This document shows, piece after piece, positions 1 through 64,000 of a stretch of DNA of 64,000 bases. The notes under the pieces are model-generated. The model worked only from the letters and a program-made list of their open reading frames with translations. It ran no database searches and had not been told where the DNA came from. The position numbers were made by a program, and so were the translations under genes. Source of the DNA: Candidatus Kapaibacterium sp. (GTDB taxonomy: Bacteria; Bacteroidota; Ignavibacteria; Kapaibacteriales; WFXC01); NCBI GenBank assembly GCA_015490805.1, contig WFXC01000001.1:1-64000 (forward strand), given 5' to 3'. The first letter of the stretch is position 1. Every line of letters begins with the position of its first letter.

Positions 1-138
1 AAAAACACCTCCACAGCGCTAACAAAAATTTGACCAAAATTTAACCACATCCAAAAATCGAATACTTTCGACCTCCTACAAAACCCCGCAAAAATGCCAA
101 AAAACAGCAATAAAACCACAAAAATCCTACAAAGAGTC
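1..138. other. A+T-rich non-coding end of a putative integrated element
   Basis: No gene is visible. The stretch is rich in short A runs and much more A+T-rich than the DNA to its right. It stops exactly where homology to a tRNA-Arg 3' half begins. By the usual geometry of tRNA-targeting integration, this would be the inner end of an element that continues off the left edge. That is inference, since no integrase is in the window. Confidence 0.4.
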
Positions 139-181
139 CCTACGGATCAGAAGGTTGGAGGTTCGAATCCTCCCGGGCGCG
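139..181 (+). other. 3' half of tRNA-Arg (ACG), probable att site
   Basis: From the anticodon loop onward this matches a tRNA-Arg: loop CTACGGA (140-146), 3' anticodon strand TCAGA, variable loop AGGTT, T arm GGAGG-TTCGAAT-CCTCC (157-173), acceptor strand CGGGCGC and discriminator G (181). The 5' half is absent. Positions 135-139 (AGTCC) cannot pair with TCAGA, and no D arm or 5' acceptor strand lies upstream. Tyrosine integrases that target tRNA genes commonly leave such a copy, starting in the anticodon arm, at the end distal to the intact tRNA. It is not a functional tRNA. Confidence 0.7.
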
Positions 182-704
182 CAAAGGAACATACCAAAAG
201 GCAACGCTGATTACCGCTGATCCTTTTGTCTCTCCCCTACTGAAATGCACCCCTGCTGCAACTGGTGTATCGAATACACGCTCTCTGTTACCCCTCCCTT
301 TCCGGGCGATGGGGTTATTGAACGCAGCAGCAAAGTATCCTTTCTCGCCGGGAGCACACACCCTGGCGTGCAATCTTCATCCTTTGTCGACGGAAGCCAG
401 CGCTCCCTGTTACCGGGGGAGCGCACACTTCAGTGTCCATCTTTTCTTGCCGGCGAAAGCCGGGGTTCTCAGTTCGCTGGAAGCACACCCGGTGGGATGC
501 ACTTTACCGGGGGTGTATACTTCAGTATGCTTTACTGACGAAAGTCGGCGTTCCCAATCTTTGCCGGCGAAAGCCGCGCTCCCAGTCTTTGTCGACGAAA
601 GTCAGGGCTCCCAGCAGGTTTCAGCCTCCATCGAAGCGGAACAGGATGAGAGTCAGCAGCTTGCGGATTTTGGATTGAACGGAGGAAACCCCGGACGCCA
701 ACGA
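182..704. repeat. Palindrome array, block 1 (degenerate)
   Basis: This gene-free stretch is made of degenerate copies of the short palindromes seen in cleaner form at 40770, 43442-43881 and 52115-52188. Examples are GCCGGCGAAAGCCGG near 450, GTCGACGAAAGTCAG near 595, the ACACTTCAGTGT stem near 426 and TATACTTCAGTATG near 509. Long reading frames through it are translations of the repeats and do not look like proteins. Confidence 0.7.
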
Positions 705-1079
705 TCAGGAAGCATCTGCTGACGGGGTGAAGTACTGCTCGATCCACTCCAACAGTGTGGGAAAGGAATCGCGGGGAAGGACGTACTGCGCCCCCGCCAG
801 CTTTGCAGCCATTTTCTTCTCCGCTGCCGCAGGATGCACCAGACCAACAATGGTAGCTTTGGGGAAATGCTGACGAATGCGCGCAATCCAGTGGATACTA
901 TCAAGCTGATGACTCATCAGATCCACAATGAATCCCAGCTCACCGGCTGCGTCTCCGCTATCGAACAAATCGTGGAGTTCTGCAGGCGATCGAAGCACCG
1001 TCACGCCCCGTACTTTGAGTGCTGCCTGCTTTTGAAACCAGGGATCTTCCGTGTACAGTACCAATTTAACGTTCGCCAT
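705..1079 (-). CDS. CheY-like receiver-domain protein, atypical
   Basis: This 124-residue protein has the size and alternating strand/helix pattern of a stand-alone response-regulator receiver. The acidic pair is TED near residue 11, the likely phospho-acceptor Asp is in FIVDLM near residue 52, and a GLVHPAAAEK stretch fills the place of the switch region. The conserved Lys-Pro near the end is replaced by LPRD, so phosphorylation is doubtful. A strong ribosome site (GAGGAGC) precedes the ATG. The start overlaps the end of the upstream SirB1-like gene by 14 bases, implying coupled translation as the last gene of a five-gene minus-strand operon. Receiver assignment is by pattern only. Confidence 0.6.
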   Translation of the reverse strand: MANVKLVLYTEDPWFQKQAALKVRGVTVLRSPAELHDLFDSGDAAGELGFIVDLMSHQLDSIHWIARIRQHFPKATIVGLVHPAAAEKKMAAKLAGAQYVLPRDSFPTLLEWIEQYFTPSADAS

Positions 1080-1956
1080 GCTCCTCGATAGTCTCCAGAA
1101 TCGTATGGATACACTGCTGTAAGATGGACGATTCCCACATCCGATTCATCCGGTTGTATCCATAGACCAGATTGCGCAACATACGCAACACAATGGAAAT
1201 TGGCGGGGCTGGCTGTAGCATCGATGGGGTAAAGCCTAATCGGTTACTCTCGATAAAGGACCTGCACTCCTCATAGCTCAAAAACTTCCCCTGCTGGAAA
1301 GGATCGATAAAGACATCCAGCTCAGGCGCATAGAGGACAAAATGCAGTGGCATATTGATCCCCTCAACATCAATGCCTATTCTCCGGGCAAGGAGGAGGT
1401 ACACAATCGAAAGGGATAGCGGTGTTCCTCGCCGGGTTTGCAACACCGTATGGGCATAGCTGGAATCAGGATGGTAATACTCCTCTTCCCAGGCGCCCCG
1501 AAATCCTTCCTGCTCAAAAAACAAACGATGCAGACACTGGTATTTCTCCAGCCCCCCAGCTTGCTTTGCTGTGCACTGCGCTGCTAATCGATCCAGATAT
1601 TGACGCCAGAATGCAACATTGGTCTCAGGATACCCAAATCGGGAAATTTGAAAAAATACCTCTTCCAGCACCAATGGTTGATGCTCACTGATAGCGGCAA
1701 CTAGCGATCGTTGCAATTGCTCCAGCGCTTCGACCTGATACTCACGGATGAAATTTCCGATCCACGATCGCTGCTCTGGCGTTGCCGTATGGGCAATGCG
1801 CCGCAGTTCTGGAATGACAGCAACTCCCCACCGCTGCAACTGCTGCCGAATGCTGTGCTGAACCGCCTGATCAGGATCCTCCATCAACGTTACAATGGCA
1901 CGTAACTGCCGCTGATCGATGAAGGAATCCTCAGCTCGGTGCAGCACTTTACCCAT
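1066..1956 (-). CDS. SirB1-family transglutaminase-like protein
   Basis: This 296-residue protein has the SirB1/transglutaminase-like pattern. An N-terminal helical half (residues 1-110) is followed by the family core FFEQEGFRGAWEEEYYHPDSSY, RRGTPLSLSIVYLLLARRIGIDVEGINMPLHFVLY and FIDPFQQGKFLS. The usual transglutaminase Cys-His-Asp triad is not complete here: the Cys position reads TPLSLS, as is common in SirB1 relatives, so catalysis is uncertain. It starts 2 bases after the stop of the LOG-family gene and overlaps the receiver-like gene downstream. The role of this family is poorly defined. Confidence 0.75.
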   Translation of the reverse strand: MGKVLHRAEDSFIDQRQLRAIVTLMEDPDQAVQHSIRQQLQRWGVAVIPELRRIAHTATPEQRSWIGNFIREYQVEALEQLQRSLVAAISEHQPLVLEEVFFQISRFGYPETNVAFWRQYLDRLAAQCTAKQAGGLEKYQCLHRLFFEQEGFRGAWEEEYYHPDSSYAHTVLQTRRGTPLSLSIVYLLLARRIGIDVEGINMPLHFVLYAPELDVFIDPFQQGKFLSYEECRSFIESNRLGFTPSMLQPAPPISIVLRMLRNLVYGYNRMNRMWESSILQQCIHTILETIEEHGER

Positions 1957-1958
1957 TG

Positions 1959-2897
1959 CTACTGCCTCATCTGCTCGTTGAGTCGGGATACGATCTTCTG
2001 AAAGGCTTCTTCCGGATCATTGCAAAACACAAAGAGTTCCAGATCAGACTCACTGATCATTTTCGCCTCTACCAGATATTCAAAGTTAACAACTTTTCGC
2101 CAAAATTCCTCACCATAAATGACAATCAACAAAGGCTTTTTAATTTTTCGCGTTTGCAGCAGGGTTAAAATTTCAAATAGCTCATCCATCGTTCCAAAGC
2201 CACCGGGGAAAACGACCATTGCTTTTGCAAAGTAGACAAACCAGTACTTGCGCATAAAGAAGTAGTGAAACTCGAAGTTCAGGTGAGGTGTAATATATGG
2301 GTTTGGATGCTGCTCAAAGGGAATACTGATATTTAGCCCAATGGAATCTCCTCCTGCTTCAAACGCCCCACGATTAGCAGCTTCCATAATACCGGGACCG
2401 CCGCCGGAGCAAATGTAATACCGCTGCTTCGGCGGCAACTGCTCACTCCACTGGGTCAGCATCGTTGCCAATCGGCGAGCATCTTCGTAGTATTGCAAAA
2501 ACGGCTTGTGCCGCTCCAATTCCTGCAACTCACTTTCCAGATGCTGCCGCTGCTCGGCATCCTGCACTTTTTGCAGCGCTGCGGTCAGTGCTGCCAGACG
2601 ACTTTGATACTGCTCAGGCGACGGAATGCGGGAAGATCCAAAGAAAATAATGGTGTTGTGCACCTGGGCTTTGCGGAAATGCTCCAGTGGATACAGATAC
2701 TCTGCTAAAATCCGGATTGGGCGCGCTTCAGGGCTGGAAAGAAATTCCACATTGAAATACGCTTTTGCTGCCCGCGGAACGATCAGAGTAGCAGGACGGA
2801 GGTTTTCTTCTTCTACCGAAAGCAAAACCGATTCCCGCTCCGGCACTCCGTGCAGCTCCTCCATCTGCTCCGATGTCGGCTGCTTCTTTTCACTCAT
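1959..2897 (-). CDS. LOG-family (TIGR00730) Rossmann-fold protein
   Basis: This 312-residue protein carries both LOG/lysine-decarboxylase-like signatures: SGGGPGIMEAANRGA in the middle and PGGFGTMDELFE in the C-terminal half. Known members are cytokinin-riboside 5'-monophosphate phosphoribohydrolases or related nucleotide hydrolases. An N-terminal extension of about 100 residues precedes the core, as in the long bacterial TIGR00730 type. I chose the ATG at 2897 because it overlaps the stop of the upstream SDR gene in an ATGA arrangement. A longer in-frame reading up to 2996 would lie wholly inside the SDR gene. The substrate cannot be told from sequence. Confidence 0.85.
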   Translation of the reverse strand: MSEKKQPTSEQMEELHGVPERESVLLSVEEENLRPATLIVPRAAKAYFNVEFLSSPEARPIRILAEYLYPLEHFRKAQVHNTIIFFGSSRIPSPEQYQSRLAALTAALQKVQDAEQRQHLESELQELERHKPFLQYYEDARRLATMLTQWSEQLPPKQRYYICSGGGPGIMEAANRGAFEAGGDSIGLNISIPFEQHPNPYITPHLNFEFHYFFMRKYWFVYFAKAMVVFPGGFGTMDELFEILTLLQTRKIKKPLLIVIYGEEFWRKVVNFEYLVEAKMISESDLELFVFCNDPEEAFQKIVSRLNEQMRQ

Positions 2898-3625
2898 ATC
2901 ACGCATCCTTTCGCAAAGTGAAACCCACCATCGACTACTAAAAACTGTCCGGTAATGTAAGGAGAACACGTCGAAAAGAAATACACCGCATCCCACACAT
3001 CGTCGGGTGTTCCGAATCGCTGCACCGGAATTTGTTCTGGATCAATCGCAACACCAACGGCACGAGGATCACCAATCACTCCGGGCGCAACGGCATTAAC
3101 CACATAGTGTGGGGCTAATTCCACCGCCAGAATCTGGGTCAGCCGGAGTAACGCCTGCTTCGTTAAATTGTAAATGCCTCGCTGTTTCCAGATCTCAATA
3201 GCACCCAGCGAAGCAACGTTGACAATATGCCCCCCTTGCGGAGCAAGCGACTGAACAAAGTGCTGAACCATTTGCCAGGCTGCTGTGAGATTCAATCTCC
3301 AGAGTCGGTCCCATTCTGCCAGACTCAGACGGAGCAGCGGCTGTGCAGCGGGAAATTCCGCTGCATTGTTAATCAACACCGCCGGTTGCAATGAACTTTG
3401 CCGTACCGTCTCTACCATCGCTCTGAGTTCCGCCTCAACCGTTAAATCCGCGGCTACACATTGAACCGCAACCCGATAGCGATGCTCTAATTGCCGTCCA
3501 TATTGTTCCAGTGCTTCAATCGATCGGAAACCGTGCAGCACCAGATTCCAGCCGTGTGCGGCAAATTTCTCTGCAAAGTATCGTCCCAGGGTACCACTTG
3601 CTCCCGTTATGAACACGGTGTTCAC
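2894..3625 (-). CDS. Short-chain dehydrogenase/reductase (SDR)
   Basis: This 243-residue classical SDR has the nucleotide-binding TGASGTLG at residues 7-14, NNAAE at 86-90, a catalytic Ser at 139 (VNVASLG), and the YxxxK pair Tyr152/Lys156 (YNLTK). It ends with the family-typical ITGQFLVVDGG. It is a soluble NAD(P)-dependent oxidoreductase, and the substrate is unknown. Its start overlaps the stop of the YgfZ-like gene and its stop overlaps the LOG-gene start, both as four-base ATGA overlaps, so translation is probably coupled. Fold-based reductases such as FabG-, FolM- or pteridine-type enzymes cannot be told apart here. Confidence 0.9.
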   Translation of the reverse strand: MNTVFITGASGTLGRYFAEKFAAHGWNLVLHGFRSIEALEQYGRQLEHRYRVAVQCVAADLTVEAELRAMVETVRQSSLQPAVLINNAAEFPAAQPLLRLSLAEWDRLWRLNLTAAWQMVQHFVQSLAPQGGHIVNVASLGAIEIWKQRGIYNLTKQALLRLTQILAVELAPHYVVNAVAPGVIGDPRAVGVAIDPEQIPVQRFGTPDDVWDAVYFFSTCSPYITGQFLVVDGGFHFAKGCVI

Positions 3626-4566
3626 TTTCCCTCCATCGGCAATGGAACCAACTGCATATCATCGGTAACCGACAGGACGGACGACGGTGCTTTCCCCCAT
3701 ATCTCCCTCCGAACGACCGCTAATCCTTCCCACCGCCCGGTAAGACTATCCAACACCGCACTGGTAACCGTCCCAACCGACTGGCCATCGACCACCACTG
3801 GCTGCCCAGCAGTCAAAGGAGTTGTGCTCCGAACGCCATACAGCGAACGTTGCAATTTCCCATAGCTATCGATCCGCGCAATGACTTCCTGCCCAATGTA
3901 ACATCCTTTGTCAAAACTCACCATTCCCCGAAGCCCAACCTCCAGAGGATTAAAGGCTGAGATCCACTCCGCTCCATACGTTCCTATCCCCTGCCGAATC
4001 CGTCCGCTGTGATATGCTTCCTCTGACAGATATTCCACACCATCCCACGGTTGCACTGTCGAGCGAGGCACAATCCACAACGTTGTTGCCTTCCCATCGA
4101 ATGGGAAATAGGGAAGAATGACCTGATCATCGCCAACTGCCGCCGCAACCTGTGCGTAGTGTGCAACCAAATCGCTGGTTGAATCGTAGGCTTCAGAAGT
4201 GGAATGTACAACCAAAATGACGCTCCACTGATCCGTTTCATCCTTGATCCGCACATCTTCGATAAAGACATTGCGCCGAATCCAGCGGGGAAACGTTTCC
4301 CGCTGTGCAGGATCGCCAACGATCAGAAGATTCGTCGGTGTTATGATGACAACCAGTGCAACATTGAGAATTCGGGCTTTCTCATTGACGAAAACCGTCC
4401 AGACCGCCGACTGCTCCCCTCCGCTCATAACATCGTTTGTGCTCAACCGCTGCACCAAATCCCGCGCATCTCGCCCCTCCAGCCGCCAGACTGCCCACTG
4501 GAGCGGATACACAGCCCTGGCAGTAGCGACCAATTGATCCAGATTCTCTATCTTGCGGTTTTGCAT
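3622..4566 (-). CDS. ygfZ: YgfZ/GcvT-like folate-binding protein
   Basis: This 314-residue protein resembles the aminomethyltransferase fold and carries the YgfZ signature KGCYIGQEVIAR (220-231), with the conserved Cys222. YgfZ proteins bind tetrahydrofolate and support repair or assembly of certain Fe-S enzymes such as MiaB. The start ATG at 4566 is chosen because homology begins there (RDARDLVQRLSTNDV follows). An upstream in-frame extension would run into the divergent protease gene. Only 33 bases separate the two divergent ATGs, so the promoters must overlap coding sequence or be very compact. It is the first gene of the minus-strand operon ending at 705. Confidence 0.85.
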   Translation of the reverse strand: MQNRKIENLDQLVATARAVYPLQWAVWRLEGRDARDLVQRLSTNDVMSGGEQSAVWTVFVNEKARILNVALVVIITPTNLLIVGDPAQRETFPRWIRRNVFIEDVRIKDETDQWSVILVVHSTSEAYDSTSDLVAHYAQVAAAVGDDQVILPYFPFDGKATTLWIVPRSTVQPWDGVEYLSEEAYHSGRIRQGIGTYGAEWISAFNPLEVGLRGMVSFDKGCYIGQEVIARIDSYGKLQRSLYGVRSTTPLTAGQPVVVDGQSVGTVTSAVLDSLTGRWEGLAVVRREIWGKAPSSVLSVTDDMQLVPLPMEGK

Positions 4567-4599
4567 ATTGATCCTTAATGGGAACAAACACGACCTGAA

Positions 4600-6609
4600 A
4601 TGAAGCCGTATGTGAGACGTTTCGCTGTGCTGAGTATTTATCTGCTGTACGGAGGGATACTTTTCGCACAACTCCAGCCGTACCGCATCTTTTTTACCGA
4701 TAAGGGCGACTCCGTCTTTGTCCCCGGATCACCGTTGTATGAAGCAACGCTGCAATTGTACACGCCACGCGCATTGAAGCGGCGTGCAAAGGTGCGTCCT
4801 GCCGATTCTCTCCTCACCCTGCAGGATGCTCCCGTTGCCCCGCGCTACGTCCAGACAGTAATGGAATTTGCTGATACGCTCCTGATGCACAGCCGGTGGT
4901 TCAACTACGTTGTTGTACTGACAGACAGCCTCCGCATTCAGGACATTGCTGCTCTGCCTTTTGTACGAAAGATCCAACCAGTTGCCAGCAAGTTTACGCC
5001 GCAATCATCCTACCAGTCAGTGGTATTTTCAACGGCTGCTTATGGACCAGCCTTCCACCAATTAGTCCTGCTCAATATTCCATTTCTCCATACCTTGGGT
5101 ATCGATGGCTCCGGAGTGCTGATCGGAGTTACTGACACTGGTTTCCGCACCGATCACGTTGCATTCCAGCATCTGCGCCTTGTCGCTGCTTACGATTTTA
5201 TTCAGCGCGATACCATCGTCGCATGGGAGCCTGGAGACCCCATTGGGCAACCGGATCACGGTAGCATCGTGCTGTCCGTACTGGCAGGCTATTATCCCGA
5301 CTCTCTGATTGGCGCTGCATACAATGCCCAATACGTTCTGGCAAAAACGGAAGATCTTCGGTGGGAACGCCACATTGAAGAAGACCATTATCTGGAAGCG
5401 CTGGAATGGTTCGATCGCCTCGGCGTCGATGTGGTGTCAACGTCCCTGGGATACCGGGGATTCGATGCTCCTGAATACAGCTATTCCGCCCAGGATCTGG
5501 ATGGTCGCACCACTCTGGTTGCTCAGGCAGTGAATCTGGCAGTTGCTCGCGGAATGATCGTTGTTGCCGCCGCTGGTAACAGTGGCAATGCGCCGCATTC
5601 CATTCTTTCTCCTGCTGATGCTGATAGTGTCATTGCCGTTGCTGCTCTGCGTCCCGATGGTACTCCTGCCGGCTTTTCCTCACGCGGTCCACGGATCGAT
5701 GGCGTGCTCCGACCAACGATAGCAGCACAGGGCGTAGCAGTTCGCTGTATCGATGCTCGAACGACGGATCGATTCTCCTACGGCGGCGGCACTTCCCTGG
5801 CAACGCCGCTGATCAGCGGCGGTATCGCTTTAATGCTCTCAGCATTTCCTGAGCTGACTCCCTGGCAAATCCGATCTTTACTCTACACCACTGCTTCGCA
5901 GGCAACCCATCCAGATCCGAAGCAGGGATACGGGCTGGCAAATTTTCTCGCCGCACTGAATGCCTACGACATCCTGCTCAGCCCCCACATCTTTATTACC
6001 CGCTTGGACTCCGGACTATTCCGCATTGGCACTTTTGCCTACTCACCCTATGCTCCACTTCAACTCGTTGCGGACTGCGCTTCGCTCGACTCTCTCTGGC
6101 AGCAGTCATTTGCGATGGAGCAATGGGACAATGCGCCGTTCTTTTACTTCGATCTGGCAACTTCGCAACTCCCTCCGGTAGACTCACTGGTGGTGCAATT
6201 CGTGGCAACGGACCCTTTCCGACAGCGGCAATCCCCTCCCCACCGCATTCCTTTACACCCAGCAATGTATCCCTCCACACTCCCGAAGCTACTGCCACAA
6301 TTTTTTCCCGCACAGTCGATTCAGCTCTCTGCCATCGACAACGCAACACTGTTGGTAGACCTTCCCGCCCTCACAACACCTGTGCATATTGCACTCTACA
6401 GCTTCGATGGTCGCCGCCTGCTTTCGACTGTCCTCTCAACCTCCCTGCCAACTTCGCAATTGCTCCGGCTTCCTCCAATGAGCCCCGGCAGTTACGTGCT
6501 TCATCTATGGAACGCTGATTTCCAGCAATCCTTTCTCCTGATCGTGCCAAATCACAGCGGGGAAATCGTCATAATACCGCAGAAAACAGAAAATCTTGGA
6601 ACAAACTGA
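4600..6609 (+). CDS. Exported S8 subtilisin-family serine protease
   Basis: This 669-residue protein begins with a signal peptide (residues 1-23, ending LFAQ). The subtilase domain shows the full set of catalytic residues: Asp179 (VTDTGF), His220 (PDHGSIVLSVLAG), oxyanion-hole Asn327 (AAAGNSGN) and Ser399 (GGTSLATP). About 220 residues follow the domain. The last 80 (IALYSFDGRRLLSTVL ... PGSYVLHLW) look like a divergent T9SS C-terminal sorting domain, but the terminal Lys-rich end is lacking, so export route is uncertain. It is divergent from ygfZ and overlaps mnmH by 14 bases. It probably acts in the periplasm or outside the cell. Confidence 0.9.
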   Translation: MKPYVRRFAVLSIYLLYGGILFAQLQPYRIFFTDKGDSVFVPGSPLYEATLQLYTPRALKRRAKVRPADSLLTLQDAPVAPRYVQTVMEFADTLLMHSRWFNYVVVLTDSLRIQDIAALPFVRKIQPVASKFTPQSSYQSVVFSTAAYGPAFHQLVLLNIPFLHTLGIDGSGVLIGVTDTGFRTDHVAFQHLRLVAAYDFIQRDTIVAWEPGDPIGQPDHGSIVLSVLAGYYPDSLIGAAYNAQYVLAKTEDLRWERHIEEDHYLEALEWFDRLGVDVVSTSLGYRGFDAPEYSYSAQDLDGRTTLVAQAVNLAVARGMIVVAAAGNSGNAPHSILSPADADSVIAVAALRPDGTPAGFSSRGPRIDGVLRPTIAAQGVAVRCIDARTTDRFSYGGGTSLATPLISGGIALMLSAFPELTPWQIRSLLYTTASQATHPDPKQGYGLANFLAALNAYDILLSPHIFITRLDSGLFRIGTFAYSPYAPLQLVADCASLDSLWQQSFAMEQWDNAPFFYFDLATSQLPPVDSLVVQFVATDPFRQRQSPPHRIPLHPAMYPSTLPKLLPQFFPAQSIQLSAIDNATLLVDLPALTTPVHIALYSFDGRRLLSTVLSTSLPTSQLLRLPPMSPGSYVLHLWNADFQQSFLLIVPNHSGEIVIIPQKTENLGTN

Positions 6610-7678
6610 TAAGAGAACCATTCCGGAGACTCTGCCCATAGCGTCATTTCTACCGCTTGCCCAACAGTATCCTGTGATCGATGTCCGCACGCCGGCTGAA
6701 TACCGACGGGGACATATCCCAGCAGCGCACAACGTTCCGCTTTTTTCGGATGAAGAACGCGCGCTGATTGGAACATTGTACGCGCAGCAGGGCCCCGATG
6801 TTGCGCTCAAACGTGGGCTGGAACTGGTAGGACCTCGCTTCAAAGACTTTATCGATGCCGCTGAACGGATTGCTGCCGGCGCCTCCACGCTCTGCGTCTA
6901 CTGCTGGCGTGGCGGAATGCGCAGCAGAAGTCTGGCTTTTCTCTTTGAATTAGCAGGATTTACAACCTATACGCTCCAGCGCGGCTACAAAGCCTATCGG
7001 AATTTTGTCCTCCAGCAATTTGCTACTCCTCGAAGATTCGTGGTCCTGGGTGGATACACCGGATCGCTCAAAACGCAGATCCTGCGGCTGCTGCGCGACC
7101 ACTATGGTCAACCCGTGCTGGATCTGGAAGCAGCGGCACATCACAAAGGCTCTGTTTTTGGTCATCTGGGCGAACCGGCGCAGCCAACGCAGCAGCAGTT
7201 TGAAAACGAGCTGGGATGGCAACTGTGGCAATTGCCCGACCAGCGCTGCTGGATTGAAGATGAAAGTCGATGGATCGGACAATGTATCATCCCCAAACCG
7301 CTGTGGGAGCAGATGCGGAGCGCTCCGGTCGTTCTGCTCCAGATTCCGCGAGAAACCCGGATTCAGAACATAGTCCAGCACTATGGACAACATTCTACGA
7401 CAGAACTTCGAGCAGCGATTGAACGACTGCAAAAGCGATTAGGACCGAATCGCTACCGCGACATCCTGCAATTTCTGGAGTGCGGCGATCTGGAAGCAGC
7501 CGTCGACATTCTGCTGGACTATTACGACCGCACGTACCAGTATGCGCTGGAACACAACCATTCACAGGTGTTTCCGTTTACACCCTCGGCTTTTACCCCT
7601 GAAGCCATAGCGCAGGAATTAGTGGAATGGCAAAAAGTCTCAGAACACAAATGGCAGACACACCAACTGTCCGATTAA
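6596..7678 (+). CDS. mnmH: tRNA 2-selenouridine synthase
   Basis: This 360-residue two-domain protein is of SelU/YbbB type. The N-terminal rhodanese domain contains VIDVRTPAEYRRGHIPAAHNVPLF and the active Cys in VYCWRGGMRSRSLA (Cys near residue 102). The C-terminal P-loop domain starts with GGYTGSLKTQIL (near 152). It replaces sulfur by selenium at the wobble 2-thiouridine of tRNA-Lys, Glu and Gln, using selenophosphate via a geranylated intermediate. The apparent start is TTG at 6596, inside the end of the protease gene. It overlaps selD, the enzyme making its selenium donor. Confidence 0.93.
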   Translation: MEQTDKRTIPETLPIASFLPLAQQYPVIDVRTPAEYRRGHIPAAHNVPLFSDEERALIGTLYAQQGPDVALKRGLELVGPRFKDFIDAAERIAAGASTLCVYCWRGGMRSRSLAFLFELAGFTTYTLQRGYKAYRNFVLQQFATPRRFVVLGGYTGSLKTQILRLLRDHYGQPVLDLEAAAHHKGSVFGHLGEPAQPTQQQFENELGWQLWQLPDQRCWIEDESRWIGQCIIPKPLWEQMRSAPVVLLQIPRETRIQNIVQHYGQHSTTELRAAIERLQKRLGPNRYRDILQFLECGDLEAAVDILLDYYDRTYQYALEHNHSQVFPFTPSAFTPEAIAQELVEWQKVSEHKWQTHQLSD

Positions 7679-8733
7679 CCCAATTGTGTCACAGTGGCGG
7701 CTGTGGCTGCAAAATCGCGCCCGGGTTACTCCAGGAGATTCTGTCAAAGATCTCCCTGCCGGCGCAGCACCACTACCAGCAATTAGTGGTTGGCAATGCG
7801 CTATCAGATGATGCAGCCGTCATCGATCTCAACAGTGATCACTATTCCCTGCTGACGACCGATTTTTTTCTCCCCATTGTTGATGATCCAGAGGATTTTG
7901 GCAAAATCGCAGCAGCAAATGCGCTGAGTGACATCTATGCAATGGGTGGCACGCCGGTTGCCGCCTTAGCGCTGGTCGGTTGGCCCCTAAACCATCCAGC
8001 CCTCCAGCTTTCCAGTGAAGAACATGCTGCCATCGTCGCTGCTATCCTTCGAGGAGCGCAGGAAATCTGCCACCGGGCGCACATCCCCATTGCCGGTGGA
8101 CACAGCATCGACAACGCCGAGCCGCTGTTTGGACTGGTCGCTCTGGGAACAGTCCCGAAATCTCACCTTCGCACCAACGCCGGTGCTCAACCGGGTGATC
8201 TGTTCTTTCTCACCAAACCCTTAGGAGCTGGCATCTACGGTGCAGCGATCAAAAAAGGAACGCTCTCAGAAGAAGACTACCAGCAATTTCTGGAAACGAC
8301 CACCACCCTCAACGCGGTCGGCAGCGCTTTAGCACAACTTCCTGCCGTCCACGCGCTGACGGATGTCACCGGCTTCGGTCTCCTCGGTCACCTGCTGGAA
8401 CTCTGCACCGCCAGCGGTGTAGCTGCCGAACTCCTCTTCTCCAACATCCCCACCCTGCCGAATCTTTCCCACTACATCGCTACCTCCGGTGTGCCGGGCG
8501 GAACAAAACGGAACTGGCAAAGCTACGGGCACCACATCTCGCCACTTTCCGAGGAACAGCGCTTTCTCCTCTGCGATCCCCAGACCAGCGGTGGTCTCCT
8601 CATCGCCGCCGACCCAGCCGCAACGTCAGAGGTTATCGACATCCTGCACGCTCACCAGATCCCCTTCACAACCCCCATCGGCAAGCTCCACCCACCTGAT
8701 GCCTTCCCCCACCGCATCACCGTGCGACCGTGA
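7627..8733 (+). CDS. selD: Selenide, water dikinase (selenophosphate synthetase)
   Basis: This 368-residue protein makes selenophosphate from selenide and ATP. It has the N-terminal active segment LTQLCHSGGCGCKIAPG with Cys (not selenocysteine) and the catalytic Lys, the ATP-binding run SDDAAVIDL, DIYAMGGTPVAALALVG and AGGHSIDNAEPLFGL. The C-terminal half shows LTDVTGFGLLGHL and DPQTSGGLL. The ATG at 7627 has AGGAA 9 bases upstream; a second ATG at 7651 is possible. It overlaps mnmH by 52 bases, so both genes form a selenouridine unit. No selA, selB or selC gene is seen in the window. Confidence 0.95.
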   Translation: MAKSLRTQMADTPTVRLTQLCHSGGCGCKIAPGLLQEILSKISLPAQHHYQQLVVGNALSDDAAVIDLNSDHYSLLTTDFFLPIVDDPEDFGKIAAANALSDIYAMGGTPVAALALVGWPLNHPALQLSSEEHAAIVAAILRGAQEICHRAHIPIAGGHSIDNAEPLFGLVALGTVPKSHLRTNAGAQPGDLFFLTKPLGAGIYGAAIKKGTLSEEDYQQFLETTTTLNAVGSALAQLPAVHALTDVTGFGLLGHLLELCTASGVAAELLFSNIPTLPNLSHYIATSGVPGGTKRNWQSYGHHISPLSEEQRFLLCDPQTSGGLLIAADPAATSEVIDILHAHQIPFTTPIGKLHPPDAFPHRITVRP

Positions 8734-9410
8734 CACCTTCTTCTCTTTTTCGCCCCAAGGATTGCTCTACCATGCAGAATATAAACGCATCCTGAAACCT
8801 GTTGATAGCTTCCGCATTAAAGGTATCGAATAGTGGCATCAACTCAGTCCGCAGGAGACGAATACCTAAGAGTGTACGCTTCTGTGAAACATACATTGAA
8901 TCTGTAGAAAGCGGTTTTCCTACGCCTATTCCATATCCGGCTTTAGAAAATCTTTTTGCTATGGATAGTAGCCACAGAATAGATAGTCACGTGCTTCTCT
9001 ACAAAACAGTCGTATACTCGAGTATACGCTTCCCGGTAAGGTCGAGCCCTTAGTTGGACTCTCTCTACTTCTCCTAAAGGAGAAGGATACCATAGTAAAA
9101 TTTCTGGGAGACTCTAAGCGCCATCGAAAAACTTCAGTTGGCACAAATATCTCTTTTTCAACAAGAAGAAAGTCAGGCAAAAAACTTCCCGTAGCAGTTT
9201 CATTTACTTGGTATGTAGCTTACTTCCTCTTCAACAACCATCGATGCTACTCAATGGTATGTGCAAACGCATCCGATAACCAAATGGCATTTTCATCTCC
9301 TTGATGAACCTCACACCCAGTAAACAAGCAAGTAAACATATTTGGAGACTATAAACCCACGCAACCAATTGAACCTTAGCCAAGGAATCCACACTACACC
9401 ACCTTCTCCC
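8734..9410. other. Gene-free stretch with an 18-bp perfect palindrome
   Basis: I see no convincing gene here. The only clear structure is CGTATACTCGAGTATACG at 9011-9028, a perfect palindrome with a 6-base GTATAC stem, like an A+T-rich variant of the TTCA-loop module in the palindrome arrays. A neighbouring sequence (GTACGCTTCTGTGAAACATAC near 8865) may be a decayed relative. This begins the accessory region that reaches to tRNA-Asn. Confidence 0.5.
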
Positions 9411-11540
9411 TCACCTTAGCAATACCATCTTTTTTACCGCATAATACTTACCAGCCCATATAGCACAGTAATACACCCCCGGAACCACCTTCCGTCCGTT
9501 GTCATCGGTTGCATCCCACAACACTCTATGAACTCCTCTACCTCTGTGCCCATTGAACAAGGTTTTTACTTTTCGGCCCAGACCGTCATAAATCACGATT
9601 TCTACATTCTCAGGTGTGGGTATCACGTAGGTAATTACCGTGGCTGATCTGAAAGGATTAGGATAGTTCTGCTTCAAGTAAAAATCTCTTATCTCTACTG
9701 GTATCCTTACACCTCTCTGATTATAAACAGCCACACCACCTGATAAACCTTTGGTTCCAAACCACTTATTACCGTTATTATCGACAGTGACACAAGTAAT
9801 GCAATTACTGGGTAATCCAGAATTAGCCACATCATAAAAAACCCAATTGCTACCGTCAAACTTTGCCACTCCACCACCATCGTTACACAATAAGTCTGAG
9901 TTTGAATCTCCTGTTCCGATCCACACATCATTTCCAGTGTCAATAGCAATGGACGTAACATAATCACTTGGCAATCCGGAATTGGACTTGGTATACACAA
10001 CCCAACTACTACCGTCGAATCTTGCAAGCCCACGGTTCGTCCCGATCCATACATTGCCACGACCATCTATAGCGATGGCAGTGACAAACTCGCTCGGCAA
10101 TTCGGATTTATAAATAACCCAATTGCTACCGTCGAATCTTGCAAGCCCACGGTTCGTCCCGATCCATACATTGCCACGACCATCTATAGCGATAGCAGTG
10201 ACAAACTCACTCGGCAATTCGGATTTATAAATAACCCAATTGCTACCGTCGAATCTTGCAAGCCCACGGTTCGTCCCGATCCATACATTGCCACGATCAT
10301 CTATAGCGATGGCAGTGACAAACTCGCTCGGCAATTCGGATTTATAAATAACCCAATTGCTACCGTCGAACTTCGCTAGCCCACCAAACTCCGCCCCAAT
10401 CCATATATTGTTGTCGCCGTCAACTGCAATGGACGTAACATAATCACCTGGCAATCCGGAATTGGAGCTGGTATACACAACCCAATTGCTACCGTCGAAC
10501 TTCGCTAGCCCACCAAACTCCGCCCCGACCCATACATTGCTCCTACCGTCAACGGCGATAGACGTAATACGGTTAGAGAGCAGGCCAGAATTGGACGTAT
10601 TATAAACGACCCAATCACTACCATCAAATTTCACCAATCCAAACCCTGTCCCAATCCACACTTTACCACTACCATCAACAGCAACAGCGATAATGACATC
10701 GGTTGGCAATTCAGAATTGGACATGTTATACACAACCCACCTGCTACCGTCAAACTTCGCCAACCCACGATCCGTTCCAACCCATACATTGTCACGATCA
10801 TCTATGGCAATGGCAGTGACAAACTCGCTTGGCAATTCAGACCTGTAAACAACCCAATTGCTACCGTCAAACTTCGCTAGCCCACCAAACTGCGCCCCGA
10901 CCCATACATTGCCACCGTTATCAAGCACAATAGCCAAAATAACCAATAGTTCTAACCTATCTACATTATACACAACCCAATTGCTACCGTCAAACTTCGC
11001 TAGTCTACCAAACGTTCCGACCCATATATTGTCGTCGCCGTCAACTGCAATGGATGTAACATAATCACTCGGCAATCCAGAATTGGACCTGGTATACACA
11101 ACCCAATTGCTACCGTCAAACTTCGCTAGCCCATCCCGTGTTCCAACCCATACACTACCACGACCATCTATAGCAATGGCAGTGACAAACTCACTCGGCA
11201 ATTCAGATCTGTAAATAACCCAATTGTTACCGTCGAACTTCGCTAGCCCACGATCCGTCCCAATCCATACACTGCCGCCATCATCAACTGCAATGGACGT
11301 AATCCTGTTAGAAGGCAATCTGGAATTGGCTTTATTATAGAATGTTGCCGTACCTGAAACTTTGTCCAGCTTTACCAAACCACCTGCTGTTCCTACCCAC
11401 AGATCACTCCCATCCTCTGCGATAGCACTAATGACATCCCCATTTGTGTAATTCACCCACTCTGGATCCTCGCAAACCCCACTATAAACGATCAGGGTCA
11501 GAACAATAAAAGCAAGATTGAAATATTTTTGATTTATCAT
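9411..11540 (-). CDS. T9SS-exported Reg_prop-type beta-propeller protein
   Basis: This roughly 709-residue protein has a signal peptide (to about GVCEDPEW). It continues with about 14 blades of the two-component-regulator-propeller pattern (VTSIAVDGxxNVWIGTxxGLAKFDGSNWVVY), each 39 or 42 residues. It closes with a complete T9SS type A domain (LKQNYPNPFRSATVITYVI ... GVYYCAIWAGKYYAVKKMVLLR). No kinase or DNA-binding domain follows, so it is probably a surface or secreted protein. Three consecutive blades are nearly identical at DNA level. The ATG at 11540 is preferred over an upstream GTG (11549) because GGAG and AGGGG precede it. A paralogue lies at 41180-43126. Confidence 0.88.
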   Translation of the reverse strand: MINQKYFNLAFIVLTLIVYSGVCEDPEWVNYTNGDVISAIAEDGSDLWVGTAGGLVKLDKVSGTATFYNKANSRLPSNRITSIAVDDGGSVWIGTDRGLAKFDGNNWVIYRSELPSEFVTAIAIDGRGSVWVGTRDGLAKFDGSNWVVYTRSNSGLPSDYVTSIAVDGDDNIWVGTFGRLAKFDGSNWVVYNVDRLELLVILAIVLDNGGNVWVGAQFGGLAKFDGSNWVVYRSELPSEFVTAIAIDDRDNVWVGTDRGLAKFDGSRWVVYNMSNSELPTDVIIAVAVDGSGKVWIGTGFGLVKFDGSDWVVYNTSNSGLLSNRITSIAVDGRSNVWVGAEFGGLAKFDGSNWVVYTSSNSGLPGDYVTSIAVDGDNNIWIGAEFGGLAKFDGSNWVIYKSELPSEFVTAIAIDDRGNVWIGTNRGLARFDGSNWVIYKSELPSEFVTAIAIDGRGNVWIGTNRGLARFDGSNWVIYKSELPSEFVTAIAIDGRGNVWIGTNRGLARFDGSSWVVYTKSNSGLPSDYVTSIAIDTGNDVWIGTGDSNSDLLCNDGGGVAKFDGSNWVFYDVANSGLPSNCITCVTVDNNGNKWFGTKGLSGGVAVYNQRGVRIPVEIRDFYLKQNYPNPFRSATVITYVIPTPENVEIVIYDGLGRKVKTLFNGHRGRGVHRVLWDATDDNGRKVVPGVYYCAIWAGKYYAVKKMVLLR
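10021..10371 (-). repeat. Three near-identical 117-bp tandem blades
   Basis: Units begin at 10021, 10138 and 10255 (CTTGCAAGCCCACGG in each), an exact 117-bp period equal to 39 codons. The first two differ at only a couple of positions, for example GATGGCAGTG versus GATAGCAGTG. Identity falls away outside this stretch. This points to recent in-frame amplification or gene conversion within the propeller gene. Confidence 0.85.
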
Positions 11541-11668
11541 TTGCTCCACCCCTAAATTAGTTCACCTTACCTTCCACAACTTTTTCGTAGCCTGTGAGTT
11601 TTTATCGACATCTGCAAATGCAAATAGACAAAACTACATAAAATGGTCTACCAAATCCTGTCGCTGAA

Positions 11669-14600
11669 CTATTTTTCTGGTTCGACTGCCATCCCTACTG
11701 CACATTCGATCTGTCCCTCATCAGATTCGATAACGATAAGCCTATTTGCTCCCTGCTGAACGAGTGCTACCCTAACATTCCAATCGGGTATTTCCCAGGC
11801 CTTGCTTTCACTTTCTCTACGCTGAACTTCCACAATTCTGACCTCACCCCGCATATCCAGCTCATCCACATATACCGACACACTTTCGTGTTGCTCAGGA
11901 TGTTCTATACGAAATCGTCCCCGCTGTTGCATCCAGACGATTTTAAGAGGACCAAAAACCCATTCTGTGGGCTCTGATCGTGGGGTACCGATATACACAG
12001 CAGGATATTCCGGGATTTCTTGGTCACCAAGGTCGAACTGTTCACGAATCTGGCGAGCCTCCTCGTACCATCGTTCTCCTTCCACATTTCTCTTTCCACG
12101 GGAGGGTTCCGCGCGACGCCGGTAGTATTCCGCATAGCGCTCCAGATTTTTGGCCAACCGCTCGGCGGCAAATCTTTGTATCTCTTGTGCAGACGCGCTA
12201 CTGAGGAGATCCTCATAGAACTGGAGAGCGTAGACAATCCTACCAGCACGCTCAATGGCGGCTCCCACTACCTCTGCGGGTAACTCATGCAGATCCAGAC
12301 TCCCTTCCTTTCCACCGATAAAGTGTCGATACAGAAACTCCGCAACAAGCGTCTGATAGTTGGTTGGCTCCGACGGGAGATCTTCCGAGATCGCCAATGC
12401 TTCGATACAGGCACGGAAAACAGCCTTTGTTCCTCCAGAAGCCTCCAAAATCTCCTGGACCTTGTCTAACAAATCCTGACGCAGCCTCAGTTCAGAAAAA
12501 TCAGCATTTTCAGCAGCAGCTATGACAGCATACCACTTGCGATTACGCACAAATCCACGAGTCGCAAGAACGCACACTTGCGTTATCAAATTGGTACTCC
12601 CTGCTCGAACCGCTTCATCCAGCACTTCGACAATCTTTTCCCTGTCATTCAATACATACTCCTCCAACGCTTCGACACAGGCGCGAAACACAGCCTTTAT
12701 TCCTCCAGAAGTCTCTAAAATCCCTCGGATCTTGTCTGATAAATCCTGATTCAGTTGCAATGCAGAAAAGTCAGCATTTTCAGCAGCAGCCACGGCAGCG
12801 TGCCAGTCACGAGTACGCACAAACATCCGGGTTGCAAGAATACAGACTCGCGTGATTAAGCGGCTATCTCCCGTTTCGACCGTTTTAATTAGTACTTCGG
12901 TGATCCTTTTCCTGTCAGCAGGCAAATATTCCACCATTTCTACTGCCAGCGGAACCTCGCTCTCCTGAAGTGCTGCATCTACTACAGTAGAGATAATAGG
13001 CACACCGAGCTGCGCAATATTGGAAATGTTCGCCCGGTTCTTGCGCCACTGACGCAGAACTTCTCTATATTCCTTAAGCCTAGCGAACCAAATGATGTTC
13101 TCTGGAAAGGGTGTGATTTGAGCCTTGGCGTGCAAGTATTCCTCTCTCTTGGTAGACTTTACTTCCTCCCATAGTTCCACAGCTTCAGTTAATTCCCCTG
13201 CTCTGTATGCAACCATAGCAAGCTGACCAGGGTCCACGTGTATCCCTATCCTGCGGAAGCGCTTGAACATCTCCCAAAGGGCTATCCACGGAAGTTCGCC
13301 TTTTGCTTCTTGGAGTCTTTCCGCTACCCTTTGAATCACCAGATGCCATACAGCATCTCGACGAATCCGATGCAACCAAGCATCGTCTTCAGCAGCTTCT
13401 ATTAACCTGCTTAGGAACACTTGAGGTAAGGCTGATTTCTGAACCATAAAGTCTGATGCACGGGATTCAAGCCGCGAACTCAGAGCTGGATTCGCCGCTG
13501 TCAAATCGATTACCTGCAGCCACGCTTGTCCCTTCCAATAACAACGAAATGCTTCCTCATACAGACCCAACTCACGATACTTATCCCCTGCCCGGATATA
13601 GTCCCCTTCAAGCTCTCGAGCCATTGCAAGACATCTACCAGCAGCCTCCTCATCTCCTGCGCTCCGGTACGCAAGAGCTGCCTGCCGCAGCAAGTAAGAA
13701 TCGCGCTTTGCCCGCCCTTCGCGTTCGTAATCTTCCCCTTGCCGTCGAGGATCGACCTCCTTTCCACCCCACCATTGCTCAGCACCCGGAACGGGATGTG
13801 CGATGTAACCTCGCCACTTATCCGGACCACCTGCCTTGTCCATTAGCCGATTTACTACTTCTATATCAGTTGCAAACTGCCAGAACTCTCTCAACGCGCG
13901 GTCTGAATCTACGATAACCAGTCGCCCCTTTGCCCGACTTGCTGCTACATAAAGCCTATTGAAAAAATACTCATAAGGAAGTTTCTCCTCCGGTTTCTCC
14001 AAACTAATTTCTCCCTTTAGAAGTTTCACAAAGTCCCTGGGAACTGTCTCACCAAATCGATACAGTACAACTGCTGAAAACTCCAAGCCTTTTGCACGCA
14101 TAGGACTCAGTACATTTCGGTAAACACCCTCCGCTTTCTCCTGAGTAGTCCTGAGAACCTCATCACGATCCACGTAATCATTTTCTTCTCCTGACTCACA
14201 GTTGACTAATTTCACCAAATCCGGCCGCTGACGAAGCCCTTTTTTCGCCACCTCACTATCCACTTCGAACCAAACTGTTTGTATCGGCTCATCAACCCAC
14301 CAGGGTTCTTGGGGACGGATACCTGTAACATCAAGGAGCGCCGCGCGGGCTAATTGAATTAAATTGCAGAATCTCACGATGCCGGGGTTCGAGCGATAAT
14401 TGAAGCTAAGTTCTTTATACGTTATACCAACATGCGCTCTCCGATGGGGATCGAGAACAGCGCGAAATCGTTCGTAAAAATCAGCTTGCACTGCGTCCCA
14501 TCGGAAACCCGTCGGGTTGATCGTCTGTAGGGGATCGCCAGCAAAAACGATAGGAACTCTCTTCAACTCTTCCGGTTGCAGCAAACGCCGTCCAAACAAT

Positions 14601-16228
14601 GAAAATTGAAAAATAACATCCAGCTCAAGAGGCGTAAAGTCTTGAGCCTCATCACAAAATATCGCTGCACAATCAACGTGGCGAGCACAATCTAACTCTA
14701 ACACCCAGGCTGCCAGATCCTGATCATCCCAAAAACCTTTTTCATTACACAGGTTCTTGTACCAACCGCACCACACTTGTTCATAAATTTGCTCATAAGT
14801 TGTGTAGGAAACCGACCGGCGTCGCCGGGGAAGTGCGCTGAATTCCTCTGGAGTTAACTCATCGTCAAGACTAGAGCGAATTCCCTTTATGTAAGACCGA
14901 ATGACATGCCAAGCTATGTCTGGGGATATGCGCCGTGCTTCCAGTCGCCTTGCAAACTCCTTTGCCCACAAGCGTCGGAACTGAGCATAGTCTACATATC
15001 GATCGCCCGGCAACTGCTCCTGCACAGTTGGGGGCAAGAGTGAATAAAGAAAATCGTGAAAAACTTTAAAGGATCGCTCAAGCGCCTCATCGACCTCTGC
15101 CGGACTGGGTGCTCCTTCCAGCAAACGCCTATGATGTGCAGTGAGCAGACTCTTCACGATTTTACGAGCATGTTCCAACAAATCTCGACTGGATGTCATG
15201 TAAAGCAACTGATGGTCTACCCCACGGCGCAGCGCAAATTCCAGATAGTCAGCAGCAAGATATTGCAACATCGTTGACTTGCCACTACCTGCTCGACCAT
15301 TGATAAAAAGCGGATAGCCAAGTTGATCCATAGATCCCATCCGGCGGATCGAATCGAGCAGTTCCGCTTCTTCAGGTGACAACGCAAGGTTGGCCTCTTC
15401 ATCCTTCTGGATCGCAAGCCAGGCTTCCTGATCCAGTACCATCAAGAAGGGATAAGAACGCGCGGCTACTCTGTCAAGCTCAGGCTGCCCATTCCCTATC
15501 CGTTTGAGCCGCCCAAGATGCTGCTCTAATATGGCATCAATGTTATCGGTGCGACGCAATGGTTCAATCAAAAGAAGACGATTGAGATCTCGCCGATATA
15601 GATACACTACCCCAAGGCGATTGTCCTCTCCCCAGAGAACTCGAACATCTGTGTTGCTCTCCGCTATCCAGAGCCTGTCAAGTTCCATTCTCTCAAGTAT
15701 CTGGTGATACAAAACAAGAAATTCCCGATTTTGAGGTGCCCGCATCTTCTTCACCCAGGCTTCCGTCTCCAGTATAATCAAGTCCTCATCCGACTCCTCC
15801 GATGAAAATACCTCATACAACCATGCCCGTTCCGATTCACTTGGTTCGGGTGGCGAAGGTAAAGGAGCGCTCTGGGTCAGGTCATAATGGATCTGTAAAA
15901 GTTGCTCGCTGCTATAAGGCTGGAAACGAGCTACCACAGCCTCAGGATCGTGCTCCCAATTTGCAAGGAAATACTTATACTCTCTGCTACTACGTGGGAA
16001 TACGCGGAGAAAGAGAATCAATTCGTCGCCCCTGACAGGTGCACGGTATCCGATTAGGCGCAAATTTCTCCCCAAATTTCTCTTTAGAAACGTTGGTGGG
16101 AAGAACTCAAATCCTGTAAGATTCTGCGTTTTCTGAACTCGATCTCTGATCTTGGACAAAAGTTCCAACCTGCCGTGCTTTCGAGCATCTGACTTACAGT
16201 CTTCAGTCATAACAACATAAAGAGCCAT
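11669..16228 (-). CDS. Large UvrD-type SF1 helicase with N-terminal RelE-like and C-terminal helical-repeat regions
   Basis: This 1519-residue protein starts at an ATG preceded by GAGGAG. Residues 1-115 are a small alpha/beta domain (MALYVVMTEDCKSDARK ... YRAPVRGDELILFLRVF) reminiscent of RelE-like folds fused to other UvrD proteins. The SF1A core shows Walker A GRAGSGKST (311-319), Walker B DEAQD (526-530), motif III GDPLQTINPTGF (564-575), motif IV FNYRSNPG (about 609-616), motif V MRAKGLEFSAVVL and motif VI RLYVAASRAKGRL (about 765). All are intact, so ATPase/translocase activity is likely. The last 700 residues are TPR-like helices (AALAYRSAGDEEAAGRCLAMARELEGDYIRAGDKYRELGLYEEA) including a 91-residue duplication. 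It stands alone in an accessory region. A role in phage defence is inference. Confidence 0.85.
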   Translation of the reverse strand: MALYVVMTEDCKSDARKHGRLELLSKIRDRVQKTQNLTGFEFFPPTFLKRNLGRNLRLIGYRAPVRGDELILFLRVFPRSSREYKYFLANWEHDPEAVVARFQPYSSEQLLQIHYDLTQSAPLPSPPEPSESERAWLYEVFSSEESDEDLIILETEAWVKKMRAPQNREFLVLYHQILERMELDRLWIAESNTDVRVLWGEDNRLGVVYLYRRDLNRLLLIEPLRRTDNIDAILEQHLGRLKRIGNGQPELDRVAARSYPFLMVLDQEAWLAIQKDEEANLALSPEEAELLDSIRRMGSMDQLGYPLFINGRAGSGKSTMLQYLAADYLEFALRRGVDHQLLYMTSSRDLLEHARKIVKSLLTAHHRRLLEGAPSPAEVDEALERSFKVFHDFLYSLLPPTVQEQLPGDRYVDYAQFRRLWAKEFARRLEARRISPDIAWHVIRSYIKGIRSSLDDELTPEEFSALPRRRRSVSYTTYEQIYEQVWCGWYKNLCNEKGFWDDQDLAAWVLELDCARHVDCAAIFCDEAQDFTPLELDVIFQFSLFGRRLLQPEELKRVPIVFAGDPLQTINPTGFRWDAVQADFYERFRAVLDPHRRAHVGITYKELSFNYRSNPGIVRFCNLIQLARAALLDVTGIRPQEPWWVDEPIQTVWFEVDSEVAKKGLRQRPDLVKLVNCESGEENDYVDRDEVLRTTQEKAEGVYRNVLSPMRAKGLEFSAVVLYRFGETVPRDFVKLLKGEISLEKPEEKLPYEYFFNRLYVAASRAKGRLVIVDSDRALREFWQFATDIEVVNRLMDKAGGPDKWRGYIAHPVPGAEQWWGGKEVDPRRQGEDYEREGRAKRDSYLLRQAALAYRSAGDEEAAGRCLAMARELEGDYIRAGDKYRELGLYEEAFRCYWKGQAWLQVIDLTAANPALSSRLESRASDFMVQKSALPQVFLSRLIEAAEDDAWLHRIRRDAVWHLVIQRVAERLQEAKGELPWIALWEMFKRFRRIGIHVDPGQLAMVAYRAGELTEAVELWEEVKSTKREEYLHAKAQITPFPENIIWFARLKEYREVLRQWRKNRANISNIAQLGVPIISTVVDAALQESEVPLAVEMVEYLPADRKRITEVLIKTVETGDSRLITRVCILATRMFVRTRDWHAAVAAAENADFSALQLNQDLSDKIRGILETSGGIKAVFRACVEALEEYVLNDREKIVEVLDEAVRAGSTNLITQVCVLATRGFVRNRKWYAVIAAAENADFSELRLRQDLLDKVQEILEASGGTKAVFRACIEALAISEDLPSEPTNYQTLVAEFLYRHFIGGKEGSLDLHELPAEVVGAAIERAGRIVYALQFYEDLLSSASAQEIQRFAAERLAKNLERYAEYYRRRAEPSRGKRNVEGERWYEEARQIREQFDLGDQEIPEYPAVYIGTPRSEPTEWVFGPLKIVWMQQRGRFRIEHPEQHESVSVYVDELDMRGEVRIVEVQRRESESKAWEIPDWNVRVALVQQGANRLIVIESDEGQIECAVGMAVEPEK
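12395..12940 (-). repeat. 273-bp internal duplication in the helicase C-terminal region
   Basis: Two tandem copies (about 12395-12667 and 12668-12940) encode 91-residue units containing VLATRxFVRxRxWxAxxAAAENADFSxLxLxQDLxDKxxxILExSGGxKAVFRACxEAL. They are alike at DNA as well as protein level (both contain TCAGCATTTTCAGCAGCAGC). The duplication is therefore relatively young and extends the helical solenoid by one or more repeats. Confidence 0.8.
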
Positions 16229-17304
16229 ATCATCTCCTCTATGTTCAGAATTACATTCCAAAGGGAGCTTAACCGCCTAAACCAGCCGGATAAAACTGAA
16301 ACGTTTTGTTCCCAACTCTGTGTCCTTGTTACTTTGGCACGTAATCCTATGTTGCTCAGCAGGCCCATAGATGGATAAGGAAAAACCTCTTACGAAACCT
16401 GGCATGTTGCTTCCAGACTAACTGATATCAAAGAAATTGTATTCCCAAAAGCTGATGCAGAATTCATGACAGAACCCAAAGTTTTTCCTTGGATATGAGG
16501 AAACGCAAAATCAAGAGCACAATCCCAACTCGTTGCTTGAAGACCTTCCGACCTCACAGGTTCCAACTGACTGTCGTCAGATAAAACGTCTCTATACTTA
16601 TTCCTCCAGATTATCCTCAAACGCCATCAATGTCGACGCTGATCAACCATCGTTCTACCTGAGACACTTGACATACACCACTTCTGGATCACCTTTACCG
16701 AGATGACGAATCCCAGCACATAGTACGTAGCCTAACCTTGCCAGGTATGATTGCGTTGGCAAGTTTGATGAGCCGGTTGATGTGAACCTCTTAGGGACCT
16801 GGCAAATGGACTCCAAATATTGCATTAACATCATCCCTAATTTTCACCTCACGATTGCGAAGCTACTTTGTGGATGCATCCGAATGCTACATTAGAATCA
16901 TCTCCAATCCTTGCGGCCAACGTTCAAGGGAAAGAGAAAGCAGAAAAACAAATCTCTATTCGTAGAATATACACCTCACACAACATCACCAACGATTTGC
17001 TGGCTCAATAGCAAAGCAACAGCCCACTTCCACAGAGCAATCAACAAAACGCAACGTTGCTCATTTCGTTGAACAACGTAGTCAAACTCGCAGATGGCAT
17101 CAACATCATTGGTATGTGGCGAGGCGAATCAGAAGCGTTTTCTTCACGATCCTGAATTATTACTCCTCCTGCCGACCACCTCTCTATCCATCTGCTGACA
17201 GCAAGATCGTGCACAACCGCTGGCGGTACACCAACCCAACTTTTTGTTCTCCTTACACCCACGGGCGCTATCAGTCAGCGTTGTAGAAAGCAGCTACCAC
17301 CACC
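16229..17304. other. Gene-free stretch
   Basis: More than a kilobase upstream of the helicase contains no reading frame with protein-like composition on either strand, no RNA gene that I can fold by eye, and no clear repeat. Short frames here have erratic composition. It may be decayed coding sequence or a regulatory region. Confidence 0.4.
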
Positions 17305-17938
17305 TCACTTCTCAGGATGCGAATGCTCCATCATCGGATGATGTCGGTGATGATGGTATCCTCGCAGTTCGTTGTACTGCTGAATCTGCTGTGGGGTCAG
17401 AAGCTGTGTCATCGCCAGATGATACTTCAGGTGCACAAACCGGAGCTTCCCATACAGCTCTGCACTTTCAGCAACCTTCCTACAGCTCTGCACTTTCAGC
17501 AACCTTCCGCCGCAGAAAAGACTCGGTGATCGTTCGGCGTGCAAATGCACGATCAATCTCCTTTTCAACCTCCAGAAGCTGCTTCCCCAGCGGAATTGCC
17601 TCAGCCCGCATCTTTTCATACAGCTCCCGCGTCTTCCGATACTGCTCCGGCGTGAGTGCCAGCTTCCCCGCCTCATAAAGATCCAGCACATGCCGTGGTC
17701 CCGGATACCCATTCAACTCCGCTGCCTTCGCCATTCCTCCAAACGGCATACCGGACCCCGCCAGCAGCCCCCGCACATCCGCCTCCGATAGCGCCTTTAT
17801 CTCCCGCTCCTCCTGCCCCGCATACGGTGATCGCTCTTCAGCCTGCTGCGCCCGCGCACTACTAACGGTCAGCACCACAACCAGCACCCCCAAAGCACCT
17901 ATCCATCGCCTCGCGGTCAAATACCAATGCCGCTGCAT
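17305..17938 (-). pseudogene. Spy/CpxP-like periplasmic protein split by a 28-bp tandem duplication
   Basis: The N-terminal part has a signal peptide (MQRHWYLTARRWIGALGVLVVVLTVSSARAQQ) and a helical LTPEQYRKTRELYEKMRAEAIPLGKQLLEVEKEIDRAF stretch typical of Spy/CpxP/heavy-metal-sensor proteins. It reads to ...KVAESAEL and stops at TAG (17482-17480). The continuation ...ELYGKLRFVHLKYHLAMTQLLTPQQIQQYNELRGYHHHRHHP lies in another frame, ending at 17305. A perfect 28-bp direct duplication (17453-17480 and 17481-17508) creates the stop; removing one copy joins the two frames precisely. The C-terminus is His-rich, fitting metal binding. A GTG at 17962 is an alternative start. It may be dead or phase-variable. 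Confidence 0.85.
17453..17508. repeat. Perfect 28-bp tandem duplication
   Basis: Two adjacent identical copies begin TACAGCTCTGCACTTTCAGC. A 28-base unit is not a multiple of three, so each gain or loss changes frame in the gene that contains it. The in-frame stop lies at the copy junction. Confidence 0.95.
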
Positions 17939-17962
17939 CAGCCATCTCCATATTTGTTGCAC

Positions 17963-18831
17963 ATTCTTTCCCCGCGTTCTACTCTTGCATTCCTGCTATG
18001 TCGAAAACTCACGATCCCCACTCTGCAAAGCCTCATCTCGACATTCAAAAACAACTCCCTTGCCGAAAGGGTCGCCCTACTTCTCACGCTCTTTGCTATT
18101 TGCTCAGGAAACGACTATCTGTCCCGAATAATGCCAAAGCTACCAAAAGAACTTTTCCATCTTGCAGCATCCCGATATTGTTCAAAGACAGCTACTGCCG
18201 AACAAAGACAAACGTTCCGTATGATCCAAATGCGCATGGGTCACAACAATATAATCCACAAGTGCACCACTTATTGGAAGCTCCGCATTGAGCCTACAGG
18301 CTCATGTGAGTCGTTCCCTACAATTTCCCTCTCTTTCTGGATAAGAATTTCCACAATCAATAAGTCCCTACTTTAAGCATATGAAGCGATCCGGACACCC
18401 GTCCAGCCGCACCATACGAGACCACGGAGACTGCCGGAGGGAGGTACGTCATACTCGCAGGATGACAACACCACTGTTATAGTAACTACACAAACCAATC
18501 TTCGAGCACTAAACAGCATTTCGCAATCTCACATCAGCACCCTCACAATTACAGGAACAAATTTACAAAGGCAACCCGAAAACTCAAAGAAACGGTACCA
18601 TTCGGCTCCGCTTTGCTTTTCTTTCTCATACGTTTATGGAAAGAACATTTGAGGAAGAATTCTTCACAAGCCCTCTGTCCTATTTTCGTTTCTACGGAAG
18701 TTGAGCAATTGCGATACACGAAGTATTGGATCTTTCAAAAACGTCAGCACTATAGAAGTTTGTATCCTTCTTAACAGGAACCAAAGTTGTGAAATTGAAA
18801 GTTCCTTTGTGAGGAACAAGGAGTTGAACCA
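17963..18831. other. Gene-free stretch
   Basis: No convincing gene is present. Around 18400-18460 one frame reads GRYVILAG followed by a stop, vaguely like the end of a T9SS sorting domain, but nothing upstream supports a gene. The last 60 bases hold the leader of the metallophosphatase gene with AAGGAG 8-12 bases before its ATG. Confidence 0.4.
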
Positions 18832-20730
18832 ATGCAAAAGAGCGCTGGATTAATGAAAAAGAGCCATTGGGTTCTCCTCTATCTCATCAGCCTTTATTCT
18901 GTTTTCTCACAGGTTTTGATAAATGCAGGCGCAGAATGGAAATACCTCGACGATGGGAGCGATCAAGGAGCTGCCTGGCGCACTCTGAACTATGACGACA
19001 GCCACTGGTCATCAGGGCACGCTCAACTCGGCTACGGAGACGGAGATGAAGCAACGATCATCTCTTATGGTAGCTCGCCGGACAACAAACATATCTGTTA
19101 TTATTTCCGCAAGATTATCAACGTAACGAACCCATCCGCTGCCAGCGGACTGAAGATTTCGTTGCTAAGAGACGATGGCGCCGTAGTCTATATCAACGGC
19201 GTTGAAGTAGTCAGATCGAATATGCCGGATGGGCCTATACATTACAACACGCGGGCAGCGTCAACAGTTGCTGGTACCGATGAGGACATTTTCTTTGAAT
19301 ATAATGTTCCTTCATCGTATTTGCAAGCCGGGCTAAATGTCATAGCTGTGGAGGTTCATCAACGGAGGCCGACCAGTTCAGATGTCAGCTTTGACCTGAA
19401 GTTGGAATTTGCTCCGCTGGAATACTTCAAAAAATTGCCCTACCTGCTCTATACTGGCAAAAATGATGAGATGCTCATTATATGGCAACTCAACAGCACC
19501 CAGAATTGCGTTCTGGAATACGGAACCGATACGACCTATTCCCTGGGAAGGATTATTACGACGGAATACGGAAATGATCACCAGCATAAAGTTACCCTAA
19601 CTGGTTTGACACCCGGACAACAGTACTATTACCGTGTGATTGTCAATGGTACTTCCGAGAAAAAAGGGAGTTTCCGAGCCGGATTACCAACAAACGCAAC
19701 GGATGTAACCTTCTTCGCTTACGGAGATTCCCGTTCATATCCCGATATCCACAATGCAGTTGCTGAAAGCATTAGGTTAGAAATCGAACAAAATCCTTCA
19801 GTCCAAACATTCATAATACACACTGGTGATCTCGTTACCGATGGCGATATGGAAAGCATGTGGCAAAGCGAACTTTTCAATCCCCAATTCACGAACATCA
19901 TCTACTTACTGGCTCACCTTCCCTATATGGCTGCAATAGGAAACCACGAAGGCACCGGAGTACTTTTCGCCAGATATTTTCCATATCCAATGTTCAGAAA
20001 CAACCGCTACTACTATTCCTTCGATTATGGTCCAGTGCACGTGACGATCATTGATCAGGAAACATCCTATGCACAGGGAAGCACCCAGTACAACTGGATT
20101 GTCAATGACCTGGCAACAACAAATAAACCCTGGAAAATTGCTGTTTTCCACAAACCAGGCTGGTCAGCCGGGGCACATTCTAACAACATTACCGTACAGA
20201 ACTCGCTTCAGCCATTATTCGAGCGGTACGGCGTTCAACTTACGCTCACCGGTCACAATCATTACTACGCTCGCGCGGTCGTCAACGGTGTTCATCACGT
20301 CACCACCGGCGGCGGCGGATCACCACTCTATACGCCCGATCCTTCCTATCCACACATTGTCAAAGTAGATAGGTCGTACCATTACTGCAAAATCGAAATT
20401 AAAGGCGATACATTACGACTGACCGCTATTCGACGCAACGGTACGGTGATAGAAAGCTTCACCATCGTAAACTCGCCACCTACTTTTGTTCGCGATGATA
20501 GTACGTTAAGCACCCAGTGGAATATCGCTTCTTCCGATGCAAGGCTTGTAATAGCGACAAAATCAGAAATACCGGGAAACATTTCGGTATACGATAGCAT
20601 GGGGAGAAAAATTCTTGAAAAACACATCTTCAAAAGTTGTTCTATCGAACTGGAACACTCAGGCATTTACTTTATCCGATACACTGTCGGCAATAAGCGG
20701 GATATTAAAAAAGTTGTTTTCCTGAAATAA
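18832..20730 (+). CDS. T9SS-exported purple-acid-phosphatase-like metallophosphatase
   Basis: This 632-residue protein has a signal peptide (about residues 1-27, ending VFSQ). An N-terminal beta-sandwich follows (EWKYLDDGSDQGAAWRTLNYDDSHWSSGHAQLGYGD, a carbohydrate-binding-like pattern), then a fibronectin-III-like PAP N domain (VTLTGLTPGQQYYYRVIVNG). The calcineurin-like phosphoesterase motifs come in order: FAYGDSRSY, IHTGDLVTDGD, AAIGNHEG, AVFHKPGWS and LTGHNHYYAR. The end (GNISVYDSMGRKILEKHIF ... GIYFIRYTVGNKRDIKKVVFLK) is a T9SS type A sorting domain. It is probably a secreted or surface phosphomonoesterase or diesterase. A CRISPR relic begins directly after its stop. Confidence 0.9.
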   Translation: MQKSAGLMKKSHWVLLYLISLYSVFSQVLINAGAEWKYLDDGSDQGAAWRTLNYDDSHWSSGHAQLGYGDGDEATIISYGSSPDNKHICYYFRKIINVTNPSAASGLKISLLRDDGAVVYINGVEVVRSNMPDGPIHYNTRAASTVAGTDEDIFFEYNVPSSYLQAGLNVIAVEVHQRRPTSSDVSFDLKLEFAPLEYFKKLPYLLYTGKNDEMLIIWQLNSTQNCVLEYGTDTTYSLGRIITTEYGNDHQHKVTLTGLTPGQQYYYRVIVNGTSEKKGSFRAGLPTNATDVTFFAYGDSRSYPDIHNAVAESIRLEIEQNPSVQTFIIHTGDLVTDGDMESMWQSELFNPQFTNIIYLLAHLPYMAAIGNHEGTGVLFARYFPYPMFRNNRYYYSFDYGPVHVTIIDQETSYAQGSTQYNWIVNDLATTNKPWKIAVFHKPGWSAGAHSNNITVQNSLQPLFERYGVQLTLTGHNHYYARAVVNGVHHVTTGGGGSPLYTPDPSYPHIVKVDRSYHYCKIEIKGDTLRLTAIRRNGTVIESFTIVNSPPTFVRDDSTLSTQWNIASSDARLVIATKSEIPGNISVYDSMGRKILEKHIFKSCSIELEHSGIYFIRYTVGNKRDIKKVVFLK

Positions 20731-20743
20731 CCGTGCCACAATC

Positions 20744-20911
20744 CATCTCAGAATTCCAAAACAAGATCGAGAAGCTGGGGATTCAATTCCGACACGGTGC
20801 GATCGAAATTCTTTAGCGCTGGGGAGAGCTGACTACGGACGGCGAGTTTCAATTCCGACACGGTGCGATCAAAACGATTTCAGAACTCCAAAATAAGATC
20901 GAGAAGAAGTT
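20744..20911 (+). CRISPR. Relic CRISPR array: two 30-bp repeats, spacers of 36 bp
   Basis: Repeat 2 (20846-20875) begins GTTTCAATTCCGACACGG and ends CGATCAAAAC, the layout of type I-B/III repeats. Repeat 1 (20780-20809) differs at three positions (2, 26 and 30). The spacer between them is 36 bp (20810-20845). Outside, the 36 bp before repeat 1 (20744-20779) and the 36 bp after repeat 2 (20876-20911) are homologous to each other in exact register: 28 of 36 identical, 27 of 30 in the core. No third repeat or cas gene is found. Both homologous spacers can be read as ISE(F/L)QNKIEK, so a coding protospacer is likely. The array is orphaned and probably inactive. Confidence 0.72.
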
Positions 20912-21488
20912 GAGTGCATAGTATTATTCGAACGAGGCTTGGTTTCTTCATCGCCCTACAAGCTGCAGCTTCTATCAACACAGTGCCCCCTGATGCTCCC
21001 CTGTAGCTAATTGTTGATGTATGCTCTCACAGCCAAATTCCTTTGCTTCACCAATCTTCTCAAACTCAGTATCATCAACAAAACCATCAGTCTTCTTTGG
21101 TTTGAGTCATCCAACTATTGCCTACATTATCTGCTCCAGACATCATATCCATAGCAAAGCAAAATAATCTTTTTTTTCAGTGTATCCCAATCCTGCATTA
21201 GCAAGACAACTGAACAATCAAAGTCAGAACAAAGATTGAACTTATAAAACTATATCTAAGTTATTGAGAACATTATGATCATTTCGACCTTTCTGTCTTC
21301 CTGCATCTCTGTGCATTTATGTCAAACAAACATTCATCTATCTCCAATCCATCCTGAATCACCACCCGGACGGAGAAAGCAAGTATTCAGAAACCAAAAG
21401 ACCAGTAAAGAGATAATAAACAATAAAAAACTTGATATCCTAACCATTTCAAAAGCAGCACAATAGCTGCAAGTGTAACTGCTCAGCC
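20912..21488. other. Gene-free stretch
   Basis: A+T-rich DNA after the CRISPR relic with no protein-like frame, no further repeat copies and no recognisable RNA gene. Confidence 0.4.
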
Positions 21489-21758
21489 TTAATAATCAAC
21501 AAAAAGATTCAAGACCATGGCTATATCTTGAGTTATCTCGATCTCTTTGAGCATATATTTCTTCAACTCTTCTTTGGTATACCTCCATAGTTTCCCACTT
21601 CCTCTAACACCCGTTGACCTGAATCTCACACGACCTGTTCGCACTTCCAATTTTTCCAATATGCTAACAGACCGCACATACTCTCTTTGTGTCTTCCTTA
21701 TTCTTTCATCCTTTATCCTGTGACAAAGCCGATCAAGAGAACTTTTGCCGGGAAACAT
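21489..21758 (-). CDS. Small hypothetical basic protein, possibly a gene remnant
   Basis: This reads as 89 residues from an ATG at 21758 (a TTG at 21767 would add three). It is rich in Lys/Arg, with a stretch VSILEKLEVRTGRVRFRSTGVRGSGKLWRYTKEELKKYMLKEI that could be the recognition helix and wing of a winged-helix domain. AGG lies about 9 bases upstream. I recognise no family. Flanked by long gene-free DNA, it could equally be the surviving end of a decayed gene. Confidence 0.35.
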   Translation of the reverse strand: MFPGKSSLDRLCHRIKDERIRKTQREYVRSVSILEKLEVRTGRVRFRSTGVRGSGKLWRYTKEELKKYMLKEIEITQDIAMVLNLFVDY

Positions 21759-21767
21759 AGATGCCAA

Positions 21768-22324
21768 CCTGAGCCGTCATCTTTATTGTCTGAGCTCTTC
21801 TATCCCAGAAACTGTTGCCTAAACCTTGGTTCAGTACCACCTTTCAGTCACCGTATAGCAATCCTATTTTTGTAAAGCTTAGGCGATTTTTCACCTACTT
21901 TTACTGTGCAAACGGTTATTCTTCCGGTTTCTCAACACTGGCTATCTCTGTAACAGCATGACTTCTGGGAATTCTCTCCTCGTGCCCCAAGGTATTCTTC
22001 TTAATACTTTCCTATCCTCACAATAACTCCCATTCTCTGGAAAGCCCCCTTAGTTTACCAAGGGGTGGAATTGTCCGATTCCACGGAACTGACTACTTTT
22101 ATACACTAATGAGTAGATTGATAACAAAACCGAAAAAGTCTTTCAATGGACTCCTTCCTACGAGAGCATTAAAAACTTATTTATCAGCCTCTCTTCTATA
22201 GATTTCCGAAAAGTGTTTTGCCCAGCATCCATCGGATATCCGAGGTCCTGGAAGACAATATCTGAACAGAGTATCTCCCAACCATGCGCACCCTTGTCAG
22301 GTAGAAACTATCATCATATGTTAA
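21768..22324. other. Gene-free stretch
   Basis: A+T-rich, with no protein-like frame and no clear repeat. It lies downstream of the restriction endonuclease gene. Confidence 0.4.
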
Positions 22325-23347
22325 CTAAAACTTATATTGAAAAACTATATGCTCCCCGTTTCTTTTGTGTCGGATAGTCCATATCCTTATTTCAGGAACT
22401 TTTTGCGATATTATCTTGGTAAGCTTTTCCCCGTAGTTTGATGTTCCGATAATTAAATTTATGCTACGCTCTGAAATTTCTGGGTAAAAACTACTGTGGG
22501 GATTCCCCTCGGGGTGCACTTCAGCCATGATTCTTAGTCGTGGTCGCACTGACGCTTTTTCTATAACTTGTGATGCTGCTATTATTGATTGGTCGGTAAT
22601 ATACGAGAGGGCTTCTTCGATCTGATTGAGAGTATCAGAGGGTATTTTGATTTCTTTCTTCTCCAAATGGGTACGCAAAATCTTCAAAAACATCTGATAG
22701 ATAAGATGGTCTTTGGGAAGGGTTTCAAAAAACGAACCATCTACAAGGGAGATCTTTACCTTTTCATCTTTACCTGCGTGCGTTCTTACGAGATAAAAAC
22801 ATCTTCTTTCGAAAGTGCGATAGCTTCTCTCTGAAGACAGATCACCATCTATAATTGATGCGATTCTTGACACAAGGTTCTTGCCATTAATTACGTCTAT
22901 TTCTTCAAGAGTTTTGTATTTTGTAGGAAGAGTAGAATTAAAGGAAGCAATACTGCTTCCTTTTGAATCTTTTAACTCCAATAGACTACCGCAGATCAAT
23001 TTACCGGCATGTTTTCTCACCTTAAATAAGAAATCAGGAAACTGCTCTGATTTCGAATACAGAAGTTTCTTACTTACCTTGATCTCGTCTTTAATCCATT
23101 TTACAAATTGTTCTTCATTTTCAAACCGATTTTTGACAATATTCCATAAATCGTAACCGTATTTCTCTTTTGCATCTCTACGATTATCAATGTAAGCGAA
23201 ACTATCCCTACCGACTTTCAGGCATATCTCTTCCAATGGCGAATGGGGAGTAATTTTCCTTGCTTTCAAAGCATTTATTATTCTAATATAAAAATCCACA
23301 GCATCAGTAAATTCATACATTTCAAAACAACTTTCTTTGCTCAACAT
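22325..23347 (-). CDS. Type II restriction endonuclease, PD-(D/E)XK type
   Basis: This 340-residue protein follows a DNA methyltransferase gene and overlaps it by 26 bases. A plausible PD-(D/E)XK centre is SEQFPDFLFKVRKHAGKLICGSLLELKDSKG, with Asp in PDF, then Glu and Lys in ELK. This is supported mainly by context and the motif; the recognition sequence cannot be predicted. Codon use and base composition are clearly more A+T-rich than the housekeeping genes, in line with transfer. An internal ATG at 23320 is an alternative start; neither start has a strong ribosome site, so coupling to the methyltransferase is likely. Confidence 0.75.
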   Translation of the reverse strand: MLSKESCFEMYEFTDAVDFYIRIINALKARKITPHSPLEEICLKVGRDSFAYIDNRRDAKEKYGYDLWNIVKNRFENEEQFVKWIKDEIKVSKKLLYSKSEQFPDFLFKVRKHAGKLICGSLLELKDSKGSSIASFNSTLPTKYKTLEEIDVINGKNLVSRIASIIDGDLSSERSYRTFERRCFYLVRTHAGKDEKVKISLVDGSFFETLPKDHLIYQMFLKILRTHLEKKEIKIPSDTLNQIEEALSYITDQSIIAASQVIEKASVRPRLRIMAEVHPEGNPHSSFYPEISERSINLIIGTSNYGEKLTKIISQKVPEIRIWTIRHKRNGEHIVFQYKF

Positions 23348-24188
23348 CGGTCGGAGTCTTTTTCACTGGCCATATCTCCTCTATTCTTCGCGTATGTCTG
23401 TAATAATTATAGTATCTCAGAATATTATCTGACGGTCTTAGATGAGTTAAACGCTTTTTAATAAGCTCAGCATATGTGGGGTCTATTTCTACACCTATCG
23501 AATTTCGCTTTAGCTGATAAGCGACCACTAATGTGGTTCCTGATCCAGCAAATGGATCCAATATAATATCCCCAGGAGAAGTAGAACTTAAGATAATTCT
23601 CAAAAGCAAAGCTACAGGAGATTGCTGTATATGAACTCTGTTTCCCTTACTATCCCTTATTGCCTCATTGCCGGCAAAATATCCGGATGTCAACTCCCTA
23701 ATATCATCCCATACATCTGTAACATAGATCCCATTGCGCCTTGCGTATTTGTACTCTGGAGGTGTAGGCAAATCTATACGTAATTTGTTAAATACTCGCG
23801 GCTTCCTACCTTTAGTAGCAAACACAATAATTTGGTACTGTTTAGAATACCTGATTTCAGAAGGAATTGCTGATGTTTTCTTTTTCCATATAATTAGGTT
23901 CTGAAATACCCATCCTGTTTCTCTGAGTGTCCTTAATACGTGTTCTGCGTTTTTTTCTCTGTGCATAAAGTACACAGCGCCACCTTTCACAGTAATTCTA
24001 TAAACTCTCGATAAGATACCTTTTAACCACTTCCAGTATTTTTCCTCAGGTTGATTATCATCAAAGAATCTATAGTCCTTCCCCTGCCTAAAAGGTGGAT
24101 CTATAAAAGTGAGATGAACATTGCCTTCTGAATAATTGTCAAGCCATTTCACGCAATCTTCATTTACTATTTTATACCACACTTTCAT
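23322..24188 (-). CDS. Site-specific DNA methyltransferase (N6-adenine/N4-cytosine, beta class)
   Basis: This 288-residue methyltransferase has motif IV FIDPPFRQGKDY near residue 29 and motif I DPFAGSGTTLVVAYQLKRNSIGVEID near residue 215. That order (IV before I) marks the beta class. The DPPF form favours N6-adenine methylation. Between them is a target-recognition stretch including IWKKKTSAIPSEIRYSKQYQIIVFATKG. It is the protective half of a restriction-modification pair with the nuclease immediately downstream on the same strand. It is A+T-rich, suggesting acquisition by transfer. Confidence 0.92.
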   Translation of the reverse strand: MKVWYKIVNEDCVKWLDNYSEGNVHLTFIDPPFRQGKDYRFFDDNQPEEKYWKWLKGILSRVYRITVKGGAVYFMHREKNAEHVLRTLRETGWVFQNLIIWKKKTSAIPSEIRYSKQYQIIVFATKGRKPRVFNKLRIDLPTPPEYKYARRNGIYVTDVWDDIRELTSGYFAGNEAIRDSKGNRVHIQQSPVALLLRIILSSTSPGDIILDPFAGSGTTLVVAYQLKRNSIGVEIDPTYAELIKKRLTHLRPSDNILRYYNYYRHTRRIEEIWPVKKTPTDVEQRKLF

Positions 24189-25260
24189 TTTTGACTCCTG
24201 TCGTTTCTAACCCACCTTGTATCTAACTTGTTCAGATTTAATCTATCCGGATATAGCATCTATTTCGTTTCTGGAATACAACACTTGCTGACCGTTTATA
24301 TCCCCTTCTCACCCTTTCCGAATTCCCTTTTGTATCTACCTTTATCCTACATTGAAAGGGCATCAAGAACTTTTCACAAAATCAAAAATTCTTTGTGCTC
24401 ATATGTGCAAAATCTCCGTCGTCTTTGAGATCCGGCATTCCAAAAGCTACTGAACAACCCCTTAAAACAACCTGTTTTCAGATAAGCGTGCAACAAAGCT
24501 ATCCCACTGGTACTTTATCGGATTTTTTCCTCTTTCAACCTTGCATATTCAAGCAAGTGCTTTTTCCCATTATTTAAGCAATCTATCAATTGCCTTTTAG
24601 CCTGCCAGAACTTCAAAACCGCCCGACCCTACGAAAACCGTCGGTAAAGCGAATATAGTAAATTGCTCACACATATCAAAAAGTTGCAGTCAAAAATTCC
24701 TTCTCCTGTGAGAGTCCGTACCCGGCGAATACATCACTGTAATATATACCGTTTCCAGTTTGCAATCTGCACACCACAACAAAATGCTGGTAAACAGACA
24801 CTCTGGTACCTTGGAAATGGGCGTTTTCGGCAAAGGCGCAACTGGTACAATAGTCTGTTCATAGCCTACTTTTGTTGCCATCGGCACAATTTCCGATGCT
24901 TCGGCTTGGTAATCCGCCCCAATGGCAACACTCAGGACGAGGACTTACGTAAATACCTTCAACTGCTCACCGGCTCCCCACGAAACCGTGAGAAAACGTA
25001 AGCGGGACGTGTCTTAATAATATACACAGATGAGATGCGACACTACACAGATCGATGAAAGGAACTAACAGCTTTCTACGACGTTGATGTGACCAGGTAA
25101 TGTTGACATTTACACGAATCAATGAAGACGAAAACAACCGAGAAGCTTCTCCTTCGTATTCTGTCCACTTCAGAGTTTGCACCTCCGACTTTTTCTTTAC
25201 TGACACACAATCTCAGTTACATAACCGGATACGATGGCGGCTGCAAGACTCCCCCTTCCC
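24189..25260. other. Gene-free stretch
   Basis: About 1.07 kb with only short, compositionally odd frames. I see no RNA gene, repeat or mobile-element end. It contains the promoter side of the methyltransferase gene. Confidence 0.4.
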
Positions 25261-27687
25261 CTACCGCCACACAATTCGCCGAAGGGAGCGGTGTCCACTC
25301 GATGGAAGCTGGAGGCTGAGAAAGTATATCCCCTCGGAGAGGGCGGGTAGCTTGAATGGTGTATTGCAGGGAAGGTTTTCGATGCGGAAAACCACTTTGC
25401 CACGGAGATCGAGAATCTGGAGGTGAACATTCTGACAGTTGCCAATTATCCATCCAATTTGCTGATCCCGAAAGAATTGGATGTCAATTGCCGGGGTATC
25501 CCGCTTCACCGCCGATGGAAGAGGAACCGCTGCTTTTTGCACTCCCGTTCCCGGAGCGCCTACGAATACCGCTGGGGTGAAAGTATGATCGACGTCGATG
25601 GCAAGGGCGAATGGATATGCCATCCCCTGATTCTGCCGTATCCACGTACGTCCACCATCCGCTGAATACCATACTCCATTGGACGCCGGGTCATACCCTC
25701 CAGCATCGAAGGCGCTGGAAGATGTGGCATAGAGAATACTGGAATTTGCAGGAACGATCGCAACTTTTCGAAGAAAGTTGTCAACAAGAATTTTTGTCCA
25801 CGTATCTCCACAGTCCGTACTTCGATAGAGCCCTTTGCCGGGACCGAACACCACAACATACACCCAGCAGGGATTGTTCGGATCCGTTTTGACATCGAAA
25901 ACCCCCTGGTAATCCCAATCCCAGAAATCGGTTCCGTTGCCGATCATCTCTGGATGGCTCACATCGACCCAATGCAGTCCTCCATCGGTCGAGCGCCATA
26001 CGCCCTTTTCACCTCCGGCATAAACGATATTCCCATCGAAGAAATCAACAGCCGTAAACCGACATCCATCACATTCAAACACCTTCTGCCAATGAGCCCC
26101 ATCGTCAGAGCTTTTGTACACATCCCGCTGCGCAGTAACATACAGAGTGCGGCGGTGCATAGGGCTCTGAACATCCATCGACAGTCCCATAATCTGGGCA
26201 TCTGGCAATCCAGCATTGGGAAGCACCCACTTGCCCCGATCTCCGGTGTGTTCGTTCTTCAGCAAATACGTTGGCGCTTCTCCTGCCTGATTTTCTGATT
26301 GTGACGCCCACACCACGTTGGGTCTATCCGGATCAGCAAGAATGGTTGCACAATTCCCTCCAAACCCTTCCCAGCTCCCGGTGTAAATGGTATCGTTACA
26401 GCTCTGCCAGCTTTCTCCGCCATCCAGACTGCGCCATATTCCCATATCGAAGTATCCCACGTACACAATGGTGGGATCAGCATCGCTAACAGCGATATCC
26501 AGCACATTGACATTATCAAGCCCGCGGCTGCGCCAGAAGCCCGGCTTCACCTCATCGGTGAAAATATTGGTAAACACATCCCCACCGTTCGAGGACCGGA
26601 ACACCCATTGAGAAGTCGCCCAGTACAGGGTATAAGGATCGGACAAATCCTTTCCGATGGTTTTGCAGATCCCGTGGAAATTTGCCCCATAGCACCAATA
26701 CACATCACCATTGAAAAACGTATCCCATTGCAGCACAGAACCGGTCTGCACAAACGTGCGCCCGCCATCAGTTGAGGTAAACGTTCCAGATCGGGAATTC
26801 CACGGATACGGCTCTCTGGGATCGATCAGCTTGATCACTTCTGGACGTTTAGGATCCAGCCAGAGAATACCGGTGTAATCAGACAGCGGATCACCCCAGT
26901 GTTGCCCTCCATCCGTACTTTTGTAAAGCTGTCCTTCCAGATCAGTCCAATACCATTGAGCATCACAATGGGCATGCATCGTAGTCACGTACACAGTACC
27001 GGGATCATTCGGCGCCAGCGCCAGATCCAGAATCTCCGGCAAGTCCGCCGTAAGATTCACCCAGTGCTTCCCTCCGTCGGTACTTTTATACACATCGGCA
27101 TTGCCACACGCAAACCGGTCGGCGCCGGTGAGCACATAGAGCCGATCCGCATCGGTCGGATCCACGACTATCTTCAGAATCCGAAGAGTATCCGGCAAAT
27201 CCACACTCACCTGCTGCCAACTCTCCCCATCATCCGTGGACTTATACACAATCCCATCCTTCGCATCATACGCCGAATGGCAACTCGCGTATCCGACCGC
27301 AGGACGATCCGCTGCAAAGGCGATATCGGTAACATAGCCCGAATCCAGTACCTTCACCACAGATTCCCCGCCATCAGTGCTCCGAAAAATCCCATTCTCC
27401 GTCCCAATGCAAACAATATCCCCACCAACCCGATGAAACCCGATCGCCGACACGTGCGTTTCCGTCAATCCACGACTGGCACCAATCACGTCCCAGGACA
27501 TTCCCCCATCCGTACTCCGATAGGCTCCACTGAGGTCACTCCCGGCAATAATAACCCCGTTCACACTCCCCCCAACGACCGTAAACACGCCTCCACCTCC
27601 CGGATTCGTCCGCTCCCACCGGTGACGCTGCGCCAACCCCTGCGCAGCCACCAGCATTCCCAACACCACCACAGCCACGCTGGTCAT
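25261..27687 (-). CDS. T9SS-exported BNR/Asp-box beta-propeller protein
   Basis: This 808-residue protein has a signal peptide (MTSVAVVVLGMLVAAQGLAQ). Many Asp-box motifs follow (YRSTDGGMSW, FRSTDGGES, YKSTDDGESW, WRSLDGGESW, WYSADGGRTW), typical of sortilin/VPS10-like and glycosidase-like propellers. The last 90 residues (QNVHLQILDLRGKVVFRIENL ... GIYFLSLQLPSSGHRSLRRIVWR) form a T9SS sorting domain. No catalytic domain is evident, and adhesion or ligand binding is a guess. AGGTGAGGGG directly precedes the ATG. Its composition is clearly more G+C-rich than the restriction genes next to it, so the accessory region is a patchwork. Confidence 0.88.
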   Translation of the reverse strand: MTSVAVVVLGMLVAAQGLAQRHRWERTNPGGGGVFTVVGGSVNGVIIAGSDLSGAYRSTDGGMSWDVIGASRGLTETHVSAIGFHRVGGDIVCIGTENGIFRSTDGGESVVKVLDSGYVTDIAFAADRPAVGYASCHSAYDAKDGIVYKSTDDGESWQQVSVDLPDTLRILKIVVDPTDADRLYVLTGADRFACGNADVYKSTDGGKHWVNLTADLPEILDLALAPNDPGTVYVTTMHAHCDAQWYWTDLEGQLYKSTDGGQHWGDPLSDYTGILWLDPKRPEVIKLIDPREPYPWNSRSGTFTSTDGGRTFVQTGSVLQWDTFFNGDVYWCYGANFHGICKTIGKDLSDPYTLYWATSQWVFRSSNGGDVFTNIFTDEVKPGFWRSRGLDNVNVLDIAVSDADPTIVYVGYFDMGIWRSLDGGESWQSCNDTIYTGSWEGFGGNCATILADPDRPNVVWASQSENQAGEAPTYLLKNEHTGDRGKWVLPNAGLPDAQIMGLSMDVQSPMHRRTLYVTAQRDVYKSSDDGAHWQKVFECDGCRFTAVDFFDGNIVYAGGEKGVWRSTDGGLHWVDVSHPEMIGNGTDFWDWDYQGVFDVKTDPNNPCWVYVVVFGPGKGLYRSTDCGDTWTKILVDNFLRKVAIVPANSSILYATSSSAFDAGGYDPASNGVWYSADGGRTWIRQNQGMAYPFALAIDVDHTFTPAVFVGAPGTGVQKAAVPLPSAVKRDTPAIDIQFFRDQQIGWIIGNCQNVHLQILDLRGKVVFRIENLPCNTPFKLPALSEGIYFLSLQLPSSGHRSLRRIVWR

Positions 27688-28400
27688 CCCCTCACCTGCA
27701 AACTTCCCCAGACTGAGATAACTTCACCCAAAAGATACGAAAAGTAAAAACACAGCTTTCCGCTGCACCGCTGCATCCTCGGCAACCTCATAGCTATGCT
27801 CTATCAGTAGGCATTTACTGCCTGCTTCCTACAAAGATAGAAATTTACCCCCAGAATAGAAAGATTCATTGAGCACTTTAAAAATCCCCACGCAATTTTA
27901 GCACAATGATGCTTGTACCATCAACAGCACCCTTTGTTGAAAAATCAGATAAGCAACCGCACAAACACCCATCCCGAGAACCATATACAAATCACAGAAG
28001 CATTGCCCTTGCATCCATAACGCTCTGCAGAATGGCTCATTTCAACGAGGGCTGAGCTCCTTCTAAAAATGGAGGCAGGACGCACTTCAGCTATGTATAG
28101 CGTATAGCAAGGAACAGTATCGCGTTATCTCATTACCAGCAATTACGCAGTCACTAATCAATCTATCCAGATTTCTTTATTTACGCAGCGTATAGCCAGC
28201 CACCGAGTAACACTGGCCAAAAAAGCTGAAAGTTTGAGAGTCTGAAACTTGTCTTATTTACAAAGCCACGAGTTTCTTCGCCGTTATTATCGTTAGTATA
28301 GCGAGCGAATGGCAGATAAACAAAGTTCGTCTTTGCCAAATTTGGGCAGAGTGGAACGTACCCGTATATCCACTGCTATGTGACGTGATAATAATTGTAT
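27688..28400. other. Gene-free stretch
   Basis: About 700 bases without a protein-like frame, RNA gene or clear repeat. It includes the leader of the Asp-box propeller gene. Confidence 0.4.
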
Positions 28401-28817
28401 TCATTCCTCATAACGATGCCTCCAATTAGGATAACCGAACCGCTCATACAATTGACATTTTTCTCTACTCTCCTTAAATCTATCGTCATGTATTCCATTA
28501 TATTTCTGATTGATTCCAAAATGAGCATATGCTGCCATTTTGATTTCAAACTCGTCAACCTTATGATATGACCATTCCATTAACATATAAATTACTTCAC
28601 CAAATATCAAATCCATACATTCCTCTGATACTGCATCTGGATGAGGCAATTCCTCCAATAGATCCAGATAAGCCTTGCTATATGCATCCTCTCTTTGATA
28701 TTTTTCTTTCAACTCTTGTTTGCCATGTTTCTTGTGCCATTCATATATCCTCCGATAACAATCTCTACGGGTGAAGTTTTTGGGAACCTTTTCAAGATCT
28801 TCCGGCGTTAAGCCCAT
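28401..28817 (-). CDS. Hypothetical acidic helical protein
   Basis: This 138-residue protein begins MGLTPEDLEKVPKNFTRRDCY at the ATG 28817, with GGGA about 9 bases upstream. An in-frame TTG further up (28856) is less likely. It is A+T-rich and mainly helical. Features include repeated aromatic and charged residues (FGEVIYMLMEWSYHKVDEFEIKMAAYAHFGINQKYNGI) and a C-terminus YERFGYPNWRHRYEE. I recognise no family, and no neighbour hints at a function. Its protein-like composition and ribosome site support that it is real. Confidence 0.55.
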   Translation of the reverse strand: MGLTPEDLEKVPKNFTRRDCYRRIYEWHKKHGKQELKEKYQREDAYSKAYLDLLEELPHPDAVSEECMDLIFGEVIYMLMEWSYHKVDEFEIKMAAYAHFGINQKYNGIHDDRFKESREKCQLYERFGYPNWRHRYEE

Positions 28818-29270
28818 TTTAGTAATCCCTTTCTTTCTATTTGCTATGTTACCCAACTCATTTATATGCTCAACTGGTCGGATAGGATGCTAATTTTGAA
28901 AGATATGCGAACCGTTTATATATACTTCTCTTTGGACGTTCATTTTTAACAGTGGAAATTTTGCCTGCCTTTACCATTTTTTAATTTCAAACATTTTGCG
29001 GTTCTCTCAAGGAGCATCATTTTTCCAAAGCCCTCCGATTAGTAGAATTGGCACCCTTCGTACCTACCAGCGCTTATAACCGTTTTACACCCCTCAAGAC
29101 AGCAAACATATCAAAGAGCAAATATACAAAAGGGAACAAAAAGTCAAGTCTACTTTCAAAGAATCTGTGGATCTTACAATCAACTCAGAAAAAGAGTTTT
29201 TCACCCTCTCCACTCTATATGGGGGAAGATAAAAATCCGGGAAGGACTTAACAAGCGATTATGGAAGGAG
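28818..29270. other. Gene-free stretch before tRNA-Asn
   Basis: A+T-rich, with no convincing gene. It lies at the 3' side of tRNA-Asn, where an integrated element would be expected, but no integrase or second copy of the tRNA 3' end is visible. Confidence 0.4.
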
Positions 29271-29344
29271 CTCCCCGGGAGGGATTCGAACCCCCGACCT
29301 AGTGGTTAACAGCCACCCGCTCTAACCAGCTGAGCTACCGGGGA
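29271..29344 (-). tRNA. tRNA-Asn (GTT)
   Basis: A complete 74-nt cloverleaf on the minus strand. The acceptor TCCCCGG pairs with CCGGGGA, the discriminator is G, and the D arm starts AGCTCAGCTGG. The anticodon stem GGTGG/CCACT holds loop CTGTTAA with anticodon GTT, and the T loop is TTCGAAT. CCA is not encoded. It marks the right border of the gene-poor accessory region. Confidence 0.95.
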
Positions 29345-29389
29345 GTAGCGTTTTCAGAGGTGCGGAAACGGGGAATCACTGGAATTATT

Positions 29390-30060
29390 GTAATCTCAGA
29401 TGGAGCTCCCCGCTGCTGGGAACACTGGGCAAAGTAATAGTGACAGGTATTGCACTGAAGCAGGAGCAGACCTCACTGCTTCCAGGGGCACCGGGTAAAG
29501 CGGTGGTGTCAGGTACGCAACGGAAGCTGATCTCTTCCTGTCAGCAGAGTCGATGAACGGGACACGCTTCGGGGTTCTGTTCCAGAAATGATGAACGAAA
29601 CTACTCTGAGGTGCAGCCGCCTGTTGTCCCTACCCCCTTCTTGCCAGCAGAGTTGATGAACGGAACACTATTATCGACGACGCCGGGATAAAAAAAGGAA
29701 GCACCCTTTCTCCAGCAGCGATGATGAGCGGAACATACTTCGGTGGATACCTGTTCCAGGGATGATGAACAGGACCGCTCTGAGGGCGACCACGCCGGGG
29801 TCGCCCCTACGGAAAGGGATTCCAAGAATGATAAACGAAACCGCCCTGAGACGCAGTCCCCTGTTGTCACTACCCCTTCCTGCCAGCAGCTACGATGAAC
29901 GGGATACTATGTCCGATCTTGCGGACTGGGAACGTTATAAACCGTTCTTGCCAGCAGCGATGATGCACGGAACACGCTGTGGCGGGGTTCGGTTCGGGGG
30001 CGTTTTCGATCTCGCCTGGTGGAGAAGCTGGTAGAGATGCTGGGTGGATCGCTTTGCGCC
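29390..30060. repeat. Degenerate tandem repeat block, block 2
   Basis: This gene-free, G+C-rich stretch is built of degenerate units sharing TGCCAGCAGNGNTGATGAACGGNACAC and CCTGTTGTCNCTACCCCTTC. Copies are visible near 29545, 29645, 29715, 29760, 29825, 29885 and 29955, and there is one CGACCACGCCGGGGTCGCCC palindrome near 29790. It differs from the TAAA/TTCA palindromes of blocks 1 and 3-5. Frames through it have biased composition and are not proteins. Confidence 0.65.
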
Positions 30061-30066
30061 GCTGCT

Positions 30067-31074
30067 TCACTCCAGCCGGCGGAGCGCACCGGCGAGGAAG
30101 TGGGCAACCACCAGCGCAGCGAGTTTCGCAGTTCTACCGTCTTGATCATAGCGGGGATTGAGTTCCGCTACGTCCATTAACTTAACCTCTTCCTGCGCGC
30201 CCAGGTAGTACGCAGCATAGCAGTAGTCTTCAGCGGAAAATCCGACCGGCGACGGAGCACTGACGCCGGGCGCATCGCTGGCACGGACGCCGTCCAGATC
30301 GAAGGTGACATAAACAGCGTCGGTTCCCTGCCGCGCTTTGCGGAAAGCCGTTTCCAGCGCTGGGACAAATCCCGATCGGTAGATATCCTGCAGCCAGAAG
30401 ATGCTCATTTCCTCCTCGCGCAGAAACTCCCAATGGGAATGGGCGTTGGCAAACCACTGAATGCCGAATTCCACCAGACATCCGGGCGGAATGAAAACAT
30501 CGGGATGATCCAGCAACTGTCGAAACGGAGAACCAGAATGAGCCCGCTGCCCATCAATCAAAGGGCGCACGTCCAGATGCGCGTCCAGGTTCACAATGCC
30601 AATGGCGTCATAATGCTGTCCCAGAGCCGCACCATTCGGAAAGGCAATGTCGTGTCCTCCGCCCAGTACAATCGGCAACCAACCCTGCTCCAGCGCTGCC
30701 CGCACAACGCGCTCCTGCCGCCAGTGAATCTCCTCCAGTGTCAATCCCTCAACGTTCAGATCCCCCAGATCCGCCAGATGCAGATCGGGATGATCCAGCG
30801 AGGACTCATAGAAAAAGGGAGTCAGGCGATACAGAAAATGGCGAATTGCGGCTGGACCCTCGCTGGCACCAATTCGCCCTCCGTTCCGCTGAATTCCAAT
30901 ATCCTGCGGAACGCCGAAGATGAGCACCTTTAGATCTGCTAAGATCCCCGGCTCAACTGTCGTATACACCAGCGCCGCAAGTCGAACATCCGTTTGATCC
31001 GTGGGTTTGTGCTTCGGATATTGGGACAGATCCACGGGGTGGAACCACTCTTCAAAAGGAAATGCCATTGTCAT
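30067..31074 (-). CDS. Arginase/agmatinase/formimidoylglutamase-family hydrolase
   Basis: This 335-residue ureohydrolase keeps the dimanganese ligands: His in LGGGHDIAF, Asp/His/Asp in NLDAHLDVR, and the Asp pair in TFDLDGVRASDAPGVSAPSP. The DAPGVSAP ending of the last motif is closest to formimidoylglutamase (HutG), which makes glutamate and formamide from N-formimidoylglutamate in histidine breakdown. No other hut gene is in the window, so the substrate stays open. It is last in the operon bTHX-cutA-yqgE-this gene, 27 bases after yqgE. Confidence 0.85.
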   Translation of the reverse strand: MTMAFPFEEWFHPVDLSQYPKHKPTDQTDVRLAALVYTTVEPGILADLKVLIFGVPQDIGIQRNGGRIGASEGPAAIRHFLYRLTPFFYESSLDHPDLHLADLGDLNVEGLTLEEIHWRQERVVRAALEQGWLPIVLGGGHDIAFPNGAALGQHYDAIGIVNLDAHLDVRPLIDGQRAHSGSPFRQLLDHPDVFIPPGCLVEFGIQWFANAHSHWEFLREEEMSIFWLQDIYRSGFVPALETAFRKARQGTDAVYVTFDLDGVRASDAPGVSAPSPVGFSAEDYCYAAYYLGAQEEVKLMDVAELNPRYDQDGRTAKLAALVVAHFLAGALRRLE

Positions 31075-31101
31075 AGTGCCGTTGTTGTTGCAGTTGAATG
31101 T

Positions 31102-31677
31102 TTAGTTGACCATCGGATGATCAGGTGCGCGGGCAAAGACGCGATACAATCCTCCTAATTCCTCCATAATTTTCCGCCACAGATCGCGCCCTTCAGTATG
31201 AAAAATATCTTCTGGCAATGCATTCGTAACGATCCACGCATTCTGCTCCAGCTCCTGCTCCAGTTGCTGTGGTGCCCAGCCAGCGTAACCGATAAAAAAG
31301 CGGAGGTGGGATTCATCGATATCCTCAACGAGCAATCGTTCCTTGAGCTGTTCAAAGTCTCCACCCCAGTAGATGTCCTCAAAAATCGGGAAGCCAGATT
31401 TCAGTGAGTCTCCGATGCGGTGGAGGAAGTACAACGATTCCTGCTGCACCGGACCGCCGAAGTAGAGCGAGGAGCTAACGCCCCGGAATTCCTCAACCGC
31501 ATCCCCGACGGTAATCTCCAGCGGGCGATTGAGAATCGTACCAAAGGCGCCTTCGTCTGGCTTGTAATCCACCAGATAAACAACGGTGCGCCGAAAGTTC
31601 GGATCCAGCATAAAGGGTTCTGCCAGCAAAAGCACGCCGGATTTCAATTTGGTTCGATACCGCTTTTTCCGCGCCAT
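31102..31677 (-). CDS. YqgE/AlgH family protein
   Basis: This 191-residue protein shows the family core LKSGVLLLAEPFMLDPNFRRTVVYLV, FGTILNRPLEITVGDAV, YFGGPVQQESLYFLH and FFIGYAGWAPQQLEQELEQNAWIV. The molecular role of YqgE/AlgH proteins is not firmly known. GGAG lies 6 bases before the ATG. It sits between cutA (10 bases upstream) and the ureohydrolase gene. Confidence 0.93.
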   Translation of the reverse strand: MARKKRYRTKLKSGVLLLAEPFMLDPNFRRTVVYLVDYKPDEGAFGTILNRPLEITVGDAVEEFRGVSSSLYFGGPVQQESLYFLHRIGDSLKSGFPIFEDIYWGGDFEQLKERLLVEDIDESHLRFFIGYAGWAPQQLEQELEQNAWIVTNALPEDIFHTEGRDLWRKIMEELGGLYRVFARAPDHPMVN

Positions 31678-31687
31678 CCGCAGCTCC

Positions 31688-32023
31688 TTACTGTTTATGC
31701 TCCTGCGCCGTTTCTTGCTCCACCCACTGGAGATAATCGGGATTGCCTTCCAGCACTGGAAGGGCTAACACGCACGGAACGGTATAACTGTGCAATTGCT
31801 TGATCCGCTCCAGCAATGCTGGAAATCGCTGCACACTTGTTTTCAGAATCAGCACGGCTTCCTGATCCCGCTCAAAATTGCCCTGCCACCAGTAACAGGA
31901 CTGCATATTCGACAACACATTGGCGCACGCTGCCAGGCGCTCCTGCACCACCGTTTCACCAATCCGCTGCGCTTCTTCCGTCGATGCAGCCGTTACATAG
32001 ACCCAATAAATTTTTGGTTGCAT
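31688..32023 (-). CDS. cutA: Divalent-cation tolerance protein CutA
   Basis: This 111-residue trimeric ferredoxin-like protein has VYVTAASTEEAQRIGETVVQERLAACANVLSNMQSCYWWQG, EAVLILKTSVQRFPALLERIKQLHSYTVPCVLALPV and the closing YLQWVEQ. It is a full-length CutA1, linked to copper and other divalent metals in other bacteria. It starts 9 bases after the bTHX stop, in one operon. Confidence 0.95.
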   Translation of the reverse strand: MQPKIYWVYVTAASTEEAQRIGETVVQERLAACANVLSNMQSCYWWQGNFERDQEAVLILKTSVQRFPALLERIKQLHSYTVPCVLALPVLEGNPDYLQWVEQETAQEHKQ

Positions 32024-32032
32024 CCGGCTATC

Positions 32033-32161
32033 CTATGCTGCTGCTTCTTGCTGCTCCTGCAACCGCTTGAGCTTGCGCTTCTTCTTTTTCTTCAGCCGAT
32101 ACTTCCCGTAACTTCCCCGAAAAATTTTTCCTCTCCGCGTTCGACGATCCCCTTTGCCCAT
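32033..32161 (-). CDS. Small ribosomal subunit protein bTHX
   Basis: This 42-residue, highly basic protein reads [20 protein letters not shown] followed by [13 protein letters not shown] and a short QEQQEAAA tail. It matches bTHX, which binds the head of the 30S subunit in Thermus and is widespread in Bacteroidota and relatives. The start ATG lies at 32161-32159 and the stop TAG at 32035-32033, with cutA following 9 bases later. Its shortness makes it easy to miss. Its presence supports the FCB placement. Confidence 0.9.
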
Positions 32162-32618
32162 TGCTTCGCTACTCCATGTGTTCGTGACACATACTCACCG
32201 CGTGTTTGTAAAGGCTATAACGTACTGCCAATGCACGAATTTTTCTCTGTTCCAATCGCCCATCTCTTTGGGCACACCAGAAAATTCCACTCGCTTTCGT
32301 GCTCCCATTGCTCACCTCTTTTCTCTCGCCTCATTGAAAAAATTTCAGCATAACAGACTCGACTCAAGCCACGCTTCACATCCGCCTTCCCTCATCTCAC
32401 TGAAAAATTTTCAACTCATTACGAAATCAACACCCATCCACTCCTCCTCCGCTGCAAGGGTCAGGAATGCTCATCCTCTCGTCATCGCCGCTGCCGATGT
32501 GCAGGGAATATCTGCCGCTATCCACCGACGCTGGTGCGTCCAGAATGCGCTGGCGAAAGCCGCTGTGCCCGAAACATCCACCTGTCAAAGATCGCTGGCT
32601 TTCCACTGCTCTGCCGAC
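32162..32618. other. Gene-free stretch upstream of the bTHX operon
   Basis: No gene is visible. It must hold the promoter of the bTHX-cutA operon. Two related A/T-rich motifs (TCATTGAAAAAATTTCA near 32331 and TCACTGAAAAATTTTCA near 32399) stand about 68 bases apart in the same orientation. Whether they are regulatory is unknown. Confidence 0.4.
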
Positions 32619-33209
32619 TTACTTTTCCAGCCACTGCTCATATAACTGCTGGAGTTCTGCGGGGGTATACTGAGGCTGTTGATACAAACCGGCTGCCCGG
32701 CGCTGACGGAAGGCTTCGTACAGCGTGACTGCGCAGGCAACCGAGACGTTCAAACTCTGCACCATCCCCACCTGTGGGATCTGAAACATTCCATCGGCTG
32801 CTTTCCAGGCTTCCTCTGATACCCCGGCGTGTTCATTGCCAAACACCAGCGCAATTGGCTGGGTAAGATCCAGCGTGAACAGATCGACACTCTCGGGACC
32901 CAGTACCGATGCAAAAATCTTTTTTCCTTCCGACCGCAATGCAGTATAACACTCTTCGATCGAACGGTGCCACCGCCGCTCGACCCACTTCAAAGCTCCC
33001 GCAGCGCTTTTCTTTCCCAGCTTTGGGAATTCCTGACCGCTATGGTACACCAGATGCACAATCGGGACACCAACGGCATCGCAGGTCCGGAGAATCGCAG
33101 ACACATTGTGAGGATCGTGGATGTTTTCTAAGACGACTGCCAACGTTGGTTGTCGATGGCGTAACACGTGGAGAATTTTTTGCTGGCGGCGCTCCGTGCG
33201 GACTGCCAT
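32619..33209 (-). CDS. trmH: SpoU/TrmH-family tRNA 2'-O-methyltransferase
   Basis: This 196-residue protein has the SPOUT motifs: VVLENIHDPHNVSAILRTCDAVGV (motif 1), IALVFGNEHAGVSEEAW (motif 2) and IPQVGMVQSLNVSVACAVTLYEA (motif 3). Together with its length, these fit TrmH, which methylates Gm18 of tRNAs. Its ATG lies 2 bases beyond the nuoD stop, and no strong ribosome site is seen, so it is probably coupled to nuoD. Confidence 0.88.
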   Translation of the reverse strand: MAVRTERRQQKILHVLRHRQPTLAVVLENIHDPHNVSAILRTCDAVGVPIVHLVYHSGQEFPKLGKKSAAGALKWVERRWHRSIEECYTALRSEGKKIFASVLGPESVDLFTLDLTQPIALVFGNEHAGVSEEAWKAADGMFQIPQVGMVQSLNVSVACAVTLYEAFRQRRAAGLYQQPQYTPAELQQLYEQWLEK

Positions 33210-33211
33210 CG

Positions 33212-34516
33212 TTACTTATCAGCTTCTCCCATCACCGGATCAATCGATCCGATGATCGCAACCACATCGGCAATCATTGATCCTTCGACCATTGGCGCCA
33301 ATCCCTGAAGATTTGCCGCCGACGGAGAACGAATTTTCAGTCGCCACGGCTCGCCAGAGCCATCGCTCACGATATAGAAGCCCAGCTCTCCTTTCGGTGC
33401 TTCCACAGCGGAGTAAATTTCCCGCGGCTCCGTACGGAAGCCAAAGTTAATCAGGATGAAGTCCATAATCAGCTCTTCCATCCGGGTGTAAATTTCCCCT
33501 TTGCGGGGCAACACCAGCCGGGGATTCTGCGCCATCACCGGTCCTTTCGGCATTCGATCCAGAATCTGGTGCACGATTCGAATACTTTCGAACATCTCAT
33601 CGATGCGCACCATATAGCGCGCCCAGGCATCTCCTTCGGTATAGGTCACGACATCGAACTCGACATCTTCATACCGCAGGTACGGAAACATCTTGCGAAT
33701 GTCGTACTCAACTCCAGAACCTCGCAGCGTCGGACCTGTCAATCCCAGTTGCACCGCTTTCTCTGCCGAAATGTAGCCGACGCCCACCAGCCGATCCAGG
33801 AAGATACGGTTCCGGTGCACCACTTTACCGAAGGTCTTCAGATTCTTCGGGAACTCCTGCGCCCACGCCCGGATTTGTTCCAGAACGTGATCATCGATGT
33901 CGTTGGCTACTCCTCCAATGCGCGTATAACTGGTCGTAAACCGCGCGCCACAGATCTGCTGGAAAATGTCGTAGAGCTTTTCCCGCTCGGCGAACGCCCA
34001 GAGGAAAACGCTCATTGCGCCGACGTCCATACAGGTCGAACCCATTGCCATCAAGTGTGAAGAGATCCGTGCCAGTTCAGCGACCAGCATCCGAATCCAC
34101 TGGGCACGCTCCGGCACCTCAATACCGCCCAATTTCTCAAACGCCAGCACCACTGCCACATTATTGGACATCGGGGCGATATAGTCCAGGCGGTCAGTAT
34201 GGGGAATGAACTCATACGGTGTCACGTGCTCTGCCAGCTTCTCGTATCCCCGATGCAGATACCCCAATTCTGGCACACATTTCACCACCGTCTCCCCATC
34301 GATCTGGATGAGCACCCGCAGCACGCCGTGGGTTGCCGGATGCTGCGGTCCCATATTGAGCACCATTGTACTATCGAGCGGATCGGTAATTTCCACCGTG
34401 GTATCTTTTTCCAGCAGCCGCGCCAGAATTTTCCGCTGCCGCACATCCCAGACCCGTTCTAAGGTTGCGGTAGGGGTCAGGTATCGAACATCCAGCCGCT
34501 CTTCTTGAAATTCCAT
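33212..34516 (-). CDS. nuoD: NADH-quinone oxidoreductase subunit D
   Basis: This 434-residue protein shows the complex I 49-kDa subunit signatures: MVLNMGPQHPATHGVLRVLIQIDGE, PELGYLHRGYEKLAE, YDIFQQICGARFTTSYTRIGGV and, at the end, GSIDPVMGEADK. The ATG at 34516 follows GGGGAAAA. It sits alone: trmH follows and no other nuo gene is in the window, so complex I genes are dispersed in this genome. The protein itself looks complete and functional. Confidence 0.95.
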   Translation of the reverse strand: MEFQEERLDVRYLTPTATLERVWDVRQRKILARLLEKDTTVEITDPLDSTMVLNMGPQHPATHGVLRVLIQIDGETVVKCVPELGYLHRGYEKLAEHVTPYEFIPHTDRLDYIAPMSNNVAVVLAFEKLGGIEVPERAQWIRMLVAELARISSHLMAMGSTCMDVGAMSVFLWAFAEREKLYDIFQQICGARFTTSYTRIGGVANDIDDHVLEQIRAWAQEFPKNLKTFGKVVHRNRIFLDRLVGVGYISAEKAVQLGLTGPTLRGSGVEYDIRKMFPYLRYEDVEFDVVTYTEGDAWARYMVRIDEMFESIRIVHQILDRMPKGPVMAQNPRLVLPRKGEIYTRMEELIMDFILINFGFRTEPREIYSAVEAPKGELGFYIVSDGSGEPWRLKIRSPSAANLQGLAPMVEGSMIADVVAIIGSIDPVMGEADK

Positions 34517-34865
34517 CAAGTTTTCCCCGATATTTCTCTCTGCGTACTGCGAAACGGCAAATTTACAAATTCTGCTACAGATGCAGGGTATAGCACGACG
34601 CAGAAAAACCAGTAGTACCGGATCAATAAGAGCAGCTTTCTTGCAGATACATGGCAGAGCTGTTACATAAGTGCAATGTAGATCAGAGGCAACTGTGGGA
34701 TTTTCCCTTCGAAGCCCCCAGAAAGTGCAAGGCACAGACATCGACACAATAAAGTTTCTCTCCGTGAGCATAAGCACAAATGAAAGCTCGACGAACTTTC
34801 CCCGCCGCTTTCCAGAGCTTACCTGAGCACCAGAACTCTACAGCAAACTTCCCAAAGTGTTCTCC
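34517..34865. other. Intergenic region upstream of nuoD
   Basis: About 350 bases with no protein-like frame. It contains the nuoD promoter side and the end of the TldE-like gene's transcription unit. No hairpin terminator was clear by eye. Confidence 0.4.
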
Positions 34866-36632
34866 CTACTGCGGCGGGGACAGCACGGGCGGGTGAGAGT
34901 AGTCGCTCTCTACTTTCCGGATCTCCGCTTCTTCGACCAGCACTGCTGGAGTGATGAAGGTGGCGGGGAGATAACGCGTGCCGCCGGTGAAGAATGGGGA
35001 TACGACCGCGGGAGCGAGGAAGTTGTGGACGTACTCCTGCGTGCCGACGGCGATGATGTCTTTGAACAGGTACGGGATGAGTTGCGCCAGCTCGACGCCT
35101 CGCACCGGCTCCTCGCGCCCGTCGGGATATAGCCTCACGACGTCCAGCAGCGGCATCACCTCATCGGAACGGGTGAAGGGATACTCGCCGGAGGTGATGG
35201 AGAACACGGTGGTGAAGAGCAGGTTTCGGGGGATGACTTTGCGAACGATAATACCGTATGGCAATTCCCGCATTTTGACTAATTCCAGCAACCGCTGTCG
35301 CAGCCCGTCCGGATCTTTCTGCCGATCCGACTCTTCGACTACTAGCCGCAACGTGCTATAGATCGGCGCACCACCCCGCTGATGTCCATTGGAGCGTCGC
35401 ACCCGCCGCGTTGGCACCCGCGAGGACAGTAATCCTTTCAGATACCCTTTGTCCACAATCCGGAACTCTTCCGATGGTACGGCTTCATCATCGACCCGAT
35501 AGGATCCGACACAGGGTGTTCCCTGCAGCGCAAAGTGGTGGGGAATCACCTCCAGCGAAAGAAATTCGGGCAAAACTCGACCGCCAATTTTGTGTTGAAA
35601 CGCTCCATACTGCACCGGCTGGGTTGTGCCCTGATCGGATATCCACGGACGCTGGGCAACCAGATGCGGCAAGAATCCGTAAGCGAACAGCTCGGCGGCT
35701 GCCTGACCCTCAAAGAGCACCGGACCATTGTACACATCCAGCACCGGTGCTTTTCGCAACGCCTGCAATTGCTGCACCATTCGCTGCGCTACCACCCGCA
35801 ATGAATCCATCGATGGCAACTCGGAAGGACGAAAGGCTCGCGCGGCATACGTCTGGACGATCGGCATACCATCGTCACTCCGCGCATAGATCGCCATTTC
35901 AAAGCCACAATACAGCTCTGTTTTCAGCATCCGCCGCCCTTCGGAGTTCAGGTAGTACACCGTTTTCGGGTGGTATTCAACCAGCACGCGATCCCGCTGA
36001 ATCCAAGGATACCGTGCAAACAGTTCTGACAGAGCACGACACCGCGCGCTCCATTGTTGCGCATCGAAAGGCGGAATGGCAAGAGTATCCACGAATCTTG
36101 CCGGGCCCATTGGCAAAAAATCGGGAATGGTATCACTTTGAACCCGATTTTGCAATGCTGCCACTTTCTTGGAATACGCTTCTGCCGCTCGTTTATACGC
36201 TGCATCTGTTGCCAGCCATAGCTCGCGGCGCAGTTGCCACAGCTTCAACTCATCTGGCAAGCGGCGGCGGCGAAAGGCTTCTTCATCATCGCTGGATCCA
36301 AAGAACTGTAGCCCGACATCGACAAAATTCGTGTTATCGAACTGATACGATCCGACGCGCACGCCGACGGTCAGGGTAACATACGCATTTGAATCAACTT
36401 CTCGAAGCGCGCCATACTCTGCCGTAATGCTGTAGGTTTTACCAGCGTGCAGCATATATTCAATGTAGTACGGCTTTTCCGCATCGGGCAACCGCAAATG
36501 CTCCATCGATCGCTGCAGTTCCGCTTCCATCGCTGCAAAGACCAATTGCGGATCTGGCGGTGCTGCAAAAGCACCGTACAGCAATCCCATCCATACACCA
36601 AGCACGATCTCCAACAACCAGACTCGCTTCAT
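34866..36632 (-). CDS. Exported TldE/PmbA-like protein lacking the metalloprotease site
   Basis: This 588-residue protein has a signal peptide (MKRVWLLEIVLGVWMGLLYGAFA) and aligns along its length with the TldD-family protein encoded just upstream (shared LPSMDSLR, YAGP/YNGPVLFEGQAAAE and GSYxVDDEAVxxxxFRIVD). Where the partner has HEILGHRIE, this one reads AYGFLPHLV. The conserved C-terminal CGAESGNVPV is replaced by TQEYVHNFLAPAVV, so all zinc ligands are gone. In the cytoplasmic TldD/TldE protease the E subunit likewise lacks metal. I infer a heterodimer in the periplasm or outside. It follows the partner by 16 bases. Confidence 0.85.
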   Translation of the reverse strand: MKRVWLLEIVLGVWMGLLYGAFAAPPDPQLVFAAMEAELQRSMEHLRLPDAEKPYYIEYMLHAGKTYSITAEYGALREVDSNAYVTLTVGVRVGSYQFDNTNFVDVGLQFFGSSDDEEAFRRRRLPDELKLWQLRRELWLATDAAYKRAAEAYSKKVAALQNRVQSDTIPDFLPMGPARFVDTLAIPPFDAQQWSARCRALSELFARYPWIQRDRVLVEYHPKTVYYLNSEGRRMLKTELYCGFEMAIYARSDDGMPIVQTYAARAFRPSELPSMDSLRVVAQRMVQQLQALRKAPVLDVYNGPVLFEGQAAAELFAYGFLPHLVAQRPWISDQGTTQPVQYGAFQHKIGGRVLPEFLSLEVIPHHFALQGTPCVGSYRVDDEAVPSEEFRIVDKGYLKGLLSSRVPTRRVRRSNGHQRGGAPIYSTLRLVVEESDRQKDPDGLRQRLLELVKMRELPYGIIVRKVIPRNLLFTTVFSITSGEYPFTRSDEVMPLLDVVRLYPDGREEPVRGVELAQLIPYLFKDIIAVGTQEYVHNFLAPAVVSPFFTGGTRYLPATFITPAVLVEEAEIRKVESDYSHPPVLSPPQ

Positions 36633-36648
36633 CCTTTGTTTCCTTCCC

Positions 36649-38361
36649 TCATTCCTGCATCAATGCTTCCTTCGGTGGTGGGGGCAGCAATGGCAGCTTC
36701 GCCTGCGATTTCTGCCGCTGCTGCACTTCGATCCGGGAAATCAGCAAGGATGGAGCAACCGCTGATACCGGAACATTGCCCGACTCTGCACCACAAATTC
36801 CGTTGAACACTCCCAGATCGTCGGCTGCTGCAACAATAAACCGGAAGGTTGTCAGCGGCGTTCCGATAATATCCACGCCTCGAACCAGTTCGTCCGGTCG
36901 ACCATCGACATAAACTTTATACACCACCAGCGGCTGTACATTGAAAGCGTTGGGAATGGAACGCTGAGTGAAGGTAAATCCTCCCTGGACTTCCTCAAAG
37001 AGCAATCCGTATTCCAGCCCTTCCTGCTTGCACATCTGGATCAGCAGCCGGCGAAGCGAATCCCGCGGCACGGTTTTATCTGCTTCCACAATCAGATTCG
37101 ACTGCCGTGCCACCGGACTGAGTCCCGGCTGCGCTCGCCCGTGCCCATTGGAATGGGGAAATCCTTCGATCGGGATCCGGCTCATCAGGAAATTTCGGAA
37201 AACGCCGTGATCCACCGCAACCACTCGCTGCGCTCGCACTCCTTCGTCATCGACGGGATACGAACCTGCCAGCGCCTGTCCCCGGATCCACCGTCGGTTG
37301 GGTTCAAACACCACACTGAGAAATTCCGGCAAAATCTTTTTGCCCAGCAAATCCTTAAAGGTGCGAGTATATCGCACATCTTTTAATCGATGTCCCTCGA
37401 TGCGGTGTCCTAAGATTTCGTGGAAGAACACCCCTGCTGCTTTCCCCGCCAAAATAGCCGGTCCAGCGTACGACTCCATTTCCGGAGCAGTACGCAGTTG
37501 TCGCAGCAATCGAATCATCCGGCGAATATCTTTGCGGATACTATCGACCGAGGGAAGCTCATCTTCACGAAAAGCAAAATAGGTCTGGTACAGTGGTAGC
37601 ACCATTCCATCTTCTGCTTTGGCTTTCGCAACCACGACCAATCGGACGTATGCCTGGGAACGCTGCACTCGCGTCCCTTCACTGTTGATGAAAAAGCGAT
37701 GGCGCACAATCCCGCTGACCGATACTTCACCCCGAAACAACAGGGAATCTTCCAGAAACAGTGCCGACAGCTCCCGCACTTTCTGTTCCCAGGCGTGTCG
37801 AGAGAACTGCAAGGTTTTCAGCGGCTCAGCAAATTCCAGCGGTTCTTCGCGGGAAAAATCGCCGGAGGTATCTTCCTCAGCTACTTTGACCGCAACATTG
37901 CCCAACACCTTCATATACCGCTCCACCGCCTCCTTGTACTGGCGGTCGGTATAAAGCCACAGGGCTTTGCGCAGCGCTTTAGCGTCATCTTCAATTGGCA
38001 AAGCATAACCGCGTCGAATAGCAGCAGCACCCAGCGCCTGTCCCCGAATGGGATGGGTGTTATCCAGGTGGTAATCCCCAACTCGAACGTCGATGTCCAG
38101 CACCCGCTCGTGCCGTACCGAGGATTCTGCTAAGACTCCAAAGGAACCCGACACGTAGTAGGTGGTTTGATCGGTGATAGCATAAGACAGAAAGTACGGT
38201 GGATATTGCTCCGACCGCAATCCTTCCATCGTTCGGTGCAATTCCGCTTCCATTGCGGAAAAAATCACATCGGGATCGGTAGCGAAGCCGACAAGAGGAA
38301 AAAGCCAGTACAGAATCCCCAACATCCAGCAGCAAAAGATCCGTGCTTGTGTGCCACTCAT
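36649..38361 (-). CDS. Exported TldD-family metalloprotease
   Basis: This 570-residue TldD/PmbA-family protein has a hydrophobic signal segment (ARIFCCWMLGILYWLFPLVGFA). The zinc site is intact: FFHEILGHRIEGH gives HExxGHxxE, and the C-terminal CGAESGNVPVSAVAPSLLI supplies the Cys ligand. Family members cleave unfolded peptides, for example in microcin maturation. Export signals are unusual for the best-known TldD. Its ATG overlaps the gpmA stop by four bases, and the metal-less partner follows 16 bases later. Confidence 0.9.
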   Translation of the reverse strand: MSGTQARIFCCWMLGILYWLFPLVGFATDPDVIFSAMEAELHRTMEGLRSEQYPPYFLSYAITDQTTYYVSGSFGVLAESSVRHERVLDIDVRVGDYHLDNTHPIRGQALGAAAIRRGYALPIEDDAKALRKALWLYTDRQYKEAVERYMKVLGNVAVKVAEEDTSGDFSREEPLEFAEPLKTLQFSRHAWEQKVRELSALFLEDSLLFRGEVSVSGIVRHRFFINSEGTRVQRSQAYVRLVVVAKAKAEDGMVLPLYQTYFAFREDELPSVDSIRKDIRRMIRLLRQLRTAPEMESYAGPAILAGKAAGVFFHEILGHRIEGHRLKDVRYTRTFKDLLGKKILPEFLSVVFEPNRRWIRGQALAGSYPVDDEGVRAQRVVAVDHGVFRNFLMSRIPIEGFPHSNGHGRAQPGLSPVARQSNLIVEADKTVPRDSLRRLLIQMCKQEGLEYGLLFEEVQGGFTFTQRSIPNAFNVQPLVVYKVYVDGRPDELVRGVDIIGTPLTTFRFIVAAADDLGVFNGICGAESGNVPVSAVAPSLLISRIEVQQRQKSQAKLPLLPPPPKEALMQE

Positions 38362-38999
38362 CCCTGCGCTGCTTTCGTTTCTTCTTCCACCGGCTGTAAA
38401 ATTTCTTTCTTTACAATGTTCAGGTTCTCATCCAATTCGTACACGATCGGCACACCGGTAGGAATTTCCAGCTTCAAAATTTCCTCTTTCGACAGTTTTT
38501 CCAGATACGACACCAGCGCCCGAAGGGAATTGCCGTGCGCAACGACCAGCACATTTTTTCCTTCCCGAAGCAGTGGTACAATATGCGTCTGGAAATACGG
38601 CACCACCCGTTCCTGCACATCTTTCAAAGACTCACCGCCCGGCGGCGCAATATCGTAGCTTCGGCGCCACAGATGCACCGTATCGGCACCAAAACGCTGG
38701 CGTGCTTCATCTTTGTTCATTCCCTGCAAATCGCCGTACATCCGCTCGTTCAGTGCTTTATCCTTGATCAAGGGCAAATGCTCCTTTCCTGCCGCTTTCA
38801 GTGCAATTTCAGCCGTCCGTATTGCCCGCTTCAGCACGGAGGTAAACACCGCATCGATTTGAAAATCTTTGAGCAATTCCCCGGCTTTCCGGGCTTCTTC
38901 TTCGCCCTTCGGTGAAAGATCCACATCGATCCATCCCGTAAAACGATTCTCCAGATTCCACTGCGACTGCCCATGTCGCAACAAAATCAGTTTTACCAT
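38358..38999 (-). CDS. gpmA: 2,3-bisphosphoglycerate-dependent phosphoglycerate mutase
   Basis: This 213-residue glycolytic enzyme interconverts 3- and 2-phosphoglycerate. It has the phosphohistidine motif LILLRHGQSQWNLENRFTGWIDVDLS (His9), LNERMYGDLQGMNKDEARQRFG, PPGGESLKDV and the second histidine in VAHGNSLRALV. It follows mce by 15 bases and overlaps the tldD-like gene. Confidence 0.95.
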   Translation of the reverse strand: MVKLILLRHGQSQWNLENRFTGWIDVDLSPKGEEEARKAGELLKDFQIDAVFTSVLKRAIRTAEIALKAAGKEHLPLIKDKALNERMYGDLQGMNKDEARQRFGADTVHLWRRSYDIAPPGGESLKDVQERVVPYFQTHIVPLLREGKNVLVVAHGNSLRALVSYLEKLSKEEILKLEIPTGVPIVYELDENLNIVKKEILQPVEEETKAAQG

Positions 39000-39014
39000 T
39001 GCACCATTCCCGAT

Positions 39015-39452
39015 TTAATCCAACGACTGTCGGTCTGTATCTTCATTCTTCGGCTGGCACAATTCAATCAACACCCCATTGGTCGACTTTGGATGCAAAA
39101 ATGCAATCCACATCTGATGCGCTCCAGATCGGGGCTCTGCATCAACCAGCCGAAACCCTTGCTGCTCCAGCGTATGCAAATCCTGCCGAATATCCGTTGT
39201 TGCAAACGAAAGGTGATGGATTCCTTCGCCCCGCTTCGCTAAAAACTTCGCTACCGGCGACTGTTCCGACAACGGTGCTAACAACTCAATGCGAATATTG
39301 CCCACGGTAAACGATGCAATCTCCACTCCCTGTTCCTCGACCCGCTCCCGATGAATTGCTGCTTCGTCGACGCCGAAGAGCCGCCGGAACGTATCCAAAC
39401 TCTTTTCCAGATCCGCAACAGCAATGCCAACGTGATCCAATCCGGTTATCAT
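39015..39452 (-). CDS. mce: Methylmalonyl-CoA epimerase
   Basis: This 145-residue vicinal-oxygen-chelate protein has LDHVGIAVADLEKSLDTFRRLFG, GIHHLSFATTDIRQDL and FLHPKSTNGVLIELCQ. These provide the His, His and Glu metal ligands of the epimerase that converts (S)- to (R)-methylmalonyl-CoA in propionyl-CoA metabolism. The ATG at 39452 overlaps the stop of the upstream nucleotidyltransferase gene (ATGA). A longer frame would lie inside that gene. Confidence 0.9.
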   Translation of the reverse strand: MITGLDHVGIAVADLEKSLDTFRRLFGVDEAAIHRERVEEQGVEIASFTVGNIRIELLAPLSEQSPVAKFLAKRGEGIHHLSFATTDIRQDLHTLEQQGFRLVDAEPRSGAHQMWIAFLHPKSTNGVLIELCQPKNEDTDRQSLD

Positions 39453-40210
39453 TTCGAGTCTATCGGTTGAGAACTCAAAAACTGCTCCAGAAATTGCAGG
39501 TGCTCCGGGCGATTCACTCCGTATGTCTCGATCGGATGCGCCCCCGGCACCGCCTGGACGGGATATCCGTGCTTTCTGCAAATCGCTATGATGTCGGTCA
39601 GGTAATATTCTCCCTGTGCATTGTTCGGACGGACTTCCCGCAACAGCTCAAACAGCGGGGGCGTTTCAACTGCCATAATACCGGTATTCACCTCTCGAAT
39701 TTGGCGTTCTTCTTCAGAAGCATCTTTTTCCTCGATAATCCGGAGGAATCCACCGTTTTCATCCCGGACGATGCGACCGTATCCCGCAGGATCGTCCAGT
39801 TCAGTTGTAAGCACTGAAACAATTGCCGAATTTTTCCAATGCTGATGCAACAATTGTTGCAGGGTCGCAACCTGCACCAGAGGAACATCGCCATTGAGGA
39901 CCAGCACGGTTCCAGTAAACTGCTGCAACAACGGCGCCGCTTGCAGAACCGCATCCCCCGTTCCCAATTGCTGCGGCTGTTCAGCGAAGGAAATGGTATC
40001 GGGAAATCGCTGGCGAAGATGGGTCTGCACCTTTTCTTTTAAATAGCCAACGACGACGATCAGATGCTGCGGCTGAAGCGCCATTGCTGTTTCAACAACG
40101 TAGTTGATTAAGGGTTTCCCGTGGAGGGTGTGTAGCACTTTCGGGAGTGCTGCATTGCGCATCCGCTTGCCTTTACCGGCAGCTAAGATAATGACTGCTA
40201 AATCGTGCAC
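39449..40210 (-). CDS. GlmU-type UDP-sugar pyrophosphorylase, single domain
   Basis: This 253-residue nucleotidyltransferase has LAVIILAAGKGKRM, LPKVLHTLHGKPLI, EQPQQLGTGDAVL, VLNGDVPL and GEYYLTDII, the GlmU N-terminal uridyltransferase pattern. The left-handed beta-helix acetyltransferase half is absent. It would make UDP-GlcNAc or a related UDP-sugar, with acetylation done elsewhere. I chose the GTG at 40210 because GGGGAG lies 9 bases upstream and panD ends 13 bases before it. An ATG at 40288 would lie inside panD. Other sugar-phosphate nucleotidyltransferase activities are possible. Confidence 0.83.
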   Translation of the reverse strand: MHDLAVIILAAGKGKRMRNAALPKVLHTLHGKPLINYVVETAMALQPQHLIVVVGYLKEKVQTHLRQRFPDTISFAEQPQQLGTGDAVLQAAPLLQQFTGTVLVLNGDVPLVQVATLQQLLHQHWKNSAIVSVLTTELDDPAGYGRIVRDENGGFLRIIEEKDASEEERQIREVNTGIMAVETPPLFELLREVRPNNAQGEYYLTDIIAICRKHGYPVQAVPGAHPIETYGVNRPEHLQFLEQFLSSQPIDSK

Positions 40211-40223
40211 GTTTTGTTCTCCC

Positions 40224-40610
40224 CTATTCCACAACGCTTTGTGGTTCAATTTCTCGATATACCTCCCGAATGCGGTTCTGTTCATCAACCAGCACGACGA
40301 TCGGCTTATGCTGTCGCGCTTCTTCCTCCTCCATTACGGCATATCCCATAATGATCAGCCGATCTCCAACATTCCCTTTGCGTGCGGCTGCCCCATTCAG
40401 TCCGATCATCCCGCTGCCAGCGGGGGCGGGAATCAAGTAGGTTTCAAAACGCTCACCATTTTCAATATTCGCTACCTGCACCTGTTCGTACGGCAGGAAA
40501 CCGGCGGCATCCATCAGGGTTTCATCCACACTCAAGCTCCCTTCGTAATGCAAATTCGCCTCAGTTACAACCGCCCGATGGATCTTTGCCCGAAACATCA
40601 ACCGCCTCAT
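40224..40610 (-). CDS. panD: Aspartate 1-decarboxylase proenzyme
   Basis: This 128-residue pyruvoyl enzyme makes beta-alanine for pantothenate and CoA synthesis. It has RAKIHRAVVTEANLHYEGSLSVD with the self-cleavage site Gly24-Ser25, ENGERFETYLI, GLNGAAARKGNVGDRLIIMGYA and the closing PIVVLVDEQNRI. It is the first gene of the operon panD - uridyltransferase - mce - gpmA - tldD pair. Confidence 0.96.
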   Translation of the reverse strand: MRRLMFRAKIHRAVVTEANLHYEGSLSVDETLMDAAGFLPYEQVQVANIENGERFETYLIPAPAGSGMIGLNGAAARKGNVGDRLIIMGYAVMEEEEARQHKPIVVLVDEQNRIREVYREIEPQSVVE

Positions 40611-41179
40611 CAGCGCTCACCCTCAGTGACACAACTCTGCGAACGAAAAGGGACGAACAATCCTGCGAATTGGTGCGGAAAGTCTGCCGGGCGCAGCACT
40701 GGGAGCACACGCTTCTATGGACAATTCCCCTCACCCTAACCCTCTCTCAGAGGGAGAGGGAATTTCTTTGCCGGCTAAAGCCGGCGCTCTCGATAGGGTT
40801 GGCACACACTGTAGTGTACCCTGCCCCCGGGAGGATAACCCTCTGGGTTGTCCAGGGCAGCTGGAGGGTTCTCTCCCTGCCGACTGAAGTCGGCACCCCC
40901 AGTAACATACCGGCTAAAGCCGACACTCCTGGTAGGCGCTCCCGGTTCAGCATCCCGGCATCGATATGTCGGGAAATACCAGATACTGCAAGCTCCCTCT
41001 TTTCTTGCAAAATCCAGTGTAACCCTTCTCATTGATCCTGGATTGTTCACATTTGACAACATTGGTAGCCAAGCTCTCGATCGAGTGCTCCATCCACCTC
41101 GGTCCGGTTGCTCAACCAGCGTGCGGATGGGGCTTCGATTGTCGATAAAGATTGTAAAACTCAAGAGGAGAAGGAAACT
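40611..41179. repeat. Palindrome array, block 3
   Basis: No gene. It contains the palindrome GCCGGCTAAAGCCGGC (40770-40785), GCCGACTGAAGTCGGC near 40880, CCGGCTAAAGCCGAC near 40911, a TTCA-type variant ACACTGTAGTGT near 40805, and a CCCTCACCCTAACCCTC/GAGGGAGAGGG arm pair near 40730. The end, near 41163-41176, holds the strong ribosome site GAGGAGAAGGA of the propeller gene. Confidence 0.75.
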
Positions 41180-43126
41180 ATGACGGGGCGGTTTTCCGGT
41201 TTCCTTTTGATCGCTTGCACTCTGATCGTTTCCAGCGCATTGTCCCAGAACCCGGAGTGGATCAACCATACGAATGGGGATCGAATTACCGCCATTGCAG
41301 AGCAAGACAATGATTTATGGGTAGGAACATTCGGTGGACTGGTTCAACTCGACAAATCCACCGGGACGGCAACATTTTACAATAAAGCTAATTCCGGACT
41401 GCCGGATAATAGGATTACCTCCATCGCTATTGATGACGATGACAATGTATGGGTTGGAACATTGGGTAGCGGACTGGCAAAGTTCGACGGTAGTAATTGG
41501 TCCGTATACAACAGATGGAACTCCGAGCTGCCAAATAACCACATCAGCTCCCTTGCTACGGATGACGATGATAATGTGTGGGTTGGCACATCGGATGGTG
41601 GGCTCGTACAGTTTGACGGCGATAACTGGTCTGTGTACAACACATCGAATGCTGAACTGCCAAGCAACCGCATTCTATCTCTTACCGTCGATGACGATGA
41701 CAATGTGTGGATTGGAACGTCGGACGGACTGGCAATGTTCGACGGCGACAACTGGATCACATACAACACATCAAACTCCGGATTGCAGGATAATTATGTT
41801 AGCTCTCTCGCCATCGATGACGACGACAACGTGTGGATTGGCACATCGGATGGCGGGCTCGTACAGTTTGACGGCGACAACTGGTCTGTGTACAACACAT
41901 CGAATGCTGAACTGCCAAGCAACCGCATTCTATCTCTTACCGTCGACGACGATAACAATGTATGGATTGGAACATCGGACGGACTGGCACAGTTCGACGG
42001 CGACAACTGGTCCGTGTACAACACATCGAATGCTGAACTGCCGGGTAACCGCATTCTATCTCTTGCCATCGATGACGATGACAATGTATGGATTGGAACA
42101 TCGGACGGACTGGCACAGTTCGACGGCGACAACTGGATCACCTACAATACATCGAATTCCGGGCTGCTGGGCAATACTGTTTCATCTCTCGCCATTGATA
42201 GCAATGGCTCTGTGTGGATCGGCACCTGGGATGACGGACTGACACAGTTCGATGGCAGTAACTGGCTCGTTTACAACACCTCAAATTCTGAACTGCCAGA
42301 TCAATGGGTTGAATCTATCGCCTTTGATGACAACGGCAATGTGTGGATCGGGACATGGGAAGACGGACTGGCACAGTTCGACGGCAGCAACTGGTCGGTG
42401 TACGACACATCGAATTCCAGACTGCCAAACAATCGCATTTTATCTCTCGCCTTTGATGACAACGGCAATGTGTGGATCGGAACGGAAGGAGGACTGGCAC
42501 AGTTCGACGGCAGCAACTGGTTCACTTACGACACTTTGAATTCCGGATTGCCGAATAACGATGTTAGCGCCCTTGCCACTGATCGCAATGGTAATGTGTG
42601 GATTGGAACCTGGGGCGGCGGACTGGCGATGTTCGACGGCAGTCACTGGATCGTTTACGATTCATCGAATTCCGGGCTGCCGGGCAACGCTGTTTCATCT
42701 ATCGCTATTGATGGCAATGGCAATGTGTGGATCGGAACCTGGGATGGGCTGGCACGGTTTGACGGCAGTGACTGGTCGGTGTACAACACCTCAAATTCTG
42801 GACTGCCAGATCAATGGGTTGAATCTATCGCCTTTGATGGCAATGGCAATGTGTGGATTGGAACCTGGGGTGGCGGACTGGCAATGTTCGACGGTCGCAA
42901 CTGGACCGTTTACAACAGATGGAATTCCGGACTGCCGGATCAGTGGATTGCAGCCATCGCTTTTGATGCCAATGGCAATGTGTGGATTGGAACCTGGGGC
43001 GGCGGACTGGCGGTTTATAATCAAGGCGGTGTGGTAGCGGTGCAGCAAAAAGCACATACGAACTCTCAAAGTTTCCCTCAGCAGCAGAATTACTCTCATC
43101 CTAAGAGCAGGAACTCTGACGAGTAA
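41180..43126 (+). CDS. Exported Reg_prop beta-propeller protein with a truncated sorting domain
   Basis: This 648-residue protein starts at an ATG after GAGGAGAAGGA. It has a signal peptide (RFSGFLLIACTLIVSSALSQ) and about 13 blades of the pattern SLAIDDDDNVWIGTSDGLAQFDGDNWSVYNTSN. It is a clear paralogue of the protein at 9411-11540 (both begin ...EW(V/I)N(Y/H)TNGD.I.AIAE...DLWVGT.GGLV.LDK..GTATFYNKANS). It should end in a T9SS domain, but after FPQQQNYSHPKSR the frame breaks and stops. The remainder of the domain lies out of frame downstream. The protein may therefore stay in the periplasm. Confidence 0.85.
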   Translation: MTGRFSGFLLIACTLIVSSALSQNPEWINHTNGDRITAIAEQDNDLWVGTFGGLVQLDKSTGTATFYNKANSGLPDNRITSIAIDDDDNVWVGTLGSGLAKFDGSNWSVYNRWNSELPNNHISSLATDDDDNVWVGTSDGGLVQFDGDNWSVYNTSNAELPSNRILSLTVDDDDNVWIGTSDGLAMFDGDNWITYNTSNSGLQDNYVSSLAIDDDDNVWIGTSDGGLVQFDGDNWSVYNTSNAELPSNRILSLTVDDDNNVWIGTSDGLAQFDGDNWSVYNTSNAELPGNRILSLAIDDDDNVWIGTSDGLAQFDGDNWITYNTSNSGLLGNTVSSLAIDSNGSVWIGTWDDGLTQFDGSNWLVYNTSNSELPDQWVESIAFDDNGNVWIGTWEDGLAQFDGSNWSVYDTSNSRLPNNRILSLAFDDNGNVWIGTEGGLAQFDGSNWFTYDTLNSGLPNNDVSALATDRNGNVWIGTWGGGLAMFDGSHWIVYDSSNSGLPGNAVSSIAIDGNGNVWIGTWDGLARFDGSDWSVYNTSNSGLPDQWVESIAFDGNGNVWIGTWGGGLAMFDGRNWTVYNRWNSGLPDQWIAAIAFDANGNVWIGTWGGGLAVYNQGGVVAVQQKAHTNSQSFPQQQNYSHPKSRNSDE

Positions 43127-43265
43127 AGACAAAACAGCGGGAATCCATAAAAGAGTTACAGACACAACTGACGATCGCGGACAAAAAGTGGTGCCGGGAG
43201 TGTATTACTATGCCGTATCGGCAGGGACGTATCGAGCGGTGAAGCAGATGGTGCTGGTCAGGTAG
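43104..43265 (+). pseudogene. Out-of-frame remnant of the T9SS sorting domain
   Basis: Read in the +1 frame relative to the propeller gene, this gives GTLTSKDKTAGIHKRVTDTTDDRGQKVVPGVYYYA and then VSAGTYRAVKQMVLVR with a stop. It matches the end of the intact sorting domain of the 9411-11540 protein (VKTLFNGHRGRGVHRVLWDATDDNGRKVVPGVYYCA ... MVLLR). About 40 residues between NYPNPF and the KTL region are missing, so a deletion plus frameshift removed the signal from the propeller protein. Confidence 0.82.
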
Positions 43266-43966
43266 CGAAACGGTGCGAAGCTCTTTGCAATTATCCCGGA
43301 TCTATGTCCCATTTCAGTCCGTACCTACCAGGAGTGCTGCTTCAGAGCGTGCATTTCGGGGAACGCTTTCTTCCGTATGCAATTCCCCTCACCCCACCCC
43401 TCTCCCAGGGGGAGAGGGAACTCTTTTGCCAGCGAACGTTAGCGTTCCCAGTTTGCTGGGAGCGCACGCTTCGGCGGTGCAACGATGCCGACTAAAGTCG
43501 GCGCTCCTGGTGTGCCGGGAGCGCACGCTTCAGCGTGCAAATTTTCCCCTCACCCTACCCCTCTCCCAGAGAGGAGAGGGAACTCTTTTGCCGGAGAAAG
43601 TCAGCGCTCCCAGTTCGGCGTCCCTCCCCTTCTCACATCCCACCCGTAGGGGCGATCCGGCTGTTGCTCATCAGGCAAAGCATCGCTTCGCCCCTACACA
43701 TCGATCTGAGAGCACATGCTTCAGCGTGCAACGATGCCGGTTAAAGCCGGCGCTCCTGGTGTGCCGGGAGCGCACGCTTCAGCGTGCATCTTTTGCCGAC
43801 TAAAGTCGGCGCTCCCAGCCGGCACTCCCAGTTTACTGGGAGCGCACACTTCAGTGTGCATCTTTGCCGACTGAAGTCGGCGCTCCCAGTGGAGCGCTCC
43901 CGGTAGAGTTAACACACACCGCAAGTGTCCACTACACCTGATAGGACAGGCCAGAGGATTGTCCTC
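43266..43966. repeat. Palindrome array, block 4 (best preserved)
   Basis: Three hairpin modules overlap by two bases in fixed order. Module A is GCCGACTAAAGTCGGC (43487-43502, variants at 43736, 43795 and 43866). Module B is GCGCTCC...GGGAGCGC (43442-43465, 43501-43524, 43750-43773). Module C is GCACGCTTCAGCGTGC (43523-43538, 43772-43787, variant GCACACTTCAGTGTGC at 43844-43859). A CCCTCTCCCAGAG/GAGAGGG arm pair (near 43400 and 43558) and a GTAGGGGCGA ... TCGCCCCTAC inverted repeat (43649-43695) are also present. Differences between copies are compensatory in the stems. No gene lies here. Confidence 0.88.
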
Positions 43967-45517
43967 TTATCTTTTCTTCCCGGCTGAAGCTGGCGTCCCC
44001 TTCCGGCGCTCTGCTCCTCGCCTGACGTGCAGCAACACCTCGACACCGTAAAATCGGTAGTGAGAGCGAACTGTGTGCGTCGCCCGCAGCGTTTGCAGTA
44101 TCACTCCTTCGGGATCGTACTGGTGTAGTGGAGAAAAGACATACCAGAGGCGATCGTACTGGCGCGCCAGCATCTGCACCGTATCTGCATCCGATTTCTG
44201 AAGCTTTCGGGGAATGACGGGAAATCGATACACCTGCAGATCCGTTCGGTGGACATAGTACTGGTAAGCATCGCTGAGAAAGCCCGGCTGGAACAGCACA
44301 GCATCTCCCGACTGCGCCTGCTCTTCGATCATCTGCACTGCTTCCCGCCACTGCTCTTTATGCGGTTCTGCAAAGAGGCGGAGCAGCAAAACAACCAACG
44401 CAAGACTCAAAGCTGCAAACAGCCAGCGCGACGTTCGCTCTGAGAGCCGCGTGAATCCCACCACTGTCAACAGGAGTGCAGCGGGATAGAGTCCAATAAA
44501 ATAGCGATGGACCCAGAGCGGCATCCACGTCAGTGAAAACAGTGCAACAAGCACGAGCGGCAGCCACAGCCACAGATGAAGCAGTGCTGTGCTACGATCG
44601 CGCCCTGTCCGAACTCTCCCCACGCTCACAGCGACAGCTCCCCACAGAATACCAGCGCTCAGAGCAACCGCAATGCTCCACACCAGGTTGATTCCCTGTA
44701 CGACAACTTCAAGATCTTTCGGAAATGGAGGCACCCAGCCGGCAAACAGCAGTGCCAGGCCAACCAGCGCTTTCCACGATAGCGGGGCAATCCAGTGTTT
44801 TTGCGCCAGGCGACCATCGAGCATCCACTCATACCAGTGGAAGAGCCAGGGCAGAAACAGCAGTCCGGCAATAACAGCGGGACGCAGCAACCGCCATCGC
44901 TTTCGGCGTTGAGCGTACAGTCCCACGGCACTTATCCACAGAAGCAGCAAAAATCCCCCATAAGGATGGGTGTACAGTGCCAACGTCAAAGGGATAACAC
45001 TCCACTGCACCGCCCGTTCGTTCCCTTCCAGTCCCTGCCACAACGCAATCATTCCCCACAACCAGAGCACCAACAGCAGCGCATACATCCGTGCTTCCTG
45101 GGATGCTGCAACGAGCATCGGTGAGAGGGCAAACAGCAGCACCGCTTTCCACTGCCACGGTGGCGGTAGTAGCAGGCGCCCCAGGCGGAGAAACAGTATC
45201 AGTGCTATGCTCCCCATCGCTGCCGAGAAGGACCGCATCCCCCACTCGGACAGTCCCCACAAACGAGACCATCCCCACAACATCACAAAATACAAAGGCG
45301 GACTGATTTCTTCGTGCAGTATCTTCTGCCAGAGTGCAGTGCAGCTTTGCTCCTTGATCAATTTCGCCGTTGCTATTTCATCGACCCACAAACTTTCACG
45401 GTCCAACTGAAAGAAACGCAGTCCAATGCCGAGCACCACAATGGCAATCAGCAGCCATAATTGCTGCCGTACGTCGCTAACACCCAGCCGACCGTCAAAA
45501 TACCGCCCCTTTTTCAT
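43967..45517 (-). CDS. Polytopic GT39/ArnT-like glycosyltransferase
   Basis: This 516-residue membrane protein has about ten hydrophobic segments. The family signs are in the first periplasmic loop: FFQLDRESLWVDEIATAKLI (acidic pair near residue 47), EEISPPLYFVMLWGWSRLWG and RSFSAAMGSIALILFLRLGR. Such enzymes transfer a sugar from a polyprenyl-phosphate carrier to protein or lipid. The acceptor is unknown. The last 18 or so codons (RRGAERRKGTPASAGKKR) run into the edge of palindrome block 4, so the repeat supplies the C-terminus. It is divergent from the gene at 45542. Confidence 0.85.
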   Translation of the reverse strand: MKKGRYFDGRLGVSDVRQQLWLLIAIVVLGIGLRFFQLDRESLWVDEIATAKLIKEQSCTALWQKILHEEISPPLYFVMLWGWSRLWGLSEWGMRSFSAAMGSIALILFLRLGRLLLPPPWQWKAVLLFALSPMLVAASQEARMYALLLVLWLWGMIALWQGLEGNERAVQWSVIPLTLALYTHPYGGFLLLLWISAVGLYAQRRKRWRLLRPAVIAGLLFLPWLFHWYEWMLDGRLAQKHWIAPLSWKALVGLALLFAGWVPPFPKDLEVVVQGINLVWSIAVALSAGILWGAVAVSVGRVRTGRDRSTALLHLWLWLPLVLVALFSLTWMPLWVHRYFIGLYPAALLLTVVGFTRLSERTSRWLFAALSLALVVLLLRLFAEPHKEQWREAVQMIEEQAQSGDAVLFQPGFLSDAYQYYVHRTDLQVYRFPVIPRKLQKSDADTVQMLARQYDRLWYVFSPLHQYDPEGVILQTLRATHTVRSHYRFYGVEVLLHVRRGAERRKGTPASAGKKR

Positions 45518-45541
45518 CCGTTTCTGTTACCGCATTGGAAC

Positions 45542-45976
45542 ATGTGCAAAAACAAAGCACGTCGAAGCGTGAAGCAACTCTTTACCAGAAAGCCTGACGA
45601 ACGGGAATTATATCCCGAATTGTTCCGCAATCGACCGCCAAAGATCACGCTGGGGAGCATTATCTCGCAGGCAATTCTGAAAACAGCAATTTTAATCATC
45701 GCCATCTGGTTTATCTTCGAACAGTTTGATCTTCTGGGTTACTGGTGGGTCGCGCTTTTTCTCCTGTGGTTCCTTGTTGTCTACCCGGCTTTTCGCCAAT
45801 ACGAACAGTATCGCCAGATCGAGGCATCGGTACGCAAAGAGATCATCTGTGCAACCTGCCGGTATTACGATCCTTCCGGGATCATTTGCACACTCTACGA
45901 TGAACACGTTGGACCGAACAACATTCCGTGCGAAGGATTAGCCTGGGAGTGGCGGGCACCCGACGATCCTGAGTGA
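45542..45976 (+). CDS. Hypothetical two-TM membrane protein with Cys-rich tail
   Basis: This 144-residue protein begins MCKNKARRSVKQLF. It has two adjacent membrane segments (ILKTAILIIAIWFIFEQF and YWWVALFLLWFLVVYPAF), then a charged helix and a Cys-rich tail, CATCRYYDPSGIICTLYDEHVGPNNIPCEGL. The tail (CxxC, C, C) could bind zinc or an Fe-S cluster. I recognise no named family. The ATG at 45542 is preferred because the longer frame overlaps the divergent gene's start at 45517. It converges with the next gene, 20 bases away. Confidence 0.65.
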   Translation: MCKNKARRSVKQLFTRKPDERELYPELFRNRPPKITLGSIISQAILKTAILIIAIWFIFEQFDLLGYWWVALFLLWFLVVYPAFRQYEQYRQIEASVRKEIICATCRYYDPSGIICTLYDEHVGPNNIPCEGLAWEWRAPDDPE

Positions 45977-45996
45977 GTTTTGCCATCCAGGTTCAT

Positions 45997-46713
45997 TCAC
46001 TCCTCCATACTGTTGCGCTGTCGCCAGCGCCATTCCTGCCGGTATACTTTCCATACGCTGGCAGGCGCTGCTGAAGAAGGAACGGGACGATGGTCAAAAT
46101 ACGCTTCCGTCAATTGCCGAATGGGTATCACTGGTGAGGACGCCAGCAATTGCCGGGCAGCAGCAACCGCCTGCTGTGTCAATCCCCGCAGATACAGCCA
46201 GTGGACAATACGCCACCGTTCTCGCCAGCGCTGCAAGGAATCGGCAGACCGACGGGGAATCACCGACAGGGTCAATGGCGAACTTCGATACACCCTGCCA
46301 CTGCTATCCACCACCTCTCCCCATATCCGATACTGCCCAACGGGCAAAGCATCGATGGCAGCGGGCGCAAACGCAAACACCAGAAACTGTTTTCCTTCTC
46401 CCTTCCACCGTACCGGCTCTACGGCAGGGATCAGCAACTGCGCGCCGATGGAATCAACAAAGTGGATGGCTTTCCACCGAAAGGAATCAGGCTGAATCTC
46501 CAGTCGCAAGAACAGCGGACTGCCTTCCCAGAGGAACACTTCCGCTCCCATTCGCCAATCCCAGTTGAGACGGATAATGGGCCCACCGGCAAATGCTGGA
46601 GAACCTGCCAACACCATACAGAACCAGAGCGCTGCGATGAACTGCATCATCAGGATGCCCAGCTGCCTTCGTCTTCGGCAAGACGTTCGATGTGCTGCTC
46701 CACGTCTATCCAT
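45997..46713 (-). CDS. Hypothetical exported protein
   Basis: This protein of about 238 residues has a clear signal segment (MMQFIAALWFCMVLAGSPAFAGGP). A beta-rich region follows (GAEVFLWEGSPLFLRLEIQPDSFRWKAIHFVDSIGAQLLIPAVEPVRWKG ... VVDSSGRVYRSSPLTLSV), like an immunoglobulin-type domain, and then a helical tail. The start is uncertain: ATG 46713 with AGAAGAAA upstream gives a long Arg-rich n-region, while ATG 46650 starts right at the signal peptide. It begins 13 bases after the nrnA stop. I recognise no function. Confidence 0.65.
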   Translation of the reverse strand: MDRRGAAHRTSCRRRRQLGILMMQFIAALWFCMVLAGSPAFAGGPIIRLNWDWRMGAEVFLWEGSPLFLRLEIQPDSFRWKAIHFVDSIGAQLLIPAVEPVRWKGEGKQFLVFAFAPAAIDALPVGQYRIWGEVVDSSGRVYRSSPLTLSVIPRRSADSLQRWRERWRIVHWLYLRGLTQQAVAAARQLLASSPVIPIRQLTEAYFDHRPVPSSAAPASVWKVYRQEWRWRQRNSMEE

Positions 46714-46726
46714 AACGTTTCTTCTG

Positions 46727-47782
46727 TTACCGGGCAACAGGTTCGCGTGCCAGATACGGCGCGGATACTTCAATAATTTTTTGAATCACATCTTCCAGAC
46801 ACCATCCTTTGATCCGGGCGCCTGCGGCATTCAAATGTCCACCGCCGCCGAAAGCGCCAGCGATCTTGTTGGCTGGGATAGTCCCTTTGGATCGAAATGA
46901 CATTTTGATCATTTCTGGCAATTCAACAACCAGTACGCCTACGCGCACGCCTTTGACCATCAGCGTGTACTCCACAAAGCCTTCGGTATCTTCTGGTTGC
47001 GCCTGATGCTGCTGAAACGCCTGATACGGCAGCGCCATAATGCATAACTGCCCGTGATGGTATGTTGTCATTGCCGACAGCCCTTCTCCCAGCAAACGCA
47101 CTTTGGCAATGGACATCTGATTGTAAATCTGTTCAGCGACATAGGCAGGATCTGCGCCGTGATCGATTAGCTCGGCAACAATCCGGTGCACAATAGCATC
47201 GGTTCGGGGAAAGCGAAATCCGCCTGTATCTGTCATCAAAGCAGCATAAAGGGGTTCAGCGATCAATCGATCCACCTGTTCCAACCGGTACTGAAACAGA
47301 TGGAGCAGCAGCAACCACACCAACTCCCCGGTTGAACTGGCATCAGGATCGCTGATGATGAGATCCGCTTCCAGCGAACGATTGGTATGATGATCAATGA
47401 GGATGGTGGGACATCGGAGTTGTTGCACATATTCATAGATTCCTGCCAGCCGGGTCGGGGTACTTACATCTGCAAAAATCACTAAATCCGGTGACGGTGT
47501 TTGTTGCGCAACCTCGCTGGAAAAAACCTGAATCCTGTCTGTTCCCGGTAGAAACTGCAACGCTGGCGGTACGGGAGAAGGATTCCACAGCAGACATTGC
47601 TTGCCAAACTTTTGCAACGCCCAGTATAGTGCCAATTGTGAGCCAATGGCATCGCCGTCGGCACTCAGATGCGTTGTAATCACAATCCTTTGCGCCTGTT
47701 GAATCCGGAGCGCCGCCTGTTGAATAAGAGGCTGCAGCGGTGCATATTCTGGCAGCGTATAGATCTTTTCCCAATTGACCAT
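46727..47782 (-). CDS. nrnA: DHH-family nanoRNase/pAp phosphatase
   Basis: This 351-residue protein has the DHH motifs THLSADGDAIGSQLAL, FADVSTPTRL, ILIDHHTN and AALMTDTGGFRFPRT, and the DHHA1 glycine motif IAGAFGGGGHLNAAGARI. NrnA proteins degrade short oligonucleotides and dephosphorylate pAp. It is divergent from the PASTA gene. Confidence 0.9.
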   Translation of the reverse strand: MVNWEKIYTLPEYAPLQPLIQQAALRIQQAQRIVITTHLSADGDAIGSQLALYWALQKFGKQCLLWNPSPVPPALQFLPGTDRIQVFSSEVAQQTPSPDLVIFADVSTPTRLAGIYEYVQQLRCPTILIDHHTNRSLEADLIISDPDASSTGELVWLLLLHLFQYRLEQVDRLIAEPLYAALMTDTGGFRFPRTDAIVHRIVAELIDHGADPAYVAEQIYNQMSIAKVRLLGEGLSAMTTYHHGQLCIMALPYQAFQQHQAQPEDTEGFVEYTLMVKGVRVGVLVVELPEMIKMSFRSKGTIPANKIAGAFGGGGHLNAAGARIKGWCLEDVIQKIIEVSAPYLAREPVAR

Positions 47783-47866
47783 CCTGTTGCCTTCTTATCA
47801 ATCTGCTGAAAATGAAAACAGCGAAGATACGTATTATTGCGCAATTTGCAGATACAAACACATGCA

Positions 47867-48631
47867 ATGCAAAGGATGCAGAAACGATTGACGCGCCTGC
47901 TTTACTCGCCAACGGTCATAACCATTGCAGCAACCATTGCTTTTCTGGTGTTTTTTAGTCTGACAACTCTGTGGATATTCTCAACCTTCCTGATGCCTGC
48001 ATACATTGAGAGCAATCACATTGTGAAAGTTCCGCCCCTGATTGGCTTGCCGCTGGCAAAAGCAGAAGACACGCTGCAGGCTCTGCATCTGGTTCCCGCT
48101 GTCACGGCTTCTTATTACAGCGACCTGTACCCAGAAGGCAGCGTGATTGCGCAACTGCCCTATCCCGAAACAGAGGTCAAAGAAGGGCGAAAAATCTACC
48201 TGACCATCAGCCGGGGCAAGTTGCTGCCGAAAATGCCGTATCTGGTAGGACTTCGGCTGCCGGAAGCAAAGGCTATGCTGCTCCGTTTTGGATTGAAAAT
48301 TGATAGCCTCCGGTTCGTCCACATCGACACCATTGCTCCCAGTACGGTTGTTGCGCAAAACATTCCGCCTTCAACGCCTGTTACACCTGACTCCTCCATC
48401 TTTCTGACGGTCAATCTGGAAAAAACAATCACAGTCGTTGTTCCCAACCTGGTAGGATTATCGCAGGTAGAAGCAGAAAAGCAATTGGTCTACCACCGTC
48501 TCCGGATCGGCGCCCTTCGCTACGAAGCAGATCACACCTTTCTTCCCGGCACCGTCATCGATCAATATCCGCGGCCAGGTGACACGGTGGAGCGCTACAC
48601 GCCTGTTTCACTGGTCATTGCCGTCGAATAA
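47867..48631 (+). CDS. Membrane-anchored PASTA-domain protein
   Basis: This protein of about 254 residues has one N-terminal membrane segment (VITIAATIAFLVFFSLTTLWIF) and three PASTA domains. They begin HIVKVPPLIGLPLAKAEDTL, LLPKMPYLVGLRLPEAKAML and ITVVVPNLVGLSQVEAEKQL, each ending in an LTISRG/LTVN/LVIA strand. PASTA domains usually bind peptidoglycan on Ser/Thr kinases or penicillin-binding proteins. Here no kinase or transpeptidase part exists, so it may be a wall-binding or regulatory protein. The start is unsure (ATG 47867, ATG 47876 or TTG 47837). Its stop overlaps the sixA start (TAATG). Confidence 0.82.
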   Translation: MQRMQKRLTRLLYSPTVITIAATIAFLVFFSLTTLWIFSTFLMPAYIESNHIVKVPPLIGLPLAKAEDTLQALHLVPAVTASYYSDLYPEGSVIAQLPYPETEVKEGRKIYLTISRGKLLPKMPYLVGLRLPEAKAMLLRFGLKIDSLRFVHIDTIAPSTVVAQNIPPSTPVTPDSSIFLTVNLEKTITVVVPNLVGLSQVEAEKQLVYHRLRIGALRYEADHTFLPGTVIDQYPRPGDTVERYTPVSLVIAVE

Positions 48632-49107
48632 TGCACTTGATTCTCATCCGCCACGCAGACGCAGCGCCACCAATTGCAGGACAGGCTGATGCAGAACGTC
48701 CGCTCAGCACAACCGGGAAGGAACAGGCACAACAACTTGCCCGCTTTCTCCACCGGCAGCAACTCTGTCCTGCGCTCCTGCTCTGTAGTCCTTACCGTCG
48801 CGCTCAGCAAACGGCCGAACCATTCCAGACAATCTGCGGCTCTGAGATCTGGATGGATTCAGCACTAACGCCAACCAGCAATGTGGAAGATGCCTATAGC
48901 TTCCTGCTTCAATTCCAGTCTTTTCCCATCCTGGGCTGCATCACTCATCAACCTTTGATCGGACATCTTGCAGCAACCCTATTGCGCTGTTCCTCCCTTT
49001 CCATCGCCATTTCACCGGCAACGGCGCTGATCTTCGAGTTACACCAACAAAGCAGCTATCCTGCCGCAACCCTCCTTGGACTCTATCCTCCCACAATGAT
49101 GTTCTAG
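48631..49107 (+). CDS. sixA: SixA-type histidine phosphatase
   Basis: This 158-residue protein has LILIRHADAAPP (catalytic His8), RPLSTTGKEQAQQLARFL, LLCSPYRRAQQTAEPF and the second His in CITHQPLIGHLAATLL. Its short length and RHADA motif fit SixA, a phosphohistidine phosphatase acting on HPt domains. The start shares one base with the PASTA gene's stop. It converges with the sensor kinase gene at 49189. Confidence 0.88.
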   Translation: MHLILIRHADAAPPIAGQADAERPLSTTGKEQAQQLARFLHRQQLCPALLLCSPYRRAQQTAEPFQTICGSEIWMDSALTPTSNVEDAYSFLLQFQSFPILGCITHQPLIGHLAATLLRCSSLSIAISPATALIFELHQQSSYPAATLLGLYPPTMMF

Positions 49108-49188
49108 CCCTTTTGAGCGGCTACCAACCTGAGGCTTTCTCCTTTGATTCCCTCACAGTCAGTGTTCCATTGTGATACAGAGCAGAGG

Positions 49189-50349
49189 TCAATGCTCAAC
49201 CTTTGCCATCTGCTCCGACGGCATATCCGTCGATTCAGCGTGTTGTCGTTTTGGCAAAACGACTTGAAACTCCGTTCCTTTTCCCAACTCAGATTTTACT
49301 ATAATTTGCCCATTATGGAGGCGGACAAAGTTCCGAACAATTACCAATCCCAATCCCGTACTCTTTTCTCCCTCTGTTCCCAACCTCCGTCGATCGGGTG
49401 ACTCAGTAAACAGGATGGGCATCATTTCCTCCGGAATCCCAATGCCTGTATCTCGAACCCGAATCTTGACATAGTCAGGACCTTCTTCCAATATCACCTC
49501 CACCTTGCCCCCGCGTGGCGTAAACTTAATGGCGTTCGAAACCAGGTTGTTCACAATTTGTAAAAGTTTTGGTCGATCCGCTTCAATCCATAGCTCCTCG
49601 CGTTCTTCCGGATATATCAACTGGATCTCAACTCCTTTCTTATATGCCAGCATCCGGAACGTCTCTACTGAGCGAAGCAATAATTCTAGCAATTCCACTT
49701 GTTCAAAATTCGCCTGCATCCCTGCTGACTCTACTTTAATCAATTCCAGCAAATCATCGGTAATACTGAGCACCTGATCAACCGTTTCTATAATGGTCGC
49801 CGCATACTGCCGCACCTTCTCAACTTCCTGGGCATCATCCTCATTGCGCAACAATTCCGCTATTCCTTTAATAGAAGCCAGCGGAGAACGAAGATCGTGA
49901 GAAAGCACACCCAGGAACTTGCGCTGCTGTTGGTACATCGACTGTAACTCTTCCAGATTGCGCTGATACTCTCGCTCCACTCGTAAAAAGCGAAGTAGCG
50001 AACGAATCTTTGCTTTGGTCTCAACATACCGTAAAGGCTTGAGCAAATACTCCCGAATACCCAGTTCATACGCTTGTGCAATCGTGGAAACATCATTGAC
50101 GGCACTGATAATGACAACATCCACTGGTATCTTCTTCTGTGCTATCCACTTTAAGACTTCCAGCCCATTAAGATCTGGTAACAGTACATCCAAAAACAAC
50201 AAATCCGGAATATTGCCTTGCTCCAGACGCTCAATACATTCTCGTCCAGAGGTCAAAATTTCCACTTGCACCTGTTGTTCTTTTAAGATCTCCTCCAGAA
50301 ACTTTGCCGCCAACAAGTTGTCTTCAACGATAAAAGCGGAAAACTCCAT
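49189..50349 (-). CDS. Hybrid protein: N-terminal receiver plus histidine kinase
   Basis: This 386-residue soluble protein has an N-terminal receiver (IVEDN, phospho-acceptor Asp54 in LLFLDVLLPDLNG, Lys104 in YLLKPL) and a short linker helix. The HisKA domain has the phospho-His at 151 (GVLSHDLRSPLASIKG) and is followed by HATPase_c motifs N (LLQIVNNLVSNAIKF), G1 (VRDTGIGIPEEM) and G2 (GEKSTGLGLVIV). It has no membrane segment, so it takes input via its receiver, probably from another kinase. It begins 6 bases after the P5C dehydrogenase stop, in the same operon. Confidence 0.93.
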   Translation of the reverse strand: MEFSAFIVEDNLLAAKFLEEILKEQQVQVEILTSGRECIERLEQGNIPDLLFLDVLLPDLNGLEVLKWIAQKKIPVDVVIISAVNDVSTIAQAYELGIREYLLKPLRYVETKAKIRSLLRFLRVEREYQRNLEELQSMYQQQRKFLGVLSHDLRSPLASIKGIAELLRNEDDAQEVEKVRQYAATIIETVDQVLSITDDLLELIKVESAGMQANFEQVELLELLLRSVETFRMLAYKKGVEIQLIYPEEREELWIEADRPKLLQIVNNLVSNAIKFTPRGGKVEVILEEGPDYVKIRVRDTGIGIPEEMMPILFTESPDRRRLGTEGEKSTGLGLVIVRNFVRLHNGQIIVKSELGKGTEFQVVLPKRQHAESTDMPSEQMAKVEH

Positions 50350-50355
50350 AAAGTA

Positions 50356-51918
50356 TCACTTTATTTTTTGACTCACTGCTTTGCCTTGCAAATACAACAA
50401 CAAGTAGTCGGGACCTCCAGCTTTGGAATCCGTTCCACTCATATTAAACCCACCGAAGGGATGAACTCCTACCAATGCCCCGGTACACTTTCGATTAAAG
50501 TACAGATTCCCCACGTGAAATTCAATCGCTGCTCGATCCAGTTTCTCCTGATTGGTACTGTACACCGAACCGGTAAGTCCATACTCTGTGTCGTTGGCAA
50601 TTCGCAAGGCATCATTGTAATTTTTTGCTTTGATCACTGCCAGAACAGGACCAAAAATTTCTTCCTGCGCAATCCGCGCGTGAGGATCGACATCTTTGAA
50701 AATCGTCGGCTGGATATAATACCCTTTCTTCCCCTCGATGCGCAGTTTTTTGCCTCCGTAGATCAGCGTGCCTTCTTTTTTGCCAATCTGGATATACTTC
50801 AAAATTTTCTTTTCTGCTGCGGCCGAAACAACTGGTCCTACTGGTGGATTGTTCCGTGCATCATCCACGTAGTATTTCTCGACGCCGGCAAGCAGCCGCT
50901 CCAGAAACTCATCGTACACTTTGCGATCCACGATGGCACGGGAGCAGGCTGAGCATTTCTGTCCTTGGAATCCGTAGGCTGAAATGAGCACGCCCTGGAC
51001 CGCGGCATCCAGATCCGCTTCGGAATCGACAATGATTGCATCCTTGCCACCCATTTCGGCAATAACGCGCTTGATCCAGATCTGTCCGGGCTGTGGCTGT
51101 GCTGCCAGCTTGTTAATGCGGAGCCCCACTTCCTTCGAACCCGTAAAGGAGATGAAGCGTGTTTTGGGATGCTGGACCAGATAATCCCCTATCTCAGCGC
51201 CACTGCCGGGAACGAAGTTCAACACGCCATCGGGCAATCCCGCTTCGTGCATAATCTCTGCCAGCAGGTACCCCATCACCGGCGAATCCGATGCAGGTTT
51301 CAGCAAAACTGTATTGCCAGCAACAATAGCAGCGGAGGTCATTCCCGTTAAAATCGCCATCGGGAAATTCCACGGCGGAATGATCACCCCAACTCCCAGT
51401 GGAATGTAGAAATACCGATTCCGCTCTGTGGGAATCCGGGTAACCGGTTGATCCTGGGCAAACTTGATCGCCTCACGAGCGTAGTATTCCAGAAAATCGA
51501 TTGCCTCACAGGTATCCGCATCAGCTTCTGCATAGTTTTTCCCTACTTCCGAAATCATCCACGCATTGATCTCTAAGCGGCGCTGGCGTAAAATTTCCGC
51601 TGCTTTCAGCAGATAACTGGCTCGTTCTTCGGCTGGGACGCGTTTCCATTGCTCAAAGGCATCCCAGGCTATCTTCATTGCGCGGTCAATATCACTTCGA
51701 GCTGCTTTCGAAACAAGCCCCACCACCTCCGGCGTATGCGAAGGATTCCGCGAAGCAATCTTTTCCTTTTTAAAGATGCGCTTCCCGCCAATAATCAGGG
51801 GATATTTCTTCCCATACTGCTGCTGCACTTCCTCAATTGCTGCCCGCTGCTTCTTGACATTCGAGGGCCTGGAAAAATCCAGCGGCTTCTCATTCCGAAA
51901 CGGCTTCAGCTTTGCCAT
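50356..51918 (-). CDS. 1-pyrroline-5-carboxylate (L-glutamate gamma-semialdehyde) dehydrogenase
   Basis: This 520-residue aldehyde dehydrogenase superfamily protein belongs to the group 4 P5CDH type. It has NRYFYIPLGVGVIIPPWNFPMAIL, FTGSKEVGLRI, VIAEMGGKDAIIVD, the catalytic Cys in GFQGQKCSACSRAIV, EEIFGPVLAVIK, and the closing GVHPFGGFNMSGTDSKAGGPDYLLLYLQGKAVSQK. It oxidises glutamate semialdehyde to glutamate in proline breakdown. No proline dehydrogenase is in the window. The ATG at 51918 follows GGGACAGG; a longer frame has no homology. The receiver-kinase gene follows in the same unit. Confidence 0.92.
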   Translation of the reverse strand: MAKLKPFRNEKPLDFSRPSNVKKQRAAIEEVQQQYGKKYPLIIGGKRIFKKEKIASRNPSHTPEVVGLVSKAARSDIDRAMKIAWDAFEQWKRVPAEERASYLLKAAEILRQRRLEINAWMISEVGKNYAEADADTCEAIDFLEYYAREAIKFAQDQPVTRIPTERNRYFYIPLGVGVIIPPWNFPMAILTGMTSAAIVAGNTVLLKPASDSPVMGYLLAEIMHEAGLPDGVLNFVPGSGAEIGDYLVQHPKTRFISFTGSKEVGLRINKLAAQPQPGQIWIKRVIAEMGGKDAIIVDSEADLDAAVQGVLISAYGFQGQKCSACSRAIVDRKVYDEFLERLLAGVEKYYVDDARNNPPVGPVVSAAAEKKILKYIQIGKKEGTLIYGGKKLRIEGKKGYYIQPTIFKDVDPHARIAQEEIFGPVLAVIKAKNYNDALRIANDTEYGLTGSVYSTNQEKLDRAAIEFHVGNLYFNRKCTGALVGVHPFGGFNMSGTDSKAGGPDYLLLYLQGKAVSQKIK

Positions 51919-52359
51919 CACCTGTCCCTTTCCTTTGTTGCAAAATTCCCCTCTGGCAAACTTCAAACTTATAAAATTCTTCGCACACATCCAAATCCGT
52001 AGTCCCTCTTCCCGGTTTCCCATCTTTGCAATGGGTAAAATTTCTCCAGAAAGTTAAAGGCAAAAATGGAAGCAAAGAAAACAAGGGAAAGCGCTGAGAG
52101 TGCCAACTGGAAGCGCCGACTTTAGTCGGCATCTTTGCACGCTGAAGCGTGCGCTCCCAGTCCACTGGGAGCGCCGACTTTAGTCAGCACCCGTCACACA
52201 CTGAACTGTGCGCTCCCGGCAAACTGGGAACTCTGGATGGAAGAAGCGGCGCACACACTCACCTCTCTCCATCAGTAACGTGCGGCGCAGCAGGTGCATC
52301 GATCAATTTGCATCCGTAGTGGATCGTCTTGTTGGCAAAAACAAACGGTGATAGCCTTG
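51919..52359. repeat. Intergenic region with inverted palindrome array, block 5
   Basis: No gene. The modules of block 4 occur here in reverse order and orientation: A (GCCGACTTTAGTCGGC, 52115-52130), C (GCACGCTGAAGCGTGC, 52137-52152), B (GCGCTCCCAG...CTGGGAGCGC, 52151-52174) and A again (GCCGACTTTAGTCAGC, 52173-52188). A degenerate C (ACACTGAACTGTGC) lies near 52200. The same two-base overlaps between modules are kept. The rest is promoter space between the divergent P5CDH and lspA genes. Confidence 0.85.
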
Positions 52360-52959
52360 ATGAGACATCGAAAATACTTCATTGGCGTCTTGTTGCTGGT
52401 CATATTGGATCAGACTACGAAGTTATTGGTCAAAGGTTTCTCCATTGGAGGGTTCACCATTCCCGGAATGCAGTTGTATGAAAGTATCCCGGTTCTTGGT
52501 GATTTTCTCCGTATTACGTATGTTGAAAATCCCGGGATGGCGTTCGGCATCGAGTTTGGAGAAGGTAAGATTTTCCTTACACTCCTTTCCATTGCCATCG
52601 CCATTGCCGTCTTCTGGTACCTCTGGCGATTGGATGATGCAGCACCAGCAGTTTTAAAAATTGCCTTGATGCTGATTTTAGCAGGCGCGATTGGCAATCT
52701 AATTGATCGCGTTTTCTATGGGGTACTATTTGGAGAAGCACCGCTATTCTACGGTAAGGTGGTCGATTTTATCGATGTCGAATTCCCTGATTTTACGCTT
52801 TTTGGAAAGCGTTTCACCCGGTGGCCCGTCTTTAACATTGCAGATTCCTGCGTCACTATTGGCGTTCTATTGCTACTTTTTTCGCCATCAGCACTTTCTG
52901 CCACCGATTCCCAAAAACCGGTTGAACAAGTTCCGGGGACTCCAACCAGCAACCAATGA
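52360..52959 (+). CDS. lspA: Lipoprotein signal peptidase (signal peptidase II)
   Basis: This 199-residue protein has four membrane segments. The LspA motifs are VILDQTTKLLV, ITYVENPGMAFGIEFG, AGAIGNLIDRVFYGVV-like and, with the catalytic Asp pair, VVDFIDVEFPDF ... VFNIADSCVTIG. It removes signal peptides from prolipoproteins in the inner membrane. The ATG at 52360 is preceded by GGTGA at good spacing; a longer frame lacks homology. Its stop overlaps the rluD-like gene (ATGA). Confidence 0.93.
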   Translation: MRHRKYFIGVLLLVILDQTTKLLVKGFSIGGFTIPGMQLYESIPVLGDFLRITYVENPGMAFGIEFGEGKIFLTLLSIAIAIAVFWYLWRLDDAAPAVLKIALMLILAGAIGNLIDRVFYGVLFGEAPLFYGKVVDFIDVEFPDFTLFGKRFTRWPVFNIADSCVTIGVLLLLFSPSALSATDSQKPVEQVPGTPTSNQ

Positions 52960-54023
52960 GTAAGGAGCAGGAGAACGACACTGGTGCAGAAGAGCGAATC
53001 GAGCACCTGTACGAATTCTACGTCCCTCCAGGACAGCAACCGGAGCGGTTAGATGTCTATCTGACGCACGTGTTACCGAACGCAACACGCACCAAAGTGC
53101 AAAAAGCGATTGAAGAGCACGCTATCTTAGTCAATGGGCGACCAGCGAAAGCCAGCCGTAAAATCCAGCCCGGCGACTACATTCTCTGCCGCATTTACAA
53201 ACCCCCTCCTATCGAATTAGTTCCTGAACCCATCCCTCTGGACATCATCTATGAGGATGAAGACATTCTGGTAGTCAACAAACCACCGGGGATGGTTACT
53301 CACCCCGGCATTGGACACCGCCGGGGGACTTTAGTCAATGCTGTGCTCTACCATTTGGGACTGCGGGAAGCACAACCTCTGGAAGTGAACGAAGATGCTC
53401 CCGAAGAATACATTTTTGCTTCTCCCCAGATTCGTCCCGGCATTGTCCACCGGCTGGACAAAGACACCTCTGGATTGTTGCTGATCAGCAAGACTTCCAG
53501 ATTTCACCCGCATCTTTCCAGACAATTTGCAACGAAAACTGCGCAACGCTTCTATCAGGCACTCGTATGGGGCAGTCTGCCTGCGGAGGGAACCATTGAA
53601 GGTGCCATTGGACGCAATCCCCGCGACCGAAAAAAATTTGCTGTTGTTGATCCGGAACAGGGTAAACACGCGCTGACGCTGTATACGACCTTAGAGCGTT
53701 TCTCCATTGCTTCGCTGGTAGAGCTCCAGCTCAAAACGGGCAGAACCCACCAGATCCGGGTCCACCTTGCTTCTATTGGTCACCCGGTGGTCGGCGATCC
53801 CACGTACGGTGGCGATAAACCGTACGGAATTCGAGATGCTGGCGATAAACACTTAGCTCTGCAACTTCTTGCCCTGTTCAATCGCCAGGCATTACACGCC
53901 TACCGGCTCCGTTTTATTCATCCCCGAACCCAGGAGTGGATGGAATTTGAAGCACCGCTTCCGGAGGATTTTCGCCGCGCGCTGGCACTGCTGCGAACCT
54001 ACGGCACTCCTGCTTTGTCATAA
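52956..54023 (+). CDS. rluD: RluA-family 23S rRNA pseudouridine synthase
   Basis: This 355-residue protein has an N-terminal S4 RNA-binding domain (ERLDVYLTHVLPNATRTKVQKAIEEHAILVNG) and the catalytic motif GIVHRLDKDTSGLLLISKT. The family pattern is completed by LQLKTGRTHQIRVHLASIGHPVVGDPTYGG. The S4 domain and length favour RluD, which modifies 23S rRNA helix 69, though other RluA types are possible. Translation is probably coupled to lspA. Confidence 0.9.
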   Translation: MSKEQENDTGAEERIEHLYEFYVPPGQQPERLDVYLTHVLPNATRTKVQKAIEEHAILVNGRPAKASRKIQPGDYILCRIYKPPPIELVPEPIPLDIIYEDEDILVVNKPPGMVTHPGIGHRRGTLVNAVLYHLGLREAQPLEVNEDAPEEYIFASPQIRPGIVHRLDKDTSGLLLISKTSRFHPHLSRQFATKTAQRFYQALVWGSLPAEGTIEGAIGRNPRDRKKFAVVDPEQGKHALTLYTTLERFSIASLVELQLKTGRTHQIRVHLASIGHPVVGDPTYGGDKPYGIRDAGDKHLALQLLALFNRQALHAYRLRFIHPRTQEWMEFEAPLPEDFRRALALLRTYGTPALS

Positions 54024-54115
54024 AGCAAAAGCCACTTGTAGCGTACACGAAATTTTTCCGTCCTCCGTCTTCAGTCCAGCTTTGCGCGTTCTCTGACACA
54101 CTTTTTCCTGCAAGA

Positions 54116-54188
<73 letters not shown>

Positions 54189-54193
54189 CTGTT

Positions 54194-54267
54194 GGGGCCG
54201 TAGTTCAGTTGGTGAGAACGCTGGTCTGTCACACCAGAGGTCGCGGGTTCGAGTCCCGTCGGCCCCG
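54194..54267 (+). tRNA. tRNA-Asp (GTC)
   Basis: A complete 74-nt cloverleaf. The acceptor GGGGCCG pairs with CGGCCCC, the discriminator is G, the D arm starts AGTTCAGTTGG, and anticodon stem CTGGT/ACCAG holds loop CTGTCAC with anticodon GTC. The T loop is TTCGAGT. Its 3' half overlaps, on the opposite strand, the last codons of the esterase gene. Confidence 0.96.
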
Positions 54268-55389
54268 CTCCAATTCCAGCCATCGAAGGAGTCCCGGTGC
54301 CAACATTCGTCGCCACTGTCCCCACGTATGTCCCTGATGCGTTTCCTGATACGCAATTCGGTGGGTGTACTGCCGGAATCGGAAAAAGAATAACTGGGTT
54401 TGCACCCGCGCATCTGCAATGGTGCCGGTCTGCAACACGCCGACTGCTCGCCGCAGATTCACCAGCTCCGGGGCATTCCACAGCGCTGAGAACATCCACC
54501 AATATGCTGGCGATTGTGCGATAAATCCCGCGTAGTGCTCCGGATAGTAGATTGTCAGCAACGTGGCAACCAGTCCTGCCAGCGATGCGCCAATGGTGAG
54601 CATCCGCCGATTTGCAACAGCAATGCCTTCCCGTTCGCACCACGTTGCTATTTGCTCTGGCACTTCTTCTGCGCAAAACTGGAGAAAGCGGGGATTCGCT
54701 TCGTACTCCTCGTTTCGACGCTTCGGCGGCAAAAACACCGCCAGCATCGAGGGCACCTCGCGCCGCTGAAACAATCGCTGCAGGATCAAATGATATCCTC
54801 CAATCGTCAAACTTTCCTCCCCATCGTGGAAAAGCAGAATCCGCACCGGTTCCCGGGCACGCTGGAGCAGGTAAAAAAAGATTTCTCGCTCCTCGTCTAA
54901 AATAGCACTCTGGAAGCGATGGCGAATGACTGTCTCAGGAATCTCGCCGGTAATTTCACGGACCGAAACAATCTCCGGCACGGCAAAGTGCGGCATCACC
55001 AACTCAGAATTTACGCCAAACCCTTCCAGCGAATACCGTGGATTCTGAGGATCCAGATCCCAGCGTCCATCAACGATCAACTTGTACTGCACACAGGCTG
55101 TTTCCGGCAACAGCTTCATCAGAACAAAAAAATTCGTTCCCGGAATACGATGCAACATTTCCGGTGCTCGCCATCCCGTCCAATCACCGACAACAGCAAC
55201 GGAGCGAGCAGCACCCCAGAAGAGGAAATAGACCCGATTCCCGACGATCAGCGGTGTGTGCCGATCCTGCACAATCCGCCACACCTGCCAGAGCAGCCGA
55301 TACCGCTGCTCCAAGGTTCGGGCAGCCACCGCCTGAAGCAGCATCGCCTCTGCCCGCAATAATTCCAGGTGCTGCTGATTGGAGATCAT
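54229..55389 (-). CDS. Esterase of the enterochelin-esterase-like family with E-set domain
   Basis: This protein of about 386 residues has an N-terminal E-set/CBM48-like domain (VYFLFWGAARSVAVVGDWTGW ... YKLIVDGRWDLDPQNPRY) and an alpha/beta-hydrolase domain (VRILLFHDGEESLTIGG). The nucleophile Ser lies in TIGASLAGLVATLL and a likely catalytic His in THQGHTWGQWRRML. Substrate unknown; many relatives cleave acyl or siderophore esters. ATG 55389 is preferred (GAGGTGGGGG just upstream, 8 bases after the lipoprotein stop). The final residues (GRRDSNPRPLV) are encoded by the antisense of tRNA-Asp, where the stop also lies. Confidence 0.82.
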   Translation of the reverse strand: MISNQQHLELLRAEAMLLQAVAARTLEQRYRLLWQVWRIVQDRHTPLIVGNRVYFLFWGAARSVAVVGDWTGWRAPEMLHRIPGTNFFVLMKLLPETACVQYKLIVDGRWDLDPQNPRYSLEGFGVNSELVMPHFAVPEIVSVREITGEIPETVIRHRFQSAILDEEREIFFYLLQRAREPVRILLFHDGEESLTIGGYHLILQRLFQRREVPSMLAVFLPPKRRNEEYEANPRFLQFCAEEVPEQIATWCEREGIAVANRRMLTIGASLAGLVATLLTIYYPEHYAGFIAQSPAYWWMFSALWNAPELVNLRRAVGVLQTGTIADARVQTQLFFFRFRQYTHRIAYQETHQGHTWGQWRRMLAPGLLRWLELERGRRDSNPRPLV

Positions 55390-55397
55390 CCCCCACC

Positions 55398-55865
55398 TCA
55401 ATGTTTCTGGATCCACCGCTGCACCTGAGTGACACTATCCACCAGCGCTGCGGCACGGTGGAGGAAGGCTGGGGTCTGGAACTCCAGAAATCGAATTGTT
55501 CGGCTGGAGTCTGTGTCCTCAATGGTTAGCGCTACGGCTGGCACATCTGCCACTGGCGGTCGGTGGTGCCAGCCATCTGCAAGATGCCACACGCCTAACT
55601 GTTCCAACTGCTGCCGCAGCCACTGCGCCGTCTCCCGGCTTATGGTGTCATACCGATCGCCCACAACAGCAACGAACTGCTGCCCACGATATGCCACTCG
55701 TCCCTGATCGTCGATCGAAACGGTATACACCGGACAGGTACCCAGGCAGGCAAATCGCTGGAGTGTGACTTTCCATCGCCCCGTTTTCTGCGACGGCAGG
55801 CTGACACATCCCCAGATCAGGAGGCTCACTACCACAACACCGAACGAAAGCAGAGAACGCATCAT
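55398..55865 (-). CDS. DUF6438-type lipoprotein
   Basis: This lipoprotein of about 155 residues has a lipobox (VVVVSLLIWGC, Cys near residue 20). The core is WKVTLQRFACLGTCPVYTVSIDDQGRVAYRGQQFVAVVGD, the CxGxCPxY pattern of DUF6438 proteins, whose function is unknown. The ATG at 55865 lies 1 base past the stop of the GH2-like gene; an upstream TTG (55880) would overlap it. Confidence 0.78.
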   Translation of the reverse strand: MMRSLLSFGVVVVSLLIWGCVSLPSQKTGRWKVTLQRFACLGTCPVYTVSIDDQGRVAYRGQQFVAVVGDRYDTISRETAQWLRQQLEQLGVWHLADGWHHRPPVADVPAVALTIEDTDSSRTIRFLEFQTPAFLHRAAALVDSVTQVQRWIQKH

Positions 55866-55866
55866 C

Positions 55867-58374
55867 TTAGAAGGTTTCAATCCAATACTGCAACCGGGTG
55901 AACAGCCCCCATTGGAAATCGTACCATACGCCCCAGATCGTCAGCAGCAACACCAGGATCGCCAGTGCGACAGTGTACACATAGGGGGGCCACAGGTCGA
56001 AGACAACAGCAAAACCTTTCATCGCTCGCATAAAAAACCACAGCGTCAAGCCAAGCAGCACCCAGACGGCAACCGCAGCGGGCACGCCAGCTAAAAACCC
56101 CGAATAGATACCCATTCCCCCAACCGCAGCGATCAAATAGGGCAGAGCCGACCACGTGGTGACATTCAACGTATCCCGGAAGAAAATCTTGCTTTCAACA
56201 AAGATCGCCAATCCTCGTGCCAGCAGGGCAATCCCCAGAAAAGAAAGGATCCAACCGACAGCACATACTGCGATCAATTCAACAGGATTCCAGAGCAGAT
56301 ACGCCACCGTATACTTCATCATCGGCTGTGGAAAGAACAGATCCACGAACCAATCGAACCGAAAATCGCTTTTCAGGTAAAAGTACAACGCCGCTTCAAA
56401 GGTACCCACGCCCAGCGATAGCGCAACCAGCAGCACCAGCGTATGGGGTAATGGAATAATTCGCTGATCCCGAATGTCTGCGTAAAAATTGAAGGATTTC
56501 GTCAACGCCCGCACAAAGTTTTCCTGAAACCGCCGGGAGCGGTTCACCAGAATAAAGACCAAAAAGAGACTCAACACCGAACTGACAGGAAAAACAAAAT
56601 CCCACTGCTGCTCCTTTTTTCCTGCCGGGATCAGGGGCAACTGCTCATCATTGATCAGCGCTTTCACAACCTCGAAGCTCAAGCGCTGCCGTCCCGCAGG
56701 ATCCAGCAATCCCACCGCCAGCACCTTTGCTGCTGGCACCAATACGGTTGGTTGTGCTACGGGATAATCCACAAATGCCCAGATATGCTCTCCCTGAAAT
56801 TGTCCATCACGTTGAAACACCTCCAGCCATTCTTTGAGATACTTTGCTTGTGCCTCTTCTGACAAAGGATCGGCGTAACCCCGATGATTTCCTGACTGGA
56901 AAACGGTGCCGCAATATCCAACCACAGGACACGGCAGCATCTTTGCCTGTTCAACAAGCAGCTGTGAGTGCGCCGGCGACTGCCACGCCGTAAACAGCAA
57001 CACCAGATCCATCGATGCTGCCTGGATCGTGTCTTCTCCCATCCACCAAGCAACTTTGTACACAGGCTTCGTCGACAACTGCCGAAATACGGCTGCAGCA
57101 TACTGCTGATACTCCTGAGCTTCTGCGGTTGCTTCTGGCAATGCTTCAGCGATTCCCCATCCAAACACTGCTGGTGAGACATCATACCACGATGCCAGCG
57201 TCTGCATCAGGTAGCGAATGTTGTTCCGAAAACTTTCTCGACCTAATAATGCAGAAGGCACGTGACTCACCGGTAATTCGACCGTTACAAACAGCCCCAT
57301 CTCCTCACAAATCTGCACCAGCTCCAGATCAGGCGCAAAGTGCCGGAAACGGAGCACATTGCAGCCCAGCATTTTTACCTGTTCTACCAACCGTCGGAAG
57401 TACTGCCGTTGCTGAGCATTTCCCCGAGGAACAGCAACATAATCGACCCCCCGCCACCGCCACGGCTTTCCATTCAACAACAGTTGTTTGCCGCGAACTT
57501 CCCATTCCCACAGTCCAATGTTCCTCGTATACGTCGCTTCCGGCTGTCCAGAACGCTGAATCTGCACAACTACCTGATAACGATTTGGCTGATCTGGCGA
57601 CCATCGCTTCGGCTGCGGAATCGTCAATGTCAACGTCACACGCTCTTCGCGATTTGCCCGCACCGCCGTCAACTGGCGCGCCTGGGCAACTGTGGTACTA
57701 TCCCCCGGCGGCTGGATTCGAGCGATAATTTCCACACTGTCAGGATCCTTTATTGCTCCTGTCTGCAGTGTCAGCAGAAGTTCAACCGTGGCGGTCTGAT
57801 CATTCACTGCAAAGGAAGTACGATACGAGAAATTGCTAAGCGCTACCTGTGGACGTCCGACCAGATACAAGGGGCGAAAAACCCCTCCCGCCATTGCTAC
57901 TTCATAGGGTGTGCCCTGCAACGGCAGTGTACTCTCTGGATCCCGCTGATTGGTAACCACGATCATCAGTTCATTTTTCCCCTCACGCAGCAAATTGGTT
58001 GGCAAAGGAAAACGGAAAGGAAGCCAGTAGCCAAAGTGGACGCCGACATATTGCCCGTTGACATAGCATTTGACCTCATAGCCAGCACCAATTCCCACCA
58101 GCTCCCACTGATAGCTGTGGATTTGTTCCTTCGTCAACCGAATCGTCTTTTTGCACCACCACTGCCGATTCAAAGTATCCACAAAAGGCAAACGATATTC
58201 AAACCACTGATTTTCATCCAGGGAGCAAAGCCACGTCCCCTCTAAGGATTGCACAATTGCCTCCTGTGCAACCACTCCCGCCAGCGGAGCCGGAATTTGT
58301 GCCGGCAAGGCAACGGCACACAACAGCCACATTCCAGCGAAGATTCTCCAGCCGTTAGCTCGTTTGACGGGCAT
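55867..58374 (-). CDS. GH2-like protein fused to a Yip1-type membrane domain
   Basis: This 835-residue protein starts at an ATG with AGGAG 6 bases upstream, overlapping the PAP2 gene by 20 bases. It has a signal peptide (FAGMWLLCAVALPAQ). A GH2 jelly-roll domain (about 45-175; VKCYVNGQYVGVHFGYWLPFRF) and an Ig-like domain (about 176-280) follow. The barrel (about 285-560) has KPWRWRGVDYVAVPRGNA and VLRFRHFAPD. The acid/base region reads WGIAEAL, but the usual SE(F/Y)G nucleophile segment reads GYCG, so catalysis is doubtful. A membrane segment (FVFPVSSVLSLFLVFILV) and a five-helix Yip1-like domain (about 660-830) end the protein. Such a fusion is unusual. Confidence 0.8.
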   Translation of the reverse strand: MPVKRANGWRIFAGMWLLCAVALPAQIPAPLAGVVAQEAIVQSLEGTWLCSLDENQWFEYRLPFVDTLNRQWWCKKTIRLTKEQIHSYQWELVGIGAGYEVKCYVNGQYVGVHFGYWLPFRFPLPTNLLREGKNELMIVVTNQRDPESTLPLQGTPYEVAMAGGVFRPLYLVGRPQVALSNFSYRTSFAVNDQTATVELLLTLQTGAIKDPDSVEIIARIQPPGDSTTVAQARQLTAVRANREERVTLTLTIPQPKRWSPDQPNRYQVVVQIQRSGQPEATYTRNIGLWEWEVRGKQLLLNGKPWRWRGVDYVAVPRGNAQQRQYFRRLVEQVKMLGCNVLRFRHFAPDLELVQICEEMGLFVTVELPVSHVPSALLGRESFRNNIRYLMQTLASWYDVSPAVFGWGIAEALPEATAEAQEYQQYAAAVFRQLSTKPVYKVAWWMGEDTIQAASMDLVLLFTAWQSPAHSQLLVEQAKMLPCPVVGYCGTVFQSGNHRGYADPLSEEAQAKYLKEWLEVFQRDGQFQGEHIWAFVDYPVAQPTVLVPAAKVLAVGLLDPAGRQRLSFEVVKALINDEQLPLIPAGKKEQQWDFVFPVSSVLSLFLVFILVNRSRRFQENFVRALTKSFNFYADIRDQRIIPLPHTLVLLVALSLGVGTFEAALYFYLKSDFRFDWFVDLFFPQPMMKYTVAYLLWNPVELIAVCAVGWILSFLGIALLARGLAIFVESKIFFRDTLNVTTWSALPYLIAAVGGMGIYSGFLAGVPAAVAVWVLLGLTLWFFMRAMKGFAVVFDLWPPYVYTVALAILVLLLTIWGVWYDFQWGLFTRLQYWIETF

Positions 58375-58957
58375 CCACCGCTCCTGAATTTTTCCAACAC
58401 TGACTGTTCGGCAGAACCACACAGGGAAAAAATCGCCGGGTGATGCAAAGCCAGCCACGGGCAAATAACACTCCTTCTACAGCACCGGCAAGAACATCGG
58501 CAGGATAGTGAACGCCACAGTAAATCCGGGAAAATCCGATCAGCGCTGCCATCCCCCACCATCCCCACTGCCATCGGCGTAATCCCCACGCCAGAAGGCC
58601 CGCTGCACAGAAAGCATTCGCAGCGTGCGAAGACGGAAAAGCATAGCCACTGCCACAACGAACCAGCAACCGCACTGCTGTCATCGAATGACACGGTCGC
58701 TGCCGTTCAAACCACGGCTTCAGTACTCGACTATTGAACGCATCGGTCGCCCCAATTGCCAATGCACTCATTAGTACAAACTGTATTCCGACACTGCGGT
58801 ACTTCCAGAGGAGCCATCCACTCCCTGCCGCTGCAGCTATCAACCACGGTTGTGGCTGGGTAATAAAAGGAAAGATCCAATCGAACAGGGGATTTGCCAC
58901 CTGCTGATTCAAAAGAACAAACAGCCACTGATCCACTGCCAGCAGAGAAGCGATCAT
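58355..58957 (-). CDS. PAP2-family phosphatase
   Basis: This 200-residue integral membrane protein has the three acid-phosphatase motifs: VLKPWFERQRP, YAFPSSHAANAFCAAG and SRIYCGVHYPADVLAGA. Such enzymes remove phosphate from undecaprenyl diphosphate, lipid A or phosphatidic acid. Next to waaA, an envelope lipid substrate is plausible. Its start overlaps the waaA stop (ATGA). Confidence 0.92.
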   Translation of the reverse strand: MIASLLAVDQWLFVLLNQQVANPLFDWIFPFITQPQPWLIAAAAGSGWLLWKYRSVGIQFVLMSALAIGATDAFNSRVLKPWFERQRPCHSMTAVRLLVRCGSGYAFPSSHAANAFCAAGLLAWGLRRWQWGWWGMAALIGFSRIYCGVHYPADVLAGAVEGVLFARGWLCITRRFFPCVVLPNSQCWKNSGAVDARQTS

Positions 58958-60237
58958 TGCACTGTTTCAGGTAGCAGTTTATACAACTGTTCAACGATTG
59001 TCGCTGTTGCCCCCTGATGCTGCTGGAAATACTGCTGCACTATGTGTCGCTGTGCTTCCCGCTGTTGTAGGTCCAGCATTTGTTGAATCCACCGGTACAA
59101 ATCCTCCGGTTTGCGAATCACGCGCAAAGCTCCCAACTGCGCCAGATTGACCGCATCGCGGGAAACGTCAATCTTCGGTCCAGCAGCCATTGGCAACCCG
59201 TAACCTGCCGCTTCCACAACGCTATGCACACCTTTCCCAAATCCTCCTCCAATAAAAGCGCAATCAGCGTACCGGTACAAATACACCAGCTTGCCAACAA
59301 CATCCACGATCAAAATCCGGACTGGCAGTCCGGTCCACTGCTCCAGCTTCGTATAGCAGAATGCATCAGCAAAGGTTGCCTGCAGCGAAACGATATGTTC
59401 TGCATCCGGTTCGTGTGGGACAATGAGCACCGTCAATCGCTCCCGCAAATCGGGATGTTCTTCCAGCATTTCTGCCAACAAATGTTCTTCTTCTTCCCAC
59501 GAACTTCCCAGAATCAGGGTTAAATCGGCAGGTGCCAGCAATCCTTCAGGCAGCAACTGCTGCTGCTCTGCCTGTCGGACTGCCTGCGCTACGCGATCGA
59601 AGCGGGGATCACCCGCTGTTTCCACCGTTGCTTCCGGCACGAATTGCCGAAACAGCCGTTCCTGATCCTCACCGGCTGCTAAGATCAACTGACACTGAGC
59701 ATACATCCATCGAGTTAATGGATAAAAAAACGCTTTCCAGGCTAACGCTTTGGGATTGAGGGTTGCACAAATAACGAGGATCGGGACTGATGCCGATCGC
59801 AGCGCCGCAACAATATTGGGCCAGAGGTCATAACGCACAAACACGGCAATATCCGGCTGCAACTGCTGCACGAACAATTCCACCCGCTTTGGAAAATCAA
59901 ATGGCAGATACAGCGCTGCATCCAGCAACTCATATTTTGATTGGTGTCGATAGCCCGAAGGTGAAAAGAAAGTGGCAACAATTTGCCAGTCGGGATGATC
60001 CCGCTTCACCGCTTCAATCACCGGTTTTGCCTGCTCAAATTCTCCCATTGAAGAGGCGTGGAACCATAACAGAGGTGTTTGTTTTGAACGACGGAAATCC
60101 CGCAACCACTGCAATGTTTGATGCTCTCCCCGAAAGCGCTCGACCGCCTTCGGAAAAAACAACCGTGAGATCCACAAAGCAGCATAAACGACGGGAAGCA
60201 CAACGTAGGTATACACAAAGCGTAGCAGTTGAATCAT
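58954..60237 (-). CDS. waaA: 3-deoxy-D-manno-octulosonic acid (Kdo) transferase
   Basis: This 427-residue protein has an N-terminal membrane anchor (LLRFVYTYVVLPVVYAALWISRLF). The first GT30 domain has LLWFHASSMGEFEQAKPVI, ATFFSPSGY and the acceptor-side FVRYDLWPNIV. The C-terminal GT-B half has ILGSSWEEEEHLL, LIVPHEPDAEHI and CAFIGGGFGKGVHSVVEAAGYGLPMAAGP. It adds Kdo to lipid A precursors, so the organism makes LPS. It follows the enoyl-CoA hydratase gene by 23 bases. Confidence 0.94.
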   Translation of the reverse strand: MIQLLRFVYTYVVLPVVYAALWISRLFFPKAVERFRGEHQTLQWLRDFRRSKQTPLLWFHASSMGEFEQAKPVIEAVKRDHPDWQIVATFFSPSGYRHQSKYELLDAALYLPFDFPKRVELFVQQLQPDIAVFVRYDLWPNIVAALRSASVPILVICATLNPKALAWKAFFYPLTRWMYAQCQLILAAGEDQERLFRQFVPEATVETAGDPRFDRVAQAVRQAEQQQLLPEGLLAPADLTLILGSSWEEEEHLLAEMLEEHPDLRERLTVLIVPHEPDAEHIVSLQATFADAFCYTKLEQWTGLPVRILIVDVVGKLVYLYRYADCAFIGGGFGKGVHSVVEAAGYGLPMAAGPKIDVSRDAVNLAQLGALRVIRKPEDLYRWIQQMLDLQQREAQRHIVQQYFQQHQGATATIVEQLYKLLPETVQ

Positions 60238-60260
60238 AAATGCGCCCCTTTGTCACCCTG

Positions 60261-61037
60261 TTACTGATGCTGAAATCGGGGTTGTCGTTTCTCCAGAAAC
60301 GCCGCCGTTCCTTCCAGAAAGTCAGGAGTCCCGCATAACTGTCCAAACGCCCTTGCTTCGAACTGCAACCCATCGGACAAAGAAAGCTCTCGTGCTGCCA
60401 GTACCGCCCGCAGTGCTGCCTGAATCGCCGCCTGCCCCTTTTGCAACAACAACTGCACGAATCGCTCCGTTTCTTCCATCAACTGTTCTGGTGGATACAC
60501 CCGGTTAACCAGCCCAATACGGGCTGCCTGTTCCGCATCGATCATCTCACCCGATAAGATCATCTCCAGTGCGATAGCAACGCCAACAACCCGTGGAAGC
60601 CGCTGTGTGCCCCCATAGCCCGGAATGATCCCCAGATTCACCTCAGGTTGTCCAAATTTGGCTTTCGTTGAGGCAAACCGTAAATGGCACGCCAGTGCCA
60701 GTTCGCACCCTCCGCCCAGCGCATAGCCATTGACTGCAGCAATCACTGGCTTGCCACACTGCTCAATCGCATTCATCACGCCCTGTCCCCGATGGGCAAA
60801 GCTTTCTCCCGTATCCGCATTCAGCCGATGCAGCTCCGCAATATCAGCGCCAGCCGCAAACGCTTTTCCCCGACCGGAAAGAATGACTGCATAAACACTG
60901 GCATCATTCGCAATGTTCACAAACAGGTCCTGCAACTCCTGCAACATCTGTGCATTGAGCGCATTGAGCTTATCCGGCCGATTCAACCAGACCACCACAA
61001 ACCCTGCTTTACGCTCAACTTCCAGGGTCTCGTACAT
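60261..61037 (-). CDS. Enoyl-CoA hydratase
   Basis: This 258-residue crotonase-family protein has the oxyanion-hole run GRGKAFAAGADIAEL. Both catalytic glutamates are present: NGYALGGGCELALACHLRFA and KFGQPEVNLGIIPGYGGTQRLPRVVG. This is the classic hydratase pair for fatty-acid beta-oxidation. The ATG at 61037 has AGGGGTGA before it; a TTG at 61052 is less likely. Confidence 0.92.
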   Translation of the reverse strand: MYETLEVERKAGFVVVWLNRPDKLNALNAQMLQELQDLFVNIANDASVYAVILSGRGKAFAAGADIAELHRLNADTGESFAHRGQGVMNAIEQCGKPVIAAVNGYALGGGCELALACHLRFASTKAKFGQPEVNLGIIPGYGGTQRLPRVVGVAIALEMILSGEMIDAEQAARIGLVNRVYPPEQLMEETERFVQLLLQKGQAAIQAALRAVLAARELSLSDGLQFEARAFGQLCGTPDFLEGTAAFLEKRQPRFQHQ

Positions 61038-61155
61038 TTCTTCACCCCTCAATTAAGCCCACTTGCACCCTCAATTCAGCAAATACGAAATTACAAAACT
61101 CTGATCGACTGGCGACGCTTCCGCTGCTTAAAGTACTATCCTACTGACCCCGCCC

Positions 61156-61347
61156 CTACCGCCGCATCTGCTCTTCGGTCCATCGACGGAACTCTTCGTT
61201 CACCAACCGTCGTACGGATGTCCATCGCAATCCCTGTGCTTCCAGTTCTGCACGAACCAGATGGAGCAAGCGATCGCCAGACCGGGCATTCTGCGTTACT
61301 TTGTCAATAACCGCTCGAATGAGCTCTCGCAGTGCTGTTTCATCCAT
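61156..61347 (-). CDS. Small hypothetical helical protein
   Basis: This 63-residue protein reads MDETALRELIRAVIDKVTQN and continues through LLHLVRAELEAQGLRWTSVRRLVNEEFRRWTEEQMRR. It is strongly amphipathic and helical. GGAG lies 5 bases upstream of the ATG. It sits between the GDSL lipoprotein gene (49 bases) and the enoyl-CoA hydratase gene on the same strand, which supports it being real. I recognise no family. Confidence 0.6.
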   Translation of the reverse strand: MDETALRELIRAVIDKVTQNARSGDRLLHLVRAELEAQGLRWTSVRRLVNEEFRRWTEEQMRR

Positions 61348-61396
61348 TGCTGCTCCACAATCTATTTTTTTTCAGACTGCCAGCTTCTCCGAATTG

Positions 61397-62743
61397 CTAT
61401 GGCATCACCTGAATTGCTGGGAGATTCTGGATCGCTATCAGCGGAATATCTGCTCCAAACTGCTCGTTGATAAACTTCAGGATCTCATTCGCAACGACAC
61501 CATATCCCTTAGGCGTTGGATGAACGCCGTCCAGACTGAAGAACGATCCAGAAAGGTATGATGTCGTCAGCGGATTGGATCCCGGCACAAAATAGCCGTT
61601 TGCTTTGATGTCTTCAAAAAGCTGATAGGCATCAATGAGGTAGACATTGGGAAACTGATTAGCCAGATTACGGATCGTCTCATTATATTGCTGCAAATGC
61701 TGCCGCACCACCGCAATTTCGGCTGAATCCAGTACATACTCATCGGGAATGGGTTTGACCGAGCCCCATCCTGCTTTCAGGGAGTCACGCGGCACTGAAA
61801 GCAGAACCAAGTCTTTCGCCGTCAACTGCTTGATCCCGTACGGTGAGGATTTACTTTCCGCCACAAAGCCGTTCGGTCCAAGCGCAAAATGGAAACCCAA
61901 CTGTCCGTAAGCCTGATTGAGTGCGTCCACCTGCTCCTGACTGGTCAGCACCAATGCATTCCACGGAATCGTCGTGAAATACGGAATTGCTGCAACATCC
62001 GGGATATTCAGCACAAGAATTTTTGCATCCGGCAAAGCAGTTATTAACTTCTGCAAAGCGGCTGCATAGAGTGCCTGGAATTGCGATGGAGCTGTCGGCA
62101 TCGGTTCCTCTGGCGTACCACCCGTGCCACGGGTACCACCGCTGGTTGCATAGCCCAGTACATCGTTATTACCCAACCAGAAGGTAACAACATTCGGCTG
62201 GAGCGCAATTGCCTGATCCAGCATCGAAGCACCCAGTTGATTGCTGCGGAGTACAATCTGATAGTAGGGATTGCCTCGCTCTTCGCCCCGCTGCACGTAA
62301 TCAGAAGTATCAATAGCATCGTACAAGATCGCTCCCGGAACTCCCAGGTTGTTGTAGGGTCTTTGCAAATTCACATTCAAAAGATCGCTCTGCACCCGCT
62401 GCGCTTCGATGATCGGACTGCCGTCGGGAGCAAATCCGCGGAAGAAACGCCGGTTTCCAATACCGGGATCCGCTATCCAAGGCATCTGAAAATCGTCGGC
62501 GCCTAATTGCTGCGCAATCAAATACGGAAAACTATACCGCTGTCCGCTTTCAAACAGGGCAGCATCCATATAACCGGCTGTTAAACTATTGCCAACAGCC
62601 ACGTACCGCACCGGCTGTCCCTCCGGTACCAGATTCCCCAGGCTACCAGTTCCAATGGGGGATGTCAGCTTCGGATCACAACTGGCAACGATCAAAGTAA
62701 TCGCAATCATCGATACGATCGTAAATGCGGTCATTTGCCTCAT
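61397..62743 (-). CDS. SGNH/GDSL-hydrolase lipoprotein
   Basis: This 448-residue protein has a lipoprotein signal (MIAITLIVASC, Cys near residue 22). The SGNH blocks are YVAVGNSLTAGYMDAALF (nucleophile Ser), YNNLGVPGAILYD (Gly), VTFWLGNNDVLGYAT (Asn) and FSLDGVHPTPKGYGVVANEIL (Asp/His). It is an outer-membrane or periplasmic esterase/lipase. It begins 18 bases after the OmpP1-like gene, so uptake and hydrolysis of lipids may be linked. Confidence 0.92.
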   Translation of the reverse strand: MRQMTAFTIVSMIAITLIVASCDPKLTSPIGTGSLGNLVPEGQPVRYVAVGNSLTAGYMDAALFESGQRYSFPYLIAQQLGADDFQMPWIADPGIGNRRFFRGFAPDGSPIIEAQRVQSDLLNVNLQRPYNNLGVPGAILYDAIDTSDYVQRGEERGNPYYQIVLRSNQLGASMLDQAIALQPNVVTFWLGNNDVLGYATSGGTRGTGGTPEEPMPTAPSQFQALYAAALQKLITALPDAKILVLNIPDVAAIPYFTTIPWNALVLTSQEQVDALNQAYGQLGFHFALGPNGFVAESKSSPYGIKQLTAKDLVLLSVPRDSLKAGWGSVKPIPDEYVLDSAEIAVVRQHLQQYNETIRNLANQFPNVYLIDAYQLFEDIKANGYFVPGSNPLTTSYLSGSFFSLDGVHPTPKGYGVVANEILKFINEQFGADIPLIAIQNLPAIQVMP

Positions 62744-62761
62744 TTATCAACTCCCCAATTG

Positions 62762-64000
62762 TTATAACGACACATTGAACGTTGCGACAAAAATATTTGC
62801 CCAGGCATTGTAAATCCCATCGAAGCCAACAGGAGAGTCCACAACATCCGTTTGTGGACCAATGATACCCATATACCCCAAATCCAGATGCAACCACGGA
62901 CTGAACTGGTAGCCCCAGCCAATGCTGAGATCGAATCGGTCAACTTCTGGCAACGTGGGTTCTACATAGACTGGATCGACCGGCTTTGGATCATACGTAA
63001 TGCCAAATCGGAGTTGCATTTTGGGCGATAGCTGATATTCAGCGCCGAAGCGAAAAGCAACCACATCTTTGTAATTCCGGGGATTCACCAGCGTGGTCGA
63101 CTGAGCAGGATTTCCCGGCGCCTTCGCAATCTCGATCTTCAGGGTATCATACGATGACCATCCAACGTAATTTGCTCCCACTTCGATCCAGAGTTGATCC
63201 GTTGCCTGATAGGCAATGCCCAGCCGGAAATCGGCGGGGAATTTCAACGTCGTTCCGCCATCGCTTTCCTGAAACAATGCTTCCAGTCCGGCAATATTCT
63301 CATACGTCACCATCCCATCATACTGAATTTCAACCGGATGCCGGTACGCAATTCCAATTTTCAATCTCTGACCGTGCTCGTACACAACGCCACCACCGAA
63401 GCCAATACCTGTCCCATCACCGGTAAGTTTGACCAGCGGCTCCGGAATAAAGGTCGGAATCTTCCGCTGCAATTCAACCGAACTAATGGTATAATATGGA
63501 CCAGCAGCAACCGATAATCTCCCGGTCGGCAGCATAAAGGTATAGCCCAGCAACGGCTGCACCGCGATCATTTGCAGCGCTGTCTTAATTGCCAGATGCC
63601 GTCCAATCCAATTGGCATCCCAGGTTGTTCCCAGACCAAAAGGAGCATAAACTGCTATGCCAGTAGATAATGGCAAATCCTGCGGATTCCAGACAGCAAA
63701 AAAGTGTGGTACCACGAAGGTTTCTGACTGCAATTCGTACGTCTCCGCCTGATTGAGTGAGGTAAGCCCGGTAAATTTTGCTCCCGGCAGAATCACAGCA
63801 CTGCCACCGGAAAGATGAATACCCGCACCTAACTGTGCCATCCCTGCTGGATTATAATACAACGTTGTCGCATCTCGCTGCAGGGCAACAGTTGAAAAAG
63901 CCATTCCTACAGACCGGGCACTGTGATCGTTCAACTGAAATCCGCCTGCCAATACCACGACAGCCGAAAGGAAAAATCCTCCAAGATAAGAAAGCCCACG
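62762..64000 (-). CDS. OmpP1/FadL-family outer-membrane transporter, 5' end off the window
   Basis: At least 412 residues are seen. The frame is open to the right edge, where the codons give RGLSYLGGFFLSAVVVLAG, the hydrophobic part of a signal peptide. The start codon therefore lies just beyond 64000. The mature part opens GGFQLNDHSARSVGMAFSTVALQRDATTLYYNPAGMAQL, the FadL hallmark (hatch region, NPAG). Later strands include APFGLGTTWDANWIGRHLA and FDLSIGWGYQFSPWLHLDLGYMG. FadL proteins move long-chain fatty acids and other hydrophobic compounds across the outer membrane. Confidence 0.92.
   Translation of the reverse strand, partial: RGLSYLGGFFLSAVVVLAGGFQLNDHSARSVGMAFSTVALQRDATTLYYNPAGMAQLGAGIHLSGGSAVILPGAKFTGLTSLNQAETYELQSETFVVPHFFAVWNPQDLPLSTGIAVYAPFGLGTTWDANWIGRHLAIKTALQMIAVQPLLGYTFMLPTGRLSVAAGPYYTISSVELQRKIPTFIPEPLVKLTGDGTGIGFGGGVVYEHGQRLKIGIAYRHPVEIQYDGMVTYENIAGLEALFQESDGGTTLKFPADFRLGIAYQATDQLWIEVGANYVGWSSYDTLKIEIAKAPGNPAQSTTLVNPRNYKDVVAFRFGAEYQLSPKMQLRFGITYDPKPVDPVYVEPTLPEVDRFDLSIGWGYQFSPWLHLDLGYMGIIGPQTDVVDSPVGFDGIYNAWANIFVATFNVSL

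Follow-up and report, generated by a model that had tools for sequence, protein, structure and literature searches.

A displaced type I-B CRISPR array fragment

The window, the 64,000-nt stretch of DNA analysed here, very probably carries in its assembled contig an ectopic CRISPR array fragment that belongs to the type I-B system of this genus. Two 30-bp repeats, R1 (20780–20809, GATTCAATTCCGACACGGTGCGATCGAAAT) and R2 (20846–20875, GTTTCAATTCCGACACGGTGCGATCAAAAC), enclose the 36-bp spacer S2 (20810–20845) and are flanked by two further 36-mers, S1 on the trailer side (20744–20779) and S3 on the leader side (20876–20911), all assigned to the minus strand. S1 and S3 are identical at 28 of 36 positions with no offset; these coordinates and counts hold as first given in the preliminary description. 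R2, which reads GTTTTGATCGCACCGTGTCGGAATTGAAAC in RNA orientation, agrees at every position (30/30) with the repeat consensus of the arrays in this genome, and R1 differs from R2, and hence from that consensus, at positions 2, 26 and 30 (27/30). Spacer length and register fit a type I-B array, S2 being 36 nt long and the lag of 132 nt between the outer spacers corresponding to two 66-bp units.

The outer flanks of S1 and S3 are bare, so that not every spacer has a repeat on both sides. No significant repeat remnant was detected to the left of S1 (shuffle p = 0.13) and none was found to the right of S3 (shuffle p = 0.3); the AATC at 20740–20743, directly left of S1, may be the 4-nt end of a repeat that has otherwise disappeared. 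A search beside the fragment showed that it lacks the leader conserved in the genus, and the locus contains no cas genes, the fragment lying on contig C24 and the cas genes on C8 and C17. With both the leader and the outer repeats missing, the locus is not a complete, adaptation-competent CRISPR array, and leader-borne spacer uptake is impossible.

The resident type I-B system

The source genome (2.67 Mb, 48 contigs) contains the R2 repeat, with G or C as its first base, 32 times in its own arrays, separated by spacers of 35–37 nt. The resident array is split across two contigs: 15 repeats occupy the final 1 kb of C46, which breaks off inside a further repeat, and 17 repeats occupy the opening 1.1 kb of C8, so that the array comprises 32 or more repeats. 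The adaptation genes cas4, cas1 and cas2 adjoin the C8 part, and the effector genes cas8b, cas7b, cas5 (cas5b) and cas3 are present on C17, which together identify the system as type I-B. The locus had been described as a CRISPR relic, and it is one: the identical repeat builds true arrays beside cas4–cas1–cas2 in the same genome, and the intact arrays that were to be looked for elsewhere in the genome are those of C46 and C8.

The same repeat occurs in two other Candidatus Kapaibacterium genomes of the genus (G001 and G002) and, in 292 perfect copies, in contig JALWWX010000028.1. A conserved leader, AGGTTGCAAATATAGCG, follows the last repeat in the source genome and in G001, and a variant, AGGTTACAAATATAGCG, follows the last repeat of the 292-repeat contig. 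Because the leader lies to the right of the last repeat in the plus orientation, the RNA strand is the minus strand. In RNA orientation the repeat ends in the ATTGAAAC handle usual for type I-B systems.

Two spacers of the resident array were observed in passing. The same spacer occurs twice in C46 (L043, 135–170 and 794–829) as exact copies ten units apart. A 36-nt spacer in C8 (L041, 204–239, TTCAAAGCCGACACCGTGCAATCAAAACGAATTTGG) resembles the repeat of the array in which it lies, with 24/28 identical positions and a local score of 40 compared to a maximum of 28 in 60 shuffles of all spacers. This spacer had no match among the viral contigs; its source may have been a phage or plasmid bearing a repeat mimic (a solitary repeat or Racr-like element), or a foreign array, and it is a more interesting lead than the window fragment.

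The fragment lies in accessory DNA

G001 lacks the block that holds the fragment (18186–25254) and has about 121 bp at this position, and in G002 the whole of 8732–25258 is missing, with about 140 bp instead, so that 7–16.5 kb around the fragment is lacking in the two same-genus genomes. Because neither genome has the surrounding DNA, the fragment is located in accessory DNA and does not represent a second, ancestral array site in the genus. Within the block it lies between a T9SS-type metallophosphatase gene (18832–20730, plus strand) and a type II methyltransferase (23322–24188, minus strand) with a neighbouring ORF (22325–23347, minus strand), close to a fall in GC content from ~0.46 to 0.39. 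The ORF may encode the nuclease of the methyltransferase (pair at 22325–24188). No phage genes were found among the neighbours scanned, namely the metallophosphatase, the methyltransferase, T9SS-type proteins and a helicase-like protein, and a search of IMG/VR contigs for the array repeat found no match. None of the relatives has a copy of the fragment by which the order of events might be traced.

The wider region 8732–25254 varies between the same flanks, measuring ~140 bp in G002, a couple of kb in G001 and 16.5 kb in the source genome. It includes the 1530-aa helicase-like protein (11669–16261), which has a weak match to GajB/UvrD.

Relationship between the outer spacers

For any one pair, a 28/36 match has a binomial probability of ~2e-10; the highest count for 36-mers at a lag of 132 nt elsewhere in the window is 26 matches. 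The preliminary description held that recurrence of the flanking 36-mers outside a CRISPR context, or a repeat resembling no array, would speak against genuine spacers; the repeat matches arrays, and the 27-nt core of the outer 36-mers occurs at these two places only in 123 genomes of the order. The homology is best drawn as a 35-nt block (20740–20774 versus 20872–20906, 30/35 identical) that sits 4 nt to the left of the outer 36-mers and takes in the AAAC end of R2, which is AATC in the left copy. In the left copy this block ends 5 nt before R1 and thus 5 nt short of the PAM-side edge of the spacer, and in the right copy homology stops at 20906. Over their final 5 nt S1 and S3 are mismatched at 4/5 positions compared to 4/31 elsewhere (Fisher p = 0.005, post hoc), which suggests that S3 was cut at about 20906.

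Taken as a whole, we consider an account based on duplication and drift reasonably probable, though by no means assured. A piece of ~167 bp, consisting of the end of a repeat, S1, R1, S2, R2 and most of S3, would have ended up in the chromosomal accessory block, with no leader, cas genes or outer repeats accompanying it. S1 and S3 would be copies of one spacer, produced in the source array when recombination between repeats duplicated it (S-R-S2-R-S), and would then have drifted at about the rate of the flanking repeats. We observe the identity of the repeat, the lack of a leader and of outer repeats, the accessory position and the I-B effector and adaptation genes; the duplication, the mode of transfer and the inactivity of the fragment we infer. 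S1 and S3 diverge at 4/31 positions and R1 and R2 at 3/30 (Fisher p = 1), so that decay after duplication needs no further assumption. Exact spacer copies exist in the arrays of the genus, with seven pairs among 334 spacers, some of them 66, 132 and 197 nt apart, and one pair in the genome's own C46 array. The exact pair at L061 47 and 179 is 132 nt apart and has the same S-R-S'-R-S layout as the window fragment. Against duplication followed by decay stand the uneven decay of the repeats (three changes in R1, none in R2) and the frequency of diverged in-register spacers in the 292-repeat array. In addition, three of the four core differences between S1 and S3 fall in one codon phase, as they would after capture from the coding DNA of related phages, but such clustering is not significant (~0.33 for any phase).

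The 292-repeat array is unusually long, spanning about 19 kb that are cut at the contig start and followed by the leader. The 26.5-kb contig (JALWWX010000028.1, L061–L063) is filed under an Aquificales MAG; the DNA downstream of the array is mostly 84–98% identical to Kapaibacterium, and by this similarity the contig is probably misbinned. The array contains several clusters of diverged spacers that differ at 1–6 positions and line up without any offset once their leader-side ends are matched, and in diverged pairs of unequal length the shared end is this leader-side (PAM-side) end. Diverged same-strand pairs with zero offset are at least 1.5 kb apart, whereas close pairs are exact copies. As all 292 repeats are perfect, drift is unlikely for the diverged pairs, which point to repeated sampling of related targets. 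A search for a PAM, in which spacers from part of this array were compared with phages, yielded no match. Two neighbouring spacers (L061 1369/1435) have diverged in-register relatives at L062 7786/7851 with their order reversed; this suggests that one pair of sites was sampled more than once in related targets.

These pairs also lend weight to a second explanation of the same array fragment, namely that S1 and S3 were captured separately at one PAM-anchored site of two related phages. We regard this as possible but distinctly less probable than duplication. Zero-offset pairs with 1–6 differences that share the PAM-side end do exist in the 292-repeat array, and the three core changes between S1 and S3 are C/T transitions, two of them silent in one frame. 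That substitution pattern, noted in the preliminary description, is visible as described but makes a weak argument, as the chance that three of four changes share a codon phase is ~1/3. The proposed PAM anchoring gains no support: the match between S1 and S3 fails at the very end where anchoring is expected, with 4/5 PAM-side nucleotides mismatched, unlike in the anchored pairs, and such a mismatch is not predicted by PAM-anchored sampling unless S3 is cut there. Moreover, the divergence of S1 and S3 is no greater than that of the adjacent repeats, the diverged pairs of the 292-repeat array lie far apart rather than two units apart, and protospacer searches in viral contigs, phages, plasmids and genomes of the order were all empty. 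Of the two origins originally offered for the outer spacers, both kinds occur in related arrays, but the protospacers in two phages were not found. Exact register does favour real spacers, as had been argued; it provides no choice between duplication and repeated sampling. Both processes are ordinary, and duplication with decay fits somewhat better. The initial observation is thus confirmed and its interpretation partly supported, and matching outer spacers are ordinary for CRISPR.

Targets and coding potential of the outer 36-mers

A search of IMG/VR with a degenerate peptide pattern for S1/S3 and with the exact core of S2 revealed no protospacer, nor did blastn against phages and plasmids or a 3-mismatch pattern in the 123 genomes of the order. 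Protospacers sharing a PAM had been anticipated in a gene encoding ISE(F/L)QNKIEK; searches of viral contigs, phages and plasmids and of order-level genomes found none, and the only homologues of the translated frame were translated CRISPR repeats, which leaves the peptide unsupported as a gene product. Two candidates were set aside. A relaxed ELQNKIEK pattern occurred in 71 viral contigs, with a best DNA identity of 24/31, and these were taken as chance peptides; a 78% match in G010 lies within a methyltransferase-like gene without array context and was treated as chance.

It is very improbable that the outer 36-mers are instead a target-site duplication or the parts of a gene (ISE(F/L)QNKIEK) into which a repeat-spacer-repeat unit was inserted. 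Such an insertion would account for the absence of outer repeats and for the open frame that extends across R2 and S3 as far as the stop at 20919–20921. We rejected target-site duplication because a coincidence would then be needed for the duplicated target to supply the terminal 4 nt of the perfect R2. The lag of exactly two array units, the restriction of the 27-nt pattern to these two sites in 123 genomes and the matching of the translated frame to translated CRISPR repeats only also argue against insertion, as does the fact that such peptides in viral contigs show DNA-level similarity not beyond 24/31.

Possible function and relation to known systems

The array fragment is most likely inert or nearly so. 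Read-through on the minus strand could at most give one crRNA, that of S2, usable by the resident Cascade; this crRNA would be possible because R2 is intact and R1 keeps its fold, the same fold being predicted for both repeats. A guide from S1 would carry the changed handle ATTGAATC, and S3 would have no handle.

Least probable of all is a functional ectopic mini-array of the CreTA/CreA or regulatory type, in which S2 or S1 would guide Cascade to a nearby promoter: two ectopic repeats, one of them degenerate, resemble the CreTA layout (PMC9458426), the host has a type I-B Cascade and R1 and R2 keep the same predicted fold, but cas genes are not nearby, the best seed runs within 18.8–24.3 kb are 8 nt for S2 (19/36 overall) and 6 nt for S1 with the PAM not known, the S1 guide is mismatched to S3 at 4 of the first 5 nt, the promoter signal is not above that of shuffles (sigma-70 model only) and the other two genomes of the genus lack the fragment. 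We give an equally small chance to the fragment having been kept and transcribed as an ectopic guide, whose S2 crRNA would act with the resident Cascade in regulation or between elements; this reading would include S1 as a seed-mismatched guide against the fragment's own upstream S3 sequence.

Like the resident C46/C8 type I-B array, the fragment has the identical repeat and a 36-nt spacer, but that array has a leader, adjoining cas4-1-2 and 32 or more repeats. Orphan, cas-distant mini-arrays (reviewed in PMC8616872) are likewise short, lack cas genes and leader, use a resident repeat and are in principle usable by Cas proteins in trans; unlike them, the window fragment is cut beyond its last repeats at both ends and has no terminal repeats. 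CreTA (PMC9458426) shares with it two ectopic repeats, one degenerate, and a type I-B host, whereas the window fragment is away from the cas genes, has one perfect repeat and showed no local partial target; the position of CreTA at the cas operon holds in haloarchaea and is not claimed to be universal. Virus-borne mini-CRISPR arrays and solitary repeat units (PMC6858448, PMC10651486) also consist of one or two host-matching repeats, but here the block is without recognised viral genes and the repeat is not in IMG/VR contigs.

Taken alone, the window locus is of little consequence. It shows that accessory DNA can come to hold pieces of a type I-B array with neither leader nor cas genes. The 292-repeat array used for comparison shows that both duplication and repeated sampling regularly give rise to related spacers in register, register alone proving neither.
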